Shown here piece by piece: positions 1-64,000 of a DNA stretch of 64,000 bases (the stretch's first letter is position 1; every line of letters starts with the position of its first letter). The stretch is from Halogeometricum limi. Lineage in GTDB: Archaea > Halobacteriota > Halobacteria > Halobacteriales > Haloferacaceae. The stretch spans positions 753,491 to 817,490 of the forward strand of contig NZ_FOYS01000001.1 of assembly GCF_900115785.1 (NCBI RefSeq), read 5' to 3'. The notes below the pieces were generated by a model. That model did no database searches, had not been told where the DNA came from, and saw nothing but the letters and a program-made list of their open reading frames with translations. A program made the position numbers and the translations under genes.

Positions 1-1
1 G

Positions 2-106
2 GACGCGAGTCTGTCAACGGCCACATCCGGCTACCAACTCCTGCGGCTAGAACTACGGTTTGCACACGTCCCCTACGAGGATGGGTGGAAAATCTGGCCT
101 TGTTGA
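2..106 (+). CDS. 3' end of a cut-off CDS (unknown product)
   Basis: Frame 2 is open from the window edge to a TGA at 104-106 and gives about 34 residues ending in EDGWKIWPC. The codons look protein-like (TAC, CTC, GAC, GTC), but the piece is too short to assign a family. Its stop codon lies inside a sequence resembling the terminus of a haloarchaeal insertion sequence (96-114), so it may be the tail of a transposase or of a gene interrupted by an IS. The start lies outside the window. Low confidence. Confidence 0.3.
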   Translation, partial: DASLSTATSGYQLLRLELRFAHVPYEDGWKIWPC

Positions 107-114
107 AATCCTCA
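96..114 (+). repeat. IS-type terminal inverted repeat (left partner)
   Basis: The sequence GGCCTTGTTGAAATCCTCA matches the reverse complement of 2919-2937 at 17 of 19 positions, including a perfect 14-nt core (101-114 against 2919-2932). The right partner is the outer end of the IS5-type element near 2937. This end could therefore be the left end of a larger element, or the surviving terminus of a second, deleted IS copy. Confidence 0.6.
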
Positions 115-496
115 AACGATGATAGGTTTCAGCACCCGCGCTGAATAGAGGAGGAAGCGTCGATCACGTGACTTTCCGGCACTCGGTGTTACGTACAGAG
201 GTGTACTCAGCAGGACTCAGTGATCGAAGTTCAACTTCACGGTTGAACAACTGTTAGAATGGGCTTGTGACCCTCCCAGTTGTTTCAGACGACGGCGACG
301 AATAAGGGGATATAGACGAACAGGACAAGAACCCCAGGATATGCCTACTTGCCAACCAGGATGAGATACCGAGATTGCCAGTGCGAAGACGTGGCTGCGT
401 GACGAAGGCGAGACGGACGACGGCATCAAGGGCGTGTGTGGCGTATGGGGCGGGTGTCCGTCTCGGGGGAGTGTCGTAGCGCCGGATGACCCGCTA
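107..496. other. Gene-poor accessory stretch with decayed coding remnants
   Basis: No convincing intact gene is present. On the minus strand around 288-345 a short frame encodes a hydrophobic run (AYPGVLVLFVYIPLFVAVV, then a stop) that resembles the last membrane helix of a small protein. The sequence upstream continues only in another frame, so this looks like a frameshifted pseudogene fragment. Base composition is lower in G+C than the main part of the window. Confidence 0.3.
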
Positions 497-736
497 TTAT
501 TCGAGACTCACGTCGCCGTTTGCGGTGACAGTGACTGTGTAGTCGCAGTACGTGAACGTCACAGTGCCGTCTGTCGGGGTTTTGTTTGCGAACAACGAAT
601 CTAACGAGCCGGGGTCGACCACGTCGTATAGTTTCTCGGGCAATTCAGTGGGGTGAACATCCATCTCCGTGGCGACAGCCTCGATTACGGCGTAACTCCT
701 CGCATTGGCTGATGAAGTGGGTGATGACGGACTCAT
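497..736 (-). CDS. HalOD1 output-domain protein
   Basis: A 79-residue single-domain protein with the haloarchaeal HalOD1 pattern: an N-terminal helix (SYAVIEAVATEMDVHPTELP), a short loop with the PL-like DVVDPGSLDSLF segment, then paired beta strands GTVTFTYCDYTVTVTANGDVSL. HalOD1 is a predicted signalling output or ligand-binding domain found almost only in haloarchaea; no biochemical activity is established. It lies 51 nt downstream of the DUF7344-like gene on the same strand and is probably co-expressed with it and the HTH_10 regulator. A second HalOD1 gene next to an HTH_10 regulator lies at 29661-30014. Confidence 0.75.
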   Translation of the reverse strand: MSPSSPTSSANARSYAVIEAVATEMDVHPTELPEKLYDVVDPGSLDSLFANKTPTDGTVTFTYCDYTVTVTANGDVSLE

Positions 737-787
737 GTATAGTATGGGTATGCGACTACGCGTACGAAAGCAATCACCTCTTCGTCG

Positions 788-1081
788 TCACTCCGCGTCG
801 TCGGAGGCGATGCATTCGAGCAATGGCCGGATCTCGTCGAACTGCGGCCCTTTGACGATTTGACCTGTCTCTTCGTTCCACTCGATGTAGCCGTGGTCTT
901 CGAGTTTTGGCAAGTGGATGTGAAACATTTCGATCTGCTCTCGTTGCTCGGCGTCGGTCAGCACTGAGTGTCCTGTAGGGGATTCAAACCCTGCGTCCTG
1001 CGGGTTCGATTCGAGGAGGGCGAGCAAGAGCGTACGGCGCTGTTCGTGCGCGAGTGCCTCGAAGTCGAGATCTGCATTCAT
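788..1081 (-). CDS. DUF7344-like winged-helix protein
   Basis: A 97-residue protein beginning MNADLDFEALAHEQRRTLLLALL, the typical first helices of the haloarchaeal winged-helix family in which a stretch like HEQRRTLLLAL opens an ArsR-like fold. The recognition part (EMFHIHLPKLEDHGYIEW) and wing (NEETGQIVKGPQF) follow. It is probably a DNA-binding regulator. I chose ATG 1081 over an upstream TTG (1108) because the family starts here. It sits between the HTH_10 regulator upstream and HalOD1 downstream. Its promoter region contains a 21-bp perfect direct repeat that may be its own operator. The regulated genes are unknown. Confidence 0.75.
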   Translation of the reverse strand: MNADLDFEALAHEQRRTLLLALLESNPQDAGFESPTGHSVLTDAEQREQIEMFHIHLPKLEDHGYIEWNEETGQIVKGPQFDEIRPLLECIASDDAE

Positions 1082-1116
1082 TATAATCACACAAGGTACT
1101 AGGGGCAATCAGGCTG

Positions 1117-1166
1117 CCTTTTTCGTACACAAACCGTACTTACTCCCTTTTTCGTACACAAACCGT
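1117..1166 (-). promoter_or_regulatory. Tandem 21-bp direct repeat, putative operator/promoter
   Basis: Positions 1117-1137 and 1146-1166 are identical over 21 nt (core TTTTTCGTACACAAACCG), 29 nt apart start to start. On the minus strand the repeats precede the DUF7344-like gene, and the proximal one contains an A-rich TACGAAAAAGG stretch that can act as the TATA region 36 nt before the ATG. Duplicated identical sites upstream of a small HTH gene suggest operator sites, possibly autoregulatory. That role is inference; the duplication itself is seen directly. Confidence 0.6.
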
Positions 1167-1176
1167 TTTTACCTAC

Positions 1177-1836
1177 TCACTCGGGGTTGACTGTAAGGCC
1201 CGAGAGCGCGTCCCCGAGGACTGCCTTGATCCCTCCACGGAGGCGGGAGCCGACGGCCTGCTGTGAGATGCCGAGTTCCTCGCCGAGGGCTTCCAACGTG
1301 ACCTCGCGGGGAGACTCGAAGTACCCCCGGTCGTAGGCAAGCACCAGCGCCTCTAGCTGGGTGTCAGTGAGGATGACTTCGATCGCCGTCTCAACCGGGG
1401 TGAGTGCGGTTAGTGACGTCAGCGTGATCGGGATATCCAGCTCTCGACAGCGCCGTTGAAATTCTACGATGTCACGTTGCTCATCACCGCGGACATCGAA
1501 CGTCCACTGTTTGTTTGTACCGATAGCCTCGATCAGTGGAATCGATGTCTCTGCCAGTACGGTTAGCACGTCATCGTACTCCAGCGTCCATTCGACGCGT
1601 AACAGGTACTCGTCCTCGACAGAGTCGACGAGCCGGATCCCCTGCACGCCGGGGTGTTCAGTGAACGCACTCTCGATGTCAGCGACTTCGGTTCCCCGCA
1701 CCCAGAAGTAGGGAATCACGACGTCCTGGGCGGGGACGAGTCGCTCCAGCTCGACCGTCACGTTCGGCAGTTGGTTGAACACTGTCCCCAGCGGGAACTG
1801 GTCTGACGGAACCGTGAACGTCGCTTCAGTAACCAT
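1177..1836 (-). CDS. HTH_10 (bat-type) transcriptional regulator
   Basis: A 219-residue protein. Residues 1-150 form the haloarchaeal bacterio-opsin-activator-like sensor region (ELERLVPAQDVVIPYFWVRG, then GDEQRDIVEFQRRC). Residues 160-215 are the HTH_10 domain: LTDTQLEALVLAYDRGYFES, an EVTLEALGEELGIS helix-turn-helix and a QQAVGSRLRGGI recognition helix. The ATG at 1836 is supported by a TATA-like TCTTTACA about 27 nt upstream, consistent with a leaderless mRNA. It heads a same-strand group with the DUF7344-like and HalOD1 genes. A paralogous regulator next to HalOD1 is at 30131-30820. Such regulators act as DNA-binding activators; the target is unknown. Confidence 0.85.
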   Translation of the reverse strand: MVTEATFTVPSDQFPLGTVFNQLPNVTVELERLVPAQDVVIPYFWVRGTEVADIESAFTEHPGVQGIRLVDSVEDEYLLRVEWTLEYDDVLTVLAETSIPLIEAIGTNKQWTFDVRGDEQRDIVEFQRRCRELDIPITLTSLTALTPVETAIEVILTDTQLEALVLAYDRGYFESPREVTLEALGEELGISQQAVGSRLRGGIKAVLGDALSGLTVNPE

Positions 1837-1859
1837 TGTCTGTCCCATGGGCTTCCAGC

Positions 1860-1867
1860 TGTAAAGA
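1860..1867 (-). promoter_or_regulatory. TATA box of the HTH_10 regulator
   Basis: The minus strand reads TCTTTACA, centred about 27 nt before the ATG at 1836, the usual distance from TATA to start in leaderless haloarchaeal genes. The IS5 element ends about 140 nt further upstream, so this promoter appears intact. Confidence 0.5.
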
Positions 1868-2003
1868 CCTGCTACTGATTGGCACGCGTTTTCGCCCACC
1901 GTTCGCGGACGCATCATCTCTCGGCCCCGTATTCGGTACATGGTCCACCCCGGCCCAACCAGTGGGTTCACCGATACGGGATCCGACGTCGGTACCAGCA
2001 CCC

Positions 2004-2937
2004 GTTCTATTCAGCAGTCCGCTCCTCTCAGAATCACAGACGCTCGTACTCGTCGCGTGAAATTGCGAGGGCGCGTTCCACGTTGTGAACAACGCATTTG
2101 ATGACGAGCTCACGGAACTGCTTCCACCAGCGTCGTGAACGGACGAAGGCACCGTACTTGCGTTTGAGCCGAGAGTTCACCGTCTCATTCTGACTACGCT
2201 GCCCGTAGAGAGTGGCGTCGATCCGAGCGTTCCACGCCTTGTGGAGCGACGAAAACGTGCGGTGCTTAATGAGCGGACGAACATCCTGCTCGTGGGCAAG
2301 CGTTCGAATCTTCTGGTCGTCGTACCCTTTATCTCCGAGGAGAACAACTACTTCGTCGGTATTTCGCTTGATGAGGGACGGTGCGATTTGCGAGTCGTGT
2401 TTCCGTGTCGTCGTCACGTGTACGTCGATAATCGCGTTCGCTCTCGTGTCTACGAGAACCGTGACTTTCAACTGCTGAATCGTCAATTTCGTTCGCTTCG
2501 TGTAGTGTTTTGAGGCATGACTGCGGTCGAACCCGGAGGCGTCGATCCCGACGATACCGTTGGTCGGGAGAAGCGTAACGGAGAGGTTGAGGAGAACCCG
2601 CCAGACAGCCATATTGAGCCGGTTGAACGCTTTACACAACGTCGAAGGAGAGGGGAGTTCTTCAAGATCGATGGCACGTCGAATCCGAGGCATCTCGATG
2701 AGTTCGTCGAGAAGCATCCGATACGTCGTGTTCTTCCGGACTTTGAGGCAGAGTAAAACGATGTGTTGGTGGAGTGTGTACCGTCGTTTCGAGAACTTCG
2801 AAGAGTATCGAGCGGTTGCTCGACGAGCAAAGTGATACGCCTGCTCAACGAACCGGAGCAACCGAGACTTCGGGAGGGCCTGCATTCGGTCAAACTACTG
2901 CTCGGTCCTGTAACTCTCTGAGGATTTCAACAGAGCC
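2004..2937 (-). mobile_element. IS5-family insertion sequence
   Basis: An element of about 930 bp, the usual size for haloarchaeal IS5-type elements, containing one full-length transposase. The right end, read inward from 2937, is GGCTCTGTTGAAATCC. The proposed left end near 2004 (GTTCTATTCAGCAGTCC) matches it only loosely, so the terminal repeats are imperfect and the left boundary is approximate. No convincing target-site duplication is visible. The much better match to the right end at 96-114 leaves open that the element extends further left. Confidence 0.65.
2034..2885 (-). CDS. IS5-family transposase
   Basis: A full-length 283-residue DDE transposase. Near the N-terminus is the family segment SKFSKRRYTLHQHIVLLCLK. 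The DDE triad is visible in VGIDASGFD, LLGDKGYD and ETVNSRLKRKYG, followed by FVRSRRWWKQFRELVIK at the C-terminus. The ATG at 2885 (MQALPKSRLL) is 52 nt inside the right end of the element. No frameshift or stop interrupts it, so the enzyme is probably functional. The codons are less G/C-biased than in the surrounding chromosome, as expected of a mobile gene. Confidence 0.92.
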   Translation of the reverse strand: MQALPKSRLLRFVEQAYHFARRATARYSSKFSKRRYTLHQHIVLLCLKVRKNTTYRMLLDELIEMPRIRRAIDLEELPSPSTLCKAFNRLNMAVWRVLLNLSVTLLPTNGIVGIDASGFDRSHASKHYTKRTKLTIQQLKVTVLVDTRANAIIDVHVTTTRKHDSQIAPSLIKRNTDEVVVLLGDKGYDDQKIRTLAHEQDVRPLIKHRTFSSLHKAWNARIDATLYGQRSQNETVNSRLKRKYGAFVRSRRWWKQFRELVIKCVVHNVERALAISRDEYERL

Positions 2938-3111
2938 AAGAATTTCGTACTGCGGTTCTTCTACTTCGCATTCGCCTGTCTGCTGTACTCGATTTGGAGA
3001 GCCGTTGACCTCCTCGTTCAGATCGAGTTGACCGGGAAATACGTTCGGTCACCGATAGTGACGGCGAATACGGTTCTCATGTTGTTGAATAAGCAGACGG
3101 GCATAGGATAA
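2938..3111 (+). pseudogene. C-terminal fragment of a second transposase
   Basis: Starting one base outside the right end of the IS5 element, a plus-strand frame encodes about 57 residues to a TAA at 3109-3111: KNFVLRFFYFAFACLLYSIW, then AVDLLVQIELTGKY, a PIVTANTVL segment and LLNKQTGIG. This resembles the C-terminus of haloarchaeal IS4/ISH8-like transposases by recollection of the family. There is no start codon and nothing of the N-terminal part remains next to it, so it is a truncated relic; the IS5 copy may have inserted into it before flanking DNA was lost. Confidence 0.55.
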
Positions 3112-3377
3112 TCATCTGTCCGCGATAAGCGACCGCCCGGTGGTGAGCGGCGGCGCTATGTCGACGACCGCTACTCCGCACGAGTAGTTAGAATCCCGAA
3201 GTGATTCTTCGGTTGAATCTGAGATCGAAGCGTCTCTCCTTCCCTGCTTCACCCAAAACCACGCACCAGAGCCGCTCTCTCCCCTCCGTGGTCTCAACTC
3301 CTCCATCGGTCGGAGAGACGGCTTCCGTGGACCTGAGGGTTCGGATGCCGGCCGTCGACTCCGCCCGGTGACCCGAC

Positions 3378-5051
3378 TCACGCCCCGTCTCTCGGCACCC
3401 GAACCGTCGCCGTCGCCCCCTCCCCGAACAGCAACTCGCAGCCGAGAATCTCCGCGCCCCAGCGGACCATCCAGAGGTCGAGACTGCTGGCGTGGTTCAG
3501 CGCCGTCTCAGACTCGGCGGTCACCGCGTCGACTTCGTGGCTCGGAAGCGGCGTCGCCGTGTGGAACTGGAGGCCGTACGCGTCGTCGGTCACGTCGAGT
3601 CGCACGTCGACGTCGCAGTCGGTGTACTCCGCCAGCGCCAACAGGAGGCGGGCGGCCATCGTCGAGAGGAGGTCGGGGTCCGTGCGAGCCACCGCGTCCT
3701 CGTCCACCTCGACGGTCACGGTTCGGTCCACGTCCGCGTCGGCGACGGCGGCGTCGACGACGCGCCGGAGCGAGACAGCGTCTCGGGTCACGTCGGTGCG
3801 GTCGACGACGCGGTCTATGGTGCGCGCGTCTTCGGCGAGTTCGAGGAGGCCGCTCGCGTAGCGTTCGGCGGTCGCGAGTCGGTCGTCCCGTTGCGTCCGC
3901 GCGTGCTGTCCGCCGTCGGCCGAGACGCTCGTCTCCGAGCGGGCGAGTTCGAGGTTGCCGACGACGACGTTGAGGTCGTTTCTGATGTTGTGCCGGAGGA
4001 CGCGGTTGAGCACGTCCAGTCGTTGCTCGCGGCGACGCTGGGCCGTGATGTCCTGAAAGACGACGCTGTGAGCGACGACGGTTCCGCTCGGGTCGGTGTG
4101 CTCGGAGGGGGTGATGGCCAGGTACTGCAGCGAACCGTCGACCCGCGTCGAGATGGTCTGGTCGGTCGCGTCGAGGTCGACGGCTGTGCCGACGAGTTCG
4201 TCGAGGTCCCTCTTCAGCGCGGCCGACTCGGCGACGCCGAAGACGGCCGTCGCGGCGGCGTTGAGGTTGATGACTCGGCGGTCGCGGTTGACGACGACGA
4301 CCGGCGATTCGAGGTGGTCGAGTTGCGTGTTGTCGACGACGCGCCGGGTGGTCGGGTTGAACTCGAACATGTCCGTCCCGAGGACGGCGTAGCCGTCGAC
4401 GAGGATGTGGGGGATAAATGCGAGGGGGACGAGGTTCAGTTGCGGGTACGGCCCGAGGCTGAGGAGCCAGGCGACTTCGGCGATGCCGGGCGGAATCGTA
4501 CTGAGGGCGATAGCGATGGCCTCGACGCGGTACAGCGAGTAGCTCACGGCGGTGTCGACGAGGACGAGCGCGCCCGTCGCGGCGATGAAGATACCGAGGA
4601 CGACGAGTGCGACGCCGACGGGAACCGGGGTGTACACGACCGTCGAGAGACCGGCCGTCGGCACGACGCGGAACGCGGGCCAGATGAGGTGGTGGTACGG
4701 ATTCGTCAGCATGAGACCGCCCGTCACCACGGGGAACAGGAAGACGACGTGAAACGTGCGCGTGTCCACGAGATGCTCGCGGCCGCTGTAGGAGAGCGTG
4801 AACGCGAGGAAGGAGACGACCTGTATCGCGAGCGCCGTCCAGACAGTCGTCTCCAACAGCAGACGAGTCGGGGGGTCCGAGACGAGGTAGCCGACGCCCG
4901 TCGTCGCGCAGAACACCGCTTGGCTCGACAGCGTGACCGCGAGCCACGTCGCGCCGGGTTTCTCGCGGTAGGCGAGAAGCACCGTCGCCAGGAACGCAGA
5001 CCCCAACGCCGCGACGGCGGCGGCGACGACGGGCCAGAGCGCCGGGCTCAT
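3378..5051 (-). CDS. 7TM-PAS histidine kinase with decayed ATPase domain
   Basis: A 557-residue protein. Residues 1-220 contain about seven hydrophobic helices (histidine-kinase N-terminal 7TM region). A PAS domain follows at about 235-345 (SPVVVVNRDRRVINLNAAAT), then a HisKA helix with the phospho-acceptor motif RVLRHNIRNDLNVVVGN. The C-terminal region should be HATPase_c, but the N-box is replaced by AARLLLALAEYTDC and the usual DxGxG box by HTATPLPSHE, so ATP binding is doubtful. ATG 5051 fits the first helix; an upstream in-frame TTG (5159) is unlikely. The signal and partner regulator are unknown. It is divergent from the halolysin gene. Confidence 0.8.
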   Translation of the reverse strand: MSPALWPVVAAAVAALGSAFLATVLLAYREKPGATWLAVTLSSQAVFCATTGVGYLVSDPPTRLLLETTVWTALAIQVVSFLAFTLSYSGREHLVDTRTFHVVFLFPVVTGGLMLTNPYHHLIWPAFRVVPTAGLSTVVYTPVPVGVALVVLGIFIAATGALVLVDTAVSYSLYRVEAIAIALSTIPPGIAEVAWLLSLGPYPQLNLVPLAFIPHILVDGYAVLGTDMFEFNPTTRRVVDNTQLDHLESPVVVVNRDRRVINLNAAATAVFGVAESAALKRDLDELVGTAVDLDATDQTISTRVDGSLQYLAITPSEHTDPSGTVVAHSVVFQDITAQRRREQRLDVLNRVLRHNIRNDLNVVVGNLELARSETSVSADGGQHARTQRDDRLATAERYASGLLELAEDARTIDRVVDRTDVTRDAVSLRRVVDAAVADADVDRTVTVEVDEDAVARTDPDLLSTMAARLLLALAEYTDCDVDVRLDVTDDAYGLQFHTATPLPSHEVDAVTAESETALNHASSLDLWMVRWGAEILGCELLFGEGATATVRVPRDGA

Positions 5052-5385
5052 CGCCCCCTCTCCGGGCGGCCGTCGTCCCCGACGCGACCCGTCACCGTCG
5101 CGGCCGACGCCGGACGGACGCCGAGCGTGACACCTCGTCGGGACCCATACATCGAACAACTGTTAGTTATCGTGACGAACAATAAATCGTACTGATGCGG
5201 GAGCGAGGGCGACCCGACGAGAGCGAGAGCGGACGAGGCGAGCGTACGGGGACTCTCGTGTGTTCTCACTGCCTCCGGGAGAGCGAACCGACACGGACGG
5301 AACGTGTCGACTTCCGTGAAACCAGCTGACAGTTTCAACCCGTTTGAAAAATCATTAATAATCTCGCTTCGGACAGCGGGACGTT
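5052..5385. other. Divergent intergenic region, kinase / subtilase
   Basis: 334 nt between the two start codons with no ORF of its own. The halolysin side has a clear TATA element. On the kinase side an AT-rich patch around 5176-5190 (GAACAATAAATCG on the plus strand) could serve as a minus-strand TATA, giving a leader of roughly 100 nt. Nothing else stands out. Confidence 0.5.
5353..5360 (+). promoter_or_regulatory. TATA box of the subtilase gene
   Basis: CATTAATA lies about 29 nt upstream of the ATG at 5386, in an A/T-rich island (TTTGAAAAATCATTAATAAT) within GC-rich surroundings. The spacing predicts a start of transcription at or just before the start codon. Confidence 0.6.
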
Positions 5386-6861
5386 ATGTCTCCACTTAGC
5401 AGACGAACGTTCTTGAAAGGTGCCGCGAGCAGTGCAGTCGCGCTCACCGCGATGGGTACGGCCAGCGCCGCCGACGGCCGAGACCAGTTCGTCGTCACGT
5501 CCTCCGGAAAGGGTGTCCTGAAGCGACTCGAACGCGAGGGGTTCGAGGTAGTGAGTTCCGTCGCCGACGACTCCGTCCACCTCGTCGTCGCCGACTCGGC
5601 GTCCGCGCTCTCGAAGGTGAAGGGAGTGAACTCCGTCGACCCGAACGCGGGCTATCGGCTCTCCGGCCCGGCACGCGAGGCGTCGAGTACCGAGGAGTCG
5701 ACGAACGACGACGACGCGGACATCCAGTGGGACAAGATGGACGACACGACGGGCGCGTTCCGGGCGCACGACACCGCGACCGGAAAGGGTCGGTCCGTCG
5801 CCGTCATCGACACCGGTATCGCGACGAACCACCCTGACCTCGACACCGCGACGGGGCGCGGCAAACTGTTCCGCGCGGACGGCGTGTTCGGCAGTCCCGT
5901 CGTCGACGGCGACCGGACCGTCGCGGCGCGGTACCCGAACGGACCGGAGATTGCTTCGTACACGTATCTCGGTGCTCCGGCGACGAAGGACCAAGCGGCC
6001 GCCGACGACGTGCAGTCGCACGGGAGTCACTGCGCCGGCATCGCGACGGCGAAGAACGAGGAGAAGGTCGGCATCGCCGGGATGGCGCCCGACGCGGAGG
6101 CGATTCCGCTCCGCGTGTTCTACTGGAAACAGCTAGACGGCTACCCGTACGACGAGGACGGCGACGGCACCGAGGAAGAGGTGACCGTCACCGTCCTCTA
6201 CACGACGGACTTCGACATCCTGAGCGCCATCGACTACGCGGCCGACGTCGGTGCAGACGCGGCGAACATGAGCCTCGGCGGCGGCGTCATCAAGGGTTCG
6301 GAGCACAGTTCCGGGGAACACGTGGCCTACCAGCGCGTGGTTCAGAGCGCCGTCCAGCGCGGCACCGTCGTCACCGCCAGCGCGGGCAACGCCTCCTCGA
6401 ACCTCCAGCAGGGCGGGTACTACACGCTCCCGAACAGCGTTCCGGGGGCGATGAGCGTCTCCGCGACGGCGCCGAACAACAAGCTGGCGTTCTACTCGAA
6501 CTACGGCACCAGCGACATCGACGTGGGCGCGCCCGGCGGTGCGTACGAGACGTTAGAAAAGACGCTCGCGACGGACACGGCGTGGCCGTTCCCGCTGAAC
6601 CTCGTCTACTCGACGGTTCCGAGAGACCTGAGCGGCGGCACCGGCTACGGGTTCAAAGCCGGCACGTCGATGGCCGCCCCGCAGGTGGCCGGACTGGTCG
6701 CACTCGTCCGCGAAGTCGCGCCCGGCCTGAACGCGAAACAGGTGCAGAACGTCATCGAACGGACGGCGCGGTTCAGTAACGGCAACAGCGACGCCGACAT
6801 CGGCGCCGGTGTCATCTACGCGCCGGACGCACTCGCCGAGGCGCAGAAGTTCGCGAAGTAA
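5386..6861 (+). CDS. Tat-exported subtilisin-like serine protease (halolysin type)
   Basis: A 491-residue S8 protease. It starts with a twin-arginine signal (SRRTFLKGAASSAVALTAMG, cleavage near ASA-AD). Residues 35-100 resemble an I9-type propeptide, and the S8 catalytic domain follows. The triad is visible: Asp142 (VAVIDTGIATNHPDL), His212 (SHGSHCAGIA) and Ser428 (GTSMAAPQVAGL), with oxyanion Asn335 (SAGNASS). Unlike longer halolysins it ends about 35 residues after the catalytic core, with no PPC-type C-terminal extension. It is secreted folded through Tat and degrades proteins in brine. It is monocistronic with its own TATA box and a hairpin plus T-run after the stop. Confidence 0.93.
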   Translation: MSPLSRRTFLKGAASSAVALTAMGTASAADGRDQFVVTSSGKGVLKRLEREGFEVVSSVADDSVHLVVADSASALSKVKGVNSVDPNAGYRLSGPAREASSTEESTNDDDADIQWDKMDDTTGAFRAHDTATGKGRSVAVIDTGIATNHPDLDTATGRGKLFRADGVFGSPVVDGDRTVAARYPNGPEIASYTYLGAPATKDQAAADDVQSHGSHCAGIATAKNEEKVGIAGMAPDAEAIPLRVFYWKQLDGYPYDEDGDGTEEEVTVTVLYTTDFDILSAIDYAADVGADAANMSLGGGVIKGSEHSSGEHVAYQRVVQSAVQRGTVVTASAGNASSNLQQGGYYTLPNSVPGAMSVSATAPNNKLAFYSNYGTSDIDVGAPGGAYETLEKTLATDTAWPFPLNLVYSTVPRDLSGGTGYGFKAGTSMAAPQVAGLVALVREVAPGLNAKQVQNVIERTARFSNGNSDADIGAGVIYAPDALAEAQKFAK

Positions 6862-6863
6862 CT

Positions 6864-6886
6864 GTCCGCTCGGACGCGACTTTTTT
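6864..6886 (+). terminator. Hairpin and T-run after the subtilase gene
   Basis: GTCCG-CT-CGGAC (6864-6875) is followed five bases later by six T residues (6881-6886). It lies three bases after the subtilase stop codon and just before the stop codon of the convergent gene, so it fits an archaeal U-tract terminator. Confidence 0.5.
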
Positions 6887-6891
6887 GACGA

Positions 6892-7266
6892 TTAGAACTC
6901 TTCTGCGGTGTTCACGCCGACGACGATACCGACCTCTCCCTCGTCGAAGCCTTCGGTCGCGTGCGTGGCCGAGGCGAAGAACTGGTCGGCCTGTTCGGTG
7001 TGGGCGCGGACGACGGCCGCCTCGATACGCTCGTCGAAGGTGAAGTCGTTGAGAACCGTCTGCAACCGCTCTCGGCTGATGCGGTACGCGCGGGTGTCGT
7101 CGACGGAGACGTAGTCGCCGCTCCGTTCCAGCGTCGAGTGCTGGCCGATGAGCGTCGCGTCGAGTTCGACCAGCGCGGCCATCAGGCCCTCGCTGTCGAC
7201 GCCGGACTCCTCGGCGACGCGTTCGACGACCGACGACTCGATGGGTATCGCAGTCTCGTCTGTCAT
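6892..7266 (-). CDS. Conserved haloarchaeal protein, unknown function
   Basis: A 124-residue acidic soluble protein without signal peptide or membrane helices. It begins MTDETAIPIESSVVERVAEE and ends in a beta-like VGIVVGVNTAEEF. The N-terminal 50 residues are helical and the middle (YRISRERLQTVLNDFTFDE) also looks helical. I cannot name a domain. It is convergent with the subtilase gene and about 50 nt downstream of the lipoprotein gene on the same strand, so it may be co-transcribed with it. No catalytic motif or cysteine is present. Confidence 0.6.
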   Translation of the reverse strand: MTDETAIPIESSVVERVAEESGVDSEGLMAALVELDATLIGQHSTLERSGDYVSVDDTRAYRISRERLQTVLNDFTFDERIEAAVVRAHTEQADQFFASATHATEGFDEGEVGIVVGVNTAEEF

Positions 7267-7320
7267 GGTCGGTCGAACGGACGGGGCGGGGGTGGTTCGG
7301 TCTTTTGGCCCGTCTCCGAC

Positions 7321-8316
7321 TCAGTTTTCGCCCGCCTCGTCCAGTCGCAGTCGGTACTCGAAGTACTCGTCTCCGTACCGGACGACCGTCCGCCGCGGGT
7401 AGTCGTCCGCGCCGCCGTCCTTCGAGACGTTGCCGTCGGCGTACGCCCGTTCGTCCAGTCGCTTCAGGAGGGAGACGAACGCGTCGGGGAACGGATGCTC
7501 GGCGACGTACCCGTCGGTGCGGGCGTCGCTGAGAATCTCGCGTTCGGACTCCGAGAGCGACTCGGGGTCGAGTCGCGCGCCGACGAGTGTCCCCCGAATC
7601 ACCGCCTCCATCTCCGCGTCGCTCTCGGCGACGGGTTCGGCGACGGGTCGGTAGACGGCTTCGTGGAACGTCTCCGTCGCCAGTTCGACCGCCCAGACCC
7701 GGTCACGGAAGGTGACGTACGACGGTGCGTCGTCGGCGAGGAGGTCGCTGTCTTCGGTCGCCTCGCCGTCGCGGTAGACGTAGCCCCCGCGTTGGACGAG
7801 ACCCCACGGAACGCCGCCGACGTTGCCGCGGGCACGGGCCGCCATGTAGGCGACTTGGACGGCTTTCCGGTCGACCTGTGGGAGGTCACCGTGGTCGACG
7901 GCGGGCGGTGCGCCGGACTCGTCCTCGCTGACGCGTCGCTCTTCTTGCAGTCTGAGTACCGGGTGGGTGACCTCTTCCTCGCCGACGACCACCTCGTCGA
8001 GGTGGTAGTACGTCCCCCCGAACTCGGCCCACACGGGTTCGCGCGTCGGAAACGGTTCGACGTACTGCGTCGTGTACTCGCTGTCGTTTCGGGCGGCCGC
8101 GAACGCCGCCTCGTCCCACGGCACGCGGGTCTGATTTAGGTCCGTGACGTACCGGTCGCGGAGTCCGGTGTCGAACGGGAACACGCGAAACGTGAGCGTC
8201 GAGGCGTCGCCGCCCGTCTCCGTCGCGAGTCGGTCCGAACACCCGGCGAGCGTCGCGAGTGCCGTCGTTCCGGCGGCGGCGAGAAACCGTCGTCTCCCGA
8301 TTTCGGTGGAGGGCAT
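7321..8316 (-). CDS. Tat-exported lipoprotein, unknown function
   Basis: A 331-residue protein with a twin-arginine lipoprotein signal: GRRRFLAAAGTTALATLAGC, with the lipobox Cys at residue 26. It should be exported folded and anchored outside the cytoplasmic membrane by lipidation. The mature part is acidic, begins with a threonine/serine-rich linker, and contains WAEFGGTYYHLDEV and YGDEYFEYRLRLDE segments suggestive of beta-rich structure. I recognise no enzyme family. The downstream 124-residue gene may belong to the same transcript. Confidence 0.7.
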   Translation of the reverse strand: MPSTEIGRRRFLAAAGTTALATLAGCSDRLATETGGDASTLTFRVFPFDTGLRDRYVTDLNQTRVPWDEAAFAAARNDSEYTTQYVEPFPTREPVWAEFGGTYYHLDEVVVGEEEVTHPVLRLQEERRVSEDESGAPPAVDHGDLPQVDRKAVQVAYMAARARGNVGGVPWGLVQRGGYVYRDGEATEDSDLLADDAPSYVTFRDRVWAVELATETFHEAVYRPVAEPVAESDAEMEAVIRGTLVGARLDPESLSESEREILSDARTDGYVAEHPFPDAFVSLLKRLDERAYADGNVSKDGGADDYPRRTVVRYGDEYFEYRLRLDEAGEN

Positions 8317-8404
8317 CGCCCGTGGATATTCCTCTCAGTTGAAGTATCTTGTGCGTCCGGCGGCGACGCCACCGGGTGTCGAACGGTCGAAGAGTCGCGC
8401 TGTC

Positions 8405-8436
8405 GGGTGGTCGAGCGGTCGGGTGGTCGAACGGTC
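8405..8436 (+). repeat. Two 16-bp tandem units in an intergenic region
   Basis: GGGTGGTCGAGCGGTC (8405-8420) is followed directly by GGGTGGTCGAACGGTC (8421-8436), with related shorter pieces (GTCGAACGGTCGAA) from about 8378. It lies between the lipoprotein start and the peroxiredoxin stop. It looks like a local slippage duplication; no function is visible. Confidence 0.55.
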
Positions 8437-8487
8437 GAATCAAAAGGAAAACGAAAACGAGCGCGTATCGCGGGGTTCGCGCGGCGT

Positions 8488-8961
8488 CTACGCCGACTGC
8501 ACCGCGTCGACCAACTCGTCGTAGTCGGGTTCGTTCTCGGGGGATTCGGCCTCCCACGCGTAGCTGATTTCACCCTCCTCGTCGACGACGTACACCGCGC
8601 GGTTGGCGACGCCGTACAGACCGAGGTCCTCGATGTCGGTTTCGAGGCCGTACGACGATATCGTCTCTCGATTCATGTCGCTCACGAGCGAGAACGACAG
8701 GTCGTGTTCGTCGCGGAAGGCGTTGAGCGAGAACGGCGAGTCCGCGCTGACGCCGTACACCGACGCGCCGGCGTCCTCGAAGTCGTCGATGTGGTCCTCC
8801 AGTGCGACCATCTCGTTCGAACACGGCGGCGTGAACGCGCCGGGGAAGAACGCGAGGACGACCGGTCCGTCACCGACCGCGTCGCTCAGCGAGAACTCCT
8901 CGACGTCGCCGTTCGCGACTTTGTTCGTGAACTCGGGTGCGTCGTCGCCTTCTGAGACCAT
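8488..8961 (-). CDS. Peroxiredoxin (AhpC/TSA family, single-Cys)
   Basis: A 157-residue thioredoxin-fold peroxidase. The peroxidatic Cys47 sits in FFPGAFTPPCSNEM, and the conserved VYGVSADSPFSLNAF region follows. It is the only cysteine in the protein, so a resolving cysteine must come from another thiol (1-Cys or AhpE/Bcp-like mechanism). It reduces peroxides in the cytoplasm. I chose ATG 8961 (MVSEGDDAPEF) because the family begins with the DxAPxF motif; the longer frame to 9108 has no such homology. It is divergent from the CPBP gene and appears monocistronic. Confidence 0.9.
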   Translation of the reverse strand: MVSEGDDAPEFTNKVANGDVEEFSLSDAVGDGPVVLAFFPGAFTPPCSNEMVALEDHIDDFEDAGASVYGVSADSPFSLNAFRDEHDLSFSLVSDMNRETISSYGLETDIEDLGLYGVANRAVYVVDEEGEISYAWEAESPENEPDYDELVDAVQSA

Positions 8962-9191
8962 ACCCTCGCTTGGGTCTTCGGAGGGATAAACAGCAGACAC
9001 GTCGACATCCTGACCGGGAGCGTGAGCCTTTTCTGCGGCCGAGAGTGGTACTTGAGCGTTGTTGCCGCGGCGTCGGAGTCGCGCGAGAGAGGCGACGGCC
9101 GACCGCACCGAGCGAGCACGTCGCAGGCTACAGTCAAGCCCCGAGACGACGTATCTCTCCGCGTCGGCGGACGTGTCCGCCGGTGTTCATC

Positions 9192-9944
9192 ATGAGTACT
9201 CAGTTCCCCACAGCCGAACCGAAACCGCGGCGCACGGGCGCCGCGCGGGCCGTCGCCGTCGCCGTCGGCCTCTTCCTCGCGGGGTTCCTCGCGAACCTCG
9301 CGTTCGGACTCGCCGTCGCACTCCCACTCGTGTTTGTCGGCCTCGCCCTCACCGGCGGCGCCGTCCTCGTCGCTCTCACGGCCGCCGGCCAACTCGGGTT
9401 CGCCGCCGTCGGGGCCGTCTACCTCCACCGGTGGCTCTCCGGCATCCCCGTCCGCCGGCCGACGCGCGCGGACCTCCGCACGGCCGGCGGCTACACCGTC
9501 GCGGTCCTCCTCGTCGCCGTGGCGTTCACCGCCGTGAGTCAGTACCTCCCCATCGAACCGACGTCGACCGTCCTCTCGGACGCCGTCGTGGCCGACCCGC
9601 GCCTCCTCGTCGTCTTCGCGGTGCTGTCGATACTCCTCGTCGCGCCCGCCGAAGAACTGCTGTTCCGCGGGGCCATCCAGGGCCGACTCCGCCGGACGTT
9701 CGGCCCCGTCGCCGCCGTCGTCGGTGCGGGACTGCTGTTCGCGGCGCTGCACGTCCTCAACTTCGGGACGCTGAACAGCGGGGCCGCCGTCGCCCTCGTC
9801 GCCATCTTCACCGTCGGCTGTCTCCTCGGGTGGGCGTACGAGCGAACCGAGAACCTCGTCGTCCCCGTCGTGATACACGCGCTCTACAACAGCGTCCTCT
9901 TCGTCGGGACGTACGTCGTCTACCTGTTCACCGGGTCGCTCTGA
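9192..9944 (+). CDS. CPBP-family intramembrane metalloprotease
   Basis: A 250-residue, very hydrophobic protein with about seven membrane helices. The CPBP/Abi motifs are in order: APAEELLFRGAIQGRL (the Glu pair and Arg), FAALHVLNFG (first His), and VVIHALYNSVLF (second His). The family includes CAAX prenyl-protease-like membrane peptidases; haloarchaeal members have no known substrate. The ATG at 9192 follows an arginine-rich non-homologous stretch and begins MSTQFPTAEPKPRR. It is followed by the TIGR02587 gene on the same strand, which has its own TATA box, so the two need not be co-transcribed. Confidence 0.88.
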   Translation: MSTQFPTAEPKPRRTGAARAVAVAVGLFLAGFLANLAFGLAVALPLVFVGLALTGGAVLVALTAAGQLGFAAVGAVYLHRWLSGIPVRRPTRADLRTAGGYTVAVLLVAVAFTAVSQYLPIEPTSTVLSDAVVADPRLLVVFAVLSILLVAPAEELLFRGAIQGRLRRTFGPVAAVVGAGLLFAALHVLNFGTLNSGAAVALVAIFTVGCLLGWAYERTENLVVPVVIHALYNSVLFVGTYVVYLFTGSL

Positions 9945-10006
9945 GCGACTCCGGACCGATTCGACCCGACTCGCGTCGGCGTCCCGTCCGTCCGACGGCC
10001 TCTCGG

Positions 10007-10014
10007 TTTATATC
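10007..10014 (+). promoter_or_regulatory. TATA box of the TIGR02587/TIGR02588 pair
   Basis: TTTATATC, centred 28 nt before the ATG at 10039, in otherwise GC-rich sequence. It predicts a leaderless transcript covering both genes of the pair. Confidence 0.65.
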
Positions 10015-10038
10015 CCGACCGGGCGAACCGCTCTGGCG

Positions 10039-10869
10039 ATGCGTGACGACGTGGTCGAAGAACTCAGAGAGCAGGGCAGAGGAGTCGTCGGCGGCTTTCT
10101 CGTCCTCGGTCTCTCGGCGGCTTACACACACGAGATATGGTGGTTCGCGCGTGGCCTCCCGGCCTGGTACGTCCTGGCGTACGCCGTCGTCGGCCTAACA
10201 CTCGTCTACGTCGTGATTCGCGGCGTCGGCTTCCGCGAGGACCACGAACAACATCCGCGACCGTTCGGTCGTCCCGCGTTGACGGACTTCTCGGAGGTGA
10301 TTCTTCAGAGTCTCGTCGCCGCCTTCCTCGTCCTCTTCCTGTTCGGTGTCGCGGAGGTGGGCGACTCGCCGACGCTCCTCGCCCGCCTCGGCCTGTTCCT
10401 CGTCGTTCCGTTCGCGTTCGGAGCGTCGCTCGCGAACTCGCTTCTGACCGACGACGGGCGGTCGAACGGGGTCGCGGAGTCGTTTCCGGGCGACCTCGCG
10501 GTGTTCGTCCTCGGCGCGGTGTTCGTCGCGTTCCCCATCGCCCCGACCGACGAAGTGGTCGTGGTGGCGACGCAGATTGGCTGGGGTCGGACGCTCGCAC
10601 TCGCCGGGGTCGCTCTCTCGACGACGTTCACGACGCTGTACATCCTGGAGTTCCGCGGGCAGTCGAACCGAATCCGCGGGCGGAGTCTCCCCCTTCAGGT
10701 GGGAAACACGTTCGTCGTCTACGCCATCGGCGTCGGTGTCGCCGCGACGCTCCTCGCCGCGTTCGGTCGGTTCGACGGTGTTCCGTTCGCCGTCGGTCTC
10801 CGTGAGACGGTCGTTCTCGGGTTCGCGTCCACGCTCGGCGCGTCCGGCGCACGGGTGGTGATTACGTGA
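10039..10869 (+). CDS. TIGR02587 (DUF2391) integral membrane protein
   Basis: A 276-residue protein with about seven membrane helices. The N-terminal part (REQGRGVVGGFLVLGLSAAY, THEIWW) and the RGVGFREDHEQHPRPFGRPA loop are typical of the TIGR02587/DUF2391 family, which is found in haloarchaea and some bacteria and has no known function. The gene overlaps the next one by 4 nt (GTGA), and members of this family are characteristically paired with TIGR02588 proteins. The arrangement suggests a two-component membrane complex; transport or envelope roles are speculative. Confidence 0.85.
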   Translation: MRDDVVEELREQGRGVVGGFLVLGLSAAYTHEIWWFARGLPAWYVLAYAVVGLTLVYVVIRGVGFREDHEQHPRPFGRPALTDFSEVILQSLVAAFLVLFLFGVAEVGDSPTLLARLGLFLVVPFAFGASLANSLLTDDGRSNGVAESFPGDLAVFVLGAVFVAFPIAPTDEVVVVATQIGWGRTLALAGVALSTTFTTLYILEFRGQSNRIRGRSLPLQVGNTFVVYAIGVGVAATLLAAFGRFDGVPFAVGLRETVVLGFASTLGASGARVVIT

Positions 10870-11246
10870 CCCGGGACGACGGCGAGGACGACCGGGAGGC
10901 GGTCACCCGCGTCGAACTCGGGGTGATGCTCCTCAGCGCCCTCCTGACCGTCGCGTTGTTCGGCCTCGTCGTCGGAGCCGCGCTCACGACGCCGCAGGCG
11001 GCGGCACCGACGGCGACCGTCGACCGGGTCGAGACGGCCGAAAACGGGACCGTCCACGCGACGGTTCGCTTCCTGAATCGCGGCAACACGGGTATCGAGC
11101 GCTCGCAGGTCGAAGTGACGTGCGGAGACGAGTCGCGGCAGGTAACGTTCGCGAACGTCCCCGCGAGCGACGAACGCCGGGCGACGGTCGTCTGTCCCGC
11201 CGGCTCGGACCCGACGGCCGAACTCCTGTGGTGGGTCGACCCGTAG
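10866..11246 (+). CDS. TIGR02588 membrane-anchored partner protein
   Basis: A 126-residue protein starting with GTG, translationally coupled to the upstream gene. It has an acidic N-terminus, one membrane helix (LGVMLLSALLTVALFGLVVG) and an extracytoplasmic beta-sandwich-like domain with VHATVRFLNRGNTGIERSQV. Two cysteines (VEVTCGD and ATVVCPAG) could form a disulphide outside the cell. This is the standard partner of TIGR02587. Function is unknown; probably the soluble, outward-facing part of a two-protein complex. Confidence 0.82.
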   Translation: MTRDDGEDDREAVTRVELGVMLLSALLTVALFGLVVGAALTTPQAAAPTATVDRVETAENGTVHATVRFLNRGNTGIERSQVEVTCGDESRQVTFANVPASDERRATVVCPAGSDPTAELLWWVDP

Positions 11247-11426
11247 GCGGCGTTCGCCCTCGTCCGGTGGCGAGAAGTCGATATCGGTGTCGGTGTCCGT
11301 ATCGGCGTCGGTTACCCCCTCGACCTCCGCTTCGTCGAGCGCCTCGTCGCCCACGCGGAGGCCGAACTCCGCGGCCCGTTCGCGCCAGCACTCGCGGTAG
11401 CCCTCTCGCTCGACGGCCCCGGGCAT
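11247..11426 (-). other. Possible small or broken coding frame
   Basis: From an ATG at 11426 the minus strand encodes about 60 gene-like residues (MPGAVEREGYRECWRER, then DADTDTDTDIDFSPPDE) with haloarchaeal codon use and acidity. The frame then runs on without a stop, antisense through the TIGR02588 gene, where it becomes arginine-rich and looks non-coding. It may be a small real gene whose end has been lost, or chance. No family recognised. Confidence 0.3.
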
Positions 11427-11500
11427 CGACGTTTCTAGACGATGATAGTTCGACGCGGTGAACCACGCGCGAGGCGTCCGTACGACACGGGGGCGCGGAC

Positions 11501-12331
11501 TCAGATAGAACGGGTCGTGGTCACGTCGTCGATGGGTGTCGCGTCCCGCCAGACGGCCTCGAACAGGTCGGTTCCGAACCGGACGGCGTCGTCGCCGTCG
11601 GCCACCAGTTCGCTGCTCGGGTCGTACGACCCGTCGAGGCGGGGCAGCGAGAGGAACGTCGTCTCGTTCGCGACGGCGAGCGCGAACGACGCGTCGGCGA
11701 CGCGTATCGTGAGTCGCTCGGGGACGACGACGTCGCCGCCGTAGCGGTGTATCTCTTCGACCACGTCGGGCGTGACGAGGAGACGACCCGGCCGGTCCGC
11801 GCAGACGTCTCGAAGCGTCTCGCCGAGGCCGGGGAAGTGAACGGGGCTGACGACGGCGACGGAGTCGGCCGCCTGAAGGTTGTCGTGTATGAGTCGAACC
11901 GCCCCCGCGGGGTCCGTGTCGGAGACGCGAAACACGTCGTGGTCGGCGAGTTCGGTCAGGCGCGCGCGGAACGTCGACGGGAGCGCTCGAACGTCGTGCG
12001 TCCGCCAGTAGTCGCGGTCCGTCTCCACCAACGCCTCCACGCTCCGTCGGCGTTCGAGGAAGTCGGCGACGACGTGGCCGAGGCCGGTGAGTCGCAGTCG
12101 GTCGTCCGTCGCTTCGACGACGCCGTTCTCTCGGAGGCCACCGGTCGCCGCGTAGACGCCGGACTCGCTGGCGTCGAGCGTCGTACAGAGCGTTCGCGTC
12201 GTCTTCGGACCGTCTGTGAGCGCGTCCACGACGGACTCACGAGTCGACGAACTCGTGACGTACCGCACGACGGAGGAGCACGCTGTCTCGGTCACTTTCG
12301 ACAGTTCGGCGGTGAATCGACCTAAACCCAA
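11501..12331 (-). CDS. HTH transcriptional regulator (DUF1724-type C-terminus)
   Basis: A 276-residue protein. Residues 25-90 form an ArsR/MarR-like winged helix (STRESVVDALTDGPKTTRTL, GGLRENGVVEATDDRLRLTG). Residues 110-265 match the methanogen/halophile regulator C-terminal domain (VSPVHFPGLGETLRDV, PERLTIRVADASFALAVAN). Such proteins are local or metabolic repressors/activators in archaea; the ligand and targets are unknown. The full frame starts with TTG (12331); a GTG near 12295 is an alternative. It stands alone between the TIGR pair (convergent) and the DUF502 gene. Confidence 0.8.
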   Translation of the reverse strand: MGLGRFTAELSKVTETACSSVVRYVTSSSTRESVVDALTDGPKTTRTLCTTLDASESGVYAATGGLRENGVVEATDDRLRLTGLGHVVADFLERRRSVEALVETDRDYWRTHDVRALPSTFRARLTELADHDVFRVSDTDPAGAVRLIHDNLQAADSVAVVSPVHFPGLGETLRDVCADRPGRLLVTPDVVEEIHRYGGDVVVPERLTIRVADASFALAVANETTFLSLPRLDGSYDPSSELVADGDDAVRFGTDLFEAVWRDATPIDDVTTTRSI

Positions 12332-12542
12332 CGGTGCGGTCGCTGGTGACCGCGTGGAGGGCCGAAGGAAAGCGGGGAGTGGGGCGGCAGACGAGGTGCG
12401 CGACGTTGACTGGCGGCGTCAACTGAGGGGTCTCTCGTCCCGCGGACGCACCTGCACGGTGCACGCCTCGGGACAGATAGACACAGACACCGGTCCTACT
12501 TCAACCTTTATCAAATCTGACAATAATTTTCCGAAACGGTTC

Positions 12543-12565
12543 GAAAATTCCAGTCGGACTGGAAT
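12543..12565 (-). terminator. Hairpin plus T-run after the DUF502 gene
   Basis: The minus strand reads ATTCCAGT-CCG-ACTGGAAT followed by TTTTCG. The stem is a perfect 8-bp inverted repeat (12547-12565) 30 nt after the DUF502 stop codon. The following 40 nt are A/T-rich. This fits a transcription terminator; it could also be a regulator site, given its symmetry. Confidence 0.5.
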
Positions 12566-12594
12566 CGCGGCCGCGGCGAGAGGCGTCCGGCGTC

Positions 12595-13404
12595 TCAGTC
12601 CGGCGTCCCCGGGAGGTCGTCGGGACTGATTCCGAGGTCGGTCAGGTCGTCGATGCTCATCCCCGAGTCCTCCGTCGGCGAGGTGGCGATACCGCTGGTG
12701 ACGATGCTCCGGACGCCCTCCTCGACGGTCATGTCGACGTCCATCACCTGCTCTTCGGGAAAGTGCGAGAGGAACCCGCCCATCACGGGGTTCGGCGCGA
12801 GGGGGACGAAGAGCGTCACCATCCCCTCGGTGTCCGTCACCTCGCAGATGCTCGGCGGCGACTGGGCCGTCTCGAACCCGATGACGTAGCTTCCGTCCGT
12901 GGGGAACTCGACGACTTTCACCGACTGGAAGTTCTCGGTGCCGTCGTCCAGCATCACGTCTCCCATCCGGCGGAAACTGCGGTAGACGGCACCGACGCCG
13001 GGAATCTTCGTGATGAAGTAGTCGAACATACCGATGACGTGTTCGCCGTACCGGTGTCGCGCGAGGAGGCCCGCGACGACGACGACGACGGCGAGGAAAG
13101 CGAGCGCGATGAGTTCCGAGACGAACCCCACCTCGCTGGCGATGAGTTCCGTCTCCAAGAGAAAGCCGACGAACGGCTGACTTCGAATCCCCTGGATGAT
13201 ACCCGCCCACTGCAACAGACGAACGAGCGGTTCGAGCGCGCCCGAGACGAACCCGAGTGCGAGGTCGAAGATGTATATCGTCACGACGACGGGCATGATG
13301 ACGACGATTCCGGTCACGACCACGTCTATCGCCGTCTCGTAGGCCGACCGGCCGGTCTGCTTGGCTCTCTCCGCGTACTCTCTCTGTGGTCCCGATGCCG
13401 ACAT
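12595..13404 (-). CDS. DUF502 family membrane protein
   Basis: A 269-residue protein. Two membrane helices lie at about 22-50 (VVVTGIVVIMPVVVTIYIFD) and 85-110 (LIALAFLAVVVVVAGLLARH). They are followed by the DUF502 cytosolic domain, with IPGVGAVYRSFRRMGDVM, VVEFPTDGSYVIGF and the strongly conserved LFVPLAPNPVMGGFL. The C-terminal tail is acidic. In other organisms DUF502 proteins are plastid/bacterial membrane proteins (COV-like) of unclear role. ATG 13404 begins MSASGPQREY. It is divergent from the MoxR-associated gene cluster. Confidence 0.88.
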   Translation of the reverse strand: MSASGPQREYAERAKQTGRSAYETAIDVVVTGIVVIMPVVVTIYIFDLALGFVSGALEPLVRLLQWAGIIQGIRSQPFVGFLLETELIASEVGFVSELIALAFLAVVVVVAGLLARHRYGEHVIGMFDYFITKIPGVGAVYRSFRRMGDVMLDDGTENFQSVKVVEFPTDGSYVIGFETAQSPPSICEVTDTEGMVTLFVPLAPNPVMGGFLSHFPEEQVMDVDMTVEEGVRSIVTSGIATSPTEDSGMSIDDLTDLGISPDDLPGTPD

Positions 13405-13526
13405 GCGTCTCGTGCGTAGGGCCGTCACCCCTCGTCAAAGCCGTTCGGGTCTCGTGACTGTCTTCCTGTCATCTGAATCACTACAATCTCGAAACTCATT
13501 TACTGTGTGTCCCGGTACGTCGTGAC

Positions 13527-14504
13527 GTGGATAGACACGCCGCCAGAACCGTCGCCCTCGCCCTCCTCGCCGTCCTCGCCCTCGGCGTCGTGGCGGCCAC
13601 CATCGACTCCGCCGTGACCGGCGGCGGGGGCGGGTTCGGCGGCGGCACGTCCGGTGCCACCGGTCTCGGTCCCTCGGACCAAGACAGCGTCGGACTCGAC
13701 GACACGCAGGGCGGCGGACAGCCGTTCGGTTCGCTCTGCCTCCCGATTCTGACGCACCCCGCGGTGATGCTCGGCCTCCTCGCCCTGTTGGCGGGCCTCC
13801 TCGCCGTCGTCTACTACGACACCAAGTCGCTCCTCCCCGTCGCCGCCGTCGCCGTGACGTTCGGCCTCCCGGGCTACGTGTTCTGGATGTTTCTCACCGT
13901 CTGTGGCCCCGTCGACTTCGGCGGCGCGAATCTCGGCCCCGGGGGCGGGAACTTCTCGCTCCCGCAGGGCGGCGGCGGTATCGGCGGGTCCGGCGAGGGG
14001 GCCGTCGCGCCGCCGACGGCGATGTTCGGCTTCCTCCTCGTGTTCGTCCTCCTCGGAGCCGTCGCCCTCCTGTTCTTCTCGACGGGCGACGACGCCGCCG
14101 AGGAACGCAGGACCGTCGAAGACGAGGAGGCGGACGTCGACGTCCGCGAACTCGGACGGGCCGCCGGGGCCGCGGCCGACCGAATCGAGGACGACGCCGA
14201 CGTGGAGAACGAGGTGTACCGAGCGTGGGCCGAGATGACGGGCCTCCTCGACATCTCCAACCCGCGGACGAGTACGCCCGGCGAGTTCGCGTCCGCCGCC
14301 GTCGACGCCGGGATGGCGCGCGAGGACGTCGACGAACTCACGCACCTGTTCGAGGAGGTCCGGTACGGCGGGGAGTCGGCCACGGTGACGAGAGAGGAAC
14401 GCGCCGTCACCGCGCTGAGACGTATCGAGGCGGCGTACGCCGACGCCGACGAGGCCGGCGGAGGCGACACCGCCGAAGGCGACGAGTGGGGGCGTGACTC
14501 GTGA
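13527..14504 (+). CDS. DUF4129 domain membrane protein
   Basis: A 325-residue protein starting with GTG. An N-terminal signal/anchor helix (ALALLAVLALGVVAATI) is followed by a Gly-rich linker and three further helices (about 75-100, 105-125, 165-185). The cytoplasmic C-terminus carries the DUF4129 domain: VYRAWAEMTGLLDI, a TPGEFASAAVDAG segment, and LFEEVRYGGESAT. DUF4129 normally forms the C-terminus of membrane transglutaminases or occurs beside DUF58 and MoxR genes, as here. It is first in a four-gene operon and overlaps the next gene by 4 nt (GTGA). No transglutaminase domain is present. Confidence 0.85.
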   Translation: MDRHAARTVALALLAVLALGVVAATIDSAVTGGGGGFGGGTSGATGLGPSDQDSVGLDDTQGGGQPFGSLCLPILTHPAVMLGLLALLAGLLAVVYYDTKSLLPVAAVAVTFGLPGYVFWMFLTVCGPVDFGGANLGPGGGNFSLPQGGGGIGGSGEGAVAPPTAMFGFLLVFVLLGAVALLFFSTGDDAAEERRTVEDEEADVDVRELGRAAGAAADRIEDDADVENEVYRAWAEMTGLLDISNPRTSTPGEFASAAVDAGMAREDVDELTHLFEEVRYGGESATVTREERAVTALRRIEAAYADADEAGGGDTAEGDEWGRDS

Positions 14505-15070
14505 ACGCCGATACGCTCGCGGCGGCCGTCGGCGTCGTCGCCGTCCTCGGCGGACTCGCCGGCCTCGCGGGGTTCGTCGTCCCCGGACTGAGTGCGACGT
14601 TCGTGTTCGTCGTCGTCGTCGGACTCGTCGCCGGGGTGCAGGGCCTCCGGTACGCCCTCCGTCGCCGCAGCGTCGACTACCGGTCGACGGACACCGGCGA
14701 CCCCGAACTCCGCTACCGCGTGCCGACGCCCGGCGACGACGTGGACCGCGACCTCTCTCGGACGGGCGGGTGGGGGTCGATGGGCGGAACCGACCTCCGC
14801 GTCCGCCTCCGAGAGGTCGCGATAGAGTCGCTCGTCCTCCACGACCACTGCTCCGTCGAACGGGCCGAACGGCACGTCGACGACGGCACGTGGACGACGG
14901 ACCCCGTCGCGGCCCGATACCTCGGCGGCGACGTTCCCCTCGCGTTGTCGACTCGACTCCGCCTCGTCGTCCGCGGCCAGTCGTCGCCGGCGGCGCGCGC
15001 CGCGCGGACCGTCGCCGCGATAGAGGCGATTCACGACCGAGCGGACGCCCTCCCGGAGGCCGACGGATGA
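14501..15070 (+). CDS. DUF7269-like small membrane protein
   Basis: A 189-residue protein starting with GTG, coupled by a 4-nt overlap to the DUF4129 gene and overlapping the DUF58 ATG (ATGA at 15067). Two adjacent N-terminal helices (TLAAAVGVVAVLGGLAGLAG and FVVPGLSATFVFVVVVGLVA) precede a soluble domain with VRLREVAIESLVLHDHCS and a C-terminal helical LSTRLRLVVRGQSSPAARAA. The position and architecture match the small haloarchaeal protein usually found between DUF4129 and DUF58 genes; no function is known. Confidence 0.72.
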   Translation: MNADTLAAAVGVVAVLGGLAGLAGFVVPGLSATFVFVVVVGLVAGVQGLRYALRRRSVDYRSTDTGDPELRYRVPTPGDDVDRDLSRTGGWGSMGGTDLRVRLREVAIESLVLHDHCSVERAERHVDDGTWTTDPVAARYLGGDVPLALSTRLRLVVRGQSSPAARAARTVAAIEAIHDRADALPEADG

Positions 15071-16338
15071 CCCCGTTCGACACGAACCGCTGGACCGGAA
15101 TCGAGGGTGCGGCCCTCCTCGCCGGGGCGGCGGGCGTCCTCTTTCAGCAACCCCCGTTGCTCCTCGTCGCCGGCCTCGGCGTCGCCTTCACGGCGTACGC
15201 GTGGTTCACCGACGCGCCCGAACCGACGCTGACGGTCACGCGGGAACTGTCGGAGACGGCTCCCGACACCGGAACGGACGTCCACGTGACGGTCACCGTC
15301 CGGAACGTCGGCGACGGCGCGCTGACCGACCTCAGACTGATAGACGGCGTCCCTCCCGCCCTCGAAGTGACCGACGGGTCCGCGCGCCTCGGCACCGCGC
15401 TTCGCCCGGGGAAGTCGGCGACGTTCTCCTACACCGTCGAGGCCGTCCGCGGCGAACACACGTGGGACCCCCTCCGCGCCGTCGTCCGCAGTCCGAGCGC
15501 GGAGACCGAACGGAGCGCGGAACGCTCGCCGGAGACGGCGACGGTGCTCCGGTGTGCGCCGTCGCTGGACGCCACCGCGGACCTTCCGCTCAGGGGGTTG
15601 ACGACCCAGTACACCGGCCGCGTCGCCACGAACGTCGCGGGCGACGGGCTGGAGTTCTACTCCACGCGCGAGTACCGCCGCGGCGACCCCCTCAACCGCA
15701 TCGACTGGAACCGTCGCGCCCGGACGGGGAAGATGGCGACGCTGGAGTTCCGCGAGGAACGCGCCGCCACCGTCGTCCTCCTCGTCGACGCCCGCACGGA
15801 GTCGTACGTCGCGCCCGAGGAGGGCGAACAGAACGCCGTCGAACGCGGCGTCGACGCGGCGACGCGGGCGTTCTCCTCGCTCCTCGACAGCGGTGACCGC
15901 GTCGGCGTCGCGGCGCTCTCGCCGCACGAGTGCTGGCTCTCGCCGGGGACCGGTTCGGACCACCGCGTCCGCGCCCGACGGCTGTTCGCGACGAACTCCG
16001 CTCTCGCGCCGACGCCGACGGACGAGGCGTACTTCCCTATCGTCGCGATTCGCCGCCTCCGACGACGGTTGCCGGCGGACGCGCAGGTGCTGTTCTTCTC
16101 GCCGTTGGCGGACGACTTCGCCGTCACCGCCGCGCGACGCCTCGACGCCTACGGCCACCTCGTCACCGTCGTCAGCCCGGACGCGACGGTGGACGACACG
16201 CCGGGTCACCGCCTCTCGCGGGTCGAACGCGAGAACCGCCTCGCCCGACTCCGCCGGGCGGGCGTCCGGGTGGTCGACTGGGGCGAGCGACCGCTCGCGA
16301 CCGAACTCGCCCGCGCCGGACGGCGGTGGTCGCGATGA
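15067..16338 (+). CDS. DUF58 domain protein (MoxR-associated, vWA-like)
   Basis: A 423-residue protein. Two N-terminal helices (about 12-50) anchor it. A CARDB/beta-sandwich-like region follows (VHVTVTVRNVGDGALTDLRL), then the DUF58 signature EFYSTREYRRGDPLNRIDWN with the conserved RRARTGKMATLEF. A von Willebrand A-like fold contains the MIDAS-type start VVLLVDARTES. DUF58 proteins are partners of MoxR AAA+ ATPases, and the moxR gene of this window is nearby on the other strand (17846-18796). The gene overlaps the upstream ORF by ATGA, indicating translational coupling. Confidence 0.9.
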   Translation: MTPFDTNRWTGIEGAALLAGAAGVLFQQPPLLLVAGLGVAFTAYAWFTDAPEPTLTVTRELSETAPDTGTDVHVTVTVRNVGDGALTDLRLIDGVPPALEVTDGSARLGTALRPGKSATFSYTVEAVRGEHTWDPLRAVVRSPSAETERSAERSPETATVLRCAPSLDATADLPLRGLTTQYTGRVATNVAGDGLEFYSTREYRRGDPLNRIDWNRRARTGKMATLEFREERAATVVLLVDARTESYVAPEEGEQNAVERGVDAATRAFSSLLDSGDRVGVAALSPHECWLSPGTGSDHRVRARRLFATNSALAPTPTDEAYFPIVAIRRLRRRLPADAQVLFFSPLADDFAVTAARRLDAYGHLVTVVSPDATVDDTPGHRLSRVERENRLARLRRAGVRVVDWGERPLATELARAGRRWSR

Positions 16339-16354
16339 ACGGAGGAGGCACGCG

Positions 16355-16888
16355 ATGACCGAAATCACTCGCCGGCCGTCGCTGACGGGCATCTCCGTGT
16401 CCCTCGTCGCGGCCGCCGTCGGGTTCGTCGGCGTCGGCGTCGCCTCCGCGGGAGCGGTCGCACCCGCCGCCCTCGGCGTCGTCGTCCTCGCCGTCGGCGT
16501 GTTCGTCGCCTCTCGCCGCCTCGTCACGCTCGGGACGACGGCGCTGTTCGCGGGCGTCCTCTACGCCGGCGCCCAGGGCGGGGCCGCCGAACCCCTCCTC
16601 GTGGCCGCACTCGGCACCGTCGTCTCGTGGGACGCGGGCGAGTACGCCATCGGCGTCGGCGAACAACTCGGCCGCGACGCCGAGACGGCGCGACTCACGC
16701 TCGTCCACTCGGCGACGACGCTCCTCGTCGGCGTCGTCGGCATCGCCGTCACCTACGCCGCGTACCTCTCGGTCGGCGGCGGCCAACCCATCGCCGTGCT
16801 GGTGCTCTTGCTCCTCGGCGTCGTCGCACTCGTGGCCGCACTCCGCGGCGGCCGGGACGAGGGACGGCGAGTCCGTCGCGGGCGGTAG
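16355..16888 (+). CDS. DUF7519-like membrane protein
   Basis: A 177-residue, almost entirely hydrophobic protein with about five helices, for example VGVASAGAVAPAALGVVVLA, and a C-terminal arginine cluster. A cytosolic-looking stretch DAGEYAIGVGEQLGRDAETA sits in the middle; this motif is typical of the last protein in haloarchaeal DUF4129/DUF58 operons. A strong GGAGGAGG Shine-Dalgarno-like site lies 6-8 nt before the ATG, and a 7-codon mini-ORF (16335-16358) bridges it to DUF58 with ATGA at both junctions. Function is unknown. Confidence 0.75.
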   Translation: MTEITRRPSLTGISVSLVAAAVGFVGVGVASAGAVAPAALGVVVLAVGVFVASRRLVTLGTTALFAGVLYAGAQGGAAEPLLVAALGTVVSWDAGEYAIGVGEQLGRDAETARLTLVHSATTLLVGVVGIAVTYAAYLSVGGGQPIAVLVLLLLGVVALVAALRGGRDEGRRVRRGR

Positions 16889-16899
16889 CGTCTCCGCTC

Positions 16900-17799
16900 C
16901 TACAGCAGGTCGCGTTCGCCCGACGCGCCCACCGTCGCGGCGAACACCGGCAGTCCCGGAAGCACCGTCTGGACCGGACCGCCGTTGAACTGCCGGAACA
17001 GCGCTTGCGCCGACGATATCGTCTCGTCGTCGAAGCCGGCGCGTTCGAGGTCGGCGGGCGCGAGTCGGGGGCGGTAGGGGGTGGTGTCCACGAACGACGA
17101 CACGAGGTCGTCGGTGCGCTCGCACGCCGTCTCGAAGGCGTCGCTCTCTAATCGAGGCTCTGTGTCCGCCCACATCCGCTCGAAGAACGACGGCCACTGC
17201 GCGAGCGTCCGGTAGATGCTGGGCAGTTGGTCGTCGAACCCGTGGAACGTCTGTACCGCGTCGACGGTGTCGCTCAGCGAGTCGGGGACGTCCTCGGCGT
17301 CGAGCAACGTCGGCGCGCGTCCCCGGTCGGCGTCGAGCCAGTCGGGGAACGGTTCGGTCGCCGCCCGGTCTTCGGCGGGGGCGTGACCGACCGGTTCGTC
17401 GTGGAGCGCACGGTCCATCGTCTCGAACAGCACCGCGAGACGGGGCGCGACCACGTCGTACGTCGCGAGTTGCCCCCGCAGTTCGCGGTAGGCGGCGGGT
17501 TCGAGGCCGACGTCGCCCGGACGGTACGTCGCAAGCGCGTCCTCGGCGCTCGGTTCCGCGTCGTCCATCGCTTCCAGCACGGCGTCCCGGTACCGGACGG
17601 TCAGTCTCGCGAACGCCCGCGTCTGGAAGACGGGTTTGACCTGTCCCCACGCGTGGCGCAGGAACGCCGGTTCGTTGGCCATCGTCGTCCGGAATATCCA
17701 GTTGACGATGGGGGCGCGAAACGTCCGTTTGACGTCCGCGTACAGGCCCCGCCGCCATCCGCGGGCGTCCAGTTCGTGCAGTTGCTCGTCGGTGTCCAT
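16900..17799 (-). CDS. DehI-like halocarboxylic acid dehalogenase family protein
   Basis: A 299-residue soluble, largely helical protein. Two similar halves are visible, each with a helix-rich repeat (WIFRTTMANEPAFLRHAWGQ in the first; IYRTLAQWPSFFERMWADTE in the second), the layout of the DehI pseudo-dimer. DehI enzymes remove halogens from 2-haloacids by direct water attack. In haloarchaea this family is widespread and not shown to dehalogenate, so substrate assignment is inference. It sits inside the MoxR module, between the DUF7519 (convergent) and moxR genes. It is not obviously coupled to moxR (46 nt gap, same strand). Confidence 0.72.
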   Translation of the reverse strand: MDTDEQLHELDARGWRRGLYADVKRTFRAPIVNWIFRTTMANEPAFLRHAWGQVKPVFQTRAFARLTVRYRDAVLEAMDDAEPSAEDALATYRPGDVGLEPAAYRELRGQLATYDVVAPRLAVLFETMDRALHDEPVGHAPAEDRAATEPFPDWLDADRGRAPTLLDAEDVPDSLSDTVDAVQTFHGFDDQLPSIYRTLAQWPSFFERMWADTEPRLESDAFETACERTDDLVSSFVDTTPYRPRLAPADLERAGFDDETISSAQALFRQFNGGPVQTVLPGLPVFAATVGASGERDLL

Positions 17800-17845
17800 A
17801 CGGGACGGTCGGACGGCAGGTACGTAGCTGTCGTGCCCGACGCCG

Positions 17846-18796
17846 CTACTCGACGGTCGGTACGTCCACCCGGCCGAGGACGTCCGAGACGACGTCTGCT
17901 TTCGCTACGTCGTTCACCTGCGCGTCCGGCGTGAGGACGAGACGGTGCGCGAGGACGGCCGGCGCGACGCGCTTTACGTCGTCGGGCGTGACGAACGCTC
18001 TCCCCGAGAGGACCGCACGGGCGCGGGAGGCTTCGAGGAGTCGCTGCGTCCCGCGGGGGGAGACGCCGACTTCCACCCGCCGGTCGGTTCGCGTCGTCCG
18101 CGCGACGTCGGCCATGTACCGCAGCAGGTCCTCGTCGACGCGCACGTCTTCGGGGACGAGGCGCACGTCCATCACTTCGTCTCGCGTCAGGACCGACCGG
18201 ACGCTCGGACTGCGCGACTCGCGGCCGACGCGTCGGCGGAGGAGTTCGACCTCGCCGTCGGCGTCGGGGTAGCCGATTTCGGTCTTGACGACGAACCGGT
18301 CTATTTGCGCTTCGGGGAGCGGGAACGTCCCCTCGCTCTCGACGGGGTTCTGCGTCGCGATGACGAAGAACGGCTTCGGGAGTTCGTGCGTCTCGCCGTC
18401 GACGGTCACCTGCGCCTCCTCCATCGCCTCCAGTAACGCCGCCTGCGTCTTCGGCGGCGCGCGGTTTATCTCGTCGGCGAGGACGACGTTCGCGAATATC
18501 GGCCCCTCGGAGAACTCGAAGGACTTCTCGCGTTCGTTGTAGATGTTCGTCCCCGTCACGTCGGAGGGGAGGAGGTCCGGCGTGAACTGCACGCGGGAAA
18601 AGGAGAGGCCGAGGGCCGTGGCGACGCTCCGCGCACTCAGCGTCTTTCCGGTGCCGGGGACGTCTTCTAAGAGGACGTGACCGCGGGAGAGGACGCCGAG
18701 CATGATTCGCTCGAAGAACTCCTGCTCGGCGATGACGGCCTTCGAGACCTCTGCGAGGACGTCGCCGCACGCCTCGCTCGCTTCGGGGATATCCAT
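17846..18796 (-). CDS. MoxR-family AAA+ ATPase
   Basis: A 316-residue AAA+ chaperone-like ATPase. Walker A is LLEDVPGTGKTLSARSVA, Walker B is VVLADEINRAPPKTQAALLE, sensor 1 is FVIATQNPVESEGTFPLPEA, and the arginine-finger/sensor 2 region is SPRGTQRLLEASRA. MoxR proteins act on vWA-domain partners, here probably the DUF58 protein of the adjacent divergently placed operon. The start at ATG 18796 (MDIPEASEACGD) fits the family length; the longer frame is rejected because a TATA-like ACTAAGTC and CACGTG palindromes lie in it. The DehI-like gene follows 46 nt downstream. Confidence 0.93.
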   Translation of the reverse strand: MDIPEASEACGDVLAEVSKAVIAEQEFFERIMLGVLSRGHVLLEDVPGTGKTLSARSVATALGLSFSRVQFTPDLLPSDVTGTNIYNEREKSFEFSEGPIFANVVLADEINRAPPKTQAALLEAMEEAQVTVDGETHELPKPFFVIATQNPVESEGTFPLPEAQIDRFVVKTEIGYPDADGEVELLRRRVGRESRSPSVRSVLTRDEVMDVRLVPEDVRVDEDLLRYMADVARTTRTDRRVEVGVSPRGTQRLLEASRARAVLSGRAFVTPDDVKRVAPAVLAHRLVLTPDAQVNDVAKADVVSDVLGRVDVPTVE

Positions 18797-18798
18797 AC

Positions 18799-18849
18799 CA
18801 CGTGTGGAGTCGTCACGTGACTTAGTCCTCCGGGTGACTCCCACGTGGG
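18799..18849. promoter_or_regulatory. Three CACGTG palindromes upstream of moxR
   Basis: CACGTG occurs at 18799-18804, 18814-18819 and 18842-18847. The second lies in the 10-bp palindrome GTCACGTGAC and the third in CCCACGTGGG. They flank the expected promoter of moxR (start 18796) and lie just upstream of the tRNA-Ser promoter. Repeated perfect palindromes in so short a space suggest regulator binding sites; this is inference. Confidence 0.4.
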
Positions 18850-18866
18850 CCGTCGAAACCGAAACC

Positions 18867-18874
18867 GATTAAAC
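18867..18874 (+). promoter_or_regulatory. TATA box of tRNA-Ser
   Basis: GATTAAAC preceded by CGAAACCGAAACC (a BRE-like purine-rich run), about 30 nt before the tRNA 5' end. Confidence 0.55.
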
Positions 18875-18900
18875 GCACCACCTCCCAACAGAGAATGCAA

Positions 18901-18985
18901 GCCGAGGTAGCCTAGCCCGGCCAAGGCGGTAGATTCGAAATCTACTGTCCATTCGGACACGTGAGTTCAAATCTCACCCTCGGCG
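18901..18985 (+). tRNA. tRNA-Ser (anticodon CGA)
   Basis: An 85-nt class II tRNA without intron. The acceptor stem GCCGAGG pairs with CCTCGGC, with discriminator G at 18985. The anticodon stem-loop GTAGA-TTCGAAA-TCTAC gives anticodon CGA (reads UCG). A long variable arm (TGTCC-ATTC-GGACA) is typical of tRNA-Ser, and the T-arm is GTGAG-TTCAAAT-CTCAC. CCA is not encoded. The gene is flanked by ordinary genes with no integrase or duplicated 3' end, so it is not an obvious integration site. Confidence 0.95.
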
Positions 18986-19019
18986 CTTTCTCACGGACTC
19001 ACCACTCGGAGCGGCGCGT

Positions 19020-20084
19020 TCACCGCTGTGAATCTCGCAGAATCAGCGGTTCGATGGCGAGCGTTCGCTTCGCGACGGTGACGATGCGGAGGACGTAGGA
19101 CGTGAACAGCAAGAACGGAGTCAGCGTCAGCGTGAACGCCGCGCCGACGAGGACCGTCATGTGTTCGACGCCGAACGTCGTCCCCGGGAACGTCGCCGCC
19201 TCGACGACGGTGAGCATGACGCCCGCGACGACCAACGCGGGGACGGCGACGTACAGTATCATCTGCGAGAGACTGATGAGCGCCCACTGGAAGTAGAGCG
19301 TCTTCACGTGTTCTCGCGCCGGACCGAACAGCGACAGCGCCGTCTTCAGGTCGTGGAGGAGGTCCTCTTCGGGTTCGCCGAGGTCCTCGGCGTGGTCGTG
19401 CGCCAGCCGTTCGACCTGGTATATCTTCCAGCCGTAGTTGTAGTTGAGCGCGGCGAACAGCACGTCGAACGTCCCGAACGTCGCGCCGTCGAGTTGGTCG
19501 CGAACCGTCTCGGAGTTGCCGACGACGCTGTCGGTGAACTCGTCGACTTCCCACTGCAGTTGCTCGCTGTCGATACCGCTCAGGCCGTCTCGAACCGCCT
19601 CCGCTCTCTCTTCTGCGACGTTCACGAGGTCACGGAGGAACGTCGAGGGGTCGGCGGGACTCGGCGTGCCGATGAGTTCCTCGGCGTAGTCGCGAAAGTC
19701 CATCGAGTTCTCCATCCGTTCGCGCTGGTCTCCGAGGGGGCCGTTCTCCTGCGAGATGACCAACTGACCGATGGTGACGACGAGCGTCACGCCGGTGATG
19801 ATGGCGCTGATCATCGTCGAGAACATCGTCTCTATCGTGTCCTGTGCGTCGAGTTGCGGGAGGAGCGACGGGGGGACGACTTCCACGAGGAGGACGAACG
19901 AGACGAACACGCCGAGTGCGAGCACCGCGGTGACGTGCAGGCGGTTCGCGGCCAGCAACACCCATATCTTGAACCGGCTCTCTCCTGCCCGGTCACGCAT
20001 CGTGTTGGCCGTGCTCACGTCGACGCTCCGGTCGACGTCGTCGGAGTACTCCGCGTTGGACCCGCTCGACCCGTCGCTCACCAT
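19020..20084 (-). CDS. Conserved haloarchaeal membrane protein, unknown function
   Basis: A 354-residue protein with about four membrane helices in two pairs (around 45-75 and 90-115, then 265-295 and 305-335). Between them is a cytosolic domain of about 150 residues, rich in acidic and helical sequence (SPADPSTFLRDLVNVAEERA). The architecture resembles haloarchaeal proteins of unknown function with a large central soluble domain. Its ATGG start overlaps the stop of the upstream DUF4177 gene (TGGTGA), so the two are translationally coupled. No catalytic motif is recognised. Confidence 0.65.
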   Translation of the reverse strand: MVSDGSSGSNAEYSDDVDRSVDVSTANTMRDRAGESRFKIWVLLAANRLHVTAVLALGVFVSFVLLVEVVPPSLLPQLDAQDTIETMFSTMISAIITGVTLVVTIGQLVISQENGPLGDQRERMENSMDFRDYAEELIGTPSPADPSTFLRDLVNVAEERAEAVRDGLSGIDSEQLQWEVDEFTDSVVGNSETVRDQLDGATFGTFDVLFAALNYNYGWKIYQVERLAHDHAEDLGEPEEDLLHDLKTALSLFGPAREHVKTLYFQWALISLSQMILYVAVPALVVAGVMLTVVEAATFPGTTFGVEHMTVLVGAAFTLTLTPFLLFTSYVLRIVTVAKRTLAIEPLILRDSQR

Positions 20085-20335
20085 TCGCCCTCCTCGTCCG
20101 CGCGGGTGTCTCCGTTCGCCTCACCGGGCGCGTCGTCGCCGGTGCGAACCGGCCGTTCGAACACGAAGTACTTCGTCCCGCCGCCGGTGTAATCCACCGT
20201 CTCGACGAGTCGCCACCCGTCGGCGGCGAGTTCGTTCAGCACCGACTTCGGGTCCTCGGCTTCTTTCTTGGTCTCTCCTCTCGGCGGTCTGATGACCTCG
20301 TACTCCCACCGCTCGGTACGGTCGTCTGTCACCAT
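20078..20335 (-). CDS. DUF4177 domain protein
   Basis: An 85-residue protein with the compact DUF4177 pattern: WEYEVIRPPRGE, then LNELAADGWRLVETVDYTGG and the closing strand TKYFVFERP. The function of DUF4177 is unknown; it is a small alpha/beta domain. I chose ATG 20335 (MVTDDRTERWEYEV), since the family opens with this strand; an upstream in-frame start adds nine non-conserved residues. It overlaps the downstream membrane-protein gene, suggesting a two-gene operon. Confidence 0.8.
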   Translation of the reverse strand: MVTDDRTERWEYEVIRPPRGETKKEAEDPKSVLNELAADGWRLVETVDYTGGGTKYFVFERPVRTGDDAPGEANGDTRADEEGEW

Positions 20336-20422
20336 CGTCGAAGTCCACTCTTCGAAGCCCAATAACGGTACTCGCCGTCTGTCGCGCGGACCGTCAGTCG
20401 GCTGGCAGGACCGGACTCGGCC

Positions 20423-21421
20423 TCATCGCTCGACGCTGACGCGTTCTGCGAGGTCGTTCGACCGCTTCGCGGCTTCGAGAAGTTCCACGGTGACCGCGCC
20501 GACTTCTCCCGACGCACGCGGCACCGTTCGTGTCTCGCACGCGTCGATGAACGCCTCCACCTCCGCACGGAGCGGTTCGTCCGGGTCCGTCTCGTGCCGT
20601 TGCTTTCCCTCGTTCCACTCGCGGAGAACGCCCCCTTCCTCGATAATCTCGGAGTCGTACAGTTCCAGTACGGTATCTTCGAGGTAGTCGATGTACGCCG
20701 ACCGTTTCGTTCCGACGACGGTCACGTCGCGACGCTTCCCGAACACGGGTACCCGCCACGACTCGTTGATGACGCCGGTCGCCTGCCCGTACGAGAGGAG
20801 GACCGTCGCCGTCTCGTCGACGTCCGGTCGAATCGTCGAGTCGAGTTTGCAGTAGATGCTGTCGGGCCACTGTCCGAGGAGGAAGTTGTAGACGTCGATG
20901 TCGTGGACGGCGAGCGAGAACAGTACGCCCGTGTCCTCTCGCGGAACTCTGAACGCGAATCGATTCGTGGAGAGATACCGTATCTGTCCGAGTTCGCCGC
21001 GGTCGATACGCCGTTTCAGTTCGAGCAGTGCCGGGTGGTACCGGAAGATGTGCCCGACGCCCAGCACGCGGTCGTTCTCCGCCGCCGTGTCGACGATGCT
21101 CCACGCATCCTCGCTGTTCTGCGCGAGGGGTTTCTCGACGAGGACGTCGATGCCGTCTTCGAGGAGGTCCGTCGCGACCCGATAGTGCGTCGGTGTCGGC
21201 GTCGCGACGACCGCCGCGTCGACGCCCATCGACGCGAGTTCGGCGTAGTCGACGGTGTAGGACACGCCGTAGTCCGCCGCCGACTGCGACACCCTGTCCT
21301 CGTTCGTGTCGCAGAGTACGACGGACCCGACGAGTCCCTCGTCCAGCAGTTCGGCGGCGATACGAGCGTGGTTGCTCCCCCAGTAGCCCATCCCGACGAC
21401 GGCGTAGCAGCGGTCGGTCAC
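20423..21421 (-). CDS. Gfo/Idh/MocA-family sugar oxidoreductase
   Basis: A 332-residue NAD(P)-dependent oxidoreductase. The Rossmann start is CYAVVGMGYWGSNHARIAAE, followed by VATPTPTHYRVA, the catalytic EKP motif DVLVEKPLA, and the C-terminal sheet domain (SLAVHDIDVYNFLLGQWPDS, with the His of the HxxD motif). Such enzymes oxidise a sugar hydroxyl, often the 3-position of UDP-GlcNAcA before transamination (WlbA type). The GTG start overlaps the DegT gene stop by 4 nt, so the two form one operon, consistent with dehydrogenase then aminotransferase steps in making an amino sugar for a surface glycan. Confidence 0.9.
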   Translation of the reverse strand: MTDRCYAVVGMGYWGSNHARIAAELLDEGLVGSVVLCDTNEDRVSQSAADYGVSYTVDYAELASMGVDAAVVATPTPTHYRVATDLLEDGIDVLVEKPLAQNSEDAWSIVDTAAENDRVLGVGHIFRYHPALLELKRRIDRGELGQIRYLSTNRFAFRVPREDTGVLFSLAVHDIDVYNFLLGQWPDSIYCKLDSTIRPDVDETATVLLSYGQATGVINESWRVPVFGKRRDVTVVGTKRSAYIDYLEDTVLELYDSEIIEEGGVLREWNEGKQRHETDPDEPLRAEVEAFIDACETRTVPRASGEVGAVTVELLEAAKRSNDLAERVSVER

Positions 21422-22569
21422 CGCCGGTCTCCGTCGCCCTCGCGGCCGTCGTCGCCGTCGAAGTACGCCTCGACGGCCGAACAGACGCGGTCGATTTCGA
21501 CTTCGGTAATCCGGGGGTGCATCGGGAGCGAGACGATGCGTTCGTACAGTCGGTCGGTGACCTCTAGCGTCGTCTCCTCGGCGTGACCGGCGAGACTCGG
21601 GTGGCGGTGAAGCGGCGTCTCGTAGTGAAGTCCCGTCTCGATACCCTGTCTCGCCAGCGACGCTCGGAACTCGTCGCGTTCGCTCGCGGGGACCTGAACC
21701 ACGTAGAGGTGGTAGACGTGGAACGCACCGTCTCGTTCCGTCGGCGTGACCACCTCGGGGACCGAACCGAGCCGTTCGGTGTAGCGCTGCGCCGCCCCGT
21801 TGCGCCCCTCGTTCCATCGTCTGACGTGCCGCAACTGTTCTCGACCCACGGCGGCGTGAACCTCGCTCAGTCGATAGTTGAGTCCGAGCGCTCGGTGGAC
21901 GCCGTCGCCGTCGCGGCCGTGGTTCCGCAGTCTTCGCGCGGACTCAGCGACGTCGTCTCGGTCGGTGACGAGCATCCCGCCGTCGCCGCCGACGGTCATG
22001 TTCTTCGAGGGGTAGAAGCTGAACGCGCCCGCGTCGCCCGCGGTTCCCGCGACGTGTCCGTCGCGTTCGGCGAAGTGCGCCTGACAGGCGTCTTCGACGA
22101 CGACTAAATCGTAGTCGTCGGCGACGGCGGTGATGGCGTCGACGTCTGCCAGATGGCCGTAGATGTGGACGGGCATCACCGCCGAGGGGTTCTTCGCGCC
22201 GGCGACCTTCTCTTCGAGGTCCGCGGGGTCCATCGTGTACGTCTCGGGGTCGACGTCGACGAACACGGGCGTCGCCCCAAGTTTGAGCGCCGGAGACGCC
22301 GTCGCGAAGAACGTGTTTCCGGGGACGAACACCTGTTCGTCCTCGCTCCCCCCGACGCCGGCCGCTTCCAACGAGAGGAGGAGGGCGGCCGTCCCACTGC
22401 TGACGCCCACGGCGTGTTCGACGCCGCACTCTTCGGCGAACTCTCGCTCGAACGCCTCCAGTTCCGGTCCCTTCACGTACCGCGTGCTTCGAAGCGCGTC
22501 GGCCACTCGGTCGACGATAGCGTCGTCGACGTAGATATCGGTGAACGGAACCGAATCGGGGTCGCTCAT
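21418..22569 (-). CDS. DegT/DnrJ/EryC1/StrS aminotransferase
   Basis: A 383-residue PLP-dependent sugar aminotransferase. The PLP lysine is K189 in SFYPSKNMTVGGDGGM, the PLP-ring aspartate is in VVVEDACQAHFAE (D160), and the phosphate-binding segment is GVSSGTAALLLSL. It transfers an amino group to a keto-sugar nucleotide. It is the first gene of an operon with the Gfo/Idh/MocA oxidoreductase. It has its own TATA box (CAATATAAAA) about 60 nt upstream, and shares a divergent AT-rich control region with the glycosyltransferase gene. Confidence 0.92.
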   Translation of the reverse strand: MSDPDSVPFTDIYVDDAIVDRVADALRSTRYVKGPELEAFEREFAEECGVEHAVGVSSGTAALLLSLEAAGVGGSEDEQVFVPGNTFFATASPALKLGATPVFVDVDPETYTMDPADLEEKVAGAKNPSAVMPVHIYGHLADVDAITAVADDYDLVVVEDACQAHFAERDGHVAGTAGDAGAFSFYPSKNMTVGGDGGMLVTDRDDVAESARRLRNHGRDGDGVHRALGLNYRLSEVHAAVGREQLRHVRRWNEGRNGAAQRYTERLGSVPEVVTPTERDGAFHVYHLYVVQVPASERDEFRASLARQGIETGLHYETPLHRHPSLAGHAEETTLEVTDRLYERIVSLPMHPRITEVEIDRVCSAVEAYFDGDDGREGDGDRR

Positions 22570-22625
22570 CGTTCTCCGAGAAGCCGTTCGTATCCGTAGT
22601 GAGGGGCGTCGTCGGCAAATCGTGT

Positions 22626-22635
22626 CAATATAAAA
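22626..22635 (-). promoter_or_regulatory. TATA box of the DegT operon
   Basis: The minus strand reads TTTTATATTG. It predicts a transcript start near 22603 and a leader of about 30 nt before the ATG at 22569. Confidence 0.55.
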
Positions 22636-22757
22636 CTACGAACGGTCATACACTCCGAGTCGTCCTGATTCTCGATAAACACTTCGGGAATCGTCTCTCT
22701 TTGATACATTCTTCGTCTCTAGTACAATCGTCTCAGAACGCTGAACGTAGGAGAATT

Positions 22758-22765
22758 GATTTAAT
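22758..22765 (+). promoter_or_regulatory. TATA box of the GT2 gene
   Basis: GATTTAAT is centred 27 nt upstream of the second in-frame ATG (22789). This spacing favours 22789 over 22774 as the true start, with a leaderless mRNA. Confidence 0.6.
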
Positions 22766-22788
22766 CTGGCTTCATGTATATTGGCTGT

Positions 22789-23751
22789 ATGACAAGTGTG
22801 AGTGTCCTCATCCCGACGTACAACCGGGCGGCGTACGTCGGCGGAGCCATCGACACCGTCCTCGAACAGACGTACTCGGATATCGAAGCGGTTGTCGTGA
22901 ACGACGGTTCCGACGACGACACGCGGGCGGTTCTCGACGCGCGCGCGGGTGACCGCGTCCGCGTCTTTCACAACGACGAGAACCGGGGCATCTCGTACAG
23001 TTTCAATCGGGCGGCGGCGGAGGCGAGAGGAGAGTATCTCTGTATCCTCGGCGACGACGACCGGTGGCACCCCGTGAAGGTCGAGCGGCAGGTTCGGCGA
23101 ATGGAGTCGCTCGGAGACGAGTACGGCGTCGTCTACACCGGCGGCTTCTGCGTGCGAGACGACGTCGTGACGGACGTCTCTCGGCCGTCGTGGCGCGGTG
23201 ACATCTATCCCGAGATACTGGGAACGTTCGGCGTCGGTCCTCACTCGGGACACATGATTCGTCGCGAGGCGTTCGAGGCCGTCGACGGATTCGATACGGC
23301 GTTCCCTCGCGGCGTCGACTGGGACATGTCGATTCGACTGGCGAAGCGGTATAAGTTCGACTACCTCCCGGAACTGTTCGTCAGGCGGACGCTCCACGAC
23401 GACAACATCTCGCGCGAACCGGAGCAGATGGACCTGTACAGTCTCGTCCTCGACAAGTACGCCGACGAACTGTACCGCCATCCCGACGCACTCTGCCGAC
23501 TCTACTCGCAGTGGTACTATCAGAAACGGGCCACGCACGCGTTGCACCGGGGAGAGACCCGACGGGCCGCCCGGTACTTTCTCTCGGCGTTCCGTCTCCG
23601 CCCGACGGCCACCCTCGCGCTCTCGTGTCTCGTCTCGATGCTCGGGCCGCGGGGGTTCGACGCGGCTGGCACCGTGCGTCGGCGGATGACCGACTGGCGA
23701 ATCCGCGCTACCGGCGAGTATCCGTGGACCGGCGTCTCGTCCGGACCCTGA
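22789..23751 (+). CDS. Family 2 glycosyltransferase
   Basis: A 320-residue GT-A fold enzyme. The N-terminus TSVSVLIPTYNRAAYVGGAI, the nucleotide-binding VVVNDGSDDDT and the metal-binding LCILGDDDRWHP are all in place. The acceptor region contains GVDWDMSIRLAKRYKFDY (the ED-like catalytic part). There are no membrane helices, so it probably works at the inner face of the membrane on a lipid-linked glycan. It adds a sugar in surface-glycan synthesis together with the neighbouring aminotransferase, oxidoreductase and flippase. It is convergent with the flippase gene. Confidence 0.9.
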   Translation: MTSVSVLIPTYNRAAYVGGAIDTVLEQTYSDIEAVVVNDGSDDDTRAVLDARAGDRVRVFHNDENRGISYSFNRAAAEARGEYLCILGDDDRWHPVKVERQVRRMESLGDEYGVVYTGGFCVRDDVVTDVSRPSWRGDIYPEILGTFGVGPHSGHMIRREAFEAVDGFDTAFPRGVDWDMSIRLAKRYKFDYLPELFVRRTLHDDNISREPEQMDLYSLVLDKYADELYRHPDALCRLYSQWYYQKRATHALHRGETRRAARYFLSAFRLRPTATLALSCLVSMLGPRGFDAAGTVRRRMTDWRIRATGEYPWTGVSSGP

Positions 23752-23788
23752 CACGCCGACGCCCTGACGACCGGGCGACACTCTCCCG

Positions 23789-25312
23789 TCACGTCGACAG
23801 CGCACCGACTATCGTCCGACCCAGCGTCCCGATGTCGTAGTCGAACCAGCGTTCGAGGAGAAGGACACAGAGACCGTACGTCACCACCCCGACGGCGACC
23901 AACACGCAGAACTCCAGGGCGTCCGAGCCGAGGGAGACCGATTCTCGGGTCGCGTACACCGCCGCGCCCATCACCGCACTCGCGGCCGCGGGGTAGCCGA
24001 GGACTTTGGCGAGACGAGCGTAGCTCCCGTCGATGGTCTTCATCGCCAGATAGTATACGATGGGCTCGGAGAACAACAGCGCGTTCAGCACGACGACCAG
24101 CGCCGTCCCTTCGATACCGAACCGCGCCGTCGCCGGGTAGATGAGGACGGCGACGATGAGCGCCTTTCCCAGCTGAATCTTCGTCGAGTAGTCCGGCCGA
24201 CCGACCGCGCGAAAGAGCGGGCCGCTCGTCGACCCGAGCGCCCGGACGAGTCCCCAGACGGTCAGCAACTGCAGGGTCAACACGGCGGGTACCCACTCGT
24301 CTCCGAGGAACCCGCGGACGAACGTGGGGGCGACGACGACGATACCGACGGACATCGGAATCGAGAGAAACGCCGTCAGCGTGAGCGCCCGGAAGTAGCC
24401 CTCTCGGAGTCTATCGCGGTCCGTCTGGACTTTCGAGTACGTCGGGAACGCCACCGTCGAGATGAGCTTGCTCACCATCGTCGCGGGGGTGTTCGACAGC
24501 CGATAGGAGTACTGGTACAGCCCCAGCGCGGTCGACCCAAGAAACCACCCCACGAACAGGTCGTCGCCGGAGTTCGTCAGGAAGACGAGGATGCTCCCGC
24601 TCGTTATCCACTTCCCGTAGGAGAGCAGTTCTCGGAGGCGAGTCACTTCGAGCGCGGGCCGCGGCCGGTAGTCGTGGACGAGGTACGAGACGACGAGTTG
24701 GACGGCCGCGCCCGCGACGGAGCCCGCGACCAGCGCCCAGACGGACCCCGTGGTGAGGGCGACGCCGACGGAGACGCCGGCGCTGACGACGGCGAGACTC
24801 GACTGGTAGAGGAACTCCCGGTGGAACTGCAGGTCCTTCTGGAGGTAGACGAGCGCAGGGTTCTGGAGCCCCGCCAGCAACGGCACGACGCTCATCACCC
24901 TGAGAATGGGAACCACCCGCGGTTCGCTGAAGAACGCGCCGACCCAGGGCGCAGCGGCCACCAGGACGACGCCGAGAACGACGCCGCGGAGCGACTGGAC
25001 CGTCCACGCGGTGTCGAGGTAGCTGTCGACGCGCGCCTCCGCCCGTTGGACGAGCGCTTCGGAGAACCCCAGTTGGGTGACTTCCCGGAGTGCGGCCATC
25101 GTCAGGACGGCGAGACCGACCAGTCCGAAGTCGCGCGGCGAGAGCAACCCCGCGAGCACGACCAGCTTTCCGATGTTCAGAAACTGCGTGAGACCGTTGG
25201 TGACCCCGAGCCAGACGCCGCTCTTCACCGCCTGCTGTGTCACGCTGCCGGCCGGCCGGAGCCGTCGGACGAGCGCGACGAGCGACTCCCTGAGCGACTG
25301 TAGCGATATCAT
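23789..25312 (-). CDS. Polysaccharide/oligosaccharide flippase (Wzx-like, MOP superfamily)
   Basis: A 507-residue protein with about 12-14 membrane helices, for example NGLTQFLNIGKLVVLAGLLS and the MOP-typical SPRDFGLVGLAVLTMAALRE. The central SGDDLFVGWFLGSTALGLYQ is characteristic of the MviM/Wzx polysaccharide transporter group. It would move lipid-linked glycan units across the membrane for S-layer glycosylation or exopolysaccharide. ATG 25312 (MISLQSLRES) fits family length. It closes the glycan island; no Wzy-type polymerase or oligosaccharyltransferase is in the window. Confidence 0.9.
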   Translation of the reverse strand: MISLQSLRESLVALVRRLRPAGSVTQQAVKSGVWLGVTNGLTQFLNIGKLVVLAGLLSPRDFGLVGLAVLTMAALREVTQLGFSEALVQRAEARVDSYLDTAWTVQSLRGVVLGVVLVAAAPWVGAFFSEPRVVPILRVMSVVPLLAGLQNPALVYLQKDLQFHREFLYQSSLAVVSAGVSVGVALTTGSVWALVAGSVAGAAVQLVVSYLVHDYRPRPALEVTRLRELLSYGKWITSGSILVFLTNSGDDLFVGWFLGSTALGLYQYSYRLSNTPATMVSKLISTVAFPTYSKVQTDRDRLREGYFRALTLTAFLSIPMSVGIVVVAPTFVRGFLGDEWVPAVLTLQLLTVWGLVRALGSTSGPLFRAVGRPDYSTKIQLGKALIVAVLIYPATARFGIEGTALVVVLNALLFSEPIVYYLAMKTIDGSYARLAKVLGYPAAASAVMGAAVYATRESVSLGSDALEFCVLVAVGVVTYGLCVLLLERWFDYDIGTLGRTIVGALST

Positions 25313-25551
25313 GTCTGCGCACTTCCCGTCTCGACCGCGTCCCGACCGCACGTCGTACGGCGACGACGCGGCGTCTCCGGGCTGAAATCCAGAGCGGTTC
25401 GGATAGATATGTCTGTGAAACCTGATGAATCTGTGCGTCCCGACGCGCCTCGCTCGCTTCCCCCCTCGCGGCGTTTCCCGTGAGATTCGACGCGAAGTTG
25501 GGTGAGATTCTGAAGAAGGTACATCCCCGTCGGACTCCCACTAGCGAACAG

Positions 25552-27147
25552 ATGACACGGAACCGCCTCGGCCGACGACTCGACTCGACGCACGCCACCG
25601 CCCTCTTCGCCGGTATCGCGGCCGTCGCCGGGTCGTACGCCGCCGCCGGGTTCACCCCCGCGTTCGTCGTCGCTCCCGTCGAGGCGTTCCTCACTCGGAC
25701 CGTCCCCGACGCCGTCCTCCGGTTCGCCATCACGACGCTCGGCACGTTCGCCGGCATCGACCACTTCGGACAGTTGCTCAACCTCGCACTCGCCGTCGGC
25801 CTCGCGACGGCGGTACTCGCGGGGGCCGCCTTCGCGGCACTCCTCGCTGGCCGCCGACTCGACAGCGCTCTCGCGTCCGTCGGTCTGGCTGGGGGGTTCG
25901 CGTGGGGACTGACGGCCGTCCTCACCGGCGCGCCGTCGCTCGCACTCGGTGCCGGCGCGGGGAGTGCAGTCGTCGTCGCCGCCGCGGAACTGGCGGCCGC
26001 GACGCCCGCGTCGACGACGGACACCGTCTCGTCCGCCCGGCGACGCGTCCTCGGCGGTCTCACGACGGCACTCGGCGTCGGAGCCGTCGGGTACGCGTTC
26101 GGCGACACCGAGACGGCCGGACGCGGTGAGTCGAACGCCGCATCGGTGGACGACTCCGCGGGTTCGGGAACGCGGGGGTCGGACTCGGCGTCCTCGACGG
26201 ACACCCGGTTCGGCGACCCCGACGCGACGCGCGAACTCCTCGACGAGGCGGACCGCAGGACCCTCGACGTCGAGGGACTCGAAGGACTGGTCAGCGACGA
26301 CTTCTACCAGGTCGACATCAGCAACGTCGACCCCAACCTCTCGGCGGACGACTGGACGCTCTCGGTCACCGGCGCGGTCGAACGCCCCGCCAGCTACACC
26401 TACGACGAGTTGGTCGCACTCGGGGCCGAACAGCGCTTCGTCACGCTCCGATGCGTCAGCGACCCCGTGAACGGCAAGCTGATGGACACCGACCTCTGGA
26501 CGGGCGTCCCCGTCTCGCGCATCCTCGAAGAGGTGAACCCGCGGGGGACGCACGTGATGTTCCGCGCGGCCGACAACTACTACGAGGAGTTCCCCGTCGA
26601 AGCGCTCCGAGAGAGTTTCCTCGCCTACGGAAAGCACGGGGAGGCGCTCCCGCGCGGGCACGGCTACCCCGTCAGAGCGCTCGTCCCGGGCCACTGGGGG
26701 GAGATAAACGTCAAGTGGATAACCGAGATAGAGGTGCTCGAGGGGCCGGAGAAGGGCTTTTGGGAGAAGCGGGGATGGCACGGAACCGGCCCGGTCAACA
26801 CCGCCGCGAAACTGCACGCGACGAACCGACTCGGAGACCGAATACAGGTCGCCGGGCACGCCTACGCGGGCACGCGCGGCATCGACCGCGTCGAAGTCTC
26901 CACCGACGGCGGCGACTCGTGGACGGGCGCGACGCTGTCGGACCCCCTCCCCGCGGGAACCGACGAGGCGGGCGAGTTCGCCGAGGACGCGTGGCGACAG
27001 TGGGAACACACCTACGACGACCCCGGAGAGAGACACACCGTCGTCGTCCGCGCGACCGACGGCACCGGGACGCTCCAACCCCGCGAAGAAGAGGGACCGT
27101 ATCCGAGCGGGTCGACCGGATGGGTGTCGAAGTCGATATCGAAGTGA
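25552..27147 (+). CDS. Membrane-anchored molybdopterin oxidoreductase (sulfite-oxidase fold)
   Basis: A 531-residue protein. Residues 15-180 contain about five membrane helices, followed by a Ser/Asp-rich linker (190-220). The sulfite-oxidase-type Moco domain follows, with the molybdenum ligand Cys301 in RFVTLRCVSDPVNGKL and the conserved HGYPVRALVPGHWGE and KWITEIEVL. The C-terminal Moco dimerisation-like domain has RGIDRVEVSTDGGDSWTGA. The orientation suggests the redox domain faces outside. The substrate is unknown; YedY/sulfite-oxidase-like proteins reduce or oxidise S or N oxides. A second, shorter protein of this type lies at 47180-48298. Confidence 0.88.
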   Translation: MTRNRLGRRLDSTHATALFAGIAAVAGSYAAAGFTPAFVVAPVEAFLTRTVPDAVLRFAITTLGTFAGIDHFGQLLNLALAVGLATAVLAGAAFAALLAGRRLDSALASVGLAGGFAWGLTAVLTGAPSLALGAGAGSAVVVAAAELAAATPASTTDTVSSARRRVLGGLTTALGVGAVGYAFGDTETAGRGESNAASVDDSAGSGTRGSDSASSTDTRFGDPDATRELLDEADRRTLDVEGLEGLVSDDFYQVDISNVDPNLSADDWTLSVTGAVERPASYTYDELVALGAEQRFVTLRCVSDPVNGKLMDTDLWTGVPVSRILEEVNPRGTHVMFRAADNYYEEFPVEALRESFLAYGKHGEALPRGHGYPVRALVPGHWGEINVKWITEIEVLEGPEKGFWEKRGWHGTGPVNTAAKLHATNRLGDRIQVAGHAYAGTRGIDRVEVSTDGGDSWTGATLSDPLPAGTDEAGEFAEDAWRQWEHTYDDPGERHTVVVRATDGTGTLQPREEEGPYPSGSTGWVSKSISK

Positions 27148-27245
27148 GACCGCCGGCGACTTCGCAGTCGATGCTTCGCAGTCTTCCGATTACACTTTCA
27201 CTCCGCTAGGATTGGCTACTTATCCGTTCTCGTGAATGTGGATGT

Positions 27246-27422
27246 ATGAACGCGCTCGCCGCCGAGCGACCAGACGAACGCACGAGGCAGACACGCCGCA
27301 TCGACGTGACCGAGTTCCGGACGAAGCGCGTCGCCGAGTACGCCGCCGCGCGGTTCGACGGCGACGTTCGGTTCGAACGGCGCGGCGGGTGGACGTACCT
27401 CGTCGGCGAAGAGCGTCGCTGA
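27246..27422 (+). CDS. Small conserved haloarchaeal protein (58 aa)
   Basis: A 58-residue ORF with ATG at 27246 and TGA at 27420-27422. It begins MNALAAERPDERTRQTRRID, continues VTEFRTKRVAEYAAARFDGD, and ends in a short beta strand and a GGWTYLVGE motif. It has strong GC3 codon bias and a TATA-like TACTTATCC about 30 nt upstream, so it looks like a real gene despite its size. It is convergent with the isopropylmalate/citramalate synthase gene. Function unknown. Confidence 0.6.
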   Translation: MNALAAERPDERTRQTRRIDVTEFRTKRVAEYAAARFDGDVRFERRGGWTYLVGEERR

Positions 27423-27460
27423 CGAGGGAGCGAAAGAACGCGAAACGCGAGGGTGCCGAC

Positions 27461-29029
27461 TCAGTCGTCCGCGCGCGGCGGCGACTCGGCGGTGTCGTCG
27501 GCGTCGCCCTCGGCGACGAGGAGTCGGTCGAGCGCTTCGACCATCGCCTCGACGCTGCAGCGCGTGATGTCGGAGTCGCTGGTCGCGACGGTGACCGAGC
27601 GGTCGGCGTACGACATCTCCACCTCGACGGTGACGACGGCGTCCGTGCCGCCGGTGATGGCGTCGACGTGGTACGAGTCCAGTTGCGCGTCGGCATCGGG
27701 GCCGAGCGCCGAGCGGACGGCCTCGACGGCGGCGTCGACCGGACCGCTCCCGGTCCCCGAGGCCACGCGTTCGTCGCCGTCCACGCGGAGGCGGACGGAA
27801 GCGGTTGGCGTCCCGCCGCCGGACGCGGCCGTGAGGTCGAGGAGTTCGACCCGGCGGTCGCGCTCTCTGCCCTGTACGTCCTCGGCGATGGCGAGGAGGT
27901 CGGCGTCCGTGACGCGCTTGCCGCGGTCGCCGACCGTCTTCACGCGCTGGACGACGGCGGCGAGTTGGTCATCGGTGACGTCGACGCCGTGTTCGTCGAG
28001 GGCGGCCGCGACGCCGGCGCGTCCGGCGTGCTTGCCGAGGACGAGACGACGCTCTCTGCCGACCGTCTCCGGCGCGTACGGTTCGTACATCGCGTCGTCT
28101 TTCAGCGTCCCGTCGGTGTGGATACCGCTCTCGTGCGTGAAGGCGTTCTCGCCGACGACGGCCTTGTTCGGCGGCAGGGGGACGCCCGTCGCGCGGGCGA
28201 CTTTCTGCGCCAACGAGTAGAGTTCGTCGAGTTTCGCCGTCTCGACGCCGTAGCAGTGCGAGAGCGCGATAGCCACCTCTTCGAGGGCGACGTTGCCGGC
28301 GCGTTCGCCGATGCCGTTGACCGTTCCGTGGACCATGTCGGCCCCGGCGGCGAGACTGGCGTAGACGTTCGTCATCGCCAGTCCCAGGTCGTCGTGCGTG
28401 TGCGTCGACACCGGCCCGAGTTCGGCGAGCGCGGAGACGTACTCGTACGTCGTCTCGGGACTCGCGTGGCCGACGGTGTCGGCGTAGCAGGTCCGGTCCG
28501 CACCGGCGTTCAGGGCCGCCTCGGCGATGTCGACGAGGAAGTCGAGGTCGGCGCGAGAGCCGTCTTCGCCGATGACCTCGACCCAGAGGCCGTGGTCTTT
28601 CGCGTAGGCGACGAGGTCACCCGTCGTCTCGACCACCTCTTCGCGCGTCGTCCCGACCTTGCCCTCGACGTGCTTGTCGCTGGCGGGGACGACGATGGTG
28701 ACGCCGTCCACGTCGCAGTCGAGTGCGAGGTCCACGTCGCGGCGGACGCCGCGGGCGAAACTCGTTATCGTCGCGTCCAGACCGAGGTCGGTGACGCGGC
28801 GAATCGTCTCGCGTTCGCCCTCGCCGGTACAGGCGCTTCCCGCCTCGATGTAGGCGACGTTCGCTCTGTCGAGTGCGCGGGCGATGTCGGCTTTCTCCTC
28901 CGGCGAGAGCGAGATACCCGGCGCTTGCTCGCCGTCGCGGAGCGTCGTATCTAACAGCTGTACGTCGTCGTCAGAATCCAGGACGGATGCGAGGGGTGTT
29001 GTGGGGTTACCCCCGAATAAATCGACCAC
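27461..29029 (-). CDS. 2-isopropylmalate synthase / (R)-citramalate synthase family
   Basis: A 522-residue DRE-TIM acyl-CoA lyase. The catalytic DRE motif is LLDTTLRDGEQAPGISLSPE, and the metal site is STHTHDDLGLAMTN. The GxGERAGN motif is NGIGERAGNVALEEVAIAL. The C-terminal LeuA dimer/regulatory domain (390-505) gives feedback inhibition in this family. It condenses acetyl-CoA with 2-oxoisovalerate (leucine) or with pyruvate (isoleucine via citramalate); sequence alone does not separate the two, and haloarchaea usually have both paralogs. The start codon is GTG (MVDLFGGNPTTP). No other leucine genes are adjacent. Confidence 0.85.
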   Translation of the reverse strand: MVDLFGGNPTTPLASVLDSDDDVQLLDTTLRDGEQAPGISLSPEEKADIARALDRANVAYIEAGSACTGEGERETIRRVTDLGLDATITSFARGVRRDVDLALDCDVDGVTIVVPASDKHVEGKVGTTREEVVETTGDLVAYAKDHGLWVEVIGEDGSRADLDFLVDIAEAALNAGADRTCYADTVGHASPETTYEYVSALAELGPVSTHTHDDLGLAMTNVYASLAAGADMVHGTVNGIGERAGNVALEEVAIALSHCYGVETAKLDELYSLAQKVARATGVPLPPNKAVVGENAFTHESGIHTDGTLKDDAMYEPYAPETVGRERRLVLGKHAGRAGVAAALDEHGVDVTDDQLAAVVQRVKTVGDRGKRVTDADLLAIAEDVQGRERDRRVELLDLTAASGGGTPTASVRLRVDGDERVASGTGSGPVDAAVEAVRSALGPDADAQLDSYHVDAITGGTDAVVTVEVEMSYADRSVTVATSDSDITRCSVEAMVEALDRLLVAEGDADDTAESPPRADD

Positions 29030-29065
29030 GAGTCATGTGCTCACACGCTCCGAGGCCGTGGACGC

Positions 29066-29073
29066 ACTTAAAC
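29066..29073 (-). promoter_or_regulatory. TATA box of the LeuA/CimA-like gene
   Basis: The minus strand reads GTTTAAGT, about 40 nt before the GTG at 29029, predicting a leader of about 12 nt. Confidence 0.45.
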
Positions 29074-29104
29074 GAGACCCTCCCGACAGTTTTCGCCGTT
29101 CCGA

Positions 29105-29455
29105 TTACGGGTCGACGAGACGGACGGTGTCGCCGCGACTCACGCCGTCGGCGGCCCCGGCGGGCAGTTCGATGATTCGGTCGGCGAGTCCGAAGCCGAC
29201 CCCCGTCCACCCGGAGAGTCGCTTCACCTTCGTCACCTCTTCGCCGACCAACCAGAGAGCGTCGATGTCGAACGGGACGAACACCATGTGGAGACTCCGC
29301 CTGTCGACGTCGTCGAACTCGAAGACGAGGCCGTAGTCGTCGGGGATGCGGCGACGGAACATCAGTCCGCGAGCCTTCGAGAGGAAACTGTCCGCGACTT
29401 CCACGTCGCTAGCGAGGGTTCGACCTGTTCCGTTCCGGCGGTGTTCGACGCGCAC
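29105..29455 (-). CDS. DUF192 family protein
   Basis: A 116-residue protein with the DUF192 fold: VADSFLSKARGLMFRRRIP, then RRSLHMVFVPFDIDALWLVG and VIELPAG-like ADRIIELPAGAAD near the end. The family is widespread and the function is unknown; the conserved GLMFR and HMxFVxFxID motifs point to a binding pocket. The start is GTG 29455 (MRVEHRRNGTG). It has no signal peptide, unlike many bacterial members. About 75 nt downstream lies the LeuA/CimA-like gene on the same strand, which has its own promoter. Confidence 0.88.
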   Translation of the reverse strand: MRVEHRRNGTGRTLASDVEVADSFLSKARGLMFRRRIPDDYGLVFEFDDVDRRSLHMVFVPFDIDALWLVGEEVTKVKRLSGWTGVGFGLADRIIELPAGAADGVSRGDTVRLVDP

Positions 29456-29660
29456 GAACGGGCCGTCACCCGGCGACTACATAAAATATCCGTGCGACGG
29501 CGTCCTCTCGGTCGTCGCGTGCTTCGACGCGTCCCCGTGGCGTTCCCCCTCTGGGAGGCGTCAGAGGCGAGTTGTCGGTCGTGATTTCCCGTCTTCGGTA
29601 GGCGGCGAGTCCCCAGTTCGGTTGCGTCCGGTCCCACCGGCCGTCGCTCGGGTTCCGTCC

Positions 29661-30014
29661 TCAGTCGTTCGCGAGACGTCTCGCGTCCGTCGAGATACCG
29701 CCCCAGTCCTCGGCGGCGTCGTAGATGGTGAGCGTGCGGTCGGACTCGACGACGAGTTCGTGGCCGTAGGCCGAGAGTGTCACGGTGAGGTCGGTGGTCG
29801 GCCCGTCGAGGAGCGTCGCGATGGCCTCTGCGTCGACGCCTTCGCGGTGAAGCGGCGGCAGTTCCATCGGGTCGTTGCCGGTGGCGGCGGCGACGGCTTC
29901 GATGATGGCCGCCGTGAGGTCCTCGGTCGGCCCGATTTCGCGGACGTGTCGCCGCGCCGAATCTGTCGATGGACCTATACCTGATTGCGTCGAGTCGGAG
30001 TTTCCATGATGCAT
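29661..30014 (-). CDS. HalOD1 output-domain protein (second copy)
   Basis: A 117-residue protein. After a variable N-terminal tail it has the HalOD1 pattern: LTAAIIEAVAAATGNDPMEL, PPLHREGVDAEAIATLL, and strands DLTVTLSAYGHELVVESDRT. It shares layout with the shorter HalOD1 at 497-736 and, like it, lies downstream of an HTH_10 regulator on the same strand (117 nt gap). Function is unknown; the repeated pairing suggests a regulator-effector relationship. Confidence 0.82.
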   Translation of the reverse strand: MHHGNSDSTQSGIGPSTDSARRHVREIGPTEDLTAAIIEAVAAATGNDPMELPPLHREGVDAEAIATLLDGPTTDLTVTLSAYGHELVVESDRTLTIYDAAEDWGGISTDARRLAND

Positions 30015-30130
30015 GAGTTGTCTCGCCCCGCGGCTGATGTGTGTTCTTTGTGACACTCTCGCCCCGGGCCACCCGCGTCTAGAAGAGACGTCGGCATGAG
30101 TGCTCGTCTTCGCTGTCGAAGGAGTTGAAG

Positions 30131-30820
30131 TCAGTCCCCCGACCGAGGGGAAGACGTAGGTCCGTCGGCTTCGGCGTCGGGGTGGGCGACGAGCGTACTC
30201 GCGAGCAGTCGCCCCGTCCCCCGACGGATACGTCCGGACAGCGCTCGGCTGCTCACGTCGAAGTGTCTCGCGAGTTCTTCGGTCGTCGTCTCTCGCGGTT
30301 CGGCGAAGTACCCCGCGTGGTACGCCGTCGTGAGCGTCTCGCGCTGGGCCGCGGTCAGACCGTACGTCTCTTCGCTGAGTTCGTGGAGACTGTGAACCTT
30401 GACGACGCTCACGTCGATGTCGCGTTCGTTGCAGAGCGTCTGGAACGTCGCGAGATTCTCGCGCTCCGAGAACCGGAGTTCGAACCGCCAGCCCCGCACG
30501 TCACCGGACGCCTCCAGCACCGTCCCATCGGCGTCGATGATAGTCGTGATGAACTGGTCCATCGTCGGGTCCCACCGGAGACGGTACAGCGTCACGTCCT
30601 CGAACGACTCGACTCGTCTGGCGTTCGCGATACCGTCGATTTCGGCGGCGACGCGTCCGAATTCGTCCGCGCTGTCTCCTCGCACCCAGACGTAGGGGAG
30701 CACCCCCCCGTCGACGGGGACGACTCGCTCGAGGTCGACTCTGACGGACGGAATCGCCTCGATGACCCGTCCGAGTGCGAACGTCTCGCCCCCGAGTTCG
30801 AACGCCGCTATCGCGCCCAT
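30131..30820 (-). CDS. HTH_10 (bat-type) transcriptional regulator (second copy)
   Basis: A 229-residue paralog of the 1177-1836 protein. The sensor half has the same signature (VRVDLERVVPVDGGVLPYVW, then RFSERENLATFQTLCNERDI), and the HTH_10 half has LTAAQRETLTTAYHAGYFAE, EETTTEEL-like TTEELARHFDVS and RALSGRIRRGTGRL. ATG 30820 is 27 nt from an A/T-rich TATA centre that also serves the divergent HNH-like gene. It probably activates or represses local genes; the neighbouring HalOD1 gene is the likely partner. Confidence 0.87.
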   Translation of the reverse strand: MGAIAAFELGGETFALGRVIEAIPSVRVDLERVVPVDGGVLPYVWVRGDSADEFGRVAAEIDGIANARRVESFEDVTLYRLRWDPTMDQFITTIIDADGTVLEASGDVRGWRFELRFSERENLATFQTLCNERDIDVSVVKVHSLHELSEETYGLTAAQRETLTTAYHAGYFAEPRETTTEELARHFDVSSRALSGRIRRGTGRLLASTLVAHPDAEADGPTSSPRSGD

Positions 30821-30843
30821 ACAATTCCTGGCTCGTGCGCGCG

Positions 30844-30856
30844 AAATAATCATATC
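30844..30856. promoter_or_regulatory. Shared divergent promoter core
   Basis: AAATAATCATATC is the only A/T-rich stretch between the HTH_10 regulator (start 30820, minus) and the HNH-like gene (start 30903, plus). Its centre is about 27 nt from the regulator start, so it can act as a bidirectional TATA region. Confidence 0.5.
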
Positions 30857-30902
30857 GGTGGCGGTCCGCGCATTGAAGACGGACGGCGCGGAACGAGAAC
30901 GC

Positions 30903-31463
30903 ATGGAGAAGACGCCCACGGGAACGCCCGTCGGCGTGGACGACCCGTACGACCACGCGGGCGTCTGCGACCACCTCACCGGCGACGGCCGCTGTCGGTT
31001 CGCCCTCGACCGTGCGGGCGACGACCCCGAGTTCGCGGCGGCCAGGCGAGCGGACGACTACGCCTGCGTCGCCGCCGACGAGGACGCGTCCTTCCGCGAC
31101 TGTCCGCACTACCGGTCGACGACGGACGGCCGCGAGTGCGTCCGCTGTGGACTCGAAGAGGTTCGGATGGCCCACGAAGCGGGCGAACGAGCGCTCCTCG
31201 AAGAACACCACCTCTCGTACGGCGAGGCCGCGAGCGACGGCGGCGTCCCGTCCCACGAGATAACCGTCGCGCTCTGTCGGTGGTGCCACACGAAGGTCCA
31301 CAAGTCGTTCGCTCGCGTCGACGACGACGCCTCGCCCGACCCCGAGGCGTTCGCCGCGCGCGAGGCGCGTCGCTCCCGCGAGCGAGCGGAGTTCGGATTC
31401 AGTTCCGCGGCGGAGCGATACGGCGCGGACGGGGAGAACGAGCGGACCGACGGCGAGCGGTGA
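30903..31463 (+). CDS. DUF7097-like, zinc-binding HNH-type protein
   Basis: A 186-residue protein rich in Cys and His. The N-terminal region has CDHLTGDGRCRFA and FRDCPHY; the central part is GRECVRCGLEEVRMAH, followed by LLEEHHLSYGEAASDGG and EITVALCRWCHTKVHKSFAR. The EHH plus CRWCHTKVH arrangement is that of HNH-like zinc endonucleases or their non-catalytic relatives. The family is haloarchaeal and its function is unknown; a nuclease role is possible. The C-terminus is charged. It is monocistronic and divergent from the regulator. Confidence 0.75.
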   Translation: MEKTPTGTPVGVDDPYDHAGVCDHLTGDGRCRFALDRAGDDPEFAAARRADDYACVAADEDASFRDCPHYRSTTDGRECVRCGLEEVRMAHEAGERALLEEHHLSYGEAASDGGVPSHEITVALCRWCHTKVHKSFARVDDDASPDPEAFAAREARRSRERAEFGFSSAAERYGADGENERTDGER

Positions 31464-31468
31464 CCCGG

Positions 31469-32512
31469 TTACCGGGGGTACAACGCGGCTAACAGTCCGG
31501 TCGCGGCGGCGTCGACGGCGACGACGACCCAGTAGCTACAGACGCGGTACAGCAGTGCGACGGCCGCGGCGGTGCTGACGGGGACGCCGGCCGTCGCGAC
31601 GAGTCCCGCGGTGACGGCGACTTCGATGCCCCCGGTTCCGCCGGGGAGCGGCGACCACCCGACGAGGCCCGACGCGGGGGCGACGAACAACGCGGCGGCG
31701 ACGGGGACGTCCGCGCCGAGTGCGGCCGCCGCGAGCGCGAGTGACGAGCCGAATCCGACCCATCCGACGGCCGCGAAGAGGCCCGTCAGCGCCACCCGTT
31801 TGCGGTCCTGTCCCACCTCGTCCAGCGTCCGGAAGTAGCTCTCGACGCGCCGTGAGACGCTCTCGGGGTGGAGGTGCCGTTCGAGCGTCGAGATTCCGAG
31901 TCGCGTCGCGAGTCGATAGCCGACGCCGAAGACGCCGCCGACGACGCGTTCGAGCACGTCGCGGCGGCGCGTGACGAGGGCGAGGACGCCCGCCGCGACG
32001 ACGACGGCGCCGACGAGGCCGGCGACGAACGTGCGAACGTCGCCGATGCCCGACCCGACGACGAGGACGACGAGGCCCGTCGCGGACACCGTCACCGCCG
32101 TGAGGAGGTTCAACAGGTCCGCGACGGTGACGGCGGCCAGCGCCTCCTCGTACTTCAACTCGAACGGACGCGAGACGGCGTAGCCGATTATCGCCGACCC
32201 GCTCAGACGACCCATCGGGAGTATCTGTCGGGCGAAGTCGCCCGAGAAGTACGCGAGGCGGTAGCGGAGGCCGCCGATGACCTTCGTCGTTCGGACGGCG
32301 TGGCGGAGCGACTCTCCCCACGAGGCGATGGCGGCGACGCCGGCGAACCCGGCGGCGGCGACGAGCGAGAGGTCCGCGCGAGCGACGGCGGTGAGGACCG
32401 CTCGCCCGCCGGTGAGGCTGACGAAGACGGCGAGAACGACGAGAGCGAGACCGACGCCGACCACCGCACGGACGGCCGGGCGGGCGCGGGTGAGCACGCG
32501 GGGTGGGTTCAC
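31469..32512 (-). CDS. UPF0104 / lysylphosphatidylglycerol-synthase-like membrane protein
   Basis: A 347-residue protein with about eight membrane helices. Characteristic UPF0104 segments are AYFSGDFARQILPMGRLSGS and the C-terminal GLVGWSPLPGGTGGIEVAVT. It corresponds to the flippase-like membrane half of MprF-type proteins, without the aminoacyl-transferase domain. In archaea it may flip lipids or lipid-linked sugars; this is inference. The start is GTG 32512 (MNPPRVLTRAR), since further upstream the frame overlaps the guaA promoter. It is divergent from guaAa. Confidence 0.82.
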   Translation of the reverse strand: MNPPRVLTRARPAVRAVVGVGLALVVLAVFVSLTGGRAVLTAVARADLSLVAAAGFAGVAAIASWGESLRHAVRTTKVIGGLRYRLAYFSGDFARQILPMGRLSGSAIIGYAVSRPFELKYEEALAAVTVADLLNLLTAVTVSATGLVVLVVGSGIGDVRTFVAGLVGAVVVAAGVLALVTRRRDVLERVVGGVFGVGYRLATRLGISTLERHLHPESVSRRVESYFRTLDEVGQDRKRVALTGLFAAVGWVGFGSSLALAAAALGADVPVAAALFVAPASGLVGWSPLPGGTGGIEVAVTAGLVATAGVPVSTAAAVALLYRVCSYWVVVAVDAAATGLLAALYPR

Positions 32513-32597
32513 GTCCCCACGGACGGCGGCGAGTGACTTCAGTTGCGTGCCGTCGCCCGGTTGGGCGACGAGCGATTCCGTCGGCGCGTTCCGGACG

Positions 32598-32605
32598 CTT
32601 TTTGA
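32598..32605 (+). promoter_or_regulatory. TATA box of guaAa
   Basis: CTTTTTGA, centred about 32 nt before the ATG at 32634, preceded by the GC-rich run CCGGACG. Confidence 0.5.
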
Positions 32606-32633
32606 CCACCACCCGACTACCAGTTCGCAACTG

Positions 32634-33185
32634 ATGACTCGCATCGTCGTCATCGACAACCACGGCCAGTTCACCCACCTCGAACACCGAGCACTCCGTG
32701 ACCTCGGTATCGACACCGAACTCGTGGACAACGACACACCGCCCGAAGAGCTAGACGCCGACGGTATCGTCCTCTCGGGCGGCCCCGACATGGACCGCAT
32801 CGGCAACTGCCCCGACTACCTCGAACTCGACGTTCCCGTCCTCGGCATCTGCCTCGGGATGCAGATACTCGCCGCCGAACTCGGTGGAACGGTCGGCGGC
32901 GGCGACTACGGCGGCTACGCGGACGTGAACGTCGACATCCTCGACGAGGACGACCCGCTTCTCGGCTCGCTGGCCCCCGAAACGCGCGTCTGGGCGAGCC
33001 ACGCCGACGAGGTGAAAGAAGTCCCCGACGGCTTCACCCACACCGCCACCTCCGACGTGTGCGACATCGAGGCGATGAGCGACACGGACCGCGACCTGTA
33101 CGGCGTCCAGTGGCACCCCGAGGTGGCACACACGGAGGAGGGCGAAGCCGTCTTCGAGAACTTCCTCGCCATCTGCGAGCAGTAA
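32634..33185 (+). CDS. guaAA: GMP synthase subunit A (glutamine amidotransferase)
   Basis: A 183-residue class I glutamine amidotransferase. The nucleophile Cys73 is in LGICLGMQILAAELGG; His161 and Glu163 are in YGVQWHPEVAHTE. In archaea GMP synthase is split, and this subunit supplies ammonia to the ATP-pyrophosphatase subunit (GuaAb), which is not in the window. It converts XMP to GMP in the cytoplasm. The MTRIVVIDNHGQFTHLEHRA start is typical. It is followed by the DUF2070 gene on the same strand, which has its own TATA-like element. Confidence 0.94.
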   Translation: MTRIVVIDNHGQFTHLEHRALRDLGIDTELVDNDTPPEELDADGIVLSGGPDMDRIGNCPDYLELDVPVLGICLGMQILAAELGGTVGGGDYGGYADVNVDILDEDDPLLGSLAPETRVWASHADEVKEVPDGFTHTATSDVCDIEAMSDTDRDLYGVQWHPEVAHTEEGEAVFENFLAICEQ

Positions 33186-33192
33186 TCCACCG

Positions 33193-33200
33193 GTTTTACC
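33193..33200 (+). promoter_or_regulatory. TATA box of the DUF2070 gene
   Basis: GTTTTACC, about 30 nt before the ATG at 33226, predicting a leaderless mRNA. Confidence 0.5.
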
Positions 33201-33225
33201 AGATTACCCCGAGTCTCTCTCGACA

Positions 33226-35136
33226 ATGACTGCCACTCAGAGCGATTTGGCGGGGCTCTCACGGTACATCTTCCGTGCCCCCAACTGGTACACCAGCCTC
33301 GCCTTCGCCCTCCTCCTCGCCGCGATGGCGGGCGTCGCCGCGTTCGACTCCGGCGAGACGATGCGGACGTGGCGCGGCATCTTCTTCCTCGGCAAGGACG
33401 CGTGGGAGGGCATCTTCTTCATCGGCATCCCCACCGTCGTCGCCGCGTTCGCCACCTCGGGCGTCGACCGATTCGTCGGCGGGACGCTCACGCCCAACCG
33501 CTCGTCGCTTCTCGCACTCGTCTGCGAGATACTCATCGTCGCCATCGTCACCGTCGCGGCCATCATCTCGGTGTTCACGGGCCTCGGCCAGCGGTTCGTC
33601 TTCGACGCTCTCGTCGTCGCCCTCGCCTCGGTGTTCGCCTTCCGCCTCCTCGTCGTGATGGCCGTCTCCCGGTCGTCGCTCCTCGTGGCGGCCGTCCCCG
33701 CGAGTCTCCAGACGCTCGCGTCCGCCGTCCTCCTGTTCGTCTACAGCGGAACGCTCACCTTCCTCTCCGTCGGCGGACCCATCCTCGACGCGTACCTGAA
33801 GCCGTACCTCGCCCGCGCCGACAGAGCGCCCGCGGCGCTGTCGGCCGTCTCGCCGGACCACTTCCTGCTTCTCGCCGTGATGTGCGTCGTCTACGCGCTC
33901 TGCGTCTACGTGTTCATCCTCGTCGTCGACCGCCCGTGGCGACGCAGTCTCGGCGTCTCCGTCCTCGACTTTCTCCGGGGGTTCATCGGTCACATCGCCG
34001 AGGGGTCCCGAGAGCTAGAGGAGTTCTTCGAGCAACTCGGCGAGGAGGCTATCGTCCCCGTGACGGTGCTCGCGTTCCGGTCCGCAGAGCGGGAGAAAGC
34101 CCGGTTCATCCTCCCGATGATTCACCCCGGGCCGATGGGCGAAATCGGCGGCGGGAACTTCCCCGAACGCGTCGCCAACCGCTCGGAGGGGGTGGCGTTC
34201 CCGCCGCACGCCACCGCCGGCCACGACTTCAACCTCGTCACGGAGCGCGAAGTCGACACCATCCTGCAGGCGGCCGACGCCGCGCACGACCGAATCGAGT
34301 ACACGGCCGACGCGACGCAGTCGCTCCGCACGCGGTCCGGCGAGGCGAACGTGCTCGGACAGGGGTTCGGCGACGACGCCGTCCTCGTCTCCTCGTACGC
34401 GCCCGCGTTCGCGGACGACGTGGAGTACGCCGTCGGCCTCTCCGCGGCGGCGGAAGCGCGAACGACGGGCTTGGACGACGTGCTCCTCGTCGACGCGCAC
34501 AACAGCAACGACGGACTGAACGGTCCGGACCTCGGACACGTCACGCCGGGATCGAAGCGCTCGTTCGACATGATAACCGCCGCGGGACTCGCCGGAGAAC
34601 GGATGGCGGAGGCGACGCGCGGCGACCTCTCGATGGGCGTCGCGTGGGACGAGACGCCGTGGACGCCGATGGAGGGTATCGGCCCACTCGGCATCCGCGT
34701 CGCCGTCACGGAAGTCGAGGGGCAGACCACCGGCTACGTCCTCGTCGACGGCAACAACATGGAACCGGGTCTGCGCGACGACATCCTCTCGGACCTGACC
34801 GAGGGGGAGGACGCACTCGTCGACGTCGCGGAGGCGATGACGACGGACACGCACATCGTCAACACGGTCAAAGCGGACAACCAGGTGGGGGCGGCTATCG
34901 ACCAGTCCGACCTCCGCGAACTCATCTGCGACCTCACGCGCGAGGCCGTCTCTGACCTCGAACCGGTGGAGGCGGGAATGGCCGTCGAACGCGCCGAGGT
35001 GACCGTCTTCGGCAACGACCGAACCGAGACGCTCGCCAGTCACGCGAACGCCGTCGTCGCCATGGGCGGCGCGTTCGCCGTCTCCATCATCCTCGTGGCG
35101 ATGACCGTGAGTATCCTCATCTTCCTGTTCGCCTGA
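33226..35136 (+). CDS. DUF2070 archaeal membrane protein
   Basis: A 636-residue protein. Residues 20-240 hold about six membrane helices, a large cytosolic domain spans 250-600, and one helix lies at the C-terminus (GGAFAVSIILVAMTVSILIF). The soluble domain contains the conserved FILPMIHPGPMGEIGGGNFP, ANVLGQGFGDDAVLVSSYA and VDAHNSNDGLNGPDLGHV, which look like a metal or phosphate-binding enzyme core. DUF2070 is archaea-specific and its function is unknown. The His/Asp-rich motifs argue for a hydrolase-like site; this is inference. Confidence 0.9.
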   Translation: MTATQSDLAGLSRYIFRAPNWYTSLAFALLLAAMAGVAAFDSGETMRTWRGIFFLGKDAWEGIFFIGIPTVVAAFATSGVDRFVGGTLTPNRSSLLALVCEILIVAIVTVAAIISVFTGLGQRFVFDALVVALASVFAFRLLVVMAVSRSSLLVAAVPASLQTLASAVLLFVYSGTLTFLSVGGPILDAYLKPYLARADRAPAALSAVSPDHFLLLAVMCVVYALCVYVFILVVDRPWRRSLGVSVLDFLRGFIGHIAEGSRELEEFFEQLGEEAIVPVTVLAFRSAEREKARFILPMIHPGPMGEIGGGNFPERVANRSEGVAFPPHATAGHDFNLVTEREVDTILQAADAAHDRIEYTADATQSLRTRSGEANVLGQGFGDDAVLVSSYAPAFADDVEYAVGLSAAAEARTTGLDDVLLVDAHNSNDGLNGPDLGHVTPGSKRSFDMITAAGLAGERMAEATRGDLSMGVAWDETPWTPMEGIGPLGIRVAVTEVEGQTTGYVLVDGNNMEPGLRDDILSDLTEGEDALVDVAEAMTTDTHIVNTVKADNQVGAAIDQSDLRELICDLTREAVSDLEPVEAGMAVERAEVTVFGNDRTETLASHANAVVAMGGAFAVSIILVAMTVSILIFLFA

Positions 35137-35183
35137 CGGCGACGTTCTCGAACCGAGCCGATTTCCCGTCTACGCCCGTGCGC

Positions 35184-35384
35184 TCAGGTCGTGATGACCA
35201 CGCTGTCGACGTAGCCACAACTCGGGCAGGTGTGTTCGTACGTCACTTTGCTCCCCGTCGTCGCCGCCGTCCATCCGCCCTCCGTGTCGTGGAATCCGCA
35301 CTCCTTACAGCGCATCTGGGTTCGGTCGTATCGCTCGCGGAGGCGGTCGAACGGCGTCCCGCCGAGGCTACCTTTGACTGCCAT
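35184..35384 (-). CDS. Small zinc-finger protein (HVO_0649-like)
   Basis: A 66-residue protein: a basic start (MAVKGSLGGTPFDRLRERYD) followed by two CxxC knuckles, MRCKECGFHD and YEHTCPSCGYVD, about 30 residues apart. The pattern matches the haloarchaeal HVO_0649 family of small zinc-ribbon proteins. The role is unknown; such proteins may bind nucleic acid or a partner. It is convergent with the DUF2070 gene and lies at the downstream end of the translation/transcription block. Confidence 0.82.
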   Translation of the reverse strand: MAVKGSLGGTPFDRLRERYDRTQMRCKECGFHDTEGGWTAATTGSKVTYEHTCPSCGYVDSVVITT

Positions 35385-35455
35385 ACGGTAGCATACACCA
35401 ACGTAGTTGATAACGATTCCTCACGGAATCGTGAACGTGAGAGAAGAGACGCGGG

Positions 35456-35722
35456 CTACGCCGCGTCGGCTTCGAACAGTTCGTCAACGGCTTCTCGCGC
35501 GGCCCGCGCCGCCTCGTCGGCGACGGCTTCGGCGTCCGCCTCCGCTTCGTCGGGCGCGTTGACGTAGACGTCCACTTCGAGGACGCCGTCCTCGAACGTG
35601 ACGGTCACGTCGAAGTCCTTCACCTGCGACTGCTTGTAGCGGGCGAAGATGACGCCTTCGGCGGCTTCTGCGGCCGTCTCGACGACTGTCTCGTCTGTCG
35701 GCTCTGTCTCGTCCGTCGGCAT
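35456..35722 (-). CDS. DUF3194 family protein
   Basis: An 88-residue very acidic protein. It has VETAAEAAEGVIFARYKQSQ, then strands DFDVTVTFEDGVLEVDVYVN and an Ala/Glu-rich C-terminal helix. DUF3194 is an archaeal family of unknown function regularly encoded next to prefoldin beta, as here: only 4 nt separate the prefoldin stop from this ATG, so the two are co-transcribed. A role in protein folding or ribosome-associated quality control is inferred only from context. Confidence 0.82.
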   Translation of the reverse strand: MPTDETEPTDETVVETAAEAAEGVIFARYKQSQVKDFDVTVTFEDGVLEVDVYVNAPDEAEADAEAVADEAARAAREAVDELFEADAA

Positions 35723-35726
35723 GCGC

Positions 35727-36116
35727 TTACGCGCCGCCTGCGCCGCCGGGGCCCATCGGGCCGCCGCCCGCGCCGCCCTGCAGCATCTGCTGAAGTTCGC
35801 TCTGGAGGCTCTCGAACTGCTCCTGCACGCGCTCTTCCTGTTTGCTCAGCTGTTCGACGCGGACTTCGAGGCTCTCGACCTTGTCGCTCAGGTCTTCGTG
35901 CGCCGACTCGTAGTCCGTCTCGACGAGGAGTTCGCCGACTTCGCGGTACATGACGGTGTCCTCGTCGATGTCGTCGAGGGCTTCGAGCGCCGTCTCGGAC
36001 TCCGAGAGCGTGGACTCGGCCTGCTGTTTCTGCGCGGCGACCTTCTGTGCGGTCTCCTGAAGGTCCTGCAGTTCTTCGAGCTTCTCCTGCGCTTCCGGCG
36101 GCAAATTACCCTGCAT
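35727..36116 (-). CDS. pfdB: Prefoldin subunit beta
   Basis: A 129-residue coiled-coil chaperone subunit: a long N-terminal helix ([20 protein letters not shown]), the short hairpin [18 protein letters not shown], and a second long helix ([20 protein letters not shown]). It ends in a Gly/Pro/Met-rich tail ([15 protein letters not shown]). Prefoldin beta with alpha forms a jellyfish-shaped hexamer that hands unfolded proteins to the thermosome. ATG 36116 ([10 protein letters not shown]) is the usual start. It lies in a conserved cluster with KEOPS Pcc1, RpoP and L37Ae. Confidence 0.95.
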
Positions 36117-36183
36117 ACCCCGACCCACGAGATGCGGACTGAAAAAGACCCGTATTCTCTTCTCTCGGCCGCGCCGCGTGCGA

Positions 36184-36435
36184 CTACGTCACACCCGTCG
36201 CGACGGCCTCTGCGACGCCGACGAGATGCGACCACGTGTTCACGCCCGCCCGGAGGGCGACGAGGTCAGCCGCCTCCACGCACACCCGGACGACGCGGCC
36301 GTCGCGGTCCACCGTCGCTGCCGACCGGTCGTCGGCTATCTCGCCGACTTCGACCCGGACGCTCTCGGCGACGGTGCGCGCCAGTCGCTCGTCGGGGTAG
36401 GTGAACGCGAGCGTGGCGTCGTGACGAGATGACAT
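36184..36435 (-). CDS. pcc1: KEOPS complex subunit Pcc1
   Basis: An 83-residue protein matching Pcc1: [20 protein letters not shown], a central beta hairpin ([20 protein letters not shown]) and the C-terminal helix [20 protein letters not shown]. Pcc1 dimerises and bridges Kae1 in KEOPS, which makes the universal t6A37 modification of ANN-decoding tRNAs. It is encoded 28 nt downstream of rpoP on the same strand, the order seen across Halobacteria. Confidence 0.92.
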
Positions 36436-36463
36436 CGAGAAACGAGACGCGACGAGGCGAGAG

Positions 36464-36598
36464 TTATTCGACCGGGACTTCCTTGACGGTCGGTGCGCGC
36501 TCTTTCAGGAGGACGCGGTGACCGCAGTAGGGACACCGCACGCCGCCGTACTCGTCGAGTTCGACGTCGCGCTTACACCGAGAACACTTGTAGCTCAT
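36464..36598 (-). CDS. rpoP: DNA-directed RNA polymerase subunit P (Rpo12)
   Basis: A 44-residue subunit with the classic zinc ribbon: [20 protein letters not shown], then [16 protein letters not shown] and a short acidic tail. The four cysteines (CxxC, then CxxC 14 residues later) bind one zinc. It is an essential small subunit (P/Rpo12, eukaryotic RPB12) of archaeal RNA polymerase. ATG 36598, TAA 36464-36466. It lies between L37Ae (33 nt upstream) and Pcc1, probably on one transcript from the L37Ae promoter. Confidence 0.95.
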
Positions 36599-36631
36599 CG
36601 TATGGGTAGTGGTGGGTCGCGGTGATGTGTC

Positions 36632-36913
36632 TTACGCGCTCTCCTCGTCGCCGTCACTGGAGAGTGCGGCGCGGATGGAGCGACGAACCTGCTTGCCACC
36701 GGGCGTCTCGGGACGGTACGTCCCGCCGGTGAACTTCTCGCCGGTCTTCTCGTTCTTCCAGATGCCGGTGCCGACGCGTTTGACGGATTCGCCGTCGACT
36801 TTCGCGTCGCGCATGTCGGCTTCGATCTCTTTCACACGTCGGCGGGCGACGCGCCCGTAGCGCGCACCGAACCGCCCGGCACTCCCAACTTTTCGTGCCT
36901 TCTTTTCGGCCAT
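36632..36913 (-). CDS. rpl37ae: 50S ribosomal protein L37Ae, zinc-finger cysteines absent
   Basis: A 93-residue protein with the L37Ae core: [38 protein letters not shown] and [19 protein letters not shown]. In most archaea and eukaryotes the middle contains two CxxC pairs holding zinc; here the equivalents read [10 protein letters not shown] and KNEKTGEK, with no cysteine in the whole protein. The fold is presumably stabilised otherwise, perhaps by salt bridges. It is the first gene of the rpl37ae-rpoP-pcc1-pfdB group, with a TATA box 27 nt before the ATG. Confidence 0.93.
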
Positions 36914-36939
36914 AGTATCGCGATGTATCCGTGGTACCG

Positions 36940-36947
36940 GGATAAAG
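36940..36947 (-). promoter_or_regulatory. TATA box of the rpl37ae operon
   Basis: The minus strand reads CTTTATCC, centred about 30 nt before the ATG at 36913. Confidence 0.6.
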
Positions 36948-37000
36948 CCTGCGAGTCGGCCTCGCCGAGTGGGTCCCCCTCACACGCCGGCGCGGACGTC

Positions 37001-37723
37001 TTACTCCTGTAACTCGGCCTCGCGCAACGCCTCGTTCAGGTCGTCGCGGACGAACTCGCCCGTCTCCGTGTCCATCGCCGTCGTGACGATGCGGTTCTCC
37101 TGCACGCTGGACCCGTCTCGGAGGAGGAGGCGGACGTTGCCGTTGGCGTCCGCCCGCGTCACCTTCGCTCTGAGACTCTTCTGCGACCCCATCCCCCCGG
37201 CGTCGATGGGGCCGGGGATTATCTTCTTCACGTGCGGGTGGTCCGCGACGACGGCGATGGCCCGCCGTCCGTCTCGGCCGCCGATGAGCGTCGAGTGGGT
37301 CCCGCCCACCTTCTCGCGCGGCGGCGTCTCGACGACTTCCAGAGAGCGCTCGCCGCGCCGTTCGAGGACGCGTTCGACGGGGTTCTCGGTCGCCACGCGG
37401 TAGAACTCGTGGTGCAACTGCGCGCGCGTCTCTCTGAGCACGTCCCTGTCGCCCGCGGCGTACACTTCCTCGGGTCGTTTCCGTCGAATCTCGTCGGCGA
37501 CGAGGCCGGCGAAGTTCCGGAGTTCGACCACCTGTGCGTCCCCCTCTTCTTCGGGTATCGTCGTCACCGCCGTCGTTCCGACGACGTCCTCTTCGTCAAG
37601 CATCGTCAGTTCCGCTCTGTCCCGTTCGAAGGCGACGACGACGGTGTCGCAGTTCGCGGTGCCGCACGTCAGACAGTAGTCTCCCGGTTTCTCTAACGGC
37701 GTGCCGCACCGCCCGCAGTCCAT
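37001..37723 (-). CDS. DUF2103 zinc-ribbon protein
   Basis: A 240-residue protein. The N-terminal zinc ribbon is MDCGRCGTPLEKPGDYCLTC; the rest is an alpha/beta domain with KVGGTHSTLIGGRDGRRAIA, VKKIIPGPIDAGGMGSQKSL and RLLLRDGSSVQENRIV. DUF2103 is an archaeal family of unknown function. The GTHSTLIGG and KIIPGPIDA motifs look like a nucleic-acid or nucleotide site. ATG 37723 has a TATA-like CTTTTACG 27 nt upstream. It is usually found beside translation genes, as here. Confidence 0.85.
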   Translation of the reverse strand: MDCGRCGTPLEKPGDYCLTCGTANCDTVVVAFERDRAELTMLDEEDVVGTTAVTTIPEEEGDAQVVELRNFAGLVADEIRRKRPEEVYAAGDRDVLRETRAQLHHEFYRVATENPVERVLERRGERSLEVVETPPREKVGGTHSTLIGGRDGRRAIAVVADHPHVKKIIPGPIDAGGMGSQKSLRAKVTRADANGNVRLLLRDGSSVQENRIVTTAMDTETGEFVRDDLNEALREAELQE

Positions 37724-37744
37724 ATCTGTGGGTGTCGGTGTGCA

Positions 37745-37752
37745 CGTAAAAG
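37745..37752 (-). promoter_or_regulatory. TATA box of the DUF2103 gene
   Basis: The minus strand reads CTTTTACG, centred 26 nt before the ATG at 37723. Confidence 0.5.
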
Positions 37753-37794
37753 CACGATTGTTCGGGCCGACTGCGTGACCGGCGCAACCGTCGG

Positions 37795-37840
37795 CCAGTG
37801 ACCGCCGTATCCGTCGACCAGTGACCGCCGTATCCGTCGA
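37795..37840 (+). repeat. 23-bp tandem duplication between truD and DUF2103
   Basis: CCAGTGACCGCCGTATCCGT recurs with a 23-bp period (CCA at 37795 and at 37818), and a partial third unit GTCGACCGCCG follows. It lies just after the truD stop codon. It looks like a slippage or short-segment duplication without visible function. Confidence 0.6.
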
Positions 37841-37852
37841 CCGCCGCGCGAC

Positions 37853-39247
37853 TCAGAGGTCCTGCGGCGTCGTCTTCAGGTACTCTCTGAGGAGGACGGT
37901 CGCGTACGACCCCGAGGGGAGAGAAAAGGAGAGTTCGTAGCCGTCGTCTCCCACCGACGTCTCCACGTCCGTCCGCAGGAGGACGGCCCGACGCGTCCCC
38001 GTGGAGTCGAACTCTCCCGGCAGGTCGAAGTCGACGGGCGAGAGGTCGAGTTCGTCCAAAACCGCGCGTTCCACCTCGCCGGCCTCGCCGTCCGCCAGTT
38101 CCGTCTCGGTGCCGACGAGTGGCGCGGTGACGAACGCTCGGCCGCGTTCGCAGTGTCGACTCATCACCTCCACGCGACGGCCCGTCGCCACCTGCGTCCG
38201 GTCGGGGTCCGCGCGGTACAGACTGTCGGGCACGTCTCGGTCGGCGAAGCAGACGACGTCTCCCTCGACGGGTCGCGTGAGGGGAATCCCGCGGTCCAGT
38301 CGCTCCGAGAGGATGCGGTTGAACACGTACGACTGCGCGGCGTTGACGAACAGTCGCTGGAGGTTTCGGGGGACCGCCTCTAAGGCGTGTCGCCAGTCGT
38401 CGGCCGTCTCGTCGCCGTCCTCGGCGAGGCGGTGCAGCATCGACCGCTCGAACCGCAGACGGTTCGGCATCTCGGCGAGGGCGGCGTGCCAGTCGGGGTC
38501 CGCCGAGTCGGCCTGTTCGTCCACGAACTCGCGCGCGGCCCGCGTCCCTTCCGGTTCCGCGGGGGCGGGGTTGCCGATGTACGCGAGGACGGCCTCGCGC
38601 CACTCCTCGCGGGCGACGTGCAGGCCGACGACGTGCGTCACGGGTCGGCGACTGCCGAATCGCTGGTGGCCGAAGTAGTTCGGGACGGCCACCGAAACGG
38701 CGTCTTCGGTCGGGGTCGGCGCGTCTCCGTCCGCGTCGGTGTCGGCGTCGTCGCTCAGGAAGGCGGCCAACTGCGCGGTGACGGCGGCGGCGTTCTCCGG
38801 GGCGTCGGCGTCGCTGACGCGGATGTCGAACTCGTTGCCGGCGAGGTCACCGAAGTGGAGGTCACGGCCGATGCGGCCGAGCACGTCCACGTCGGCGTTC
38901 CGAATCTCCGGCAGGTCGTCGGGCGAGACGTCGCGGACGGAGAACAACTGCGTCGTGACGGCGTACTTGTCCTTCGTCCCCGCCCACGCGACCCGTTCTC
39001 GGCTGACGCCGAGGGCGTCCGAGAGGCGGCGCGCGAAGTCGTTCGTGTCCCACTCGCGGAGCGTCACGCGGAGGAGGAGGTACGGGTAGTCGCCGGGGTC
39101 CTCGTCCACGTCGACGGCGGTCATCCCCTCGACTTCGCGCACGCGGAAGTCCTCGGGGTCGACCCGGAGACGGCCGCACGTTCCGTCCGCGTCGCTCACG
39201 TAGTAGTCGATACCGACCGTCCGTTCCGTCGAGTGTGCCTCGCGCAT
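37853..39247 (-). CDS. truD: tRNA pseudouridine(13) synthase TruD
   Basis: A 464-residue archaeal TruD. The catalytic Asp93 is in [15 protein letters not shown], with the FRVREVE motif near residue 35, [16 protein letters not shown], the [15 protein letters not shown] motif and NAAQSYVFN. It isomerises U13 in tRNA. Archaeal members have an inserted acidic segment around 180-200 ([17 protein letters not shown]), present here. ATG 39247 ([10 protein letters not shown]) precedes the conserved start; the longer frame is rejected for lack of homology. Confidence 0.94.
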
Positions 39248-39312
39248 CGTGTCTCCGGTCCGTGCGGCGCTTTCGCTCGCGCGGGTAAGGCCTCTCCGGT
39301 TCGTCGCCCGAG

Positions 39313-40692
39313 TCACTCGGACAGGCCGGTTATCTCGAAGCACGCGCCGCCCGCGTCGCTCTCGCCGACGACCACGTCCCAGTTGTGTGCGTCGGCAATC
39401 TCGGCGACGATGTTGAGTCCGAACCCCGTTCCGTCGGTGTTCGTCGAGTAGCCGTAGTCGAACACGTCGTCACGTTCGTCGGGCGGGATGCCCGGGCCGT
39501 CGTCGCAGACGGCGAACCCGTCCGGCAGGCGACGCACCTCCACGACCACGTCGTCGCCGGCGTGGCGGATGGCGTTGTTGAACAGGTTCTCCAGCAGGCG
39601 ACCGACGCGCGGTCTGTCGCCCTCGACGACGCCCAACTCGTCGTCGACGACCAGCGTGGCCTCCGGCGTCCCGGCGGTGTTCCACGCCTCGCCGACGACT
39701 TCCGGGAGGGAGAACGCCTCGGGGTCGGTGACGTACTGGCCCTCGCGGGCGAGCGTCAGCACGTCGTCGATTATCTCCGCCATGCGGTCGGTCAGTTCTT
39801 CGAGCGTGTCGACGTACTCGCTGTCGCAGCCCTCGACTTCGCGGAGGAGGGTCAACTGCGCCATCGCGGCGTTCAACGGGTTCCGCAGGTCGTGACTGAG
39901 GACGCTCGCGAACCGTTCGAGTTTCTCTTCGCGGCGCTTGCGACGCGTGATGTCCCGAGAGACGCCGACCGCGCCGCCGAACTCGCCGTCGTCCGTCGGC
40001 GGCAACAGCGCCATGTTCGACTCGATAGTGCGCTCTGTCCCGTCGTCCCGCGTGATGGTGCCTTCGAGGCGGACGGAGTCGTCTTCGCCGTCCTGCAACT
40101 CGTGGATGGCCTCAAGATGTTCGCGCGTCTGCGCTTGGTCGACCGACAACTTCCGCGGGTGCGCCCCGACCAACTCCTCGCGCGAGTGTCCGGTGAGCGC
40201 CAGCGTCGCCTCGTTCACGTAGTCGATGCGGTCGTTCTCGTCGAACGTGAACACGGGGTCGGAGATGAGCGAGACGAGCCGTTCGTACCGTTCGAGTTCG
40301 AGTTCGTACTCTTTCCGTTCGGTCACGTCTCTGACGACGCTCACGAGGACGGACTGCCCCTCGAGTTCCGTCCGCGAGATGTTTATCTCGGTCCAGAACT
40401 CGCTGCCGTCGGCGCGCTTCGCCTTCCACTCGAAACTCGTCTCTCCGTTCATCCGCGCCTCGTCGACGAGTTCGAGCGCGCGCTCTTGGGTGTACTCCGG
40501 CGGCCCGGCGCTGTACGCTTCGATAGAGAGGTCACGGAACTCCGCCGCGGTGTAGCCGTACATCTCTTCGACAGCACCGCTGACGGCGAGTGTCTCGCCC
40601 GTCTCCGCGTCTCGGACGGTGATGACGTCGTTGACGTTCTCCAGAATCTGGAGCAGCGTCTTGCCCGAGTCGGACGCGGCGAACTCCCTCAT
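39313..40692 (-). CDS. PAS-PAS histidine kinase
   Basis: A 459-residue soluble sensor kinase without membrane helices. Two PAS domains (about 12-125 with [23 protein letters not shown], and 135-245), then HisKA with phospho-acceptor [18 protein letters not shown] and an intact HATPase: N-box [21 protein letters not shown]1 [13 protein letters not shown]2 [20 protein letters not shown]. It probably senses a cytosolic or redox signal and passes phosphate to an unlinked response regulator. ATG 40692 is chosen; a GTG at 40746 is an alternative upstream start. Confidence 0.88.
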
Positions 40693-40781
40693 GACTCCAC
40701 TGTCGGGTGTGACTCGTTGTAAGTCGTTCGGCTGTCGAGTCGTCACAAAACTGACCGCTCATCCATTTATCCGCGAATTTT

Positions 40782-41120
40782 TCAGTACAGCGAGAGTTCG
40801 CCGGTCACCGTATCGACCAGGTCGTCTCTTCCCGGGCCGACGGCGAGACAGGTCACCGTCCCCGGTTCCAACTGGGTGTGCCCCGCGTCGCGCACGATGG
40901 CGTGCGGAAGCCCCTGTCGCTCCGCCTCGTCGGCGAGGCGAAAGAGGGCATCCTCGCCGTTGGCCTTCAGAACGATTTTCTTCTGTCCGGAGCCTTTCCA
41001 CTCGCTTCGCGCCTTTCGGTCGGCGTCCTCGTACGCCGAGAGGCTCGCGTGCGCGACCTGTGCGGCGAGTTTTCCTCTCCCCATGCCGAGGTCGGCCCGC
41101 GCGACGATGGCCTGCTTCAT
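40782..41120 (-). CDS. pth2: Peptidyl-tRNA hydrolase, archaeal Pth2
   Basis: A 112-residue Pth2: the opening [20 protein letters not shown], the [10 protein letters not shown] helix with the family His, [20 protein letters not shown], and the closing [14 protein letters not shown] with [11 protein letters not shown]. It cleaves peptidyl-tRNA released during aborted translation. ATG 41120; the longer upstream frame is arginine-rich and non-conserved. It is encoded downstream of the AI-2E transporter gene on the same strand. Confidence 0.95.
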
Positions 41121-41229
41121 GCGCCGGAGTCGCTGCCCCGACGATAAAGCACTGCCGAGTCGCGGTCGGCGGGAGGGGCAGAGACGTCTCGGCGGGGACC
41201 GCCACGGGCCTTGCAGGCACCTATGGGTG

Positions 41230-42417
41230 TCAGTCGCTGGAGCCCGACGACCCGGCGTCACCGCCGGACGGTTCCGGGTCGGACGACCCGAGGTCCTCCG
41301 CGGCGTCGACCGTCGGCGTCAGCGGGTTCTCGTGCACGAGGTCGGTGAATATCACCCTGATAACCTCGACGACGAGGACGACGACGAGAGGGAGGAGGAA
41401 GAAGCCGTACCAGCCCCAGACGATGGGGCCGAGGATGTACGCGAAGAGCAGGAGGCCGGGATGTAGCTTCCGGCCCGTGACGTACGGTTGAATGAGTCCC
41501 TGCGGGAGGAGGTCCAAGAAGACGACGCAGACGACGAGGAAGCCGCCGACGAACGCGAGGTGGTTTCCGCCGGACGCTCGCATCGCCGAAATCGCCAGAT
41601 AGAGCGTGACGGGGACGTAGACGAGTTTGCCGACGACGAGCGGAACGAGGCTCGACACGCCGGTGAGGACGGCGAGGACGAGCGGCATCGGCACGGCGAG
41701 GTTCGCGGGCGCGAGCAGGTTCGTCCCGAGGTAGACGACGGCGGCGATGACGGACATGACCACGACGAACAGGAAGTTCCCGAAGTACAGCGACTCTAAG
41801 TCGCTGTCGACGGCCGCGGCGTACGTCCCCGTCGCCGACTCTCTGCGGGCGACGTTCTCGTGGAACCACGCGGCGATTCTGTCGTCGTCGCGGAGGAAGT
41901 AGAACGCCATCGACAGGGCGAGAACCAGGTGTAGGAGGCCGTTCGCCAACGCGCCGAGGACGGCCGCCCCCTGTTGCAGCATCGAGACGACGGCCTGCCT
42001 GTCCATCGCGAGCGACGACCCCGGATTGTCGAGCAGGTTCGACACCGTCGCTAACTGGGCGCTGGGTATCGACTGGACGCCGGTGAACCGCTGAAGCAAC
42101 GCCTGAAGCGGCCCCGGAAGGCTCCCGAGCATCGACTGGACGCTCGTCGCGGTGTGAAAGCCCGCGTACGCGAGGAGCAGGACGATGGGGAGGACGAACC
42201 CCAACACCGTCACCGTCGCGGCGATACCGTCCGAGTCGATTCGCCGACTCAGTCGGTCACAGAGCGGTCGCGCCGCGTAGTACGCGAAGATACCGAGGAC
42301 GAACGTACCGACGAACGAGTAGACGACGAACCCGGCGACGACGGCGAGCGAGAGGACGTATATCCACCACGCCACGCGAGCACGCTCGGACGACGACTCC
42401 GACGAGAGAGGCCACAT
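41230..42417 (-). CDS. AI-2E family transporter
   Basis: A 395-residue membrane protein with about eight helices. Signatures are [40 protein letters not shown], the [20 protein letters not shown] region and [20 protein letters not shown]. The family includes TqsA and Na+/H+ antiporter-like members; substrates in archaea are unknown. The C-terminus is a disordered acidic and Ser/Pro tail. ATG 42417 starts [10 protein letters not shown]. It is divergent from dcd. Confidence 0.88.
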
Positions 42418-42612
42418 CGTACGCGGTTGTTCACCCGACCCACCGGAATGAGTTGTGGCCGCCGGTCGGTCCGTCGGACAGTCTGACGGGGGGACTGGTC
42501 GCCGTTCGCGACTGTCGGAGGCCCGCCGTCGCCTCGCCCTCGTCTCGCCGTCACCTCGCCGTCGCGGACGGAGAGGAGTGGCTTTACGTCACCCGAACGC
42601 GCCTCTGCCAAC

Positions 42613-43272
42613 ATGATACTGTCCGACGCTGATATCCTCGAACGACTCGGGGAGGGGGACCTCGTCGTCGACCCACTGGACGACGTCGACATGCAGGTCC
42701 AACCGGCGAGCATCGACCTCAGACTGGGCGAGGAGTTCCTCGAATTCCAGCGGACGAACATCTCGTGTATCCACCCGAACAGAGAAGAGGAGGTCTCGAA
42801 GTACGTCCGCGAGACGCACGTCGACGAGGGCGACGAGTTCATCCTCCACCCCGGCGACTTCGTCCTCGGGACGACGAAAGAGCGCGTCGAGATTCCGCCC
42901 GACCTCCTCGCGACGGTGGAAGGTCGGTCGTCGCTCGGCCGTCTCGCCATCGTCATCCACGCGACGGCGGGCATCGTCGACCCCGGCTACGAGGGACAGA
43001 TAACGCTCGAACTGTCGAACCTCGGCACCGCTCCCGTCGCCCTCTCGCCGGGGATGCGCGTCTCGCAACTCGTGTTCACGGAGTTGAAGAACCCCGCGGA
43101 CCGGCCGTACGGGGTCGAACGCGGGTCGAAGTACCAGAACCAGCGCGGTCCGCAGGCGTCGCGCATCGGGGCCGACCCCGAGTTCGCGGCGGCGCGAGAG
43201 GCGGCCGAAACCGAAGCCCAAGACGCCCCGACCCGCGACCCGAGCGGCGACGACCCGCCGGAGGAGGAGTGA
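42613..43272 (+). CDS. dcd: dCTP deaminase
   Basis: A 219-residue enzyme. Conserved blocks are [18 protein letters not shown], the active-site [20 protein letters not shown] (with Ser/Arg for nucleotide binding) and [17 protein letters not shown], with catalytic Glu133. It deaminates dCTP to dUTP for dTMP synthesis. The C-terminal 25 residues are an acidic haloarchaeal tail ([17 protein letters not shown]). Its TGA overlaps the ATG of the ThiR-like gene by 1 nt (TGATG), so the two are translationally coupled. A TATA-like GCTTTACG lies about 30 nt before the ATG. Confidence 0.93.
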
Positions 43273-44180
43273 TGCGCTTCATCGAGGAGATAGTCGTCGA
43301 CGAGTTCCTCCCGACGTTCCGGTCGATGCTGGCCGAGGAACTCCGCGAGCGAGGGTTCACCCAGCGAGAGGTGGCCGACGCGCTCGGAATCAGCCAGTCG
43401 GCCGTCTCGAAGTACGCCCACGGCGAGGTGAGCCGAAACGAGGAGTTCCTCGAAGACGAGCGAGTGCAGAACCTCGTCGAGCGAATCGCCGAGGGCCTCT
43501 CGACGGGGGACATGACGCCCGTGCAAGCGCTCGTCGAAACCGAGGTGCTCATCCGGCGACTGGAGGAGGGTGACCTCCTCGCGACCATCCACGAACGCGA
43601 GATGCCGGCGCTCGCCGAGTACGACGGCGCGCTGAGCGTTCACGACCCCGACAGCACGCTCCGAACCGCAGAGCGCGTGCGGTCGTCGGTCCGTCGCGGT
43701 CTGCGAGCGCTCACGAACGCCAGCGGGTTCGCGGGCCTCATCCCGAACGTCGGGTCGAACCTCGCGGAGTGTCTGCCCGACGCCGACGGCATCGAGGACG
43801 TCGCCGCGATTCCGGGTCGCATCTTCGACGTGAAGGGGCAAGCGACCGTCCCCGGCGACCCCGAGTTCGGCGTGAGCGAACACGTCGCGTCGGTCCTCCT
43901 CTCCGCGCGAGAGGCGGGCCGAGACGTGCGCGGCGCGGTGAACATCTGTCACGACGACGACGTCGTCGCCTCGCTCGAAGCGGCCGGCTACGACGCCGTC
44001 GAGTTCGACCCGGACGCGCCGACGGACCCCATCGTCCACGCCCTCGAGGGACGCGACGACCTGACCGACACGTTCGTCCTCTACCAGCGCGGAGCGTACG
44101 GAATCGAGGCCATCACGTACGTCCTCGGACCCGACGCGCCGACGGTCGCTCGGGCCGTTCGGGGGCTCCTCACCGAGTGA
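43272..44180 (+). CDS. thiR: Thiamine regulator ThiR (HTH plus ThiN-like domain)
   Basis: A 302-residue protein. The N-terminal HTH (about 20-60) has RGFTQREVADALGISQSAVS, and the C-terminal half (about 120-300) is a ThiN/thiamine-phosphate-synthase-like domain (GLIPNVGSNLAECLPDADGI, FGVSEHVASVLLSAREAG). Fused HTH-ThiN proteins are known in archaea as ThiR, a thiamine-phosphate-sensing repressor. The gene lies 1 kb from thi4, its likely target. It is coupled to dcd upstream and overlaps the methyltransferase gene downstream by 4 nt (GTGA). Confidence 0.85.
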   Translation: MRFIEEIVVDEFLPTFRSMLAEELRERGFTQREVADALGISQSAVSKYAHGEVSRNEEFLEDERVQNLVERIAEGLSTGDMTPVQALVETEVLIRRLEEGDLLATIHEREMPALAEYDGALSVHDPDSTLRTAERVRSSVRRGLRALTNASGFAGLIPNVGSNLAECLPDADGIEDVAAIPGRIFDVKGQATVPGDPEFGVSEHVASVLLSAREAGRDVRGAVNICHDDDVVASLEAAGYDAVEFDPDAPTDPIVHALEGRDDLTDTFVLYQRGAYGIEAITYVLGPDAPTVARAVRGLLTE

Positions 44181-44863
44181 CCGTGTCCGACGGAATCGCC
44201 GCGACGCAGGAGTTCTACACCCGGTACGCGGCGCTCTACGACGCCATCGCGCGGCACACGCCGGGCGCCGGGAGTCTCCGAGCGTCCGTCGCGGACGCCC
44301 TCGCACCCGAACCGGGCGACACCGTCGTCGAGATGGGCTGTGGGACGGGCGCGAACTTCCCCTACCTCAGAGAGCGAGTCGGTCCGACGGGAACCGTCGT
44401 CGGCGTCGACTTCACGCCGGGCGTCCTCGCCGTCGCTCGCGAGCGAATCGACGAGGCGGGGTGGGAGAACGTTCACGTCGTCCGCGGCGACGCCACCAGA
44501 CCGCCGGTTCGGGACGCCGACGCCGTCCTCGCGACGTTCGTCTCGGGGATGCTCGGGGACCCCGCGGCGGCCGTCCGGACGTGGGCCGGACTCGTCGGCC
44601 CCGGCGGGCGACTCGCACTCGCCGACCTCGGCCGAACGACGACGACGCCGTTCAGGCCGCTCAACGCGATGTTCAAGGGAATCGTCCGGGCGTCGTCACC
44701 GCCGGGGACGCGGAGTCAACTCGACCGGTCGCCGACCGAGATGCTGGACGCGCGACTCGCCGCCGCCCATCGACAACTGGACGACCTGTGCGAGGACGTG
44801 CAGTACGAGACGCGAGCGCTCGGGTTCGCGCGGGTGACCGGCGGACGGGTGCGGGAGGAGTAG
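44177..44863 (+). CDS. Class I SAM-dependent methyltransferase
   Basis: A 228-residue enzyme. Motif I is DTVVEMGCGTGANFPYLRER, followed by GTVVGVDFTPGVLAVARERI (post-I acidic residue), the Asp motif NVHVVRGDATRPP and LVGPGGRLALADLGR. The FYTRYAALYDAIARHTPGAG N-terminus resembles the UbiE/arsenite or phospholipid methyltransferase group; the substrate is unknown. GTG 44177 overlaps the ThiR stop, and a GTG 6 nt later is an alternative start. It ends the dcd-thiR-methyltransferase operon and is convergent with thi4. Confidence 0.85.
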   Translation: MTVSDGIAATQEFYTRYAALYDAIARHTPGAGSLRASVADALAPEPGDTVVEMGCGTGANFPYLRERVGPTGTVVGVDFTPGVLAVARERIDEAGWENVHVVRGDATRPPVRDADAVLATFVSGMLGDPAAAVRTWAGLVGPGGRLALADLGRTTTTPFRPLNAMFKGIVRASSPPGTRSQLDRSPTEMLDARLAAAHRQLDDLCEDVQYETRALGFARVTGGRVREE

Positions 44864-44948
44864 GGAGACGAGGCGTCAGTCGGGGGTCGCGTTCGCGTCG
44901 GCGGTGACCGTACCGCGTAGTGCGGGCCGGTCGTCGCAAGCAGTCGTA

Positions 44949-44973
44949 CCGCGACGAGCGTAGCGAGTCGCGG
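44949..44973. repeat. GC-rich palindrome CCGCGAC...GTCGCGG
   Basis: CCGCGAC (44949-44955) and GTCGCGG (44967-44973) form a 7-bp stem enclosing GAGCGTAGCGA. Such short palindromes with a GAGCGNAGCGA core are common in haloarchaeal intergenic DNA. It lies just before the larger nested palindrome. Confidence 0.5.
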
Positions 44974-44985
44974 CAGGTTTTTGGT

Positions 44986-45060
44986 CGAGCTTTTTTCCGA
45001 CGAGGGTTCCCACAGGGCCGCGAAGCGGCCCGAGGAAACCCGAGTGTGGAAAAAAGCTCG
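44986..45060. terminator. Nested palindrome with A/T runs between convergent genes
   Basis: A perfect 13-bp inverted repeat, CGAGCTTTTTTCC (44986-44998) and GGAAAAAAGCTCG (45048-45060), encloses an inner hairpin GGGCCGC-GAA-GCGGCCC (45015-45031), with GGGTT and AAACCC partly paired between them. The methyltransferase (plus) and thi4 (minus) converge on it, 5 nt before the thi4 stop. Each strand has a T-run, so it can end both transcripts as a bidirectional terminator. Confidence 0.65.
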
Positions 45061-45065
45061 TGGTT

Positions 45066-45992
45066 CTAGTCGTCCGCGGGCGCGGCGGGCGCGAAGTCGA
45101 TTTCGGGGCCGTCCCGGCCGAGTTCGTCCAGACAGGCCTGCGCGGCGCGCTTGCCCGAGACGAGCATCGCGCCGAACGTCGGCCCCATGCGCGGCAGGCC
45201 GTAGACGGTGGCGACGGCCATCCCGGAGGCGACGACGCCGGGGTGGACGACGCCGGTGTGTTCGACCACGTCGTCTTCAGAGCGCCCGACCCACATCGAG
45301 TCGTGCCCGGGCGAGTCGTGCCCGGGCGCGCCGTACTCGCCGTCGCTCGTCTTGTCCATGCCCGTGTTGTGCTCTTTCGCGTGTTCGATTCCGGGCGCGT
45401 CGAGGACGCCGCGTTCCGCGAGTTTCGAGATGACCACGGCGTCGTGACCGGTGGCGTCGACGACCAGGTCGGACTCCACGGCGACGGGGTCGACGCAGGT
45501 GAGTTCGCGCGGGAGGGCGTGGACGGGCGTCCAGTTGAGGACGACGCCGCCGACGCGGTGGTCCTCGCGGACGACCACGTCAGTGAACTCGGTCATGTTC
45601 TGCACGTTCGCACCGGCGTCGCAGGCCGCCTCGATGAGCGCGGAACAGGCGTGCGGGCCGTCGGCGACGTACAGCCCCGGCGCTTCGTCGGACTCCTCGT
45701 ACGGTACCCCGAGTTCGTCGAGGATGGCTTGCGCGGGGTCGCGAACCGTCACCTTGTTCATCAGGAACCCGCCCAGCCAGAACCCGCCGCCGAGGTAGTT
45801 GTTCTTCTCGACGATGGTCACGTCCACGCCGCGTTCGGCCAGTTCTTTCGCCGCCACGAGACCGGACGGACCGCCGCCGACGAGTATCACCTCGGTGTCG
45901 ATGCGGTCCACGAACTCGTCCGTCCAGTCGCTCGCGATGGCCCGCGTCACCTGTGCTTCGCTCACGTCCGCGAATCCGCTGAACTCCGTCAT
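45066..45992 (-). CDS. thi4: Thiazole synthase Thi4 (ribulose-1,5-bisphosphate / ADT synthase)
   Basis: A 308-residue FAD/NAD-fold enzyme. The dinucleotide-binding start is [20 protein letters not shown], then [18 protein letters not shown] and the C-terminal [20 protein letters not shown]. Cys166 in [14 protein letters not shown] occupies the position of the sulfur-donating cysteine known from yeast and Haloferax Thi4, so it is probably a single-turnover enzyme that makes the thiazole of thiamine. It is leaderless, with a TATA-like TATTTATTAT 27 nt upstream, and is likely controlled by the nearby ThiR. Confidence 0.94.
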
Positions 45993-46013
45993 ACAACCTA
46001 GTAGTATTACTCG

Positions 46014-46023
46014 ATAATAAATA
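46014..46023 (-). promoter_or_regulatory. TATA box of thi4
   Basis: The minus strand reads TATTTATTAT, centred about 27 nt before the ATG at 45992. Between it and the start lies AGTAGTATTACT (46000-46011), a short imperfect palindrome overlapping the start-proximal promoter that could be a regulator site. Confidence 0.55.
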
Positions 46024-46145
46024 GTTGTCGCTCATCTGTCGGTTCGTTAGACGGCGGTCGCAACGGCCGGTGTCGAACGGTTTACCGGGGTACGGGCCCA
46101 ACTGCGGACGATGACACGACGACGCTCGCTGCGAGGTGACCGCCG

Positions 46146-47123
46146 ATGAACATGCTCGTCGACGGGGAGTGGCGCACCGACGCCTACCAGACGACGAACG
46201 ACGACGGCGAGTTCGACAGACAGGAGACGTCGTTCCGCGACTGGATTTCGGCCGACGAGGACGCCGAGTTCCCCGCGGAGTCGGGGCGGTACCACCTGTA
46301 CATCTCGCGGGCGTGTCCGTGGGCGCACCGCGCCGCGATGACGCGCCGACTGAAGGGACTGGAGGACGCCATCTCGCTGTCCGTCGTCGAACCGGTCCGC
46401 ATCGACGACGGCTGGGAGTTCTCCGAGGAGTACCCGGACCCCCTCCACGGTGAGGAGTTCCTCCGAGATATCTACACCCGCGCGGACGACGACTTCACCG
46501 GGCGCGTCACCGTGCCCGTCCTCTGGGACAAAGAGGCGGAGACCATCGTGAACAACGAGTCCCGCGAGATAATGCGGATGCTCGACACCGAGTTCGACGA
46601 CCACGCGAAACGCGACGTGGACCTGTGGCCCGAGGGCTACCGAGAGGACGTCGACGACGCCATCGACAGCATCTACGACCCCATCAACAACGGCGTCTAC
46701 CGCGCCGGATTCGCCGACACGCAGGACGCCTACGACGAGGCGGTGGCCGAACTGTTCGACGCCTTGGACCACTGGGAGTCCGTCCTCGAAGACCAGCGAT
46801 ACCTCGTGGGCGACGTGCTGACCGAAGCCGACGTCGCGATGTTCGCGACGCTGATTCGCTTCGACCACGTCTACCACACGCACTTCAAGTGCAATCGGAG
46901 AGCCATCCACGAGTACCCGAACCTCTGGAACTACACGAAGGAACTCGCGCAACTGCCCGGCGTCGAAGAGACCATCAACGTCGAGCACATCACGCACCAC
47001 TACTACCGGAGCCACGGCGACGTGAACCCGAAGCGTCTCGTTCCCACCGGCCCCGACATCGACTTCTTCGAACCCCACGACAGAGACCGACTCGACGCGG
47101 ACCTGCCCGAAGCACTCCAGTAA
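46146..47123 (+). CDS. Glutathionyl-hydroquinone-reductase-like GST (YqjG/ECM4 type)
   Basis: A 325-residue two-domain GST. The thioredoxin-like half holds the catalytic Cys57 in LYISRACPWAHRAAMTRRL and PVLWDKEAETIVNNESREIM; the helical half has GVYRAGFADTQDAYDEAVAE and the family motif EADVAMFATLIRFDHVYHTH. Bacterial and yeast members reduce glutathionyl-hydroquinones using glutathione; haloarchaea use gamma-glutamylcysteine instead, so the physiological thiol may differ (known biology, applied by inference). ATG 46146 starts MNMLVDGEWR. Confidence 0.88.
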   Translation: MNMLVDGEWRTDAYQTTNDDGEFDRQETSFRDWISADEDAEFPAESGRYHLYISRACPWAHRAAMTRRLKGLEDAISLSVVEPVRIDDGWEFSEEYPDPLHGEEFLRDIYTRADDDFTGRVTVPVLWDKEAETIVNNESREIMRMLDTEFDDHAKRDVDLWPEGYREDVDDAIDSIYDPINNGVYRAGFADTQDAYDEAVAELFDALDHWESVLEDQRYLVGDVLTEADVAMFATLIRFDHVYHTHFKCNRRAIHEYPNLWNYTKELAQLPGVEETINVEHITHHYYRSHGDVNPKRLVPTGPDIDFFEPHDRDRLDADLPEALQ

Positions 47124-47179
47124 CTCCGCACTCTCGACCCGGCGACGGCTTCTTTCTCTCCGACCCGCTAGAGGGTCGT

Positions 47180-48298
47180 ATGAGCGCGCGCGCACGAGAA
47201 CTCCTCGCGGCCCTCGAACCGCCGCCGCGACTCGTGGACTGGTCCATCCTCGCGTGCGTCCTGTTCGAGGCGGGGAGCGGCGTCCTCAGTTTCGGCGCGG
47301 GCGCGCCGGCGAACTGGCCGCTCTTCGAACTCCACGCGCTCGTCGGCCTCACGCTGGTCTTCTTGCTCTTCTACAAGTTCCGCCGCGTCCGCCGCCGCGT
47401 CACCGACTCACGCCTCTGGGACCGCGCGACCGGACTCTCCGTTCTGACCGCCACCGTCGCCGTCGCCGCCCTCTTCACGGGGTCGTGGTGGGTGCTCGGC
47501 GGCAACGCGCGCGTTCTCGGCTACTGGAACCTGCTGAACCTCCACGTCGGCCTCGGGCTCGTCCTCCTCCCACTCGTCCTCGCACACCTGTACACCCGCT
47601 TTCGGACGCCGACCCGCGCGGACTTCGAGGGCCGCCGAACCGCGCTGAAGTACGGCACGCTCCTCGTCGGTGGCGCACTCCTCCTCCGCGTACAGGAGTT
47701 GGTCAACGCCGCCCTCGACACCGGCGGCCGGGTGCGACGCTTCACCGGGTCGAAACCAATCGAGAACGACGGACTCGCTCCCGAGGGTGACGTCGGCGAC
47801 GGCAACGCCTCGTTCCCGGTGACGAGTTGGGTCGCCGACGACCCCGACCCGGTGGACGAGGAGACGTGGCGAATCCGCGTCGGCGGCGACGTCGACTCTC
47901 CCGTGCAACTCGCCGCGGCGGACCTCACCGCCGACGCCGACACCGAACGTCGCGTCCTCCTCGACTGCACCAGCGGGTGGTACGCCGAACGCGACTGGCG
48001 CGGCGTCCGCCTCGGCGACGTTCTCGACGCCGCGGGACCGACGGCCGAAGCGCGGTGGGTGACAGTCCACTCGGTGACGGGCTATCGCTGGTCGTTCCCC
48101 ATCGAGGAGGCCGAGGAGATGCTGCTGGCGACGCACGTCGGCGGCGACAGACTCTCTCACGGCCACGGATTTCCGGCCCGTCTCGTCGCGCCCGACAGAC
48201 GAGGCTTCCAGTGGATAAAGTGGGTCGACGGTATCGAGGTTCGACGGCGGCGCGACCCGGCGCAGTGGGTCGCGGTGTTGGTCAGCGGGTTCGAGTGA
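47180..48298 (+). CDS. Cytochrome-b-like / molybdopterin fusion protein
   Basis: A 372-residue protein. Residues 18-175 form about four helices with conserved His52 (FELHALVG), His122 (LLNLHVGLG) and His136 (LAHLYTRF), resembling a small cytochrome-b membrane domain. From about 225 to 360 is a sulfite-oxidase-type Moco domain with the presumed molybdenum ligand Cys263 in LLDCTSGWYAERDWRG, plus HGFPARLVAPDRRGFQWIKW. The C-terminal dimerisation domain is absent. It could pass electrons between quinol/heme and a Moco substrate. It is 57 nt after the GST gene, likely the same transcript. Confidence 0.82.
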   Translation: MSARARELLAALEPPPRLVDWSILACVLFEAGSGVLSFGAGAPANWPLFELHALVGLTLVFLLFYKFRRVRRRVTDSRLWDRATGLSVLTATVAVAALFTGSWWVLGGNARVLGYWNLLNLHVGLGLVLLPLVLAHLYTRFRTPTRADFEGRRTALKYGTLLVGGALLLRVQELVNAALDTGGRVRRFTGSKPIENDGLAPEGDVGDGNASFPVTSWVADDPDPVDEETWRIRVGGDVDSPVQLAAADLTADADTERRVLLDCTSGWYAERDWRGVRLGDVLDAAGPTAEARWVTVHSVTGYRWSFPIEEAEEMLLATHVGGDRLSHGHGFPARLVAPDRRGFQWIKWVDGIEVRRRRDPAQWVAVLVSGFE

Positions 48299-48402
48299 CC
48301 TCTCTCAGAGTTCGTCGGTACCCGACCGACCGTCTCCCGTCTCTGCACGCACCGGTGTATCTATCTCCTCGTCGTCGGTAGGGAGTCACCGAGCGCACAT
48401 CG

Positions 48403-49014
48403 ATGAAGGATATTCGCCTCGGCGTACGTCCCGGCATCGTCGCCTGTCTCTCGGCGTCGATGCTCGCGTTGGCAGTCGCTCCGCTGTTCGTACCGGCGGG
48501 CTACTCGTGGGTCGCTCACACGACCAGCGAATCCGCTGCACAGGGAGTCACGGGTGCGTGGGTCGCCAGACTCGGCTTCCTCCTGTTCGGTCTGGCGGTC
48601 GTCAGGTTAGCGGTCGAACGGCGGTCGGACTGGGGGCGACTGGCCGCCGTGTTCCACTTCGGATTTGGTCTCTCGATGGTGACCACTGCGACGTTCTCTA
48701 CGAGAGCGTGGGACCCGGCGGTACCGTTCGACCCGGTCGAGGACGCGGCCCACTCGGTTGCCGCGACGGCGGTAGGGTTCTGCTTCGCGTTCGGCGTCCT
48801 CGCCTTCGTCTACCGTCGTTGGACTGCAGGTCGTCCCGTGCGTCGGCTTGATTTCTCCGCTCTCTTTGCGACAGTTGCGGTTCCCGCCTCGATGGCCGTG
48901 TTCGCGGGATACGCTGGCGTCCTCCAGCGATCGATGTTCGCCCTCGCGTACGTGTGGTATCTCAGAGAGTGTCGGGTCCACTCGGACGACACTGGTGGCG
49001 ACCCGGCCGAGTGA
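48403..49014 (+). CDS. DUF998 membrane protein
   Basis: A 203-residue protein with about six membrane helices (for example GIVACLSASMLALAVAPLFV, WGRLAAVFHFGFGLSMVTTA). The SWVAHTTSESAAQGVTGAWV segment and AAHSVAATAVGFCFAFGVLA are typical of DUF998. No function is known. The codons are slightly less GC-biased than those of its neighbours. It is convergent with the phosphopantothenate synthetase gene, 30 nt apart. Confidence 0.82.
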   Translation: MKDIRLGVRPGIVACLSASMLALAVAPLFVPAGYSWVAHTTSESAAQGVTGAWVARLGFLLFGLAVVRLAVERRSDWGRLAAVFHFGFGLSMVTTATFSTRAWDPAVPFDPVEDAAHSVAATAVGFCFAFGVLAFVYRRWTAGRPVRRLDFSALFATVAVPASMAVFAGYAGVLQRSMFALAYVWYLRECRVHSDDTGGDPAE

Positions 49015-49043
49015 CCCCATGTGCGGACGCTCGTCCGGTTCGG

Positions 49044-49793
49044 CTACGCCAACTCGCCGCCGCGAATCGCCTTTTCGGCCTCCGCTAACGCCGCCTCCCG
49101 GTCGAAGTCCTCGACGATAGCCTCTAGCTCCTCGCGGGAGGTGCCCTCCAGTTCCCGCGCGTGCTCCGTCACGTTCGGAATCGCGCGGACGATGTTGTCG
49201 ATTATCGGAATCGCCGCCGACTGCGCGGAGCGAGACATCGGGTTCAGGTCGACGACTATCTCGACTTTCCCCATCGCCGCGAGGGCTTCGGCCCTGTCGC
49301 CGTCTTCGAGGGGGACGAGGACGACGTCCGCCGACCCGATGCCGTCGGCGTCGACTTTCGCGCGTTCGTGGTCGAGGTTCGGAATCCGGCCGTCGGCGGT
49401 CTGTCCCTTCACCGCGTCGGCCCCGTGGTCGCGCAGATGCGAGACGATGGCGTCGATTCGCTCGTCCGTTCGGTTGAACAGGTTCACTTCGAGGTCCGCA
49501 CCCACCGCCTCGGCGAGTTCGACCATCTCGCCGGGGACGAGGGCGGCGACGTTGCCGTTCACCGAGAGGACGGGGTGCTCCGCGAGGAGCAACTGCGCCG
49601 CGGCGGCGCGTTCGGCGGCGTCGGCCGAGGGGATGGTCTCCTCGCCGAGCAGGTAGTCGAACGCCTCGCCGCGGCCCTCCGCGATGAGGCCCTGCTTGGA
49701 GGTGATTCCCTTCTCGACGCCCTCCTCGATTCGGTGTCTGGTGAGAAGCGAGAGATAGCGCGGGTGGCTCTCCGGAATCTCGATGTCGCTCAT
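49044..49793 (-). CDS. pps: 4-phosphopantoate--beta-alanine ligase (phosphopantothenate synthetase)
   Basis: A 249-residue archaeal enzyme (PPS, DUF137). Conserved segments are IPESHPRYLSLLTRHRIEEG, AEHPVLSVNGNVAALVPGEM, EVNLFNRTDERIDAIV and VEIVVDLNPMSRSAQSAAIP. It joins 4-phosphopantoate and beta-alanine with ATP to give 4'-phosphopantothenate, the archaeal route to CoA. It lies downstream of pantoate kinase, the preceding step, on the same strand (57 nt gap), so the pair is probably co-expressed. Confidence 0.94.
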   Translation of the reverse strand: MSDIEIPESHPRYLSLLTRHRIEEGVEKGITSKQGLIAEGRGEAFDYLLGEETIPSADAAERAAAAQLLLAEHPVLSVNGNVAALVPGEMVELAEAVGADLEVNLFNRTDERIDAIVSHLRDHGADAVKGQTADGRIPNLDHERAKVDADGIGSADVVLVPLEDGDRAEALAAMGKVEIVVDLNPMSRSAQSAAIPIIDNIVRAIPNVTEHARELEGTSREELEAIVEDFDREAALAEAEKAIRGGELA

Positions 49794-49850
49794 AGGCGAA
49801 CGTGTGCGGTCGGACGAGAAAAACGGGCCGACTTCCGGAGCGACGCTCGC

Positions 49851-50732
49851 TCACTCGGTGACGAGACTCGACCCCGCGGGGTGGACCGCACACACCTCGG
49901 GGTCGTATCCGGCGTCCGACAGCGCCGTCCCGAACCCGAACACGGTGTCGCCGAGCATCGCCATCGCGGCGTCGCCGCCCGCGGCCCGGACGTCCTCTAC
50001 GGCCGCGGCGACGCGGTCCGTCATCAGTCCCGCCTCGTCGGCGAACCGCCGCGAGAGCGACAGCAGCGTCTCCGGCGTCGGGTCCGCCCGCAGGTCCGAC
50101 AGCGCTCGCTCGCCCGCCCTCGTCAGCGCCGTCGTGTCCCCGGAGAGCACGTCCGCGGTGGAGAGTTCGCCGAAGGCGACGTACTCGACGCGCGGGCGCG
50201 CCGGGACGCCGTCCATCTCGCCGTGGCCGGGCGCGCCGGGTTCGAGTCGAATCGGGAGGCCGCCGCGGGCCTGCGCGACCACGTCTCCGAGTCCGGTCCC
50301 GGCCGCAACCTCCGCGCAGTGGGCGGCGGTGACGAGTTCGTTCTCCGACCGACCGCAGTCGAAGACGGTGTTCGCGGCGTAGGCGGTTCCGAGCGCCATC
50401 GCACCGCTGACGCCGAACCCCGCGCCGAGCGGAAGCGGTGTCTCCGCGACGACTGTCGCCGCCGGGACGCCCAGTCGGTCTCGAACGCCGGAGACGGGCG
50501 GCATCCGAACCGGGTCGCCGTTCAACGTCGCCCTCGGGTCGCTTCGCTCCGTCGCGTCTCGCTCTCCGGTCGCGCCGTCCGTCTCGGCGGTCCGTCGGAC
50601 CGTCACACGCACGCCGTGCGTGAGAGCGACGCCCGCGCCACGCGACCCGGCGACCGCGGGGTCGTCGTGCGGATGGGCGCTGAAGAATCCCGTGACGTGT
50701 CCGGGGACGAAGGCCGTCGCCTCGTCGGTCAT
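49851..50732 (-). CDS. pok: Pantoate kinase (GHMP family)
   Basis: A 293-residue GHMP kinase. The N-terminal FVPGHVTGFFSAHPHDDPAV and the glycine-rich ATP loop PLPLGAGFGVSGAMALGTAY are characteristic; GTGLGDVVAQARGGLPIRLE is the third GHMP motif region. It phosphorylates pantoate, the first step of the archaeal CoA pathway that bypasses pantothenate. An acidic insertion (ETDGATGERDATERSDPRAT) near residue 55 is a haloarchaeal elaboration. The next gene on the strand is PPS, the following enzyme. Confidence 0.93.
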   Translation of the reverse strand: MTDEATAFVPGHVTGFFSAHPHDDPAVAGSRGAGVALTHGVRVTVRRTAETDGATGERDATERSDPRATLNGDPVRMPPVSGVRDRLGVPAATVVAETPLPLGAGFGVSGAMALGTAYAANTVFDCGRSENELVTAAHCAEVAAGTGLGDVVAQARGGLPIRLEPGAPGHGEMDGVPARPRVEYVAFGELSTADVLSGDTTALTRAGERALSDLRADPTPETLLSLSRRFADEAGLMTDRVAAAVEDVRAAGGDAAMAMLGDTVFGFGTALSDAGYDPEVCAVHPAGSSLVTE

Positions 50733-50806
50733 ACCGTCTCTCGAACGTCGACCGTTATGTCGGGTCCGATTTCGGGTCGAGCGTCGGAGCCACGACGGAC
50801 GGAGCG

Positions 50807-51232
50807 TTACTCCGTTTCGCGCTCTCGTTCGGGGCGGGTGCGGACGTACGCCGCGGCGTCGGACGCCGTCTCCGTTCCGAGCAGTCGTTCGACTCGTCGC
50901 TCGAACTCGTCTTCGTCTATCTCGCCCGTCGCGTACCGGCGACGGAGCGTCTCTAAGGCGGACCCCGGCTCCGACCGTTCGGCCTCGCGCCGCTTCGCTT
51001 CCGCCTCCCGTCGTCTCTCGTACAGTCGCGTGAGGCCGATAGCCATCGGCAACACGCCGGCGAACCCGACGGGGAAGACGACCCAGAAGAAGGGGTAGCC
51101 GACCGCGAGGAGCGCGAACCCGACGAGCAGGATGGCTCCGATGACGACGCCGGCGACGACTTCCTGTAGCGGCGTCTCCTCGTCGGATTCACGCCGTTCC
51201 TCCCGCGACGCTCGCCCTCCGTGTGTAGCCAT
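50807..51232 (-). CDS. SHOCT-domain membrane protein
   Basis: A 141-residue protein. Two membrane helices lie at about 24-45 (LQEVVAGVVIGAILLVGFAL) and 50-68, followed by a charged linker and the SHOCT motif ALETLRRRYATGEIDEDEFE, plus RRVERLLG. SHOCT is a short oligomerisation domain found at the ends of many membrane proteins; the function is unknown. The C-terminus is arginine/glutamate-rich. It is next to the pantoate kinase gene but 74 nt away. Confidence 0.85.
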   Translation of the reverse strand: MATHGGRASREERRESDEETPLQEVVAGVVIGAILLVGFALLAVGYPFFWVVFPVGFAGVLPMAIGLTRLYERRREAEAKRREAERSEPGSALETLRRRYATGEIDEDEFERRVERLLGTETASDAAAYVRTRPERERETE

Positions 51233-51280
51233 GGCATACGTTCTACCGGCGAGAACATCGCTCTTTCGTCGGCGGTGTTC

Positions 51281-51871
51281 TCAGTCGTGGTCGACGCCGG
51301 CGAGTCTGACGCTCGCGTCCGGGTGTTGGTCGGCCCGTTCGGCCAGCGTTCCCTCCTCGCGGTGGCGTTCGAGTTGCTCTTTCGTCTCCGTACGGGTGAG
51401 CGGTCCGAGGGCGGTGGCCGCGTTCAGGAGGATGCGTTCCGGGACGCCGACGTCGTGGCCGCCGCGGTCGAACGCCGACTCCGAGTCGCCCACCTCAGCG
51501 AGGATGACCTCGACGAACCGAATCAGGTCGTCTTCGCCTTCCAGCGTCTCGTGCCACGCTCTCGGATACGGACTCACGTGGTCGTCGCCGGTGACGTAGA
51601 GGTGGTCGGCGTCGACCCACGACTCGCTGCCGGTCGTCTGCTCTGCGAACGCTCGTTCGACGTCGTCGGCGTCGATTCGACGCTCGCCGTCCGGAAGTGC
51701 CGCCGCGTACGCCACCAGTCGAGTTCTCGAAATGCCGTACGTGTCCGACTCCTGCGGGAAGGGGTCGTGCCGCATCGCCAGTATCGCTAACTCTCTGACG
51801 ACGAGGTTGTCCCCGCGGTCGGCAGCGGCTTCGACGACGGTGTCGACGAGGTCGACGTCTGTCTCGGTCAT
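51281..51871 (-). CDS. Conserved haloarchaeal protein, unknown function
   Basis: A 196-residue acidic soluble protein. It starts MTETDVDLVDTVVEAAADRG and has YGISRTRLVAYAAALPDGER in the first half and PYPRAWHETLEGEDDLIRFV, SESAFDRGGHDVGVPERILL in the second. The helical pattern has no cysteines, signal peptide or membrane segment. I recognise no domain. ATG 51871 is chosen over a longer frame whose N-terminal part contains an unlikely AFYYADEAPST run. The upstream 370 nt hold the aspS-tail repeats. Confidence 0.55.
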   Translation of the reverse strand: MTETDVDLVDTVVEAAADRGDNLVVRELAILAMRHDPFPQESDTYGISRTRLVAYAAALPDGERRIDADDVERAFAEQTTGSESWVDADHLYVTGDDHVSPYPRAWHETLEGEDDLIRFVEVILAEVGDSESAFDRGGHDVGVPERILLNAATALGPLTRTETKEQLERHREEGTLAERADQHPDASVRLAGVDHD

Positions 51872-52243
51872 CGTACTCGGGGCTTCGTCTGCGTAGTAAA
51901 AGGCGGCGTGCCCGCAGATTGAAGTACCCGTCTGGTCGCGACGGTCGACCGGATAAGAGAACGGAATCGACCGGACGGCTCTCGTCTCTCGTTTCGACAC
52001 GCGTCCGAAACGACTCTACGGAGAGATTCGGTGGCGCTCCTCTCGATGGTTCACCACGCCTTCGCCTACGGAGTCAGACGCTGACGGTCTCGCGGGAATC
52101 CACTCGCGAATCGATGATTCGCTCGCCGTTTCCGCTCGCAGAAACGCCTTCGTCTACGGACTCAGGCGCTGTCTGTCCCGCGGGAACCCACTCACAAATC
52201 AGATATTTGCTCGCTGTTCCCGCGTTCGTCGCCGCGGCGTCGC
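51872..52243 (-). repeat. Degenerate 88-90-bp repeat array of aspS 3' ends
   Basis: No gene fits here. The right half (52055-52243) holds two further copies of the aspS end. At 52154-52186 and 52066-52098 the minus strand encodes [10 protein letters not shown]-stop and [10 protein letters not shown]-stop, as the true aspS end does at 52244-52276. The copies lie 88-90 nt apart and share flanking GAGTGG and TAG.CGAAGGCGT sequences, with a small palindrome (GCGAATCATCGATTCGC, 52105-52121, and a variant near 52194) between units. The left part shows no features. Confidence 0.75.
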
Positions 52244-53548
52244 TTACGGCGACAGCCGCTGACGGTCACGCGGGAACAACACGGCCTCGCGGATGTTGTC
52301 GAGACCGAGCATCGTCATGACGAGACGCTCGCCGCCGAGACCCCAGCCGGCGTGCGGGGGCATGCCGTACTTGAACATCTTCGTGTAGTACTCGAACGCG
52401 TCGGGGTCGAGCCCCTGCTGTTCGAAGCCGTCGACGAGGCGGTCGTAGCGGTGTTCACGCTGGCCGCCGGAGACGAGTTCCATGCGGGGGTGCATCATGT
52501 CGAACCCCGTCGAGAGCTGGTCGTCGTCGTCGTGGTCCTTGATGTAGAACGGCTTGATCTCGGAGGGCCAGTCGGTGATGAAGTAGTGCTGGCCGACGTC
52601 GTCGCCCAGCGCACGCTCGCCTTCCGTCGGCAGGTCGTCGCCCCAGACGAGTTGCTCGTCGAGTTCGCCCGTCGCGTTGATTCGCTCGATGGCCTCCTCG
52701 TAGGTGAGACGCGGGAACTCGCCGTCGGGGACCTCGAACTCGTCTTCGAGACCGAGCGCTTCGAGCTCTTCTTGGCAGTTCTCGGCGACGCCCTCGTAGG
52801 CGGCCTTGACGACGTGTTCGCAGGCGTCCATCGCCTCCGTGTGGTCGAAGAAGGCCGACTCGAAGTCGATAGACGTCGCCTCGTTCAGGTGTCGCGGCGT
52901 GTTGTGCTCTTCGGCGCGGAAGATGGGGCCGACCTCGAAGACGCGTTCCAGACCGGAGCCGACCATGAGCTGTTTGAAAAGCTGCGGCGACTGGTTCATG
53001 AACGCCTCCTTACCGAAGTACGTGATGGGGAACAGTTCCGTTCCGCCTTCGGTTCCGGTGGCGACGATTTTCGGCGTGTTGATCTCCGAGGCACCGAGGT
53101 CGCGGAACGCGTCGCGAACCGAGCGGAGAATCTCACCGCGAATCTCGAAGATGGCCTTCACCTCGTCCTTTCGGAGGTCGAGCGTCCGGTTGTCGAGTCG
53201 CGTCGAGAGTTCCGCGTCGACCTTCCCGGACGGGTCGAGGGGGAGTTGCGTGTCCGCCTCGGCCAGCACGTCGATGCTCTCGGGGACGATTTCGACGTCC
53301 GTCGGCGCGCGCGGCTCTTCTTTCACCTCGCCGGTGACGGAGACGACGCTCTCGCGGGAGACGTCCAGTCCGGTCTCGACGAGTTCCTCGTCCATCTCGT
53401 CTTTCTCTAACTTGACCTGAATCTTCCCGCTCTTGTCGCGGAGGATGAGGAAAGCGATACCGCCGAGGTCACGAACCTCGTGGACCCACCCTGCGACGGT
53501 GACGCTGTCGCCGGGTTCGGCGTCTGCCGTGTGCGTTCGGTTCTGCAT
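52244..53548 (-). CDS. aspS: Aspartyl-tRNA synthetase (archaeal, probably non-discriminating)
   Basis: A 434-residue class IIb synthetase. The OB-fold anticodon domain (15-105) has [20 protein letters not shown]. The catalytic core has motif 1 ([20 protein letters not shown]), motif 2 ([20 protein letters not shown]) and motif 3 ([20 protein letters not shown]), ending in [13 protein letters not shown]. Archaeal AspRS often charges both tRNA-Asp and tRNA-Asn, the latter corrected by GatCAB, whose gatB gene is at the window end. It has a TATA box 28 nt before ATG 53548. Its 3' end is duplicated twice downstream. Confidence 0.94.
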
Positions 53549-53572
53549 GTCCCGTGCTTCCCGCTGGCCGGT

Positions 53573-53580
53573 GTTAAAAA
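53573..53580 (-). promoter_or_regulatory. TATA box of aspS
   Basis: The minus strand reads TTTTTAAC, centred 28 nt before the ATG at 53548 (leaderless). Confidence 0.6.
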
Positions 53581-53658
53581 CGATTGTTTCGGGTCGGCGT
53601 GCGGGTCGCAGACACACACTGCGGGGGCCGTCCGCTCGACGCTCCGACGGTGCGTACG

Positions 53659-53666
53659 TTTATATA
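53659..53666 (+). promoter_or_regulatory. TATA box of the DUF4013 gene
   Basis: TTTATATA is a near-ideal TATA box, centred about 29 nt before the ATG at 53692. Confidence 0.65.
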
Positions 53667-53691
53667 CTGACCCGCGGCCAGACGGCACAGC

Positions 53692-54414
53692 ATGACTCAG
53701 AGACTCGACGACGCGATTCGCGCACCGTTCGACGGCGACAGCACCGACACGCTCGTCGTCGGAACGCTCCTGACGCTCGCCAGCGTCTCGACACCCGTCC
53801 TCGGCGTCCTCCTCGCCGGCTACGCCGTCCGAGCGATTCGCCGTCGCGCCCGCGGCGACGGACTCGCCGCGTTCGACGACTGGCGGGGCCTCGCGGGCGA
53901 CGGCGTCCGCGTCGCCGCCGTGACGCTTCCGCTTCACCTCCCGGCCGTCGGCGTCGTCGCACTCGTCGGTCTCGACCGAACGCTGATGAGCATCTCCTCG
54001 CTCGCGCACTTCGGCAGTCCGTTCCTCGCTCCGGACTACGCCGCGGTCGCCGCACTGCTCTTCGTCGTCGTCCTCGAACTCCTCGCGGGCTATCTCTCGG
54101 TGGCGGGACTCGTCCGCGTCGCGCAGGTGGGGTCGCTCCGCGGATACCACGTCGGCGACGTGGTGGCCCTCGCGCGCGACCCCGGTTTCGCCCGCGCGTT
54201 CGCTCTGGCGTGCGTCGTCGGCGTGGTCGCACGTCTCGCGGGACTGGCCGTCGCCGCCCTCCCGTTCGTCGGCGTCCCACTGGGCGCGTTCGTCGCCTTC
54301 GTCGGTCTCGTCGTCGCCGCGTCCGTCCTCGCCGGCGTCGTCCCGACGGACGGCGACGGCCGACTCACGGTCTCGACTGCGACTCGCTCGACGCGGACGC
54401 TCTCGGAGGGCTGA
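53692..54414 (+). CDS. DUF4013 membrane protein
   Basis: A 240-residue protein with about five membrane helices, the last being FVAFVGLVVAASVLAGVVPT. The pattern AGYAVRAIRRRARGDGLAAF, DDWRGLAGDG is the typical DUF4013 start: a short first helix, an RR-rich loop, then the conserved LPxFDDW-like FDDWRGLAGDG. The family is common in archaea and its function is unknown. It is divergent from aspS and convergent with the GGGPS gene. Confidence 0.82.
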   Translation: MTQRLDDAIRAPFDGDSTDTLVVGTLLTLASVSTPVLGVLLAGYAVRAIRRRARGDGLAAFDDWRGLAGDGVRVAAVTLPLHLPAVGVVALVGLDRTLMSISSLAHFGSPFLAPDYAAVAALLFVVVLELLAGYLSVAGLVRVAQVGSLRGYHVGDVVALARDPGFARAFALACVVGVVARLAGLAVAALPFVGVPLGAFVAFVGLVVAASVLAGVVPTDGDGRLTVSTATRSTRTLSEG

Positions 54415-54438
54415 GCGCCGACAGGAGAAGAGACGCCG

Positions 54439-55164
54439 TTACTCGGCTTCGGAGCGCTCTCGCATCGCGTCGCGCGCGCCTTCGACCGTCTCGCGGACCG
54501 CGTCGACACCCTCGTCGTGCAGGAGGTCACCGACCACGACGACGTCGGAGTACTGGCCCATCTCGTACGCCGCGTCGTAGTCGCTGACGCCGCCGCCGTA
54601 GAACAGCGTCGACTCGTCCAGCGCGTCGTGTGCGGCCTTCACCTTCTCGGTGTCGCCGAACATGCCGGAGTACTCGACGTAGATTATCTCCTGGCCGAAC
54701 ATGCGCTCGGCGACGGCGGCGTAGGAGGCGACGTCGTCCACCGCGAGGTCACAGTTGGCGTCGGTCAGTTGCGCGACGGAGGCGTCGGGATTGAGGACGA
54801 TGTACGCCTCGGTGTGCGTGCGGTCCCAGTCCATCCCGTTCTCGATGCGGACCCACTCTTTGTGGGCGCCGGTGATCCAGAAGGCGTCTTTCGCGTTGAA
54901 CACCGTCGGGATGAGGTAGCCGTCCAGCGCGTCGTCGTCGACGACGACGCCGGGGTTCGACGGTTCTTGGTAGAGGGGGACGTCGTGTTCGGCGCAGGCG
55001 TCGACGACCCGTTGCATCTTGTCCGCGGTGATGTCCAGCGTGCCGCCGATTTCGATGGCGTCCGTGCCGGTCTGACAGACGTCCTCGAACGTCTCTCCGT
55101 CCACGAGGTCCTTGTCTGGGTCCACTTTGAGTACGTGGTTCCACTCGGTCCAGGGCCCGGTCAT
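54439..55164 (-). CDS. Geranylgeranylglyceryl phosphate synthase (GGGPS)
   Basis: A 241-residue TIM-barrel prenyltransferase. Characteristic motifs: [40 protein letters not shown], the YVEYSG motif in [20 protein letters not shown], and the phosphate loop [20 protein letters not shown] with [12 protein letters not shown]. It makes the first ether link of archaeal membrane lipids from sn-glycerol-1-phosphate and GGPP. It has its own TATA box (TTTTTAAC) 28 nt upstream. Confidence 0.95.
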
Positions 55165-55187
55165 TGGACGTACTACCAGTTGGCACC

Positions 55188-55195
55188 GTTAAAAA
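55188..55195 (-). promoter_or_regulatory. TATA box of GGGPS
   Basis: The minus strand reads TTTTTAAC, centred 27 nt before the ATG at 55164, identical to the aspS TATA. Confidence 0.6.
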
Positions 55196-55229
55196 TGGCG
55201 CGGATGGGGTCTCTGCGTAGCCCGAAGAC

Positions 55230-55367
55230 GTGCGCGAGGGTCTGACGAACGACGTCGAAACCGTCGAACGCGCCGAAGAACTGGAGGAGAAAATCGAACG
55301 AACCGACGAACTGTACGGCCTGACCAACGGAGTGAGAAAAATCGTTGAGGAGTCGGTAAATTCATAG
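55230..55367 (+). CDS. Short coiled-coil ORF, possibly a gene fragment
   Basis: After a TAG at 55218-55220 the frame is open. From GTG 55230 it encodes 45 residues: VREGLTNDVETVERAEELEE, then KIERTDELYGLTNGVRKIVE and ESVNS, stop TAG 55365-55367. It is a charged amphipathic helix with normal codon use, typical of the C-terminal coil of a larger protein rather than a free-standing gene. Its upstream part is missing, so it may be the truncated end of a gene lost when the following AT-rich gene arrived. Confidence 0.4.
   Translation: MREGLTNDVETVERAEELEEKIERTDELYGLTNGVRKIVEESVNS
55357..55364 (+). promoter_or_regulatory. TATA box of the PD-(D/E)XK gene
   Basis: TAAATTCA, centred about 31 nt before the ATG at 55391, overlapping the end of the short coiled-coil ORF. 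Confidence 0.5.
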
Positions 55368-55390
55368 AAGACGAGTCGAACCCCACCCAG

Positions 55391-56104
55391 ATGGATGTTC
55401 ACGATTCGAACAACATAATCGCTGAGCGAGTTCGACTCTGCCTCACCTCATTCCCTGCGAAATTTCGGGACGTAAACGAGAGTGGAGAACTTCAGAACGT
55501 ACTTACGACAACTAGAAATCTAAGTGGTCCGCGTGTTCAACAGAGCCCTGAAGATTTCACAGAACAATATCTGATCGAGCCAGTACTCCACGGACTCGGT
55601 TTCTTCAATCCCACGAGCGAGAAGTATGATGGACAAAAACCGCACTTCGTTCGTCGACCCACCACGTTCTCGAAGATTGAGCCGAAGCAACCTGATTATC
55701 TTCTGAAGAACGTCTCTGACCGACTCATCTGTATTCTCGAAGCAAAAGCAGCCAACAGAGAGCAGTTGTCCGGAAGCAAAAGGGAGGCGACGAGTGATAT
55801 CGAGGGGTACCTCGAATCAGACACCTTCTGCAAGTATCTGCTGGAACGGGAGAGCCGCTATCTCGTTGGTCTCGGAACCGACGGTTTGCGGTGGACACTC
55901 TGGTGGAAAAATCTCTCTACCGGAGAAGTCTTTCGAGAATGCCCCACGGTCGACTTATCTCCTCTCATCAAATCATTAGCCAGAACAGATTCAGTGATTG
56001 CAGGCGAACCGACTCACTCTAATCCCGAAATACGGAAATTACTCAGAGAAGAGTTCGTGCCGTATTTCGCAGCGGAAAATCTACCGGAACATGTCGCCGA
56101 TTAA
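55391..56104 (+). CDS. Solitary PD-(D/E)XK nuclease-like protein (restriction-enzyme N-terminal type)
   Basis: A 237-residue protein, clearly AT-richer than its neighbours. It has FTEQYLIEPVLHGLGF (a helix seen at the start of type I/IIG restriction subunits), then KQPDYLLKN and RLICILEAKAANREQLSG, which give a PD-x(n)-ExK active site. The later part (YLESDTFCKYLLERESRYLV, GLGTDGLRWTLWW) also resembles nuclease domains of R subunits. There is no helicase, methylase or specificity domain and no such gene nearby. It is either a decayed restriction gene or a stand-alone defence nuclease. Its stop overlaps the convergent topA stop. Confidence 0.6.
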   Translation: MDVHDSNNIIAERVRLCLTSFPAKFRDVNESGELQNVLTTTRNLSGPRVQQSPEDFTEQYLIEPVLHGLGFFNPTSEKYDGQKPHFVRRPTTFSKIEPKQPDYLLKNVSDRLICILEAKAANREQLSGSKREATSDIEGYLESDTFCKYLLERESRYLVGLGTDGLRWTLWWKNLSTGEVFRECPTVDLSPLIKSLARTDSVIAGEPTHSNPEIRKLLREEFVPYFAAENLPEHVAD

Positions 56105-58608
56105 TCTGCTGCGGATTGCCACTTCCGCACCGTATCCGGCCCCACTCCGTCCATCAGGTCGGCCAGCGCGTCGGGTTCGGCCTCTTTCAGCGAGGGCACG
56201 TCGTCGATGCCGGCGTCTTTCAGTTTCTCGGCCGTCTTCGCGCCGATGCCCTTCACGCTCTGCAGTTCGTCGCCGTCGACCTGTTCGGCCTGGTACTCAC
56301 GGTAGTTGCAGATGGGACAGCCGAGTTCCCACGGTTCTCTGTCGCTGTCCTCGTAGGTGATGCGAATCTCCGGCAGGTCGTGTTCCTCGCACTCCTCGTC
56401 GGTCACTTCGATGTCGCCCCGGCGCGGGAGGGGAAGCGAGTAGTCGCAGTCGGGGTAGCGGGTACAGCCGACGAGTCTGGACCCGGAACGCAGACGTTTG
56501 ATGGCCAACTCGCCGCCGTGTTCCTCGCCGCAGTCCGGACAGGTCCCGATGACCAAATCCTCCTCCTCGTCGGCCTCCTCGGCCTTACAGAGCGGACAGC
56601 CGTGGACGAACGTCTTCCGCCCGGCCAGCATCTTCACGTGGCTGAGGCCGTGTTCCTCGCACTCCTCCTCTAAGATGAGCGGTTTGCCCGTCGAGGGAAG
56701 CGGGAGGGTGTACGTGCAGTCGGGGTAGCCGTCACAGCCGATGAAGTACGACCCGCGTCGACTCTTTCTGATCACCAGGTCGTGGTCCGATTCCGGACAG
56801 GAACCGACCGTCTTGTCGGCCTTCAGCGACTTCTGGAGGTGTTTGCCCACCTCGTCGCCGGACTCCATCAGCCCCTCGAACACGTCTTCGAGAATCTCTC
56901 TGGACTCTTCTGTCACGTCGTCGAGGGTGGCCTCGCCGCGGGCGATGGCCTGCATGTCCGCCTCCAACTGCGCCGTCATCTCCTCGGACACGATGAGTTC
57001 GGCGAACTCCTCGGAGGCTTCGACGACGGCGCGGGCGAGGCGCGTCGGGCGCGGCGGGTCGCTCTCGATGTAGTTGCGGTCGTACAGTTTCTGGATGACG
57101 TCGTGGCGCGTCGCCTTCGTTCCGATGCCCATCTGCTCCATCGTCTCGATGAGGCGCGACTGGCCGTAGCGACGGGGCGGTTGGGTCTGTTTGGCGTCGA
57201 TGCTCGTCTCCGTGACGACGAGTTCCTCGCCCTCGTCCACGTCGGGGACGAACGACTCCGAGGAGTTGAAGTACGGATACACGTCGTGGTAGCCCGCTTT
57301 CACGAGACGTTTGCCGTTCGCCTTCAGCGACAGGCCGTTCGCGTCGGCGACGACGCGCAGGTGCTCCCACTCGGCGGACTCCGCGACGGTGGCGAAGAAC
57401 CGTCGGACGACGAGTTCGTACACCTCCCACTCGTCTTCCGTCAGGTCAGCGCGCGAGGGGAGTTCGCCCGTCGGGTGGATGGGCGGGTGGTCGGTCGTCT
57501 CGTTGTCGCCGGCGGTGGGCTCTATCTCCTCCTGTTCGAGGAGATGCTCGGCGTCCTCGCCGAACGTCCGGTTGGCGGTGAACTCGCCGAGGAGTTCGCG
57601 GGGGTCTAAGTCCTCCGGGTAGACGGTGTTGTCCGTCCGCGGGTAGGTGATGTAGCCCGCCGTGTAGAGGTCTTCTGCCATGCTCATCGCCCGTTGCGCG
57701 GAGTAGCCGATGGAACTGACCGCGCGGATGAACTGGGTGGTGTTGAACGGGGCCGGCGGGTCGTCCGTCCGGGTGCGACGGCGGACGGAGTCGACCGTCG
57801 CCGTCTCCGCCTCGCGGAGCGTCTCGTACGCCGTCTCCGCGTCGTCGCCGTCCCAGACGCGTTCGGCCTCGTTGCCGTCCTCGTCGAGGTAGAAGTACTG
57901 CGCCTCGAACGACTCCGAATCCTTCTCTAGGTCGGCGAACAGTTCCCAGTAGTCCTCGGGGTCGAACGCGTCAATCTCGCGTTCGCGGTCGACGATGAGT
58001 TTCAGCGTCGGCCCCTGCACCCGGCCGACCGAGATGAAGTCGTCACCGAGTTGTCTGGCAGAGAGCGAGAGGAACCGCGTCAGCGCCGCCCCCCACACGA
58101 GGTCGATTATCTGTCTGGCCTCGCCCGCGGCGGCGAGGTCGAAGTCGAGTTCGTCGGGGTTCTCGAACGCCTCCGTCACTTCGCGCTGGGTGATAGAGGA
58201 GAAGCGAACCCGGTCGACGGGGACGTCCTCGTTCACCTCGCGGACGAGTTCGTACGCCTCCTTGCCGATGAGTTCGCCCTCGCGGTCGTAGTCCGTCGCG
58301 ATGACGACGCGGCGGGCGCGGCGGGCGAGTCGTCGCAGTGCGGCGACGATGTTCTCCTGCGTCGGGTGTTTGGCGACGGGCGCGTCGATGAGTTCGACCG
58401 GTTCGACGTCGCGCCAGTCGTTGTACTCCGGCGGGAAGTCGACGCCGACGACGTGACCGGACAGCCCGATGCAGCGTTTTCCACCCCACTTGTAGACGTT
58501 GACACCGTTGACACGCTCGGCCTCCGCGGACTCGCCGCTCAAGATGTCCGCGATACGCCGAGCGGCGTTGTCCTTCTCCGTGATGATGAGTTCCGGGCCG
58601 TTGCTCAT
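56101..58608 (-). CDS. topA: DNA topoisomerase I (type IA, archaeal)
   Basis: An 835-residue enzyme. The Toprim domain has the acidic triad in VVIATDYDREGELIGKEA (D106, D108, E110), and catalytic Tyr322 is in AGYITYPRTDNTVYPED. The core ends near 570, followed by three or four zinc-ribbon repeats (GCDGYPDCTYTLPLPSTGK, GCTRYPDCDYSLPLPRRGD, GCPLCKAEEAD, GCPICNYREYQ) and a C-terminal HhH domain (LQSVKGIGAKTAEKLKDAGI). It relaxes negatively supercoiled DNA. It has a TATA-like GTTTAGGC 28 nt upstream. Confidence 0.96.
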   Translation of the reverse strand: MSNGPELIITEKDNAARRIADILSGESAEAERVNGVNVYKWGGKRCIGLSGHVVGVDFPPEYNDWRDVEPVELIDAPVAKHPTQENIVAALRRLARRARRVVIATDYDREGELIGKEAYELVREVNEDVPVDRVRFSSITQREVTEAFENPDELDFDLAAAGEARQIIDLVWGAALTRFLSLSARQLGDDFISVGRVQGPTLKLIVDREREIDAFDPEDYWELFADLEKDSESFEAQYFYLDEDGNEAERVWDGDDAETAYETLREAETATVDSVRRRTRTDDPPAPFNTTQFIRAVSSIGYSAQRAMSMAEDLYTAGYITYPRTDNTVYPEDLDPRELLGEFTANRTFGEDAEHLLEQEEIEPTAGDNETTDHPPIHPTGELPSRADLTEDEWEVYELVVRRFFATVAESAEWEHLRVVADANGLSLKANGKRLVKAGYHDVYPYFNSSESFVPDVDEGEELVVTETSIDAKQTQPPRRYGQSRLIETMEQMGIGTKATRHDVIQKLYDRNYIESDPPRPTRLARAVVEASEEFAELIVSEEMTAQLEADMQAIARGEATLDDVTEESREILEDVFEGLMESGDEVGKHLQKSLKADKTVGSCPESDHDLVIRKSRRGSYFIGCDGYPDCTYTLPLPSTGKPLILEEECEEHGLSHVKMLAGRKTFVHGCPLCKAEEADEEEDLVIGTCPDCGEEHGGELAIKRLRSGSRLVGCTRYPDCDYSLPLPRRGDIEVTDEECEEHDLPEIRITYEDSDREPWELGCPICNYREYQAEQVDGDELQSVKGIGAKTAEKLKDAGIDDVPSLKEAEPDALADLMDGVGPDTVRKWQSAAD

Positions 58609-58632
58609 TGAGCGGCGATATGCGAGGGTGCG

Positions 58633-58640
58633 GCCTAAAC
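58633..58640 (-). promoter_or_regulatory. TATA box of topA
   Basis: The minus strand reads GTTTAGGC, centred 28 nt before the ATG at 58608. Confidence 0.45.
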
Positions 58641-58840
58641 TTTTCGCGGTCCGGCTCGCGGCTCACCACCGAGCGGTCTGCGAAACGGTCCGTTTTCACC
58701 CTCCGGCTCACCCGACCGATGGACCGGTGTCCGGCCGAGGACATTCGACGACGCCCGACAATATCAAATGCACGACATTCTTGGACGTCCCCGAATACGT
58801 ATTTGAGCGTCCCGCGCGCCAGTTCACTGTTGGTCGAAAT

Positions 58841-61756
58841 ATGACAAGAACTCCGTCTCACCGAACGACGTTGGCAGTCCTCCTCTCGGTTCTCGTGCTC
58901 GTCTCGACGGCGAGTGCGACCGTCGGGGCGACGGGAATGCCCACCGGCGGCGCCTCTCCGCTCGAAGCAGACGAGACGCCGTCGCTCTCTTCGGACCGAC
59001 CGCGGGACGACCGTTCCGCCGTCACGAACCTGACGCGCCAACTGGCACAGATCGAACCGCAGGCGGCCGGGTCGTTCCGGCAAGAGACGGTGTTCTCGGG
59101 GCTCTCACAGCCGATGGACGTGGCGTTCCTCCCCGACGGGAGAGCTCTCGTCATCACCAAGACTGGACGCGTCGTCGTCGGCAACCCCTCCAACGGACAG
59201 TACCAGACGTACATGCAACTGCCGAACGTCGACACCGCGCGCGAACGCGGGTTAGAGAGCATCGCGCTCGACCCGAACTTCGCGCAGAACAAGTACGTCT
59301 ACCTGTACTACGTCCGCGCGTCGAACCCGCACCGCGCCCGGGTGTCGCGCTTTACGCATCAAGAGAACCAGGGTGGACTGTCGAGTCGCGGAGCGGTCGG
59401 CTCCGAACGGGTCGTCTGGCAGGACAACGCCGACCCGAAGAACTGCTGTCACTTCGGCGGCGGGATGGGGTTCGGACCGGACGGGAAACTCTACTTGACG
59501 ACGGGTGAGGAGTTCGACCCCACGCAGTCGCAGGACCTCTCGCAGTCCGGTGGAAAGATCATCCGCGTCAACAAGGACGGCACCGTCCCGACGGACAACC
59601 CGTTCGCGGGGGACGGGAAAGCGTCCACGCTCGACACTATCTGGGCGTACGGGCTCCGGAACCCCTTCCGCGCGTCGTGGGACCGACAGACCGGCCGGTT
59701 CTACATCGGTGACGTGGGCGGTAACGACGACAGAGTCGCCCAAGAGGAAGTCAACGTGGGTAAGAAGGGGGCGAACTACGGGTGGCCCTACTGCGAGGGG
59801 CCATGCTCGCGGGCGGGGACGACGAACCCCGTGTTCTCGTACCCACACGCGGGCGGTGAAGCCGCGATAACCGGCGGCTTCGTCTACCGCGGCGCGCAGT
59901 TCCCGAGCGCGTATCAGGGGGCGTACTTCTACGGCGACTACGCGCGCGACTGGATTCGATATCTCAAGTTCGACAGTAACGGGAAGGTCACCGGGAGTTA
60001 CTCGTTCTCGACGGGCACCGAAAGCATCGTCGACCTCTCTCAGGGACCCGAAGGCGGCCTCTACTGGGTGAGCATCAGCCAGGGGCGGGTATCTCGGTTC
60101 GTCTACCAGTCCGCCGGAAGCGAAGCGCCGACGATAACGCGGGCCACCGGCCAACCCACCTCCGGTCCCGCGCCGCTGACGGTTCAGTTCGCCGGGTCGG
60201 CGACCGACCCGAACGGTGATAGACTCACCTACCGATGGGTGTTCGGTGACGGCACCAGTGCGTCGGGCGCGTCGGTCTCGCACACCTACCAGAAGAAGGG
60301 CCGATACACCGCCTACTTACGCGTCTCCGACGGGACGACCACCGTCGACTCCGGACCCGTCGTCGTCTCGGTCGGTTCCGGGCCCGACGCGCGAATCACC
60401 GCTCCCGCCGGCGGAACGACGTTCCGCGCGGGCCAGACGATTTCGCTCCGCGGGACCGGCACCGACCCCGAAGACGGGACGTTGAGCGGAAATGCGCTCA
60501 CGTGGAACGTCGAGTTCGTTCACTCGGACCACACCCACCCGGTCATCACCGACGCGGTCGGCGGGTCGGCGAGTTTCCAGGTCCCGACGACGGGCCACGA
60601 CTACCACGGGTCGACGGCGTACCGAATCTCGCTGACGGCGCGGGACTCGGACGGACTCACCGACACGGAGACGGTGACCGTCGCTCCCGAGAAAGTCGAC
60701 CTGACGCTCAGAACCCAACCGGCGGGGTTGACGGTGAACCTCGATAGCGCTCCCCGGACGACGCCGCTGGTCTACGACACGCTGGTCGGGTTCAGACACG
60801 CCGTCGAGGCGCCCGCGACGCAGTGCGTCGCCGGGACGCAGTACCAGTTCCAGCGGTGGTCCGACGGCGGCGCGCGCGCCCACACGGTGACGGTACCCAC
60901 GTCGGCGACAACGCTCACCGCGACGTACGCCACCGCGGGGTCGTGCACCGGCGGTTCGACGGGAGCCATTCCGACGAACGGCCTCGCACTCAGGTTAGAG
61001 TCGGACGGGATTACGACTCGAAGCGGCGGCATCGTGACCGGGTGGGCCGACACCTCCGGCCGCGGCAACGCACTCACTGCGGGCGGCGACCCGACGCTCG
61101 CGAAGAGTCCCTCGGGGCAGAACGTCGTCGCCTTCGACGGGAACGGTGACCTCCTCCAGCGGACGAGTCTGACCGCGTTCCCCACGGGCAACACGGACCG
61201 AACGGTCGTCATGGTCGGGAGATACGACAGTCCCGGCTTCGGTGGCTTCGCCTACGGTTCCGCCTCGTGTAACCGCGCGTTCGGGACCGTCGTGGACAAG
61301 AGCGGGAAGCTGGCTCTGCAGGGTTGGTGCTCCGGTAACGACTTCTCGTCGGCCGCCGGCGGCACCGGCGCGGGGTGGCTCGTCCAGAGCGCGACGCTCC
61401 GGTCGGGAACGTACACGCACTTCAAGAACGGACGGCAGATAGGGACGGGGTCGCACACGTACGCGACGACGGGTAACAGCCTCGTCCTCGGGGCCGAACT
61501 CTCCCCCGGACCGTACCTCGACATGGACGTCGCCGCCGTCGTCGTCTACAACCGCGCTCTCAGCGACACCGAGCGAAAGCAGGTCGAAAGCTACCTCAGA
61601 CAGAAGTACCTCGGCGGGACGGCGGCGTCCGTGACGACTGCCGGTATCGCCGTCGATTCGGCCGGACTCGACCGCTCTCGTGACCGCTCGGACACCGGGG
61701 ACAATTCCCCGACGTTCGAGGCGTCGGCCGCTTCAGTCGCGCGCGGGGACCGGTAG
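58841..61756 (+). CDS. Secreted PQQ-type sugar dehydrogenase with PKD and LamG-like domains
   Basis: A 971-residue secreted protein. Residues 1-30 are a Sec-type signal (TLAVLLSVLVLVSTASATVG). Residues 65-435 are a glucose/sorbosone-dehydrogenase beta-propeller: FSGLSQPMDVAFLPDGRALV, the catalytic His region CCHFGGGMGFGPDGKLYLTT, YGLRNPFRASWD and IGDVGGN. PKD-like domains follow at 445-530 (LTYRWVFGDGTSASGASVSH) and 535-625, then a bacterial-repeat-like domain (QYQFQRWSDGGARAHTVTVP) and a LamG-like lectin fold at 700-925 (GLALRLESDGITTRSGGI, VVVYNRALSDTERKQVESYL). It probably oxidises sugars or glycans at the cell exterior. Confidence 0.88.
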   Translation: MTRTPSHRTTLAVLLSVLVLVSTASATVGATGMPTGGASPLEADETPSLSSDRPRDDRSAVTNLTRQLAQIEPQAAGSFRQETVFSGLSQPMDVAFLPDGRALVITKTGRVVVGNPSNGQYQTYMQLPNVDTARERGLESIALDPNFAQNKYVYLYYVRASNPHRARVSRFTHQENQGGLSSRGAVGSERVVWQDNADPKNCCHFGGGMGFGPDGKLYLTTGEEFDPTQSQDLSQSGGKIIRVNKDGTVPTDNPFAGDGKASTLDTIWAYGLRNPFRASWDRQTGRFYIGDVGGNDDRVAQEEVNVGKKGANYGWPYCEGPCSRAGTTNPVFSYPHAGGEAAITGGFVYRGAQFPSAYQGAYFYGDYARDWIRYLKFDSNGKVTGSYSFSTGTESIVDLSQGPEGGLYWVSISQGRVSRFVYQSAGSEAPTITRATGQPTSGPAPLTVQFAGSATDPNGDRLTYRWVFGDGTSASGASVSHTYQKKGRYTAYLRVSDGTTTVDSGPVVVSVGSGPDARITAPAGGTTFRAGQTISLRGTGTDPEDGTLSGNALTWNVEFVHSDHTHPVITDAVGGSASFQVPTTGHDYHGSTAYRISLTARDSDGLTDTETVTVAPEKVDLTLRTQPAGLTVNLDSAPRTTPLVYDTLVGFRHAVEAPATQCVAGTQYQFQRWSDGGARAHTVTVPTSATTLTATYATAGSCTGGSTGAIPTNGLALRLESDGITTRSGGIVTGWADTSGRGNALTAGGDPTLAKSPSGQNVVAFDGNGDLLQRTSLTAFPTGNTDRTVVMVGRYDSPGFGGFAYGSASCNRAFGTVVDKSGKLALQGWCSGNDFSSAAGGTGAGWLVQSATLRSGTYTHFKNGRQIGTGSHTYATTGNSLVLGAELSPGPYLDMDVAAVVVYNRALSDTERKQVESYLRQKYLGGTAASVTTAGIAVDSAGLDRSRDRSDTGDNSPTFEASAASVARGDR

Positions 61757-61814
61757 CGGCAACGCCGTGGCCAACCCGAACAGATAGGCGAGCGCTCTCC
61801 TTCTCGACAACTCC

Positions 61815-63236
61815 GTGTCGGACCGCGAGAGCCGAATCGATATGACCGAGGGCGCAGTGACGCCCAAACTCGTCTCGCTCTCGTGGCCTCTCGTCGCCGG
61901 CAACCTCCTCCAGACGTTCTACAACCTCGCGGATATGTTCTGGGTGGGCCGCGTCGGCCCCGAAGCCGTCGCCGCCGTCTCGCTCATGTTCCCGACGGCG
62001 TGGATGTTCGTCTCCGTCGCGATGGGCGTCACCGCGGCGGCAGTCGCACTCGTCTCCCGACACGTCGGCGCGGGCGACGACCGGGCCGCAGAGCGAGTCG
62101 TCGGTCAGACGCTCCTCCTCGCCGTCGCCGTCGGCGTCCTCCTCGGCTTCGTCGGCTACCTCGGCAGGCGTCCCCTCCTCGCACTCATCGGCGCGGAGGG
62201 CCGCGTCTACACCGAGGCGCTCGCGTACGCCGAAGTCCTCTTCGTGACGCTCCCGTTCACGTTCGTCTTCTTCGCCTTCCGCGCCGTGCTCCGCGGCGCG
62301 GGCGACACTCGGACGGCGATGTGGCTGGTCGTCGTCAGCGCGGGTCTCAACGTCGTCTTGGACCCGCTCTTCATCCTCGGCTACGGTCCGTTCTCGGCGA
62401 TGGGGACGCGCGGCGCCGCCGTCGCGACGCTGGTCGCGCGAATCGTCGCCGCCGCCGCCGGACTCGCCATCCTCCTGCACGGCGGGTGGGGCGCGCGCCT
62501 CAGACTCGCCGACCTTCGGCCGGACCCGGTCTTGCTCCGGAAACTCGTCGACGTGGGCTATCCCGCCACGCTGGACGGCCTCGCGCGCAGTTTCGCGGCC
62601 GTCGCCCTCGCGGCCCTCGTCGCTCGATTCGGCGCGGTGGCCACCGCGGCGTACGGCATCGGACTCCGACTCATGTCCGTCTCGTGGACCGTCTCGGGGG
62701 CCGTCGGGCAGGCGGCGGCGACGGGCGTCGGCCAGAATCTCGGCGCGGAGACGCCCGACAGGGCCGCGGAGGTGACGTGGAAGGCGACGGCCGGGACGAT
62801 GGGGATACTCGGCCTCGCGGGGGCCGTCGTCTGGGCGTTCCCCGCCGTCTTCATGCGCGTGTTCATCGGCGACGCCGCCGTCGTCGCCGCAGGCGTCGAG
62901 ATGCTCACGATAATCGCGCCGTTCTGGGCGTTCTTGGGCGGACTGATGGTGATTCAGGGCGCGTTCCGCGGCGCGGGGCAGACCCGCGTCTCGATGGCGT
63001 TGTCGCTCGTCTCTCGGTGGGTCGTCCGTTTCCCGGCGGCGTTCGTCCTCGCCTACGCGCTCTCGTGGGGCGTCGTCGGCCTCTGGTGGGCGCTGTCGCT
63101 CTCGGGCGTCGTCACGTTCGCACTCGGGTGTCTGTGGTTCCTCCGCGGCGACTGGCGCACCGCCGTCGTCGACGACGCCGCCGACGAGGGACGGCGTGGC
63201 TCCGACGAGACGACTGCGACCGGCACGACGGACTGA
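61815..63236 (+). CDS. MATE-family efflux transporter
   Basis: A 473-residue protein with 12 membrane helices in two similar halves. The MATE start is TPKLVSLSWPLVAGNLLQTF, YNLADMFWVGRVGPEAVAAV; the second half begins LLRKLVDVGYPATLDGLARS. GVTAAAVALVSRHVGAGDDR and GRAAEVTWK-like RAAEVTWKATAGTMGILGLA are typical. It exports cationic compounds in exchange for Na+ or H+; in haloarchaea Na+ coupling is likely (inference). The start is GTG 61815, with MTEGAVTPK (61842) as an alternative. Confidence 0.9.
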   Translation: MSDRESRIDMTEGAVTPKLVSLSWPLVAGNLLQTFYNLADMFWVGRVGPEAVAAVSLMFPTAWMFVSVAMGVTAAAVALVSRHVGAGDDRAAERVVGQTLLLAVAVGVLLGFVGYLGRRPLLALIGAEGRVYTEALAYAEVLFVTLPFTFVFFAFRAVLRGAGDTRTAMWLVVVSAGLNVVLDPLFILGYGPFSAMGTRGAAVATLVARIVAAAAGLAILLHGGWGARLRLADLRPDPVLLRKLVDVGYPATLDGLARSFAAVALAALVARFGAVATAAYGIGLRLMSVSWTVSGAVGQAAATGVGQNLGAETPDRAAEVTWKATAGTMGILGLAGAVVWAFPAVFMRVFIGDAAVVAAGVEMLTIIAPFWAFLGGLMVIQGAFRGAGQTRVSMALSLVSRWVVRFPAAFVLAYALSWGVVGLWWALSLSGVVTFALGCLWFLRGDWRTAVVDDAADEGRRGSDETTATGTTD

Positions 63237-63310
63237 CGACGACCACGCTCGACCGACTGTCGCCTCGACCCTGCAAAATCGACAAGGTTCCGTCCGACGT
63301 GTTCTCTGCC

Positions 63311-63490
63311 GTGTCTCACTCACCAGACCTTCCGGACCGCTACGTCTGCGAACGCTGCCACGCGGTCTACGCGGGAACCGTCGTCCGCGACGACGACGAC
63401 ACGCGACACTTCGAGGCGCCGTCGGAGTGTGCGGCCTGCGGTTCGACGGCGTTCGTCGCCTTCGAACAGTACGTCCACGCGGACGTCTGA
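63311..63490 (+). CDS. Small zinc-ribbon protein
   Basis: A 59-residue protein from GTG 63311 (an in-frame GTG at 63299 is possible) to TGA at 63488-63490. Two CxxC pairs, RYVCERCHAVYAG and SECAACGSTAFV, about 30 residues apart form a zinc ribbon. The middle is acidic (DDDDTRHFEA). Small zinc-finger proteins of this kind are numerous in haloarchaea; some bind RNA or proteins, but no function is known for this one. It follows the MATE gene by 74 nt. Confidence 0.62.
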   Translation: MSHSPDLPDRYVCERCHAVYAGTVVRDDDDTRHFEAPSECAACGSTAFVAFEQYVHADV

Positions 63491-63647
63491 GTAGCGTCCG
63501 TCCCGCCGGGTCCGTCTCCCGCCCGTCTCACGGGCGGACCGTCCACGCGTAGGCGTTCCGACAGGGAGCGCCCGGTGCGTACGTCACCTCGCTCTCGCCG
63601 TAACTCGGTGACGCCGCGCGGGACCAAGACGGCGAGGAGCGAACCGC

Positions 63648-64000
63648 TTACTCGTCTAACTTCTCGCGGAGCATCTGGTTCACGTCGCCCGGGTCGGCGC
63701 TTCCGCCCGTCTTCTGCATCACCTGACCGACGAGGAAGTTCACCGCGCCGCCCTCGCCGGCGTGGTAGTCCTCGACGGCGTCGGGGTTCTCCTCGATGGC
63801 CTCCGCGACGGCGGTGACGACTTCGTCGTCGTCGGCCGCGCCGAGACCCTCGCGGTCGACGATGTCGTCCGGGGCGTCGCCGTCGTCCAGCATCCCGCGG
63901 AGGACGACTTCCTCGGCGTTCTTCGTCGTAATCGACCCTTCGGCGACGAGTTCGACGAGGCGGGTGAACTCGTCGAGTCGGTGCGAGACGTCCGTAATCT
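63648..64000 (-). CDS. gatB: Asp/Glu-tRNA(Asn/Gln) amidotransferase subunit B, 3' end (partial)
   Basis: The C-terminal 116 residues, open to the window edge: ITDVSHRLDEFTRLVELVAE, SITTKNAEEVVLRGMLDDGD, and the GatB/YqeY tail NFLVGQVMQKTGGSADPGDV ending MLREKLDE. This is the tRNA-binding helical tail of GatB; GatE, the related archaeal subunit, has a somewhat different end, so assignment is by likeness. GatCAB amidates mis-charged Asp-tRNA(Asn) or Glu-tRNA(Gln), complementing AspRS encoded 10 kb away. The start lies beyond the window. Confidence 0.85.
   Translation of the reverse strand, partial: ITDVSHRLDEFTRLVELVAEGSITTKNAEEVVLRGMLDDGDAPDDIVDREGLGAADDDEVVTAVAEAIEENPDAVEDYHAGEGGAVNFLVGQVMQKTGGSADPGDVNQMLREKLDE

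Follow-up and report, generated by a model that had tools for sequence, protein, structure and literature searches.

The gap between a PcrB-family gene and topA in Halogeometricum limi holds a gene for a predicted PD-(D/E)XK nuclease, which stands there with no intact partner adjoining it. We consider it likely that this gene is a solitary restriction-modification (RM) nuclease left from a two-gene operon, and that it has been kept, is not toxic alone and probably acts as a defence effector. The DNA analyzed, referred to here as the window, is a stretch of 64,000 nucleotides from contig NZ_FOYS01000001.1, and the features of the locus are listed in Table 1. The left flanking gene belongs to the PcrB family (PF01884), which we take to be geranylgeranylglyceryl phosphate synthase.

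Table 1 Features of the nuclease locus, with positions in the window.
Feature	Position	Strand	Remarks
PcrB-family gene, left flank	54439..55164	-	Pfam PF01884
Left junction, promoter side of the PcrB-family gene	55165..55220		Alignable with relatives to about 55209
3' stub of a type IIG-like Eco57I/TaqI_C RM gene	55221..55367	+	48 codons (55221-55364) plus TAG
PD-(D/E)XK nuclease gene	55391..56104	+	237 aa, ATG start; predicted catalytic residues E63, D102, E117, K119
Overlap of nuclease and topA stop codons	56101..56104		4 bp, TTAA; TTAG in the Haloferax profundi equivalent
DNA topoisomerase I gene topA, right flank	56101..58608	-	

The reading frame of the nuclease gene, first proposed in a reading of the sequence alone (the sequence-only reading), is real, and so is the deviant composition described there: its GC3 is 0.511, against 0.869 in topA and 0.909 in the upstream gene. 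Over its full length the gene has a GC content of 0.494 (49.4%) in a window of 0.667 (66.7%), and 0.16% of the 711-bp segments, taken in 50-bp steps across the whole window, are as GC-poor. The sole other dip below 0.53 starts at about 2.3 kb and covers a DDE transposase gene on the minus strand (2034-2885). The same reading had described a junction with no intergenic space, in which both proteins end in Asp within the palindrome GATTAATC. The 4-bp overlap exists: the nuclease gene ends in GAT TAA, topA ends in GAT TAA on the opposite strand, and the TTAA is common to both. The palindrome was rejected as a functional junction: where same-genus relatives have an empty site, topA ends as usual, in ...WQSAAD or ...WQTSAD, and in H. 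profundi the overlap reads TTAG. The H. profundi homolog is 66% identical, occupies the same gap and likewise overlaps topA by 4 bp. Because the topA ends of relatives are unchanged without the insert and the H. profundi nuclease ends in Ala, the Asp at both protein ends is a coincidence. The stop-codon overlap is a real property of the junction, whereas the palindrome and the Asp at each protein end are incidental.

Upstream of the nuclease gene, 48 codons remain of a type IIG-like enzyme gene, the last of them 26 bp ahead of the nuclease start codon. This stub is 60-66% identical to the tails of intact enzymes; in tblastn it matches residues 1351-1403 of the 1405-aa enzyme of a genome of the same family (G011) with 66% identity (E 9e-10), and it is 55% identical to a Halobaculum TaqI_C protein (E 2e-11). 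The earlier statement that the window contains no methylase, helicase or specificity partner therefore fails for this 3' methylase/specificity stub; no intact partner is seen adjoining the nuclease gene. Among the 29 columns that are invariant in seven enzyme tails, a set that excludes the H. profundi row, the stub keeps 17, has lost 8 through in-frame deletion and has changed 4. In alignment, the inserts of G011 and of the same-genus genome G003 start roughly where that of the window does. We rejected the stub as a small gene or antitoxin, since it does not begin with a start codon, matches no Pfam or PADLOC model and is clearly homologous to enzyme tails; its NCBIfam match is to a nucleotidase model only and is weak (E 0.04). 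A sigma-70 promoter scan, with a model ill-suited to archaea, returned no promoter-like site. A missing helicase partner downstream was likewise rejected, the next gene being topA.

Complete operons of enzyme and nuclease occur in Halopenitus malekzadehii (L039), with an enzyme of 1395 aa, or 1385 from a later Met, and in Natronomonas aquatica (L040), with an enzyme of 1385 aa. In both, the stop codon of the enzyme gene falls within the start of the nuclease gene. The operon enzyme consists of an Eco57I methylase domain and a TaqI_C specificity domain, accompanied by sub-threshold N-terminal matches to MmeI_N/HSDR_N, and in PADLOC it matches DrmMI and type IIG best. Within the PcrB-topA gap, an intact enzyme without the nuclease is found in G003 (1366 aa), in G011 and in G023 (1377 aa), the latter two being of the same family as H. 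limi. The gaps of the same-genus genomes G002 and G004 measure 281 bp and 323 bp and that of G001 has an unrelated ORF; the nuclease gene is absent from all four same-genus genomes, G001-G004. The gap of G086, from another family of the same order, combines the nuclease with a 30-residue 5' fragment of the enzyme and another ORF, and that of G006 holds enzyme tails only. Comparison of these contents thus reveals the RM system or its remains at this site in at least seven genomes (window, H. profundi (G412), G086, G003, G011, G023 and G006). The comparison covers 22 loci, namely 20 of the 60 searched genomes, picked mostly for gaps above 500 bp, plus H. profundi and G086, and is a non-random set.

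Taken together, the stub, the enzymes in the same gap and the two operons identify the nuclease as the former second gene in an RM operon that has lost its enzyme. The gene has what a solitary RM endonuclease is expected to have, an adjacent methylase remnant and intact orthologous operons elsewhere (L039 and L040). The proposal that it represents a one-gene nuclease is accurate for its present state, in which it stands alone, but not for its origin, and acquisition as a free-standing single gene is ruled out by the stub and the intact operons. We postulate that the operon of enzyme and nuclease was the ancestral state.

The interval between the PcrB-family gene and topA varies widely in its own right. 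Where both genes lie close together on one contig (L093-L112), it spans from about 40 bp to 12.7 kb, its cargo differs by genus, and to judge from these contents it looks like a recurrent integration site. In G003 (L095, oriented coordinates 885-5880), the 1366-aa enzyme is followed by a VapB/VapC-type pair on the opposite strand and then by a second C-terminal enzyme tail, which suggests that this gap holds another, decayed copy of the enzyme.

The PDYLL...LEAK motif that led to the first assignment as a nuclease is present and comprises PD101-102 and E117-A-K119, with E63 placed on a predicted helix preceding the PD motif. E63, P101, D102, E117 and K119 are invariant in all 21 intact close copies, that of the window included, and these conserved PD...(D/E)xK residues are those of the PD-(D/E)XK superfamily. 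Structure prediction with inspection of the active site had been proposed as a check, and it recovers the core order of elements, but not a confident active site or a strong structural match. The model (11 sequences; pLDDT 70.9, pTM 0.76) follows the helix, two strands, helix, two strands order of the restriction-enzyme core; most of residues 85-132, the active site included, have a pLDDT below 50. In the structural comparison all Z-scores stay below 8, with a mitoribosomal protein on top (Z 7.9). The restriction-type matches, to DrdV (Z 6.6, 134 residues, 4.0 A), BpuSI (Z 5.4) and 3ijm (Z 5.0), are only suggestive for a predicted model. Foldseek found no match for the model in the PDB at E<=1e-3.

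Sequence models recognize the protein poorly. No model in Pfam, NCBIfam, PADLOC or PHROGs matches the nuclease at E<=1; across nine family members the best restriction-related match is HSDR_N, found in three of the nine (E 0.055). The search of solved structures by sequence gave no result, the best restriction match of a profile search had an E-value of 0.17, and no nuclease homolog was found in phage records or in viral contigs, the latter searched twice. Profile comparison with hhalign is more informative, linking the nuclease domain to the N-terminus of a type IIG-like enzyme of Thermococcus barophilus (E 4.6e-10), to the N-terminal 170 residues of a gene linked to BREX-5 (E 3.3e-11) and, with a weaker match, to the domain at the N-terminus of its own partner enzyme (E 4.6e-6). 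The earlier suspicion of a relationship to the N-termini of restriction enzymes is thus borne out at the profile level. From these three homologies we conclude that one nuclease module accompanies adenine-methylase systems, either fused to them or as a separate gene. The window protein itself, at 237 aa and with no methylase or specificity domain found, does not combine in one chain the three domains of a type IIG enzyme. In two haloarchaeal BREX-5 clusters, a gene with a nuclease-homologous N-terminus lies right after pglZ (L019, 5965-7242, 425 aa; L021, from 5965); by its sequence and position, this gene is possibly a nuclease component of BREX-5.

Loss of the enzyme is not confined to the window. 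The 21 intact close copies of the nuclease reduce to 16 after clustering at 90%, and their neighborhoods, which the sequence-only reading had recommended searching for stand-alone homologs, do include solitary copies, some of them on plasmids near defence genes; not all copies are solitary, however, as 2 of the 21 adjoin a complete enzyme. Beside one further copy (L034) the C-terminal 843 residues of the enzyme remain, and seven (window, L033, L036, L025, L027, L078 and L080) have only 5' and/or 3' enzyme fragments, of 30 to about 320 residues, whose near end lies within 160 bp. Two copies show a weak tail match only (L032, L024), and two have an enzyme or stub within 6 kb that does not adjoin (L015, L035); the remaining seven show no clear enzyme trace. 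The upstream DNA compared was 6 kb, except for L034 with 3.5 kb. The tail match of H. profundi is weak (E 3.0), and the call for this copy rests on position and DNA alignment. On a tree in which several deep forks are unresolved, copies with fragments are spread over about five separate branches, so the association is probably old and the loss repeated. In three loci (L025, L080, L084), large internal deletions leave a 5' piece of the enzyme beside a 3' piece, and the nuclease follows downstream, in L084 as a broken copy.

Of 392 genomes in the order, at least 32 have a member of the nuclease family, distant and broken copies included, and at least 141 have the enzyme (E<=1e-100); both counts are lower bounds, with up to seven (nuclease) and two (enzyme) first-look candidates scored per genome. 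It follows that the enzyme mostly occurs without the nuclease. A related enzyme or long remnant at E<=1e-100 occurs in 7 of the 17 genomes with an intact close copy; it was not seen in the other 10, H. limi among them, where the best two candidates per genome were scored and the absences are accordingly not firm. Five further nuclease copies are broken or fragmentary, hence the nuclease is not always kept.

Selection and conservation were assessed on sets without broken copies and without copies below about 45% identity. Five Halorubrum copies that lack an adjoining intact enzyme give, in their 10 pairs, dN/dS values of 0.05-0.12 at dS of 0.15-0.45, and by this substitution measure they show purifying selection. 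Methylases are found near several of them: an unrelated type IIG gene of 1059 aa lies 3.5-6.7 kb upstream of L037, sequences that match the enzyme at 24-25% occur within 5 kb of L075 and L076, and the enzyme near L035 is inverted and divided between two ORFs. The selection in Halorubrum may therefore reflect a partner, and part of the signal may predate the loss of the enzyme. Between the window and H. profundi, dN/dS is 0.12, with dS saturated at 2.6.

How a nuclease could outlive its methylase can be outlined as follows. The protein would hydrolyze DNA through a Mg2+-dependent PD-(D/E)XK site, a function predicted from its conserved residues, and in the intact operon it would serve as an accessory endonuclease subunit steered by the specificity/methylase part of the enzyme. 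Once orphaned, it would leave the unmethylated chromosome uncut, and its sparing of the chromosome would make the loss of the methylase survivable; that it is harmless in this respect is indicated by the strain living without that methylase. We propose that the orphan is retained for some anti-virus benefit, gained either alone or when docked on other methylase-based defence proteins, for example the organism's own BREX PglX. The nuclease gene is often intact after its partner is lost, and it may thus have a use of its own. A broader generalization, somewhat short of probable, is that the accessory nuclease of type IIG-like RM operons has repeatedly been freed by deletion of the enzyme and then kept by selection as a non-toxic defence effector in its own right, either autonomous or drawing on another methylase-based system such as BREX.

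Two ways in which a retained nuclease might work fall under this reading. The first, which we hold tentatively and would not call likely, is that the nuclease acts in trans, as the endonuclease subunit of a split system whose partner is encoded elsewhere, such as the BREX PglX, a 1163-aa DrmMI-like protein or an 815-aa methylase. Candidates are available, since the H. limi genome encodes three Eco57I-family proteins, one of them inside a BREX cluster with BrxC and PglZ. The homologous domain is a separate gene beside pglZ in the two BREX-5 loci, and some homologs of the nuclease have other type IIG, Shedu or helicase/DUF262 genes in their vicinity. Against action in trans, an enzyme of the L039 type (E<=1e-100) was not found in the H. 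limi genome (G000), with 2 of 12 candidates scored, and the genome holds no second nuclease homolog beyond a 34-residue match at chance level. The gene itself adjoins no pgl/brx or drm genes, as a component of a BREX or DISARM locus would; its flanks are the PcrB-family gene and topA. A BREX-like cluster of PglX, BrxC and PglZ is located on another H. limi contig (L119, G000:C3:412000-424000).

The second way, in our view equally doubtful, is autonomous one-gene defence, in which the nuclease alone would sense a feature of invading DNA other than the methylation mark of the lost enzyme, such as replication intermediates or viral base modifications. It is consistent with the 10 of 17 genomes in which no related enzyme was seen among the best two candidates, with purifying selection in copies without an adjoining intact enzyme, and with the location of some such copies on plasmids near defence genes. 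However, the 237 residues include no evident DNA-recognition domain, and other methylases are often present. In the intact operons the nuclease moreover coexists with the methylase, so it should not target that mark; a type IV (methyl-directed) nuclease acting against its partner's own mark was rejected for the same reason.

A rival to retention for function is that the gene is an inert relic, a silent or neutral leftover of the RM operon whose decay is yet to come. The adjoining enzyme gene has decayed, five nuclease copies elsewhere are broken or fragmentary, the short gaps of G002 and G004 and the absence of the nuclease gene from G001-G004 fit such a history, and solitary restriction endonucleases (REases) may be unexpressed, according to the passages of PMC3488263 that deal with them. 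The sequence-only reading had named as its refutation homologs always fused to or followed by methylase/helicase domains, which would make this copy, lacking them, a decayed restriction gene. That is nearly the case, in that it is the leftover of an RM operon, but the nuclease shows no visible decay. All 21 copies retain the catalytic residues, and the Halorubrum orphans are under purifying selection (dN/dS 0.05-0.12). Within the locus, the window nuclease departs at 2 of the 49 columns that do not vary among the 15 other non-redundant rows (for those rows the figure is 0 to 6), whereas the stub has lost or changed 12 of its 29; the Fisher test of this difference (p 6e-5) is only a guide, because the invariant columns come from 7 (stub) and 15 (nuclease) sequences. 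Furthermore, the window and H. profundi copies are about equally distant from third copies, with identities of 0.58 and 0.56 to L033 and of 0.59 and 0.60 to L079, respectively. An inert relic is therefore an unlikely, though coherent, account.

An addiction role, which the sequence-only reading had suggested, would under the general theory of selfish RM systems make the nuclease a toxin and the enzyme its antidote; we regard it as very improbable here, given that seven copies, that of the window among them, combine an intact nuclease with a fragmentary enzyme, so that the nuclease is not a toxin held by that methylase alone, and that no linked intact antidote gene accompanies it, the methylase gene being a stub only and the cell alive.

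The locus resembles several described systems. In the parts of Ershova et al. 2012 (PMC3488263) that concern them, 74 full-length solitary REase genes lie beside truncated methylase genes, with intact orthologous systems elsewhere, and the window nuclease shares this arrangement. It differs from the cases presented there in belonging to a family that is unmatched in Pfam, NCBIfam, PADLOC and PHROGs, whereas those REases are annotated in REBASE, in having a type IIG-like partner enzyme with a nuclease-like domain of its own, and in that orphaning recurs within one family, with evidence of selection. HVO_A0006 of Haloferax volcanii is, according to sections of PMC4389544 and PMC5867850, an N-terminal fragment (219 aa) of a fusion enzyme, with transposition genes on either side; its deletion together with two other genes left 6mA methylation unchanged in the follow-up. 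By the description in those sections and by motif, HVO_A0006 and the window nuclease are both solitary, small haloarchaeal PD-(D/E)XK proteins related to type IIG N-termini, with the spacing PD-x14-EAK, but the former is a fusion-enzyme fragment and the latter a separate downstream operon gene. With the type IIG enzymes DrdV and BpuSI the nuclease shares the motif and a weakly similar predicted fold, and with that of T. barophilus the profile homology; unlike all of these, it stands alone, with no methylase or specificity domain in its chain. The 425-aa BREX-5-linked gene after pglZ (OE_RS13010 in Halobacterium salinarum) is similar in its N-terminal 170 residues and in being a separate gene beside a methylase-based defence system; it differs in its extra C-terminal half (sub-threshold DUF7814 match) and its position among BREX-5 genes.

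As reported in the relevant passages of PMC4176335, the trend is that solitary REases rarely arise by degradation of RM systems. The present family looks like a repeated case of exactly this origin and, if our reading is true, would be one in which solitary REases do arise by RM degradation, contrary to the trend given there. Nucleases beside methylase pseudogenes are already known, and recurrent orphaning within one family is less usual; in the open-licence literature we found no description of the two-gene operon or of its orphaning. As a whole, the family adds a group of nucleases that four common protein-family and defence libraries do not recognize. An ordinary RM system that lost its methylase but retained its nuclease should kill the cell; this family seems to have taken that course repeatedly, with the nuclease conserved. 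Its intact operons, its copies with partial enzymes and its orphans are natural experiments on whether a solitary nuclease no longer works, serves another system or defends the cell unaided.
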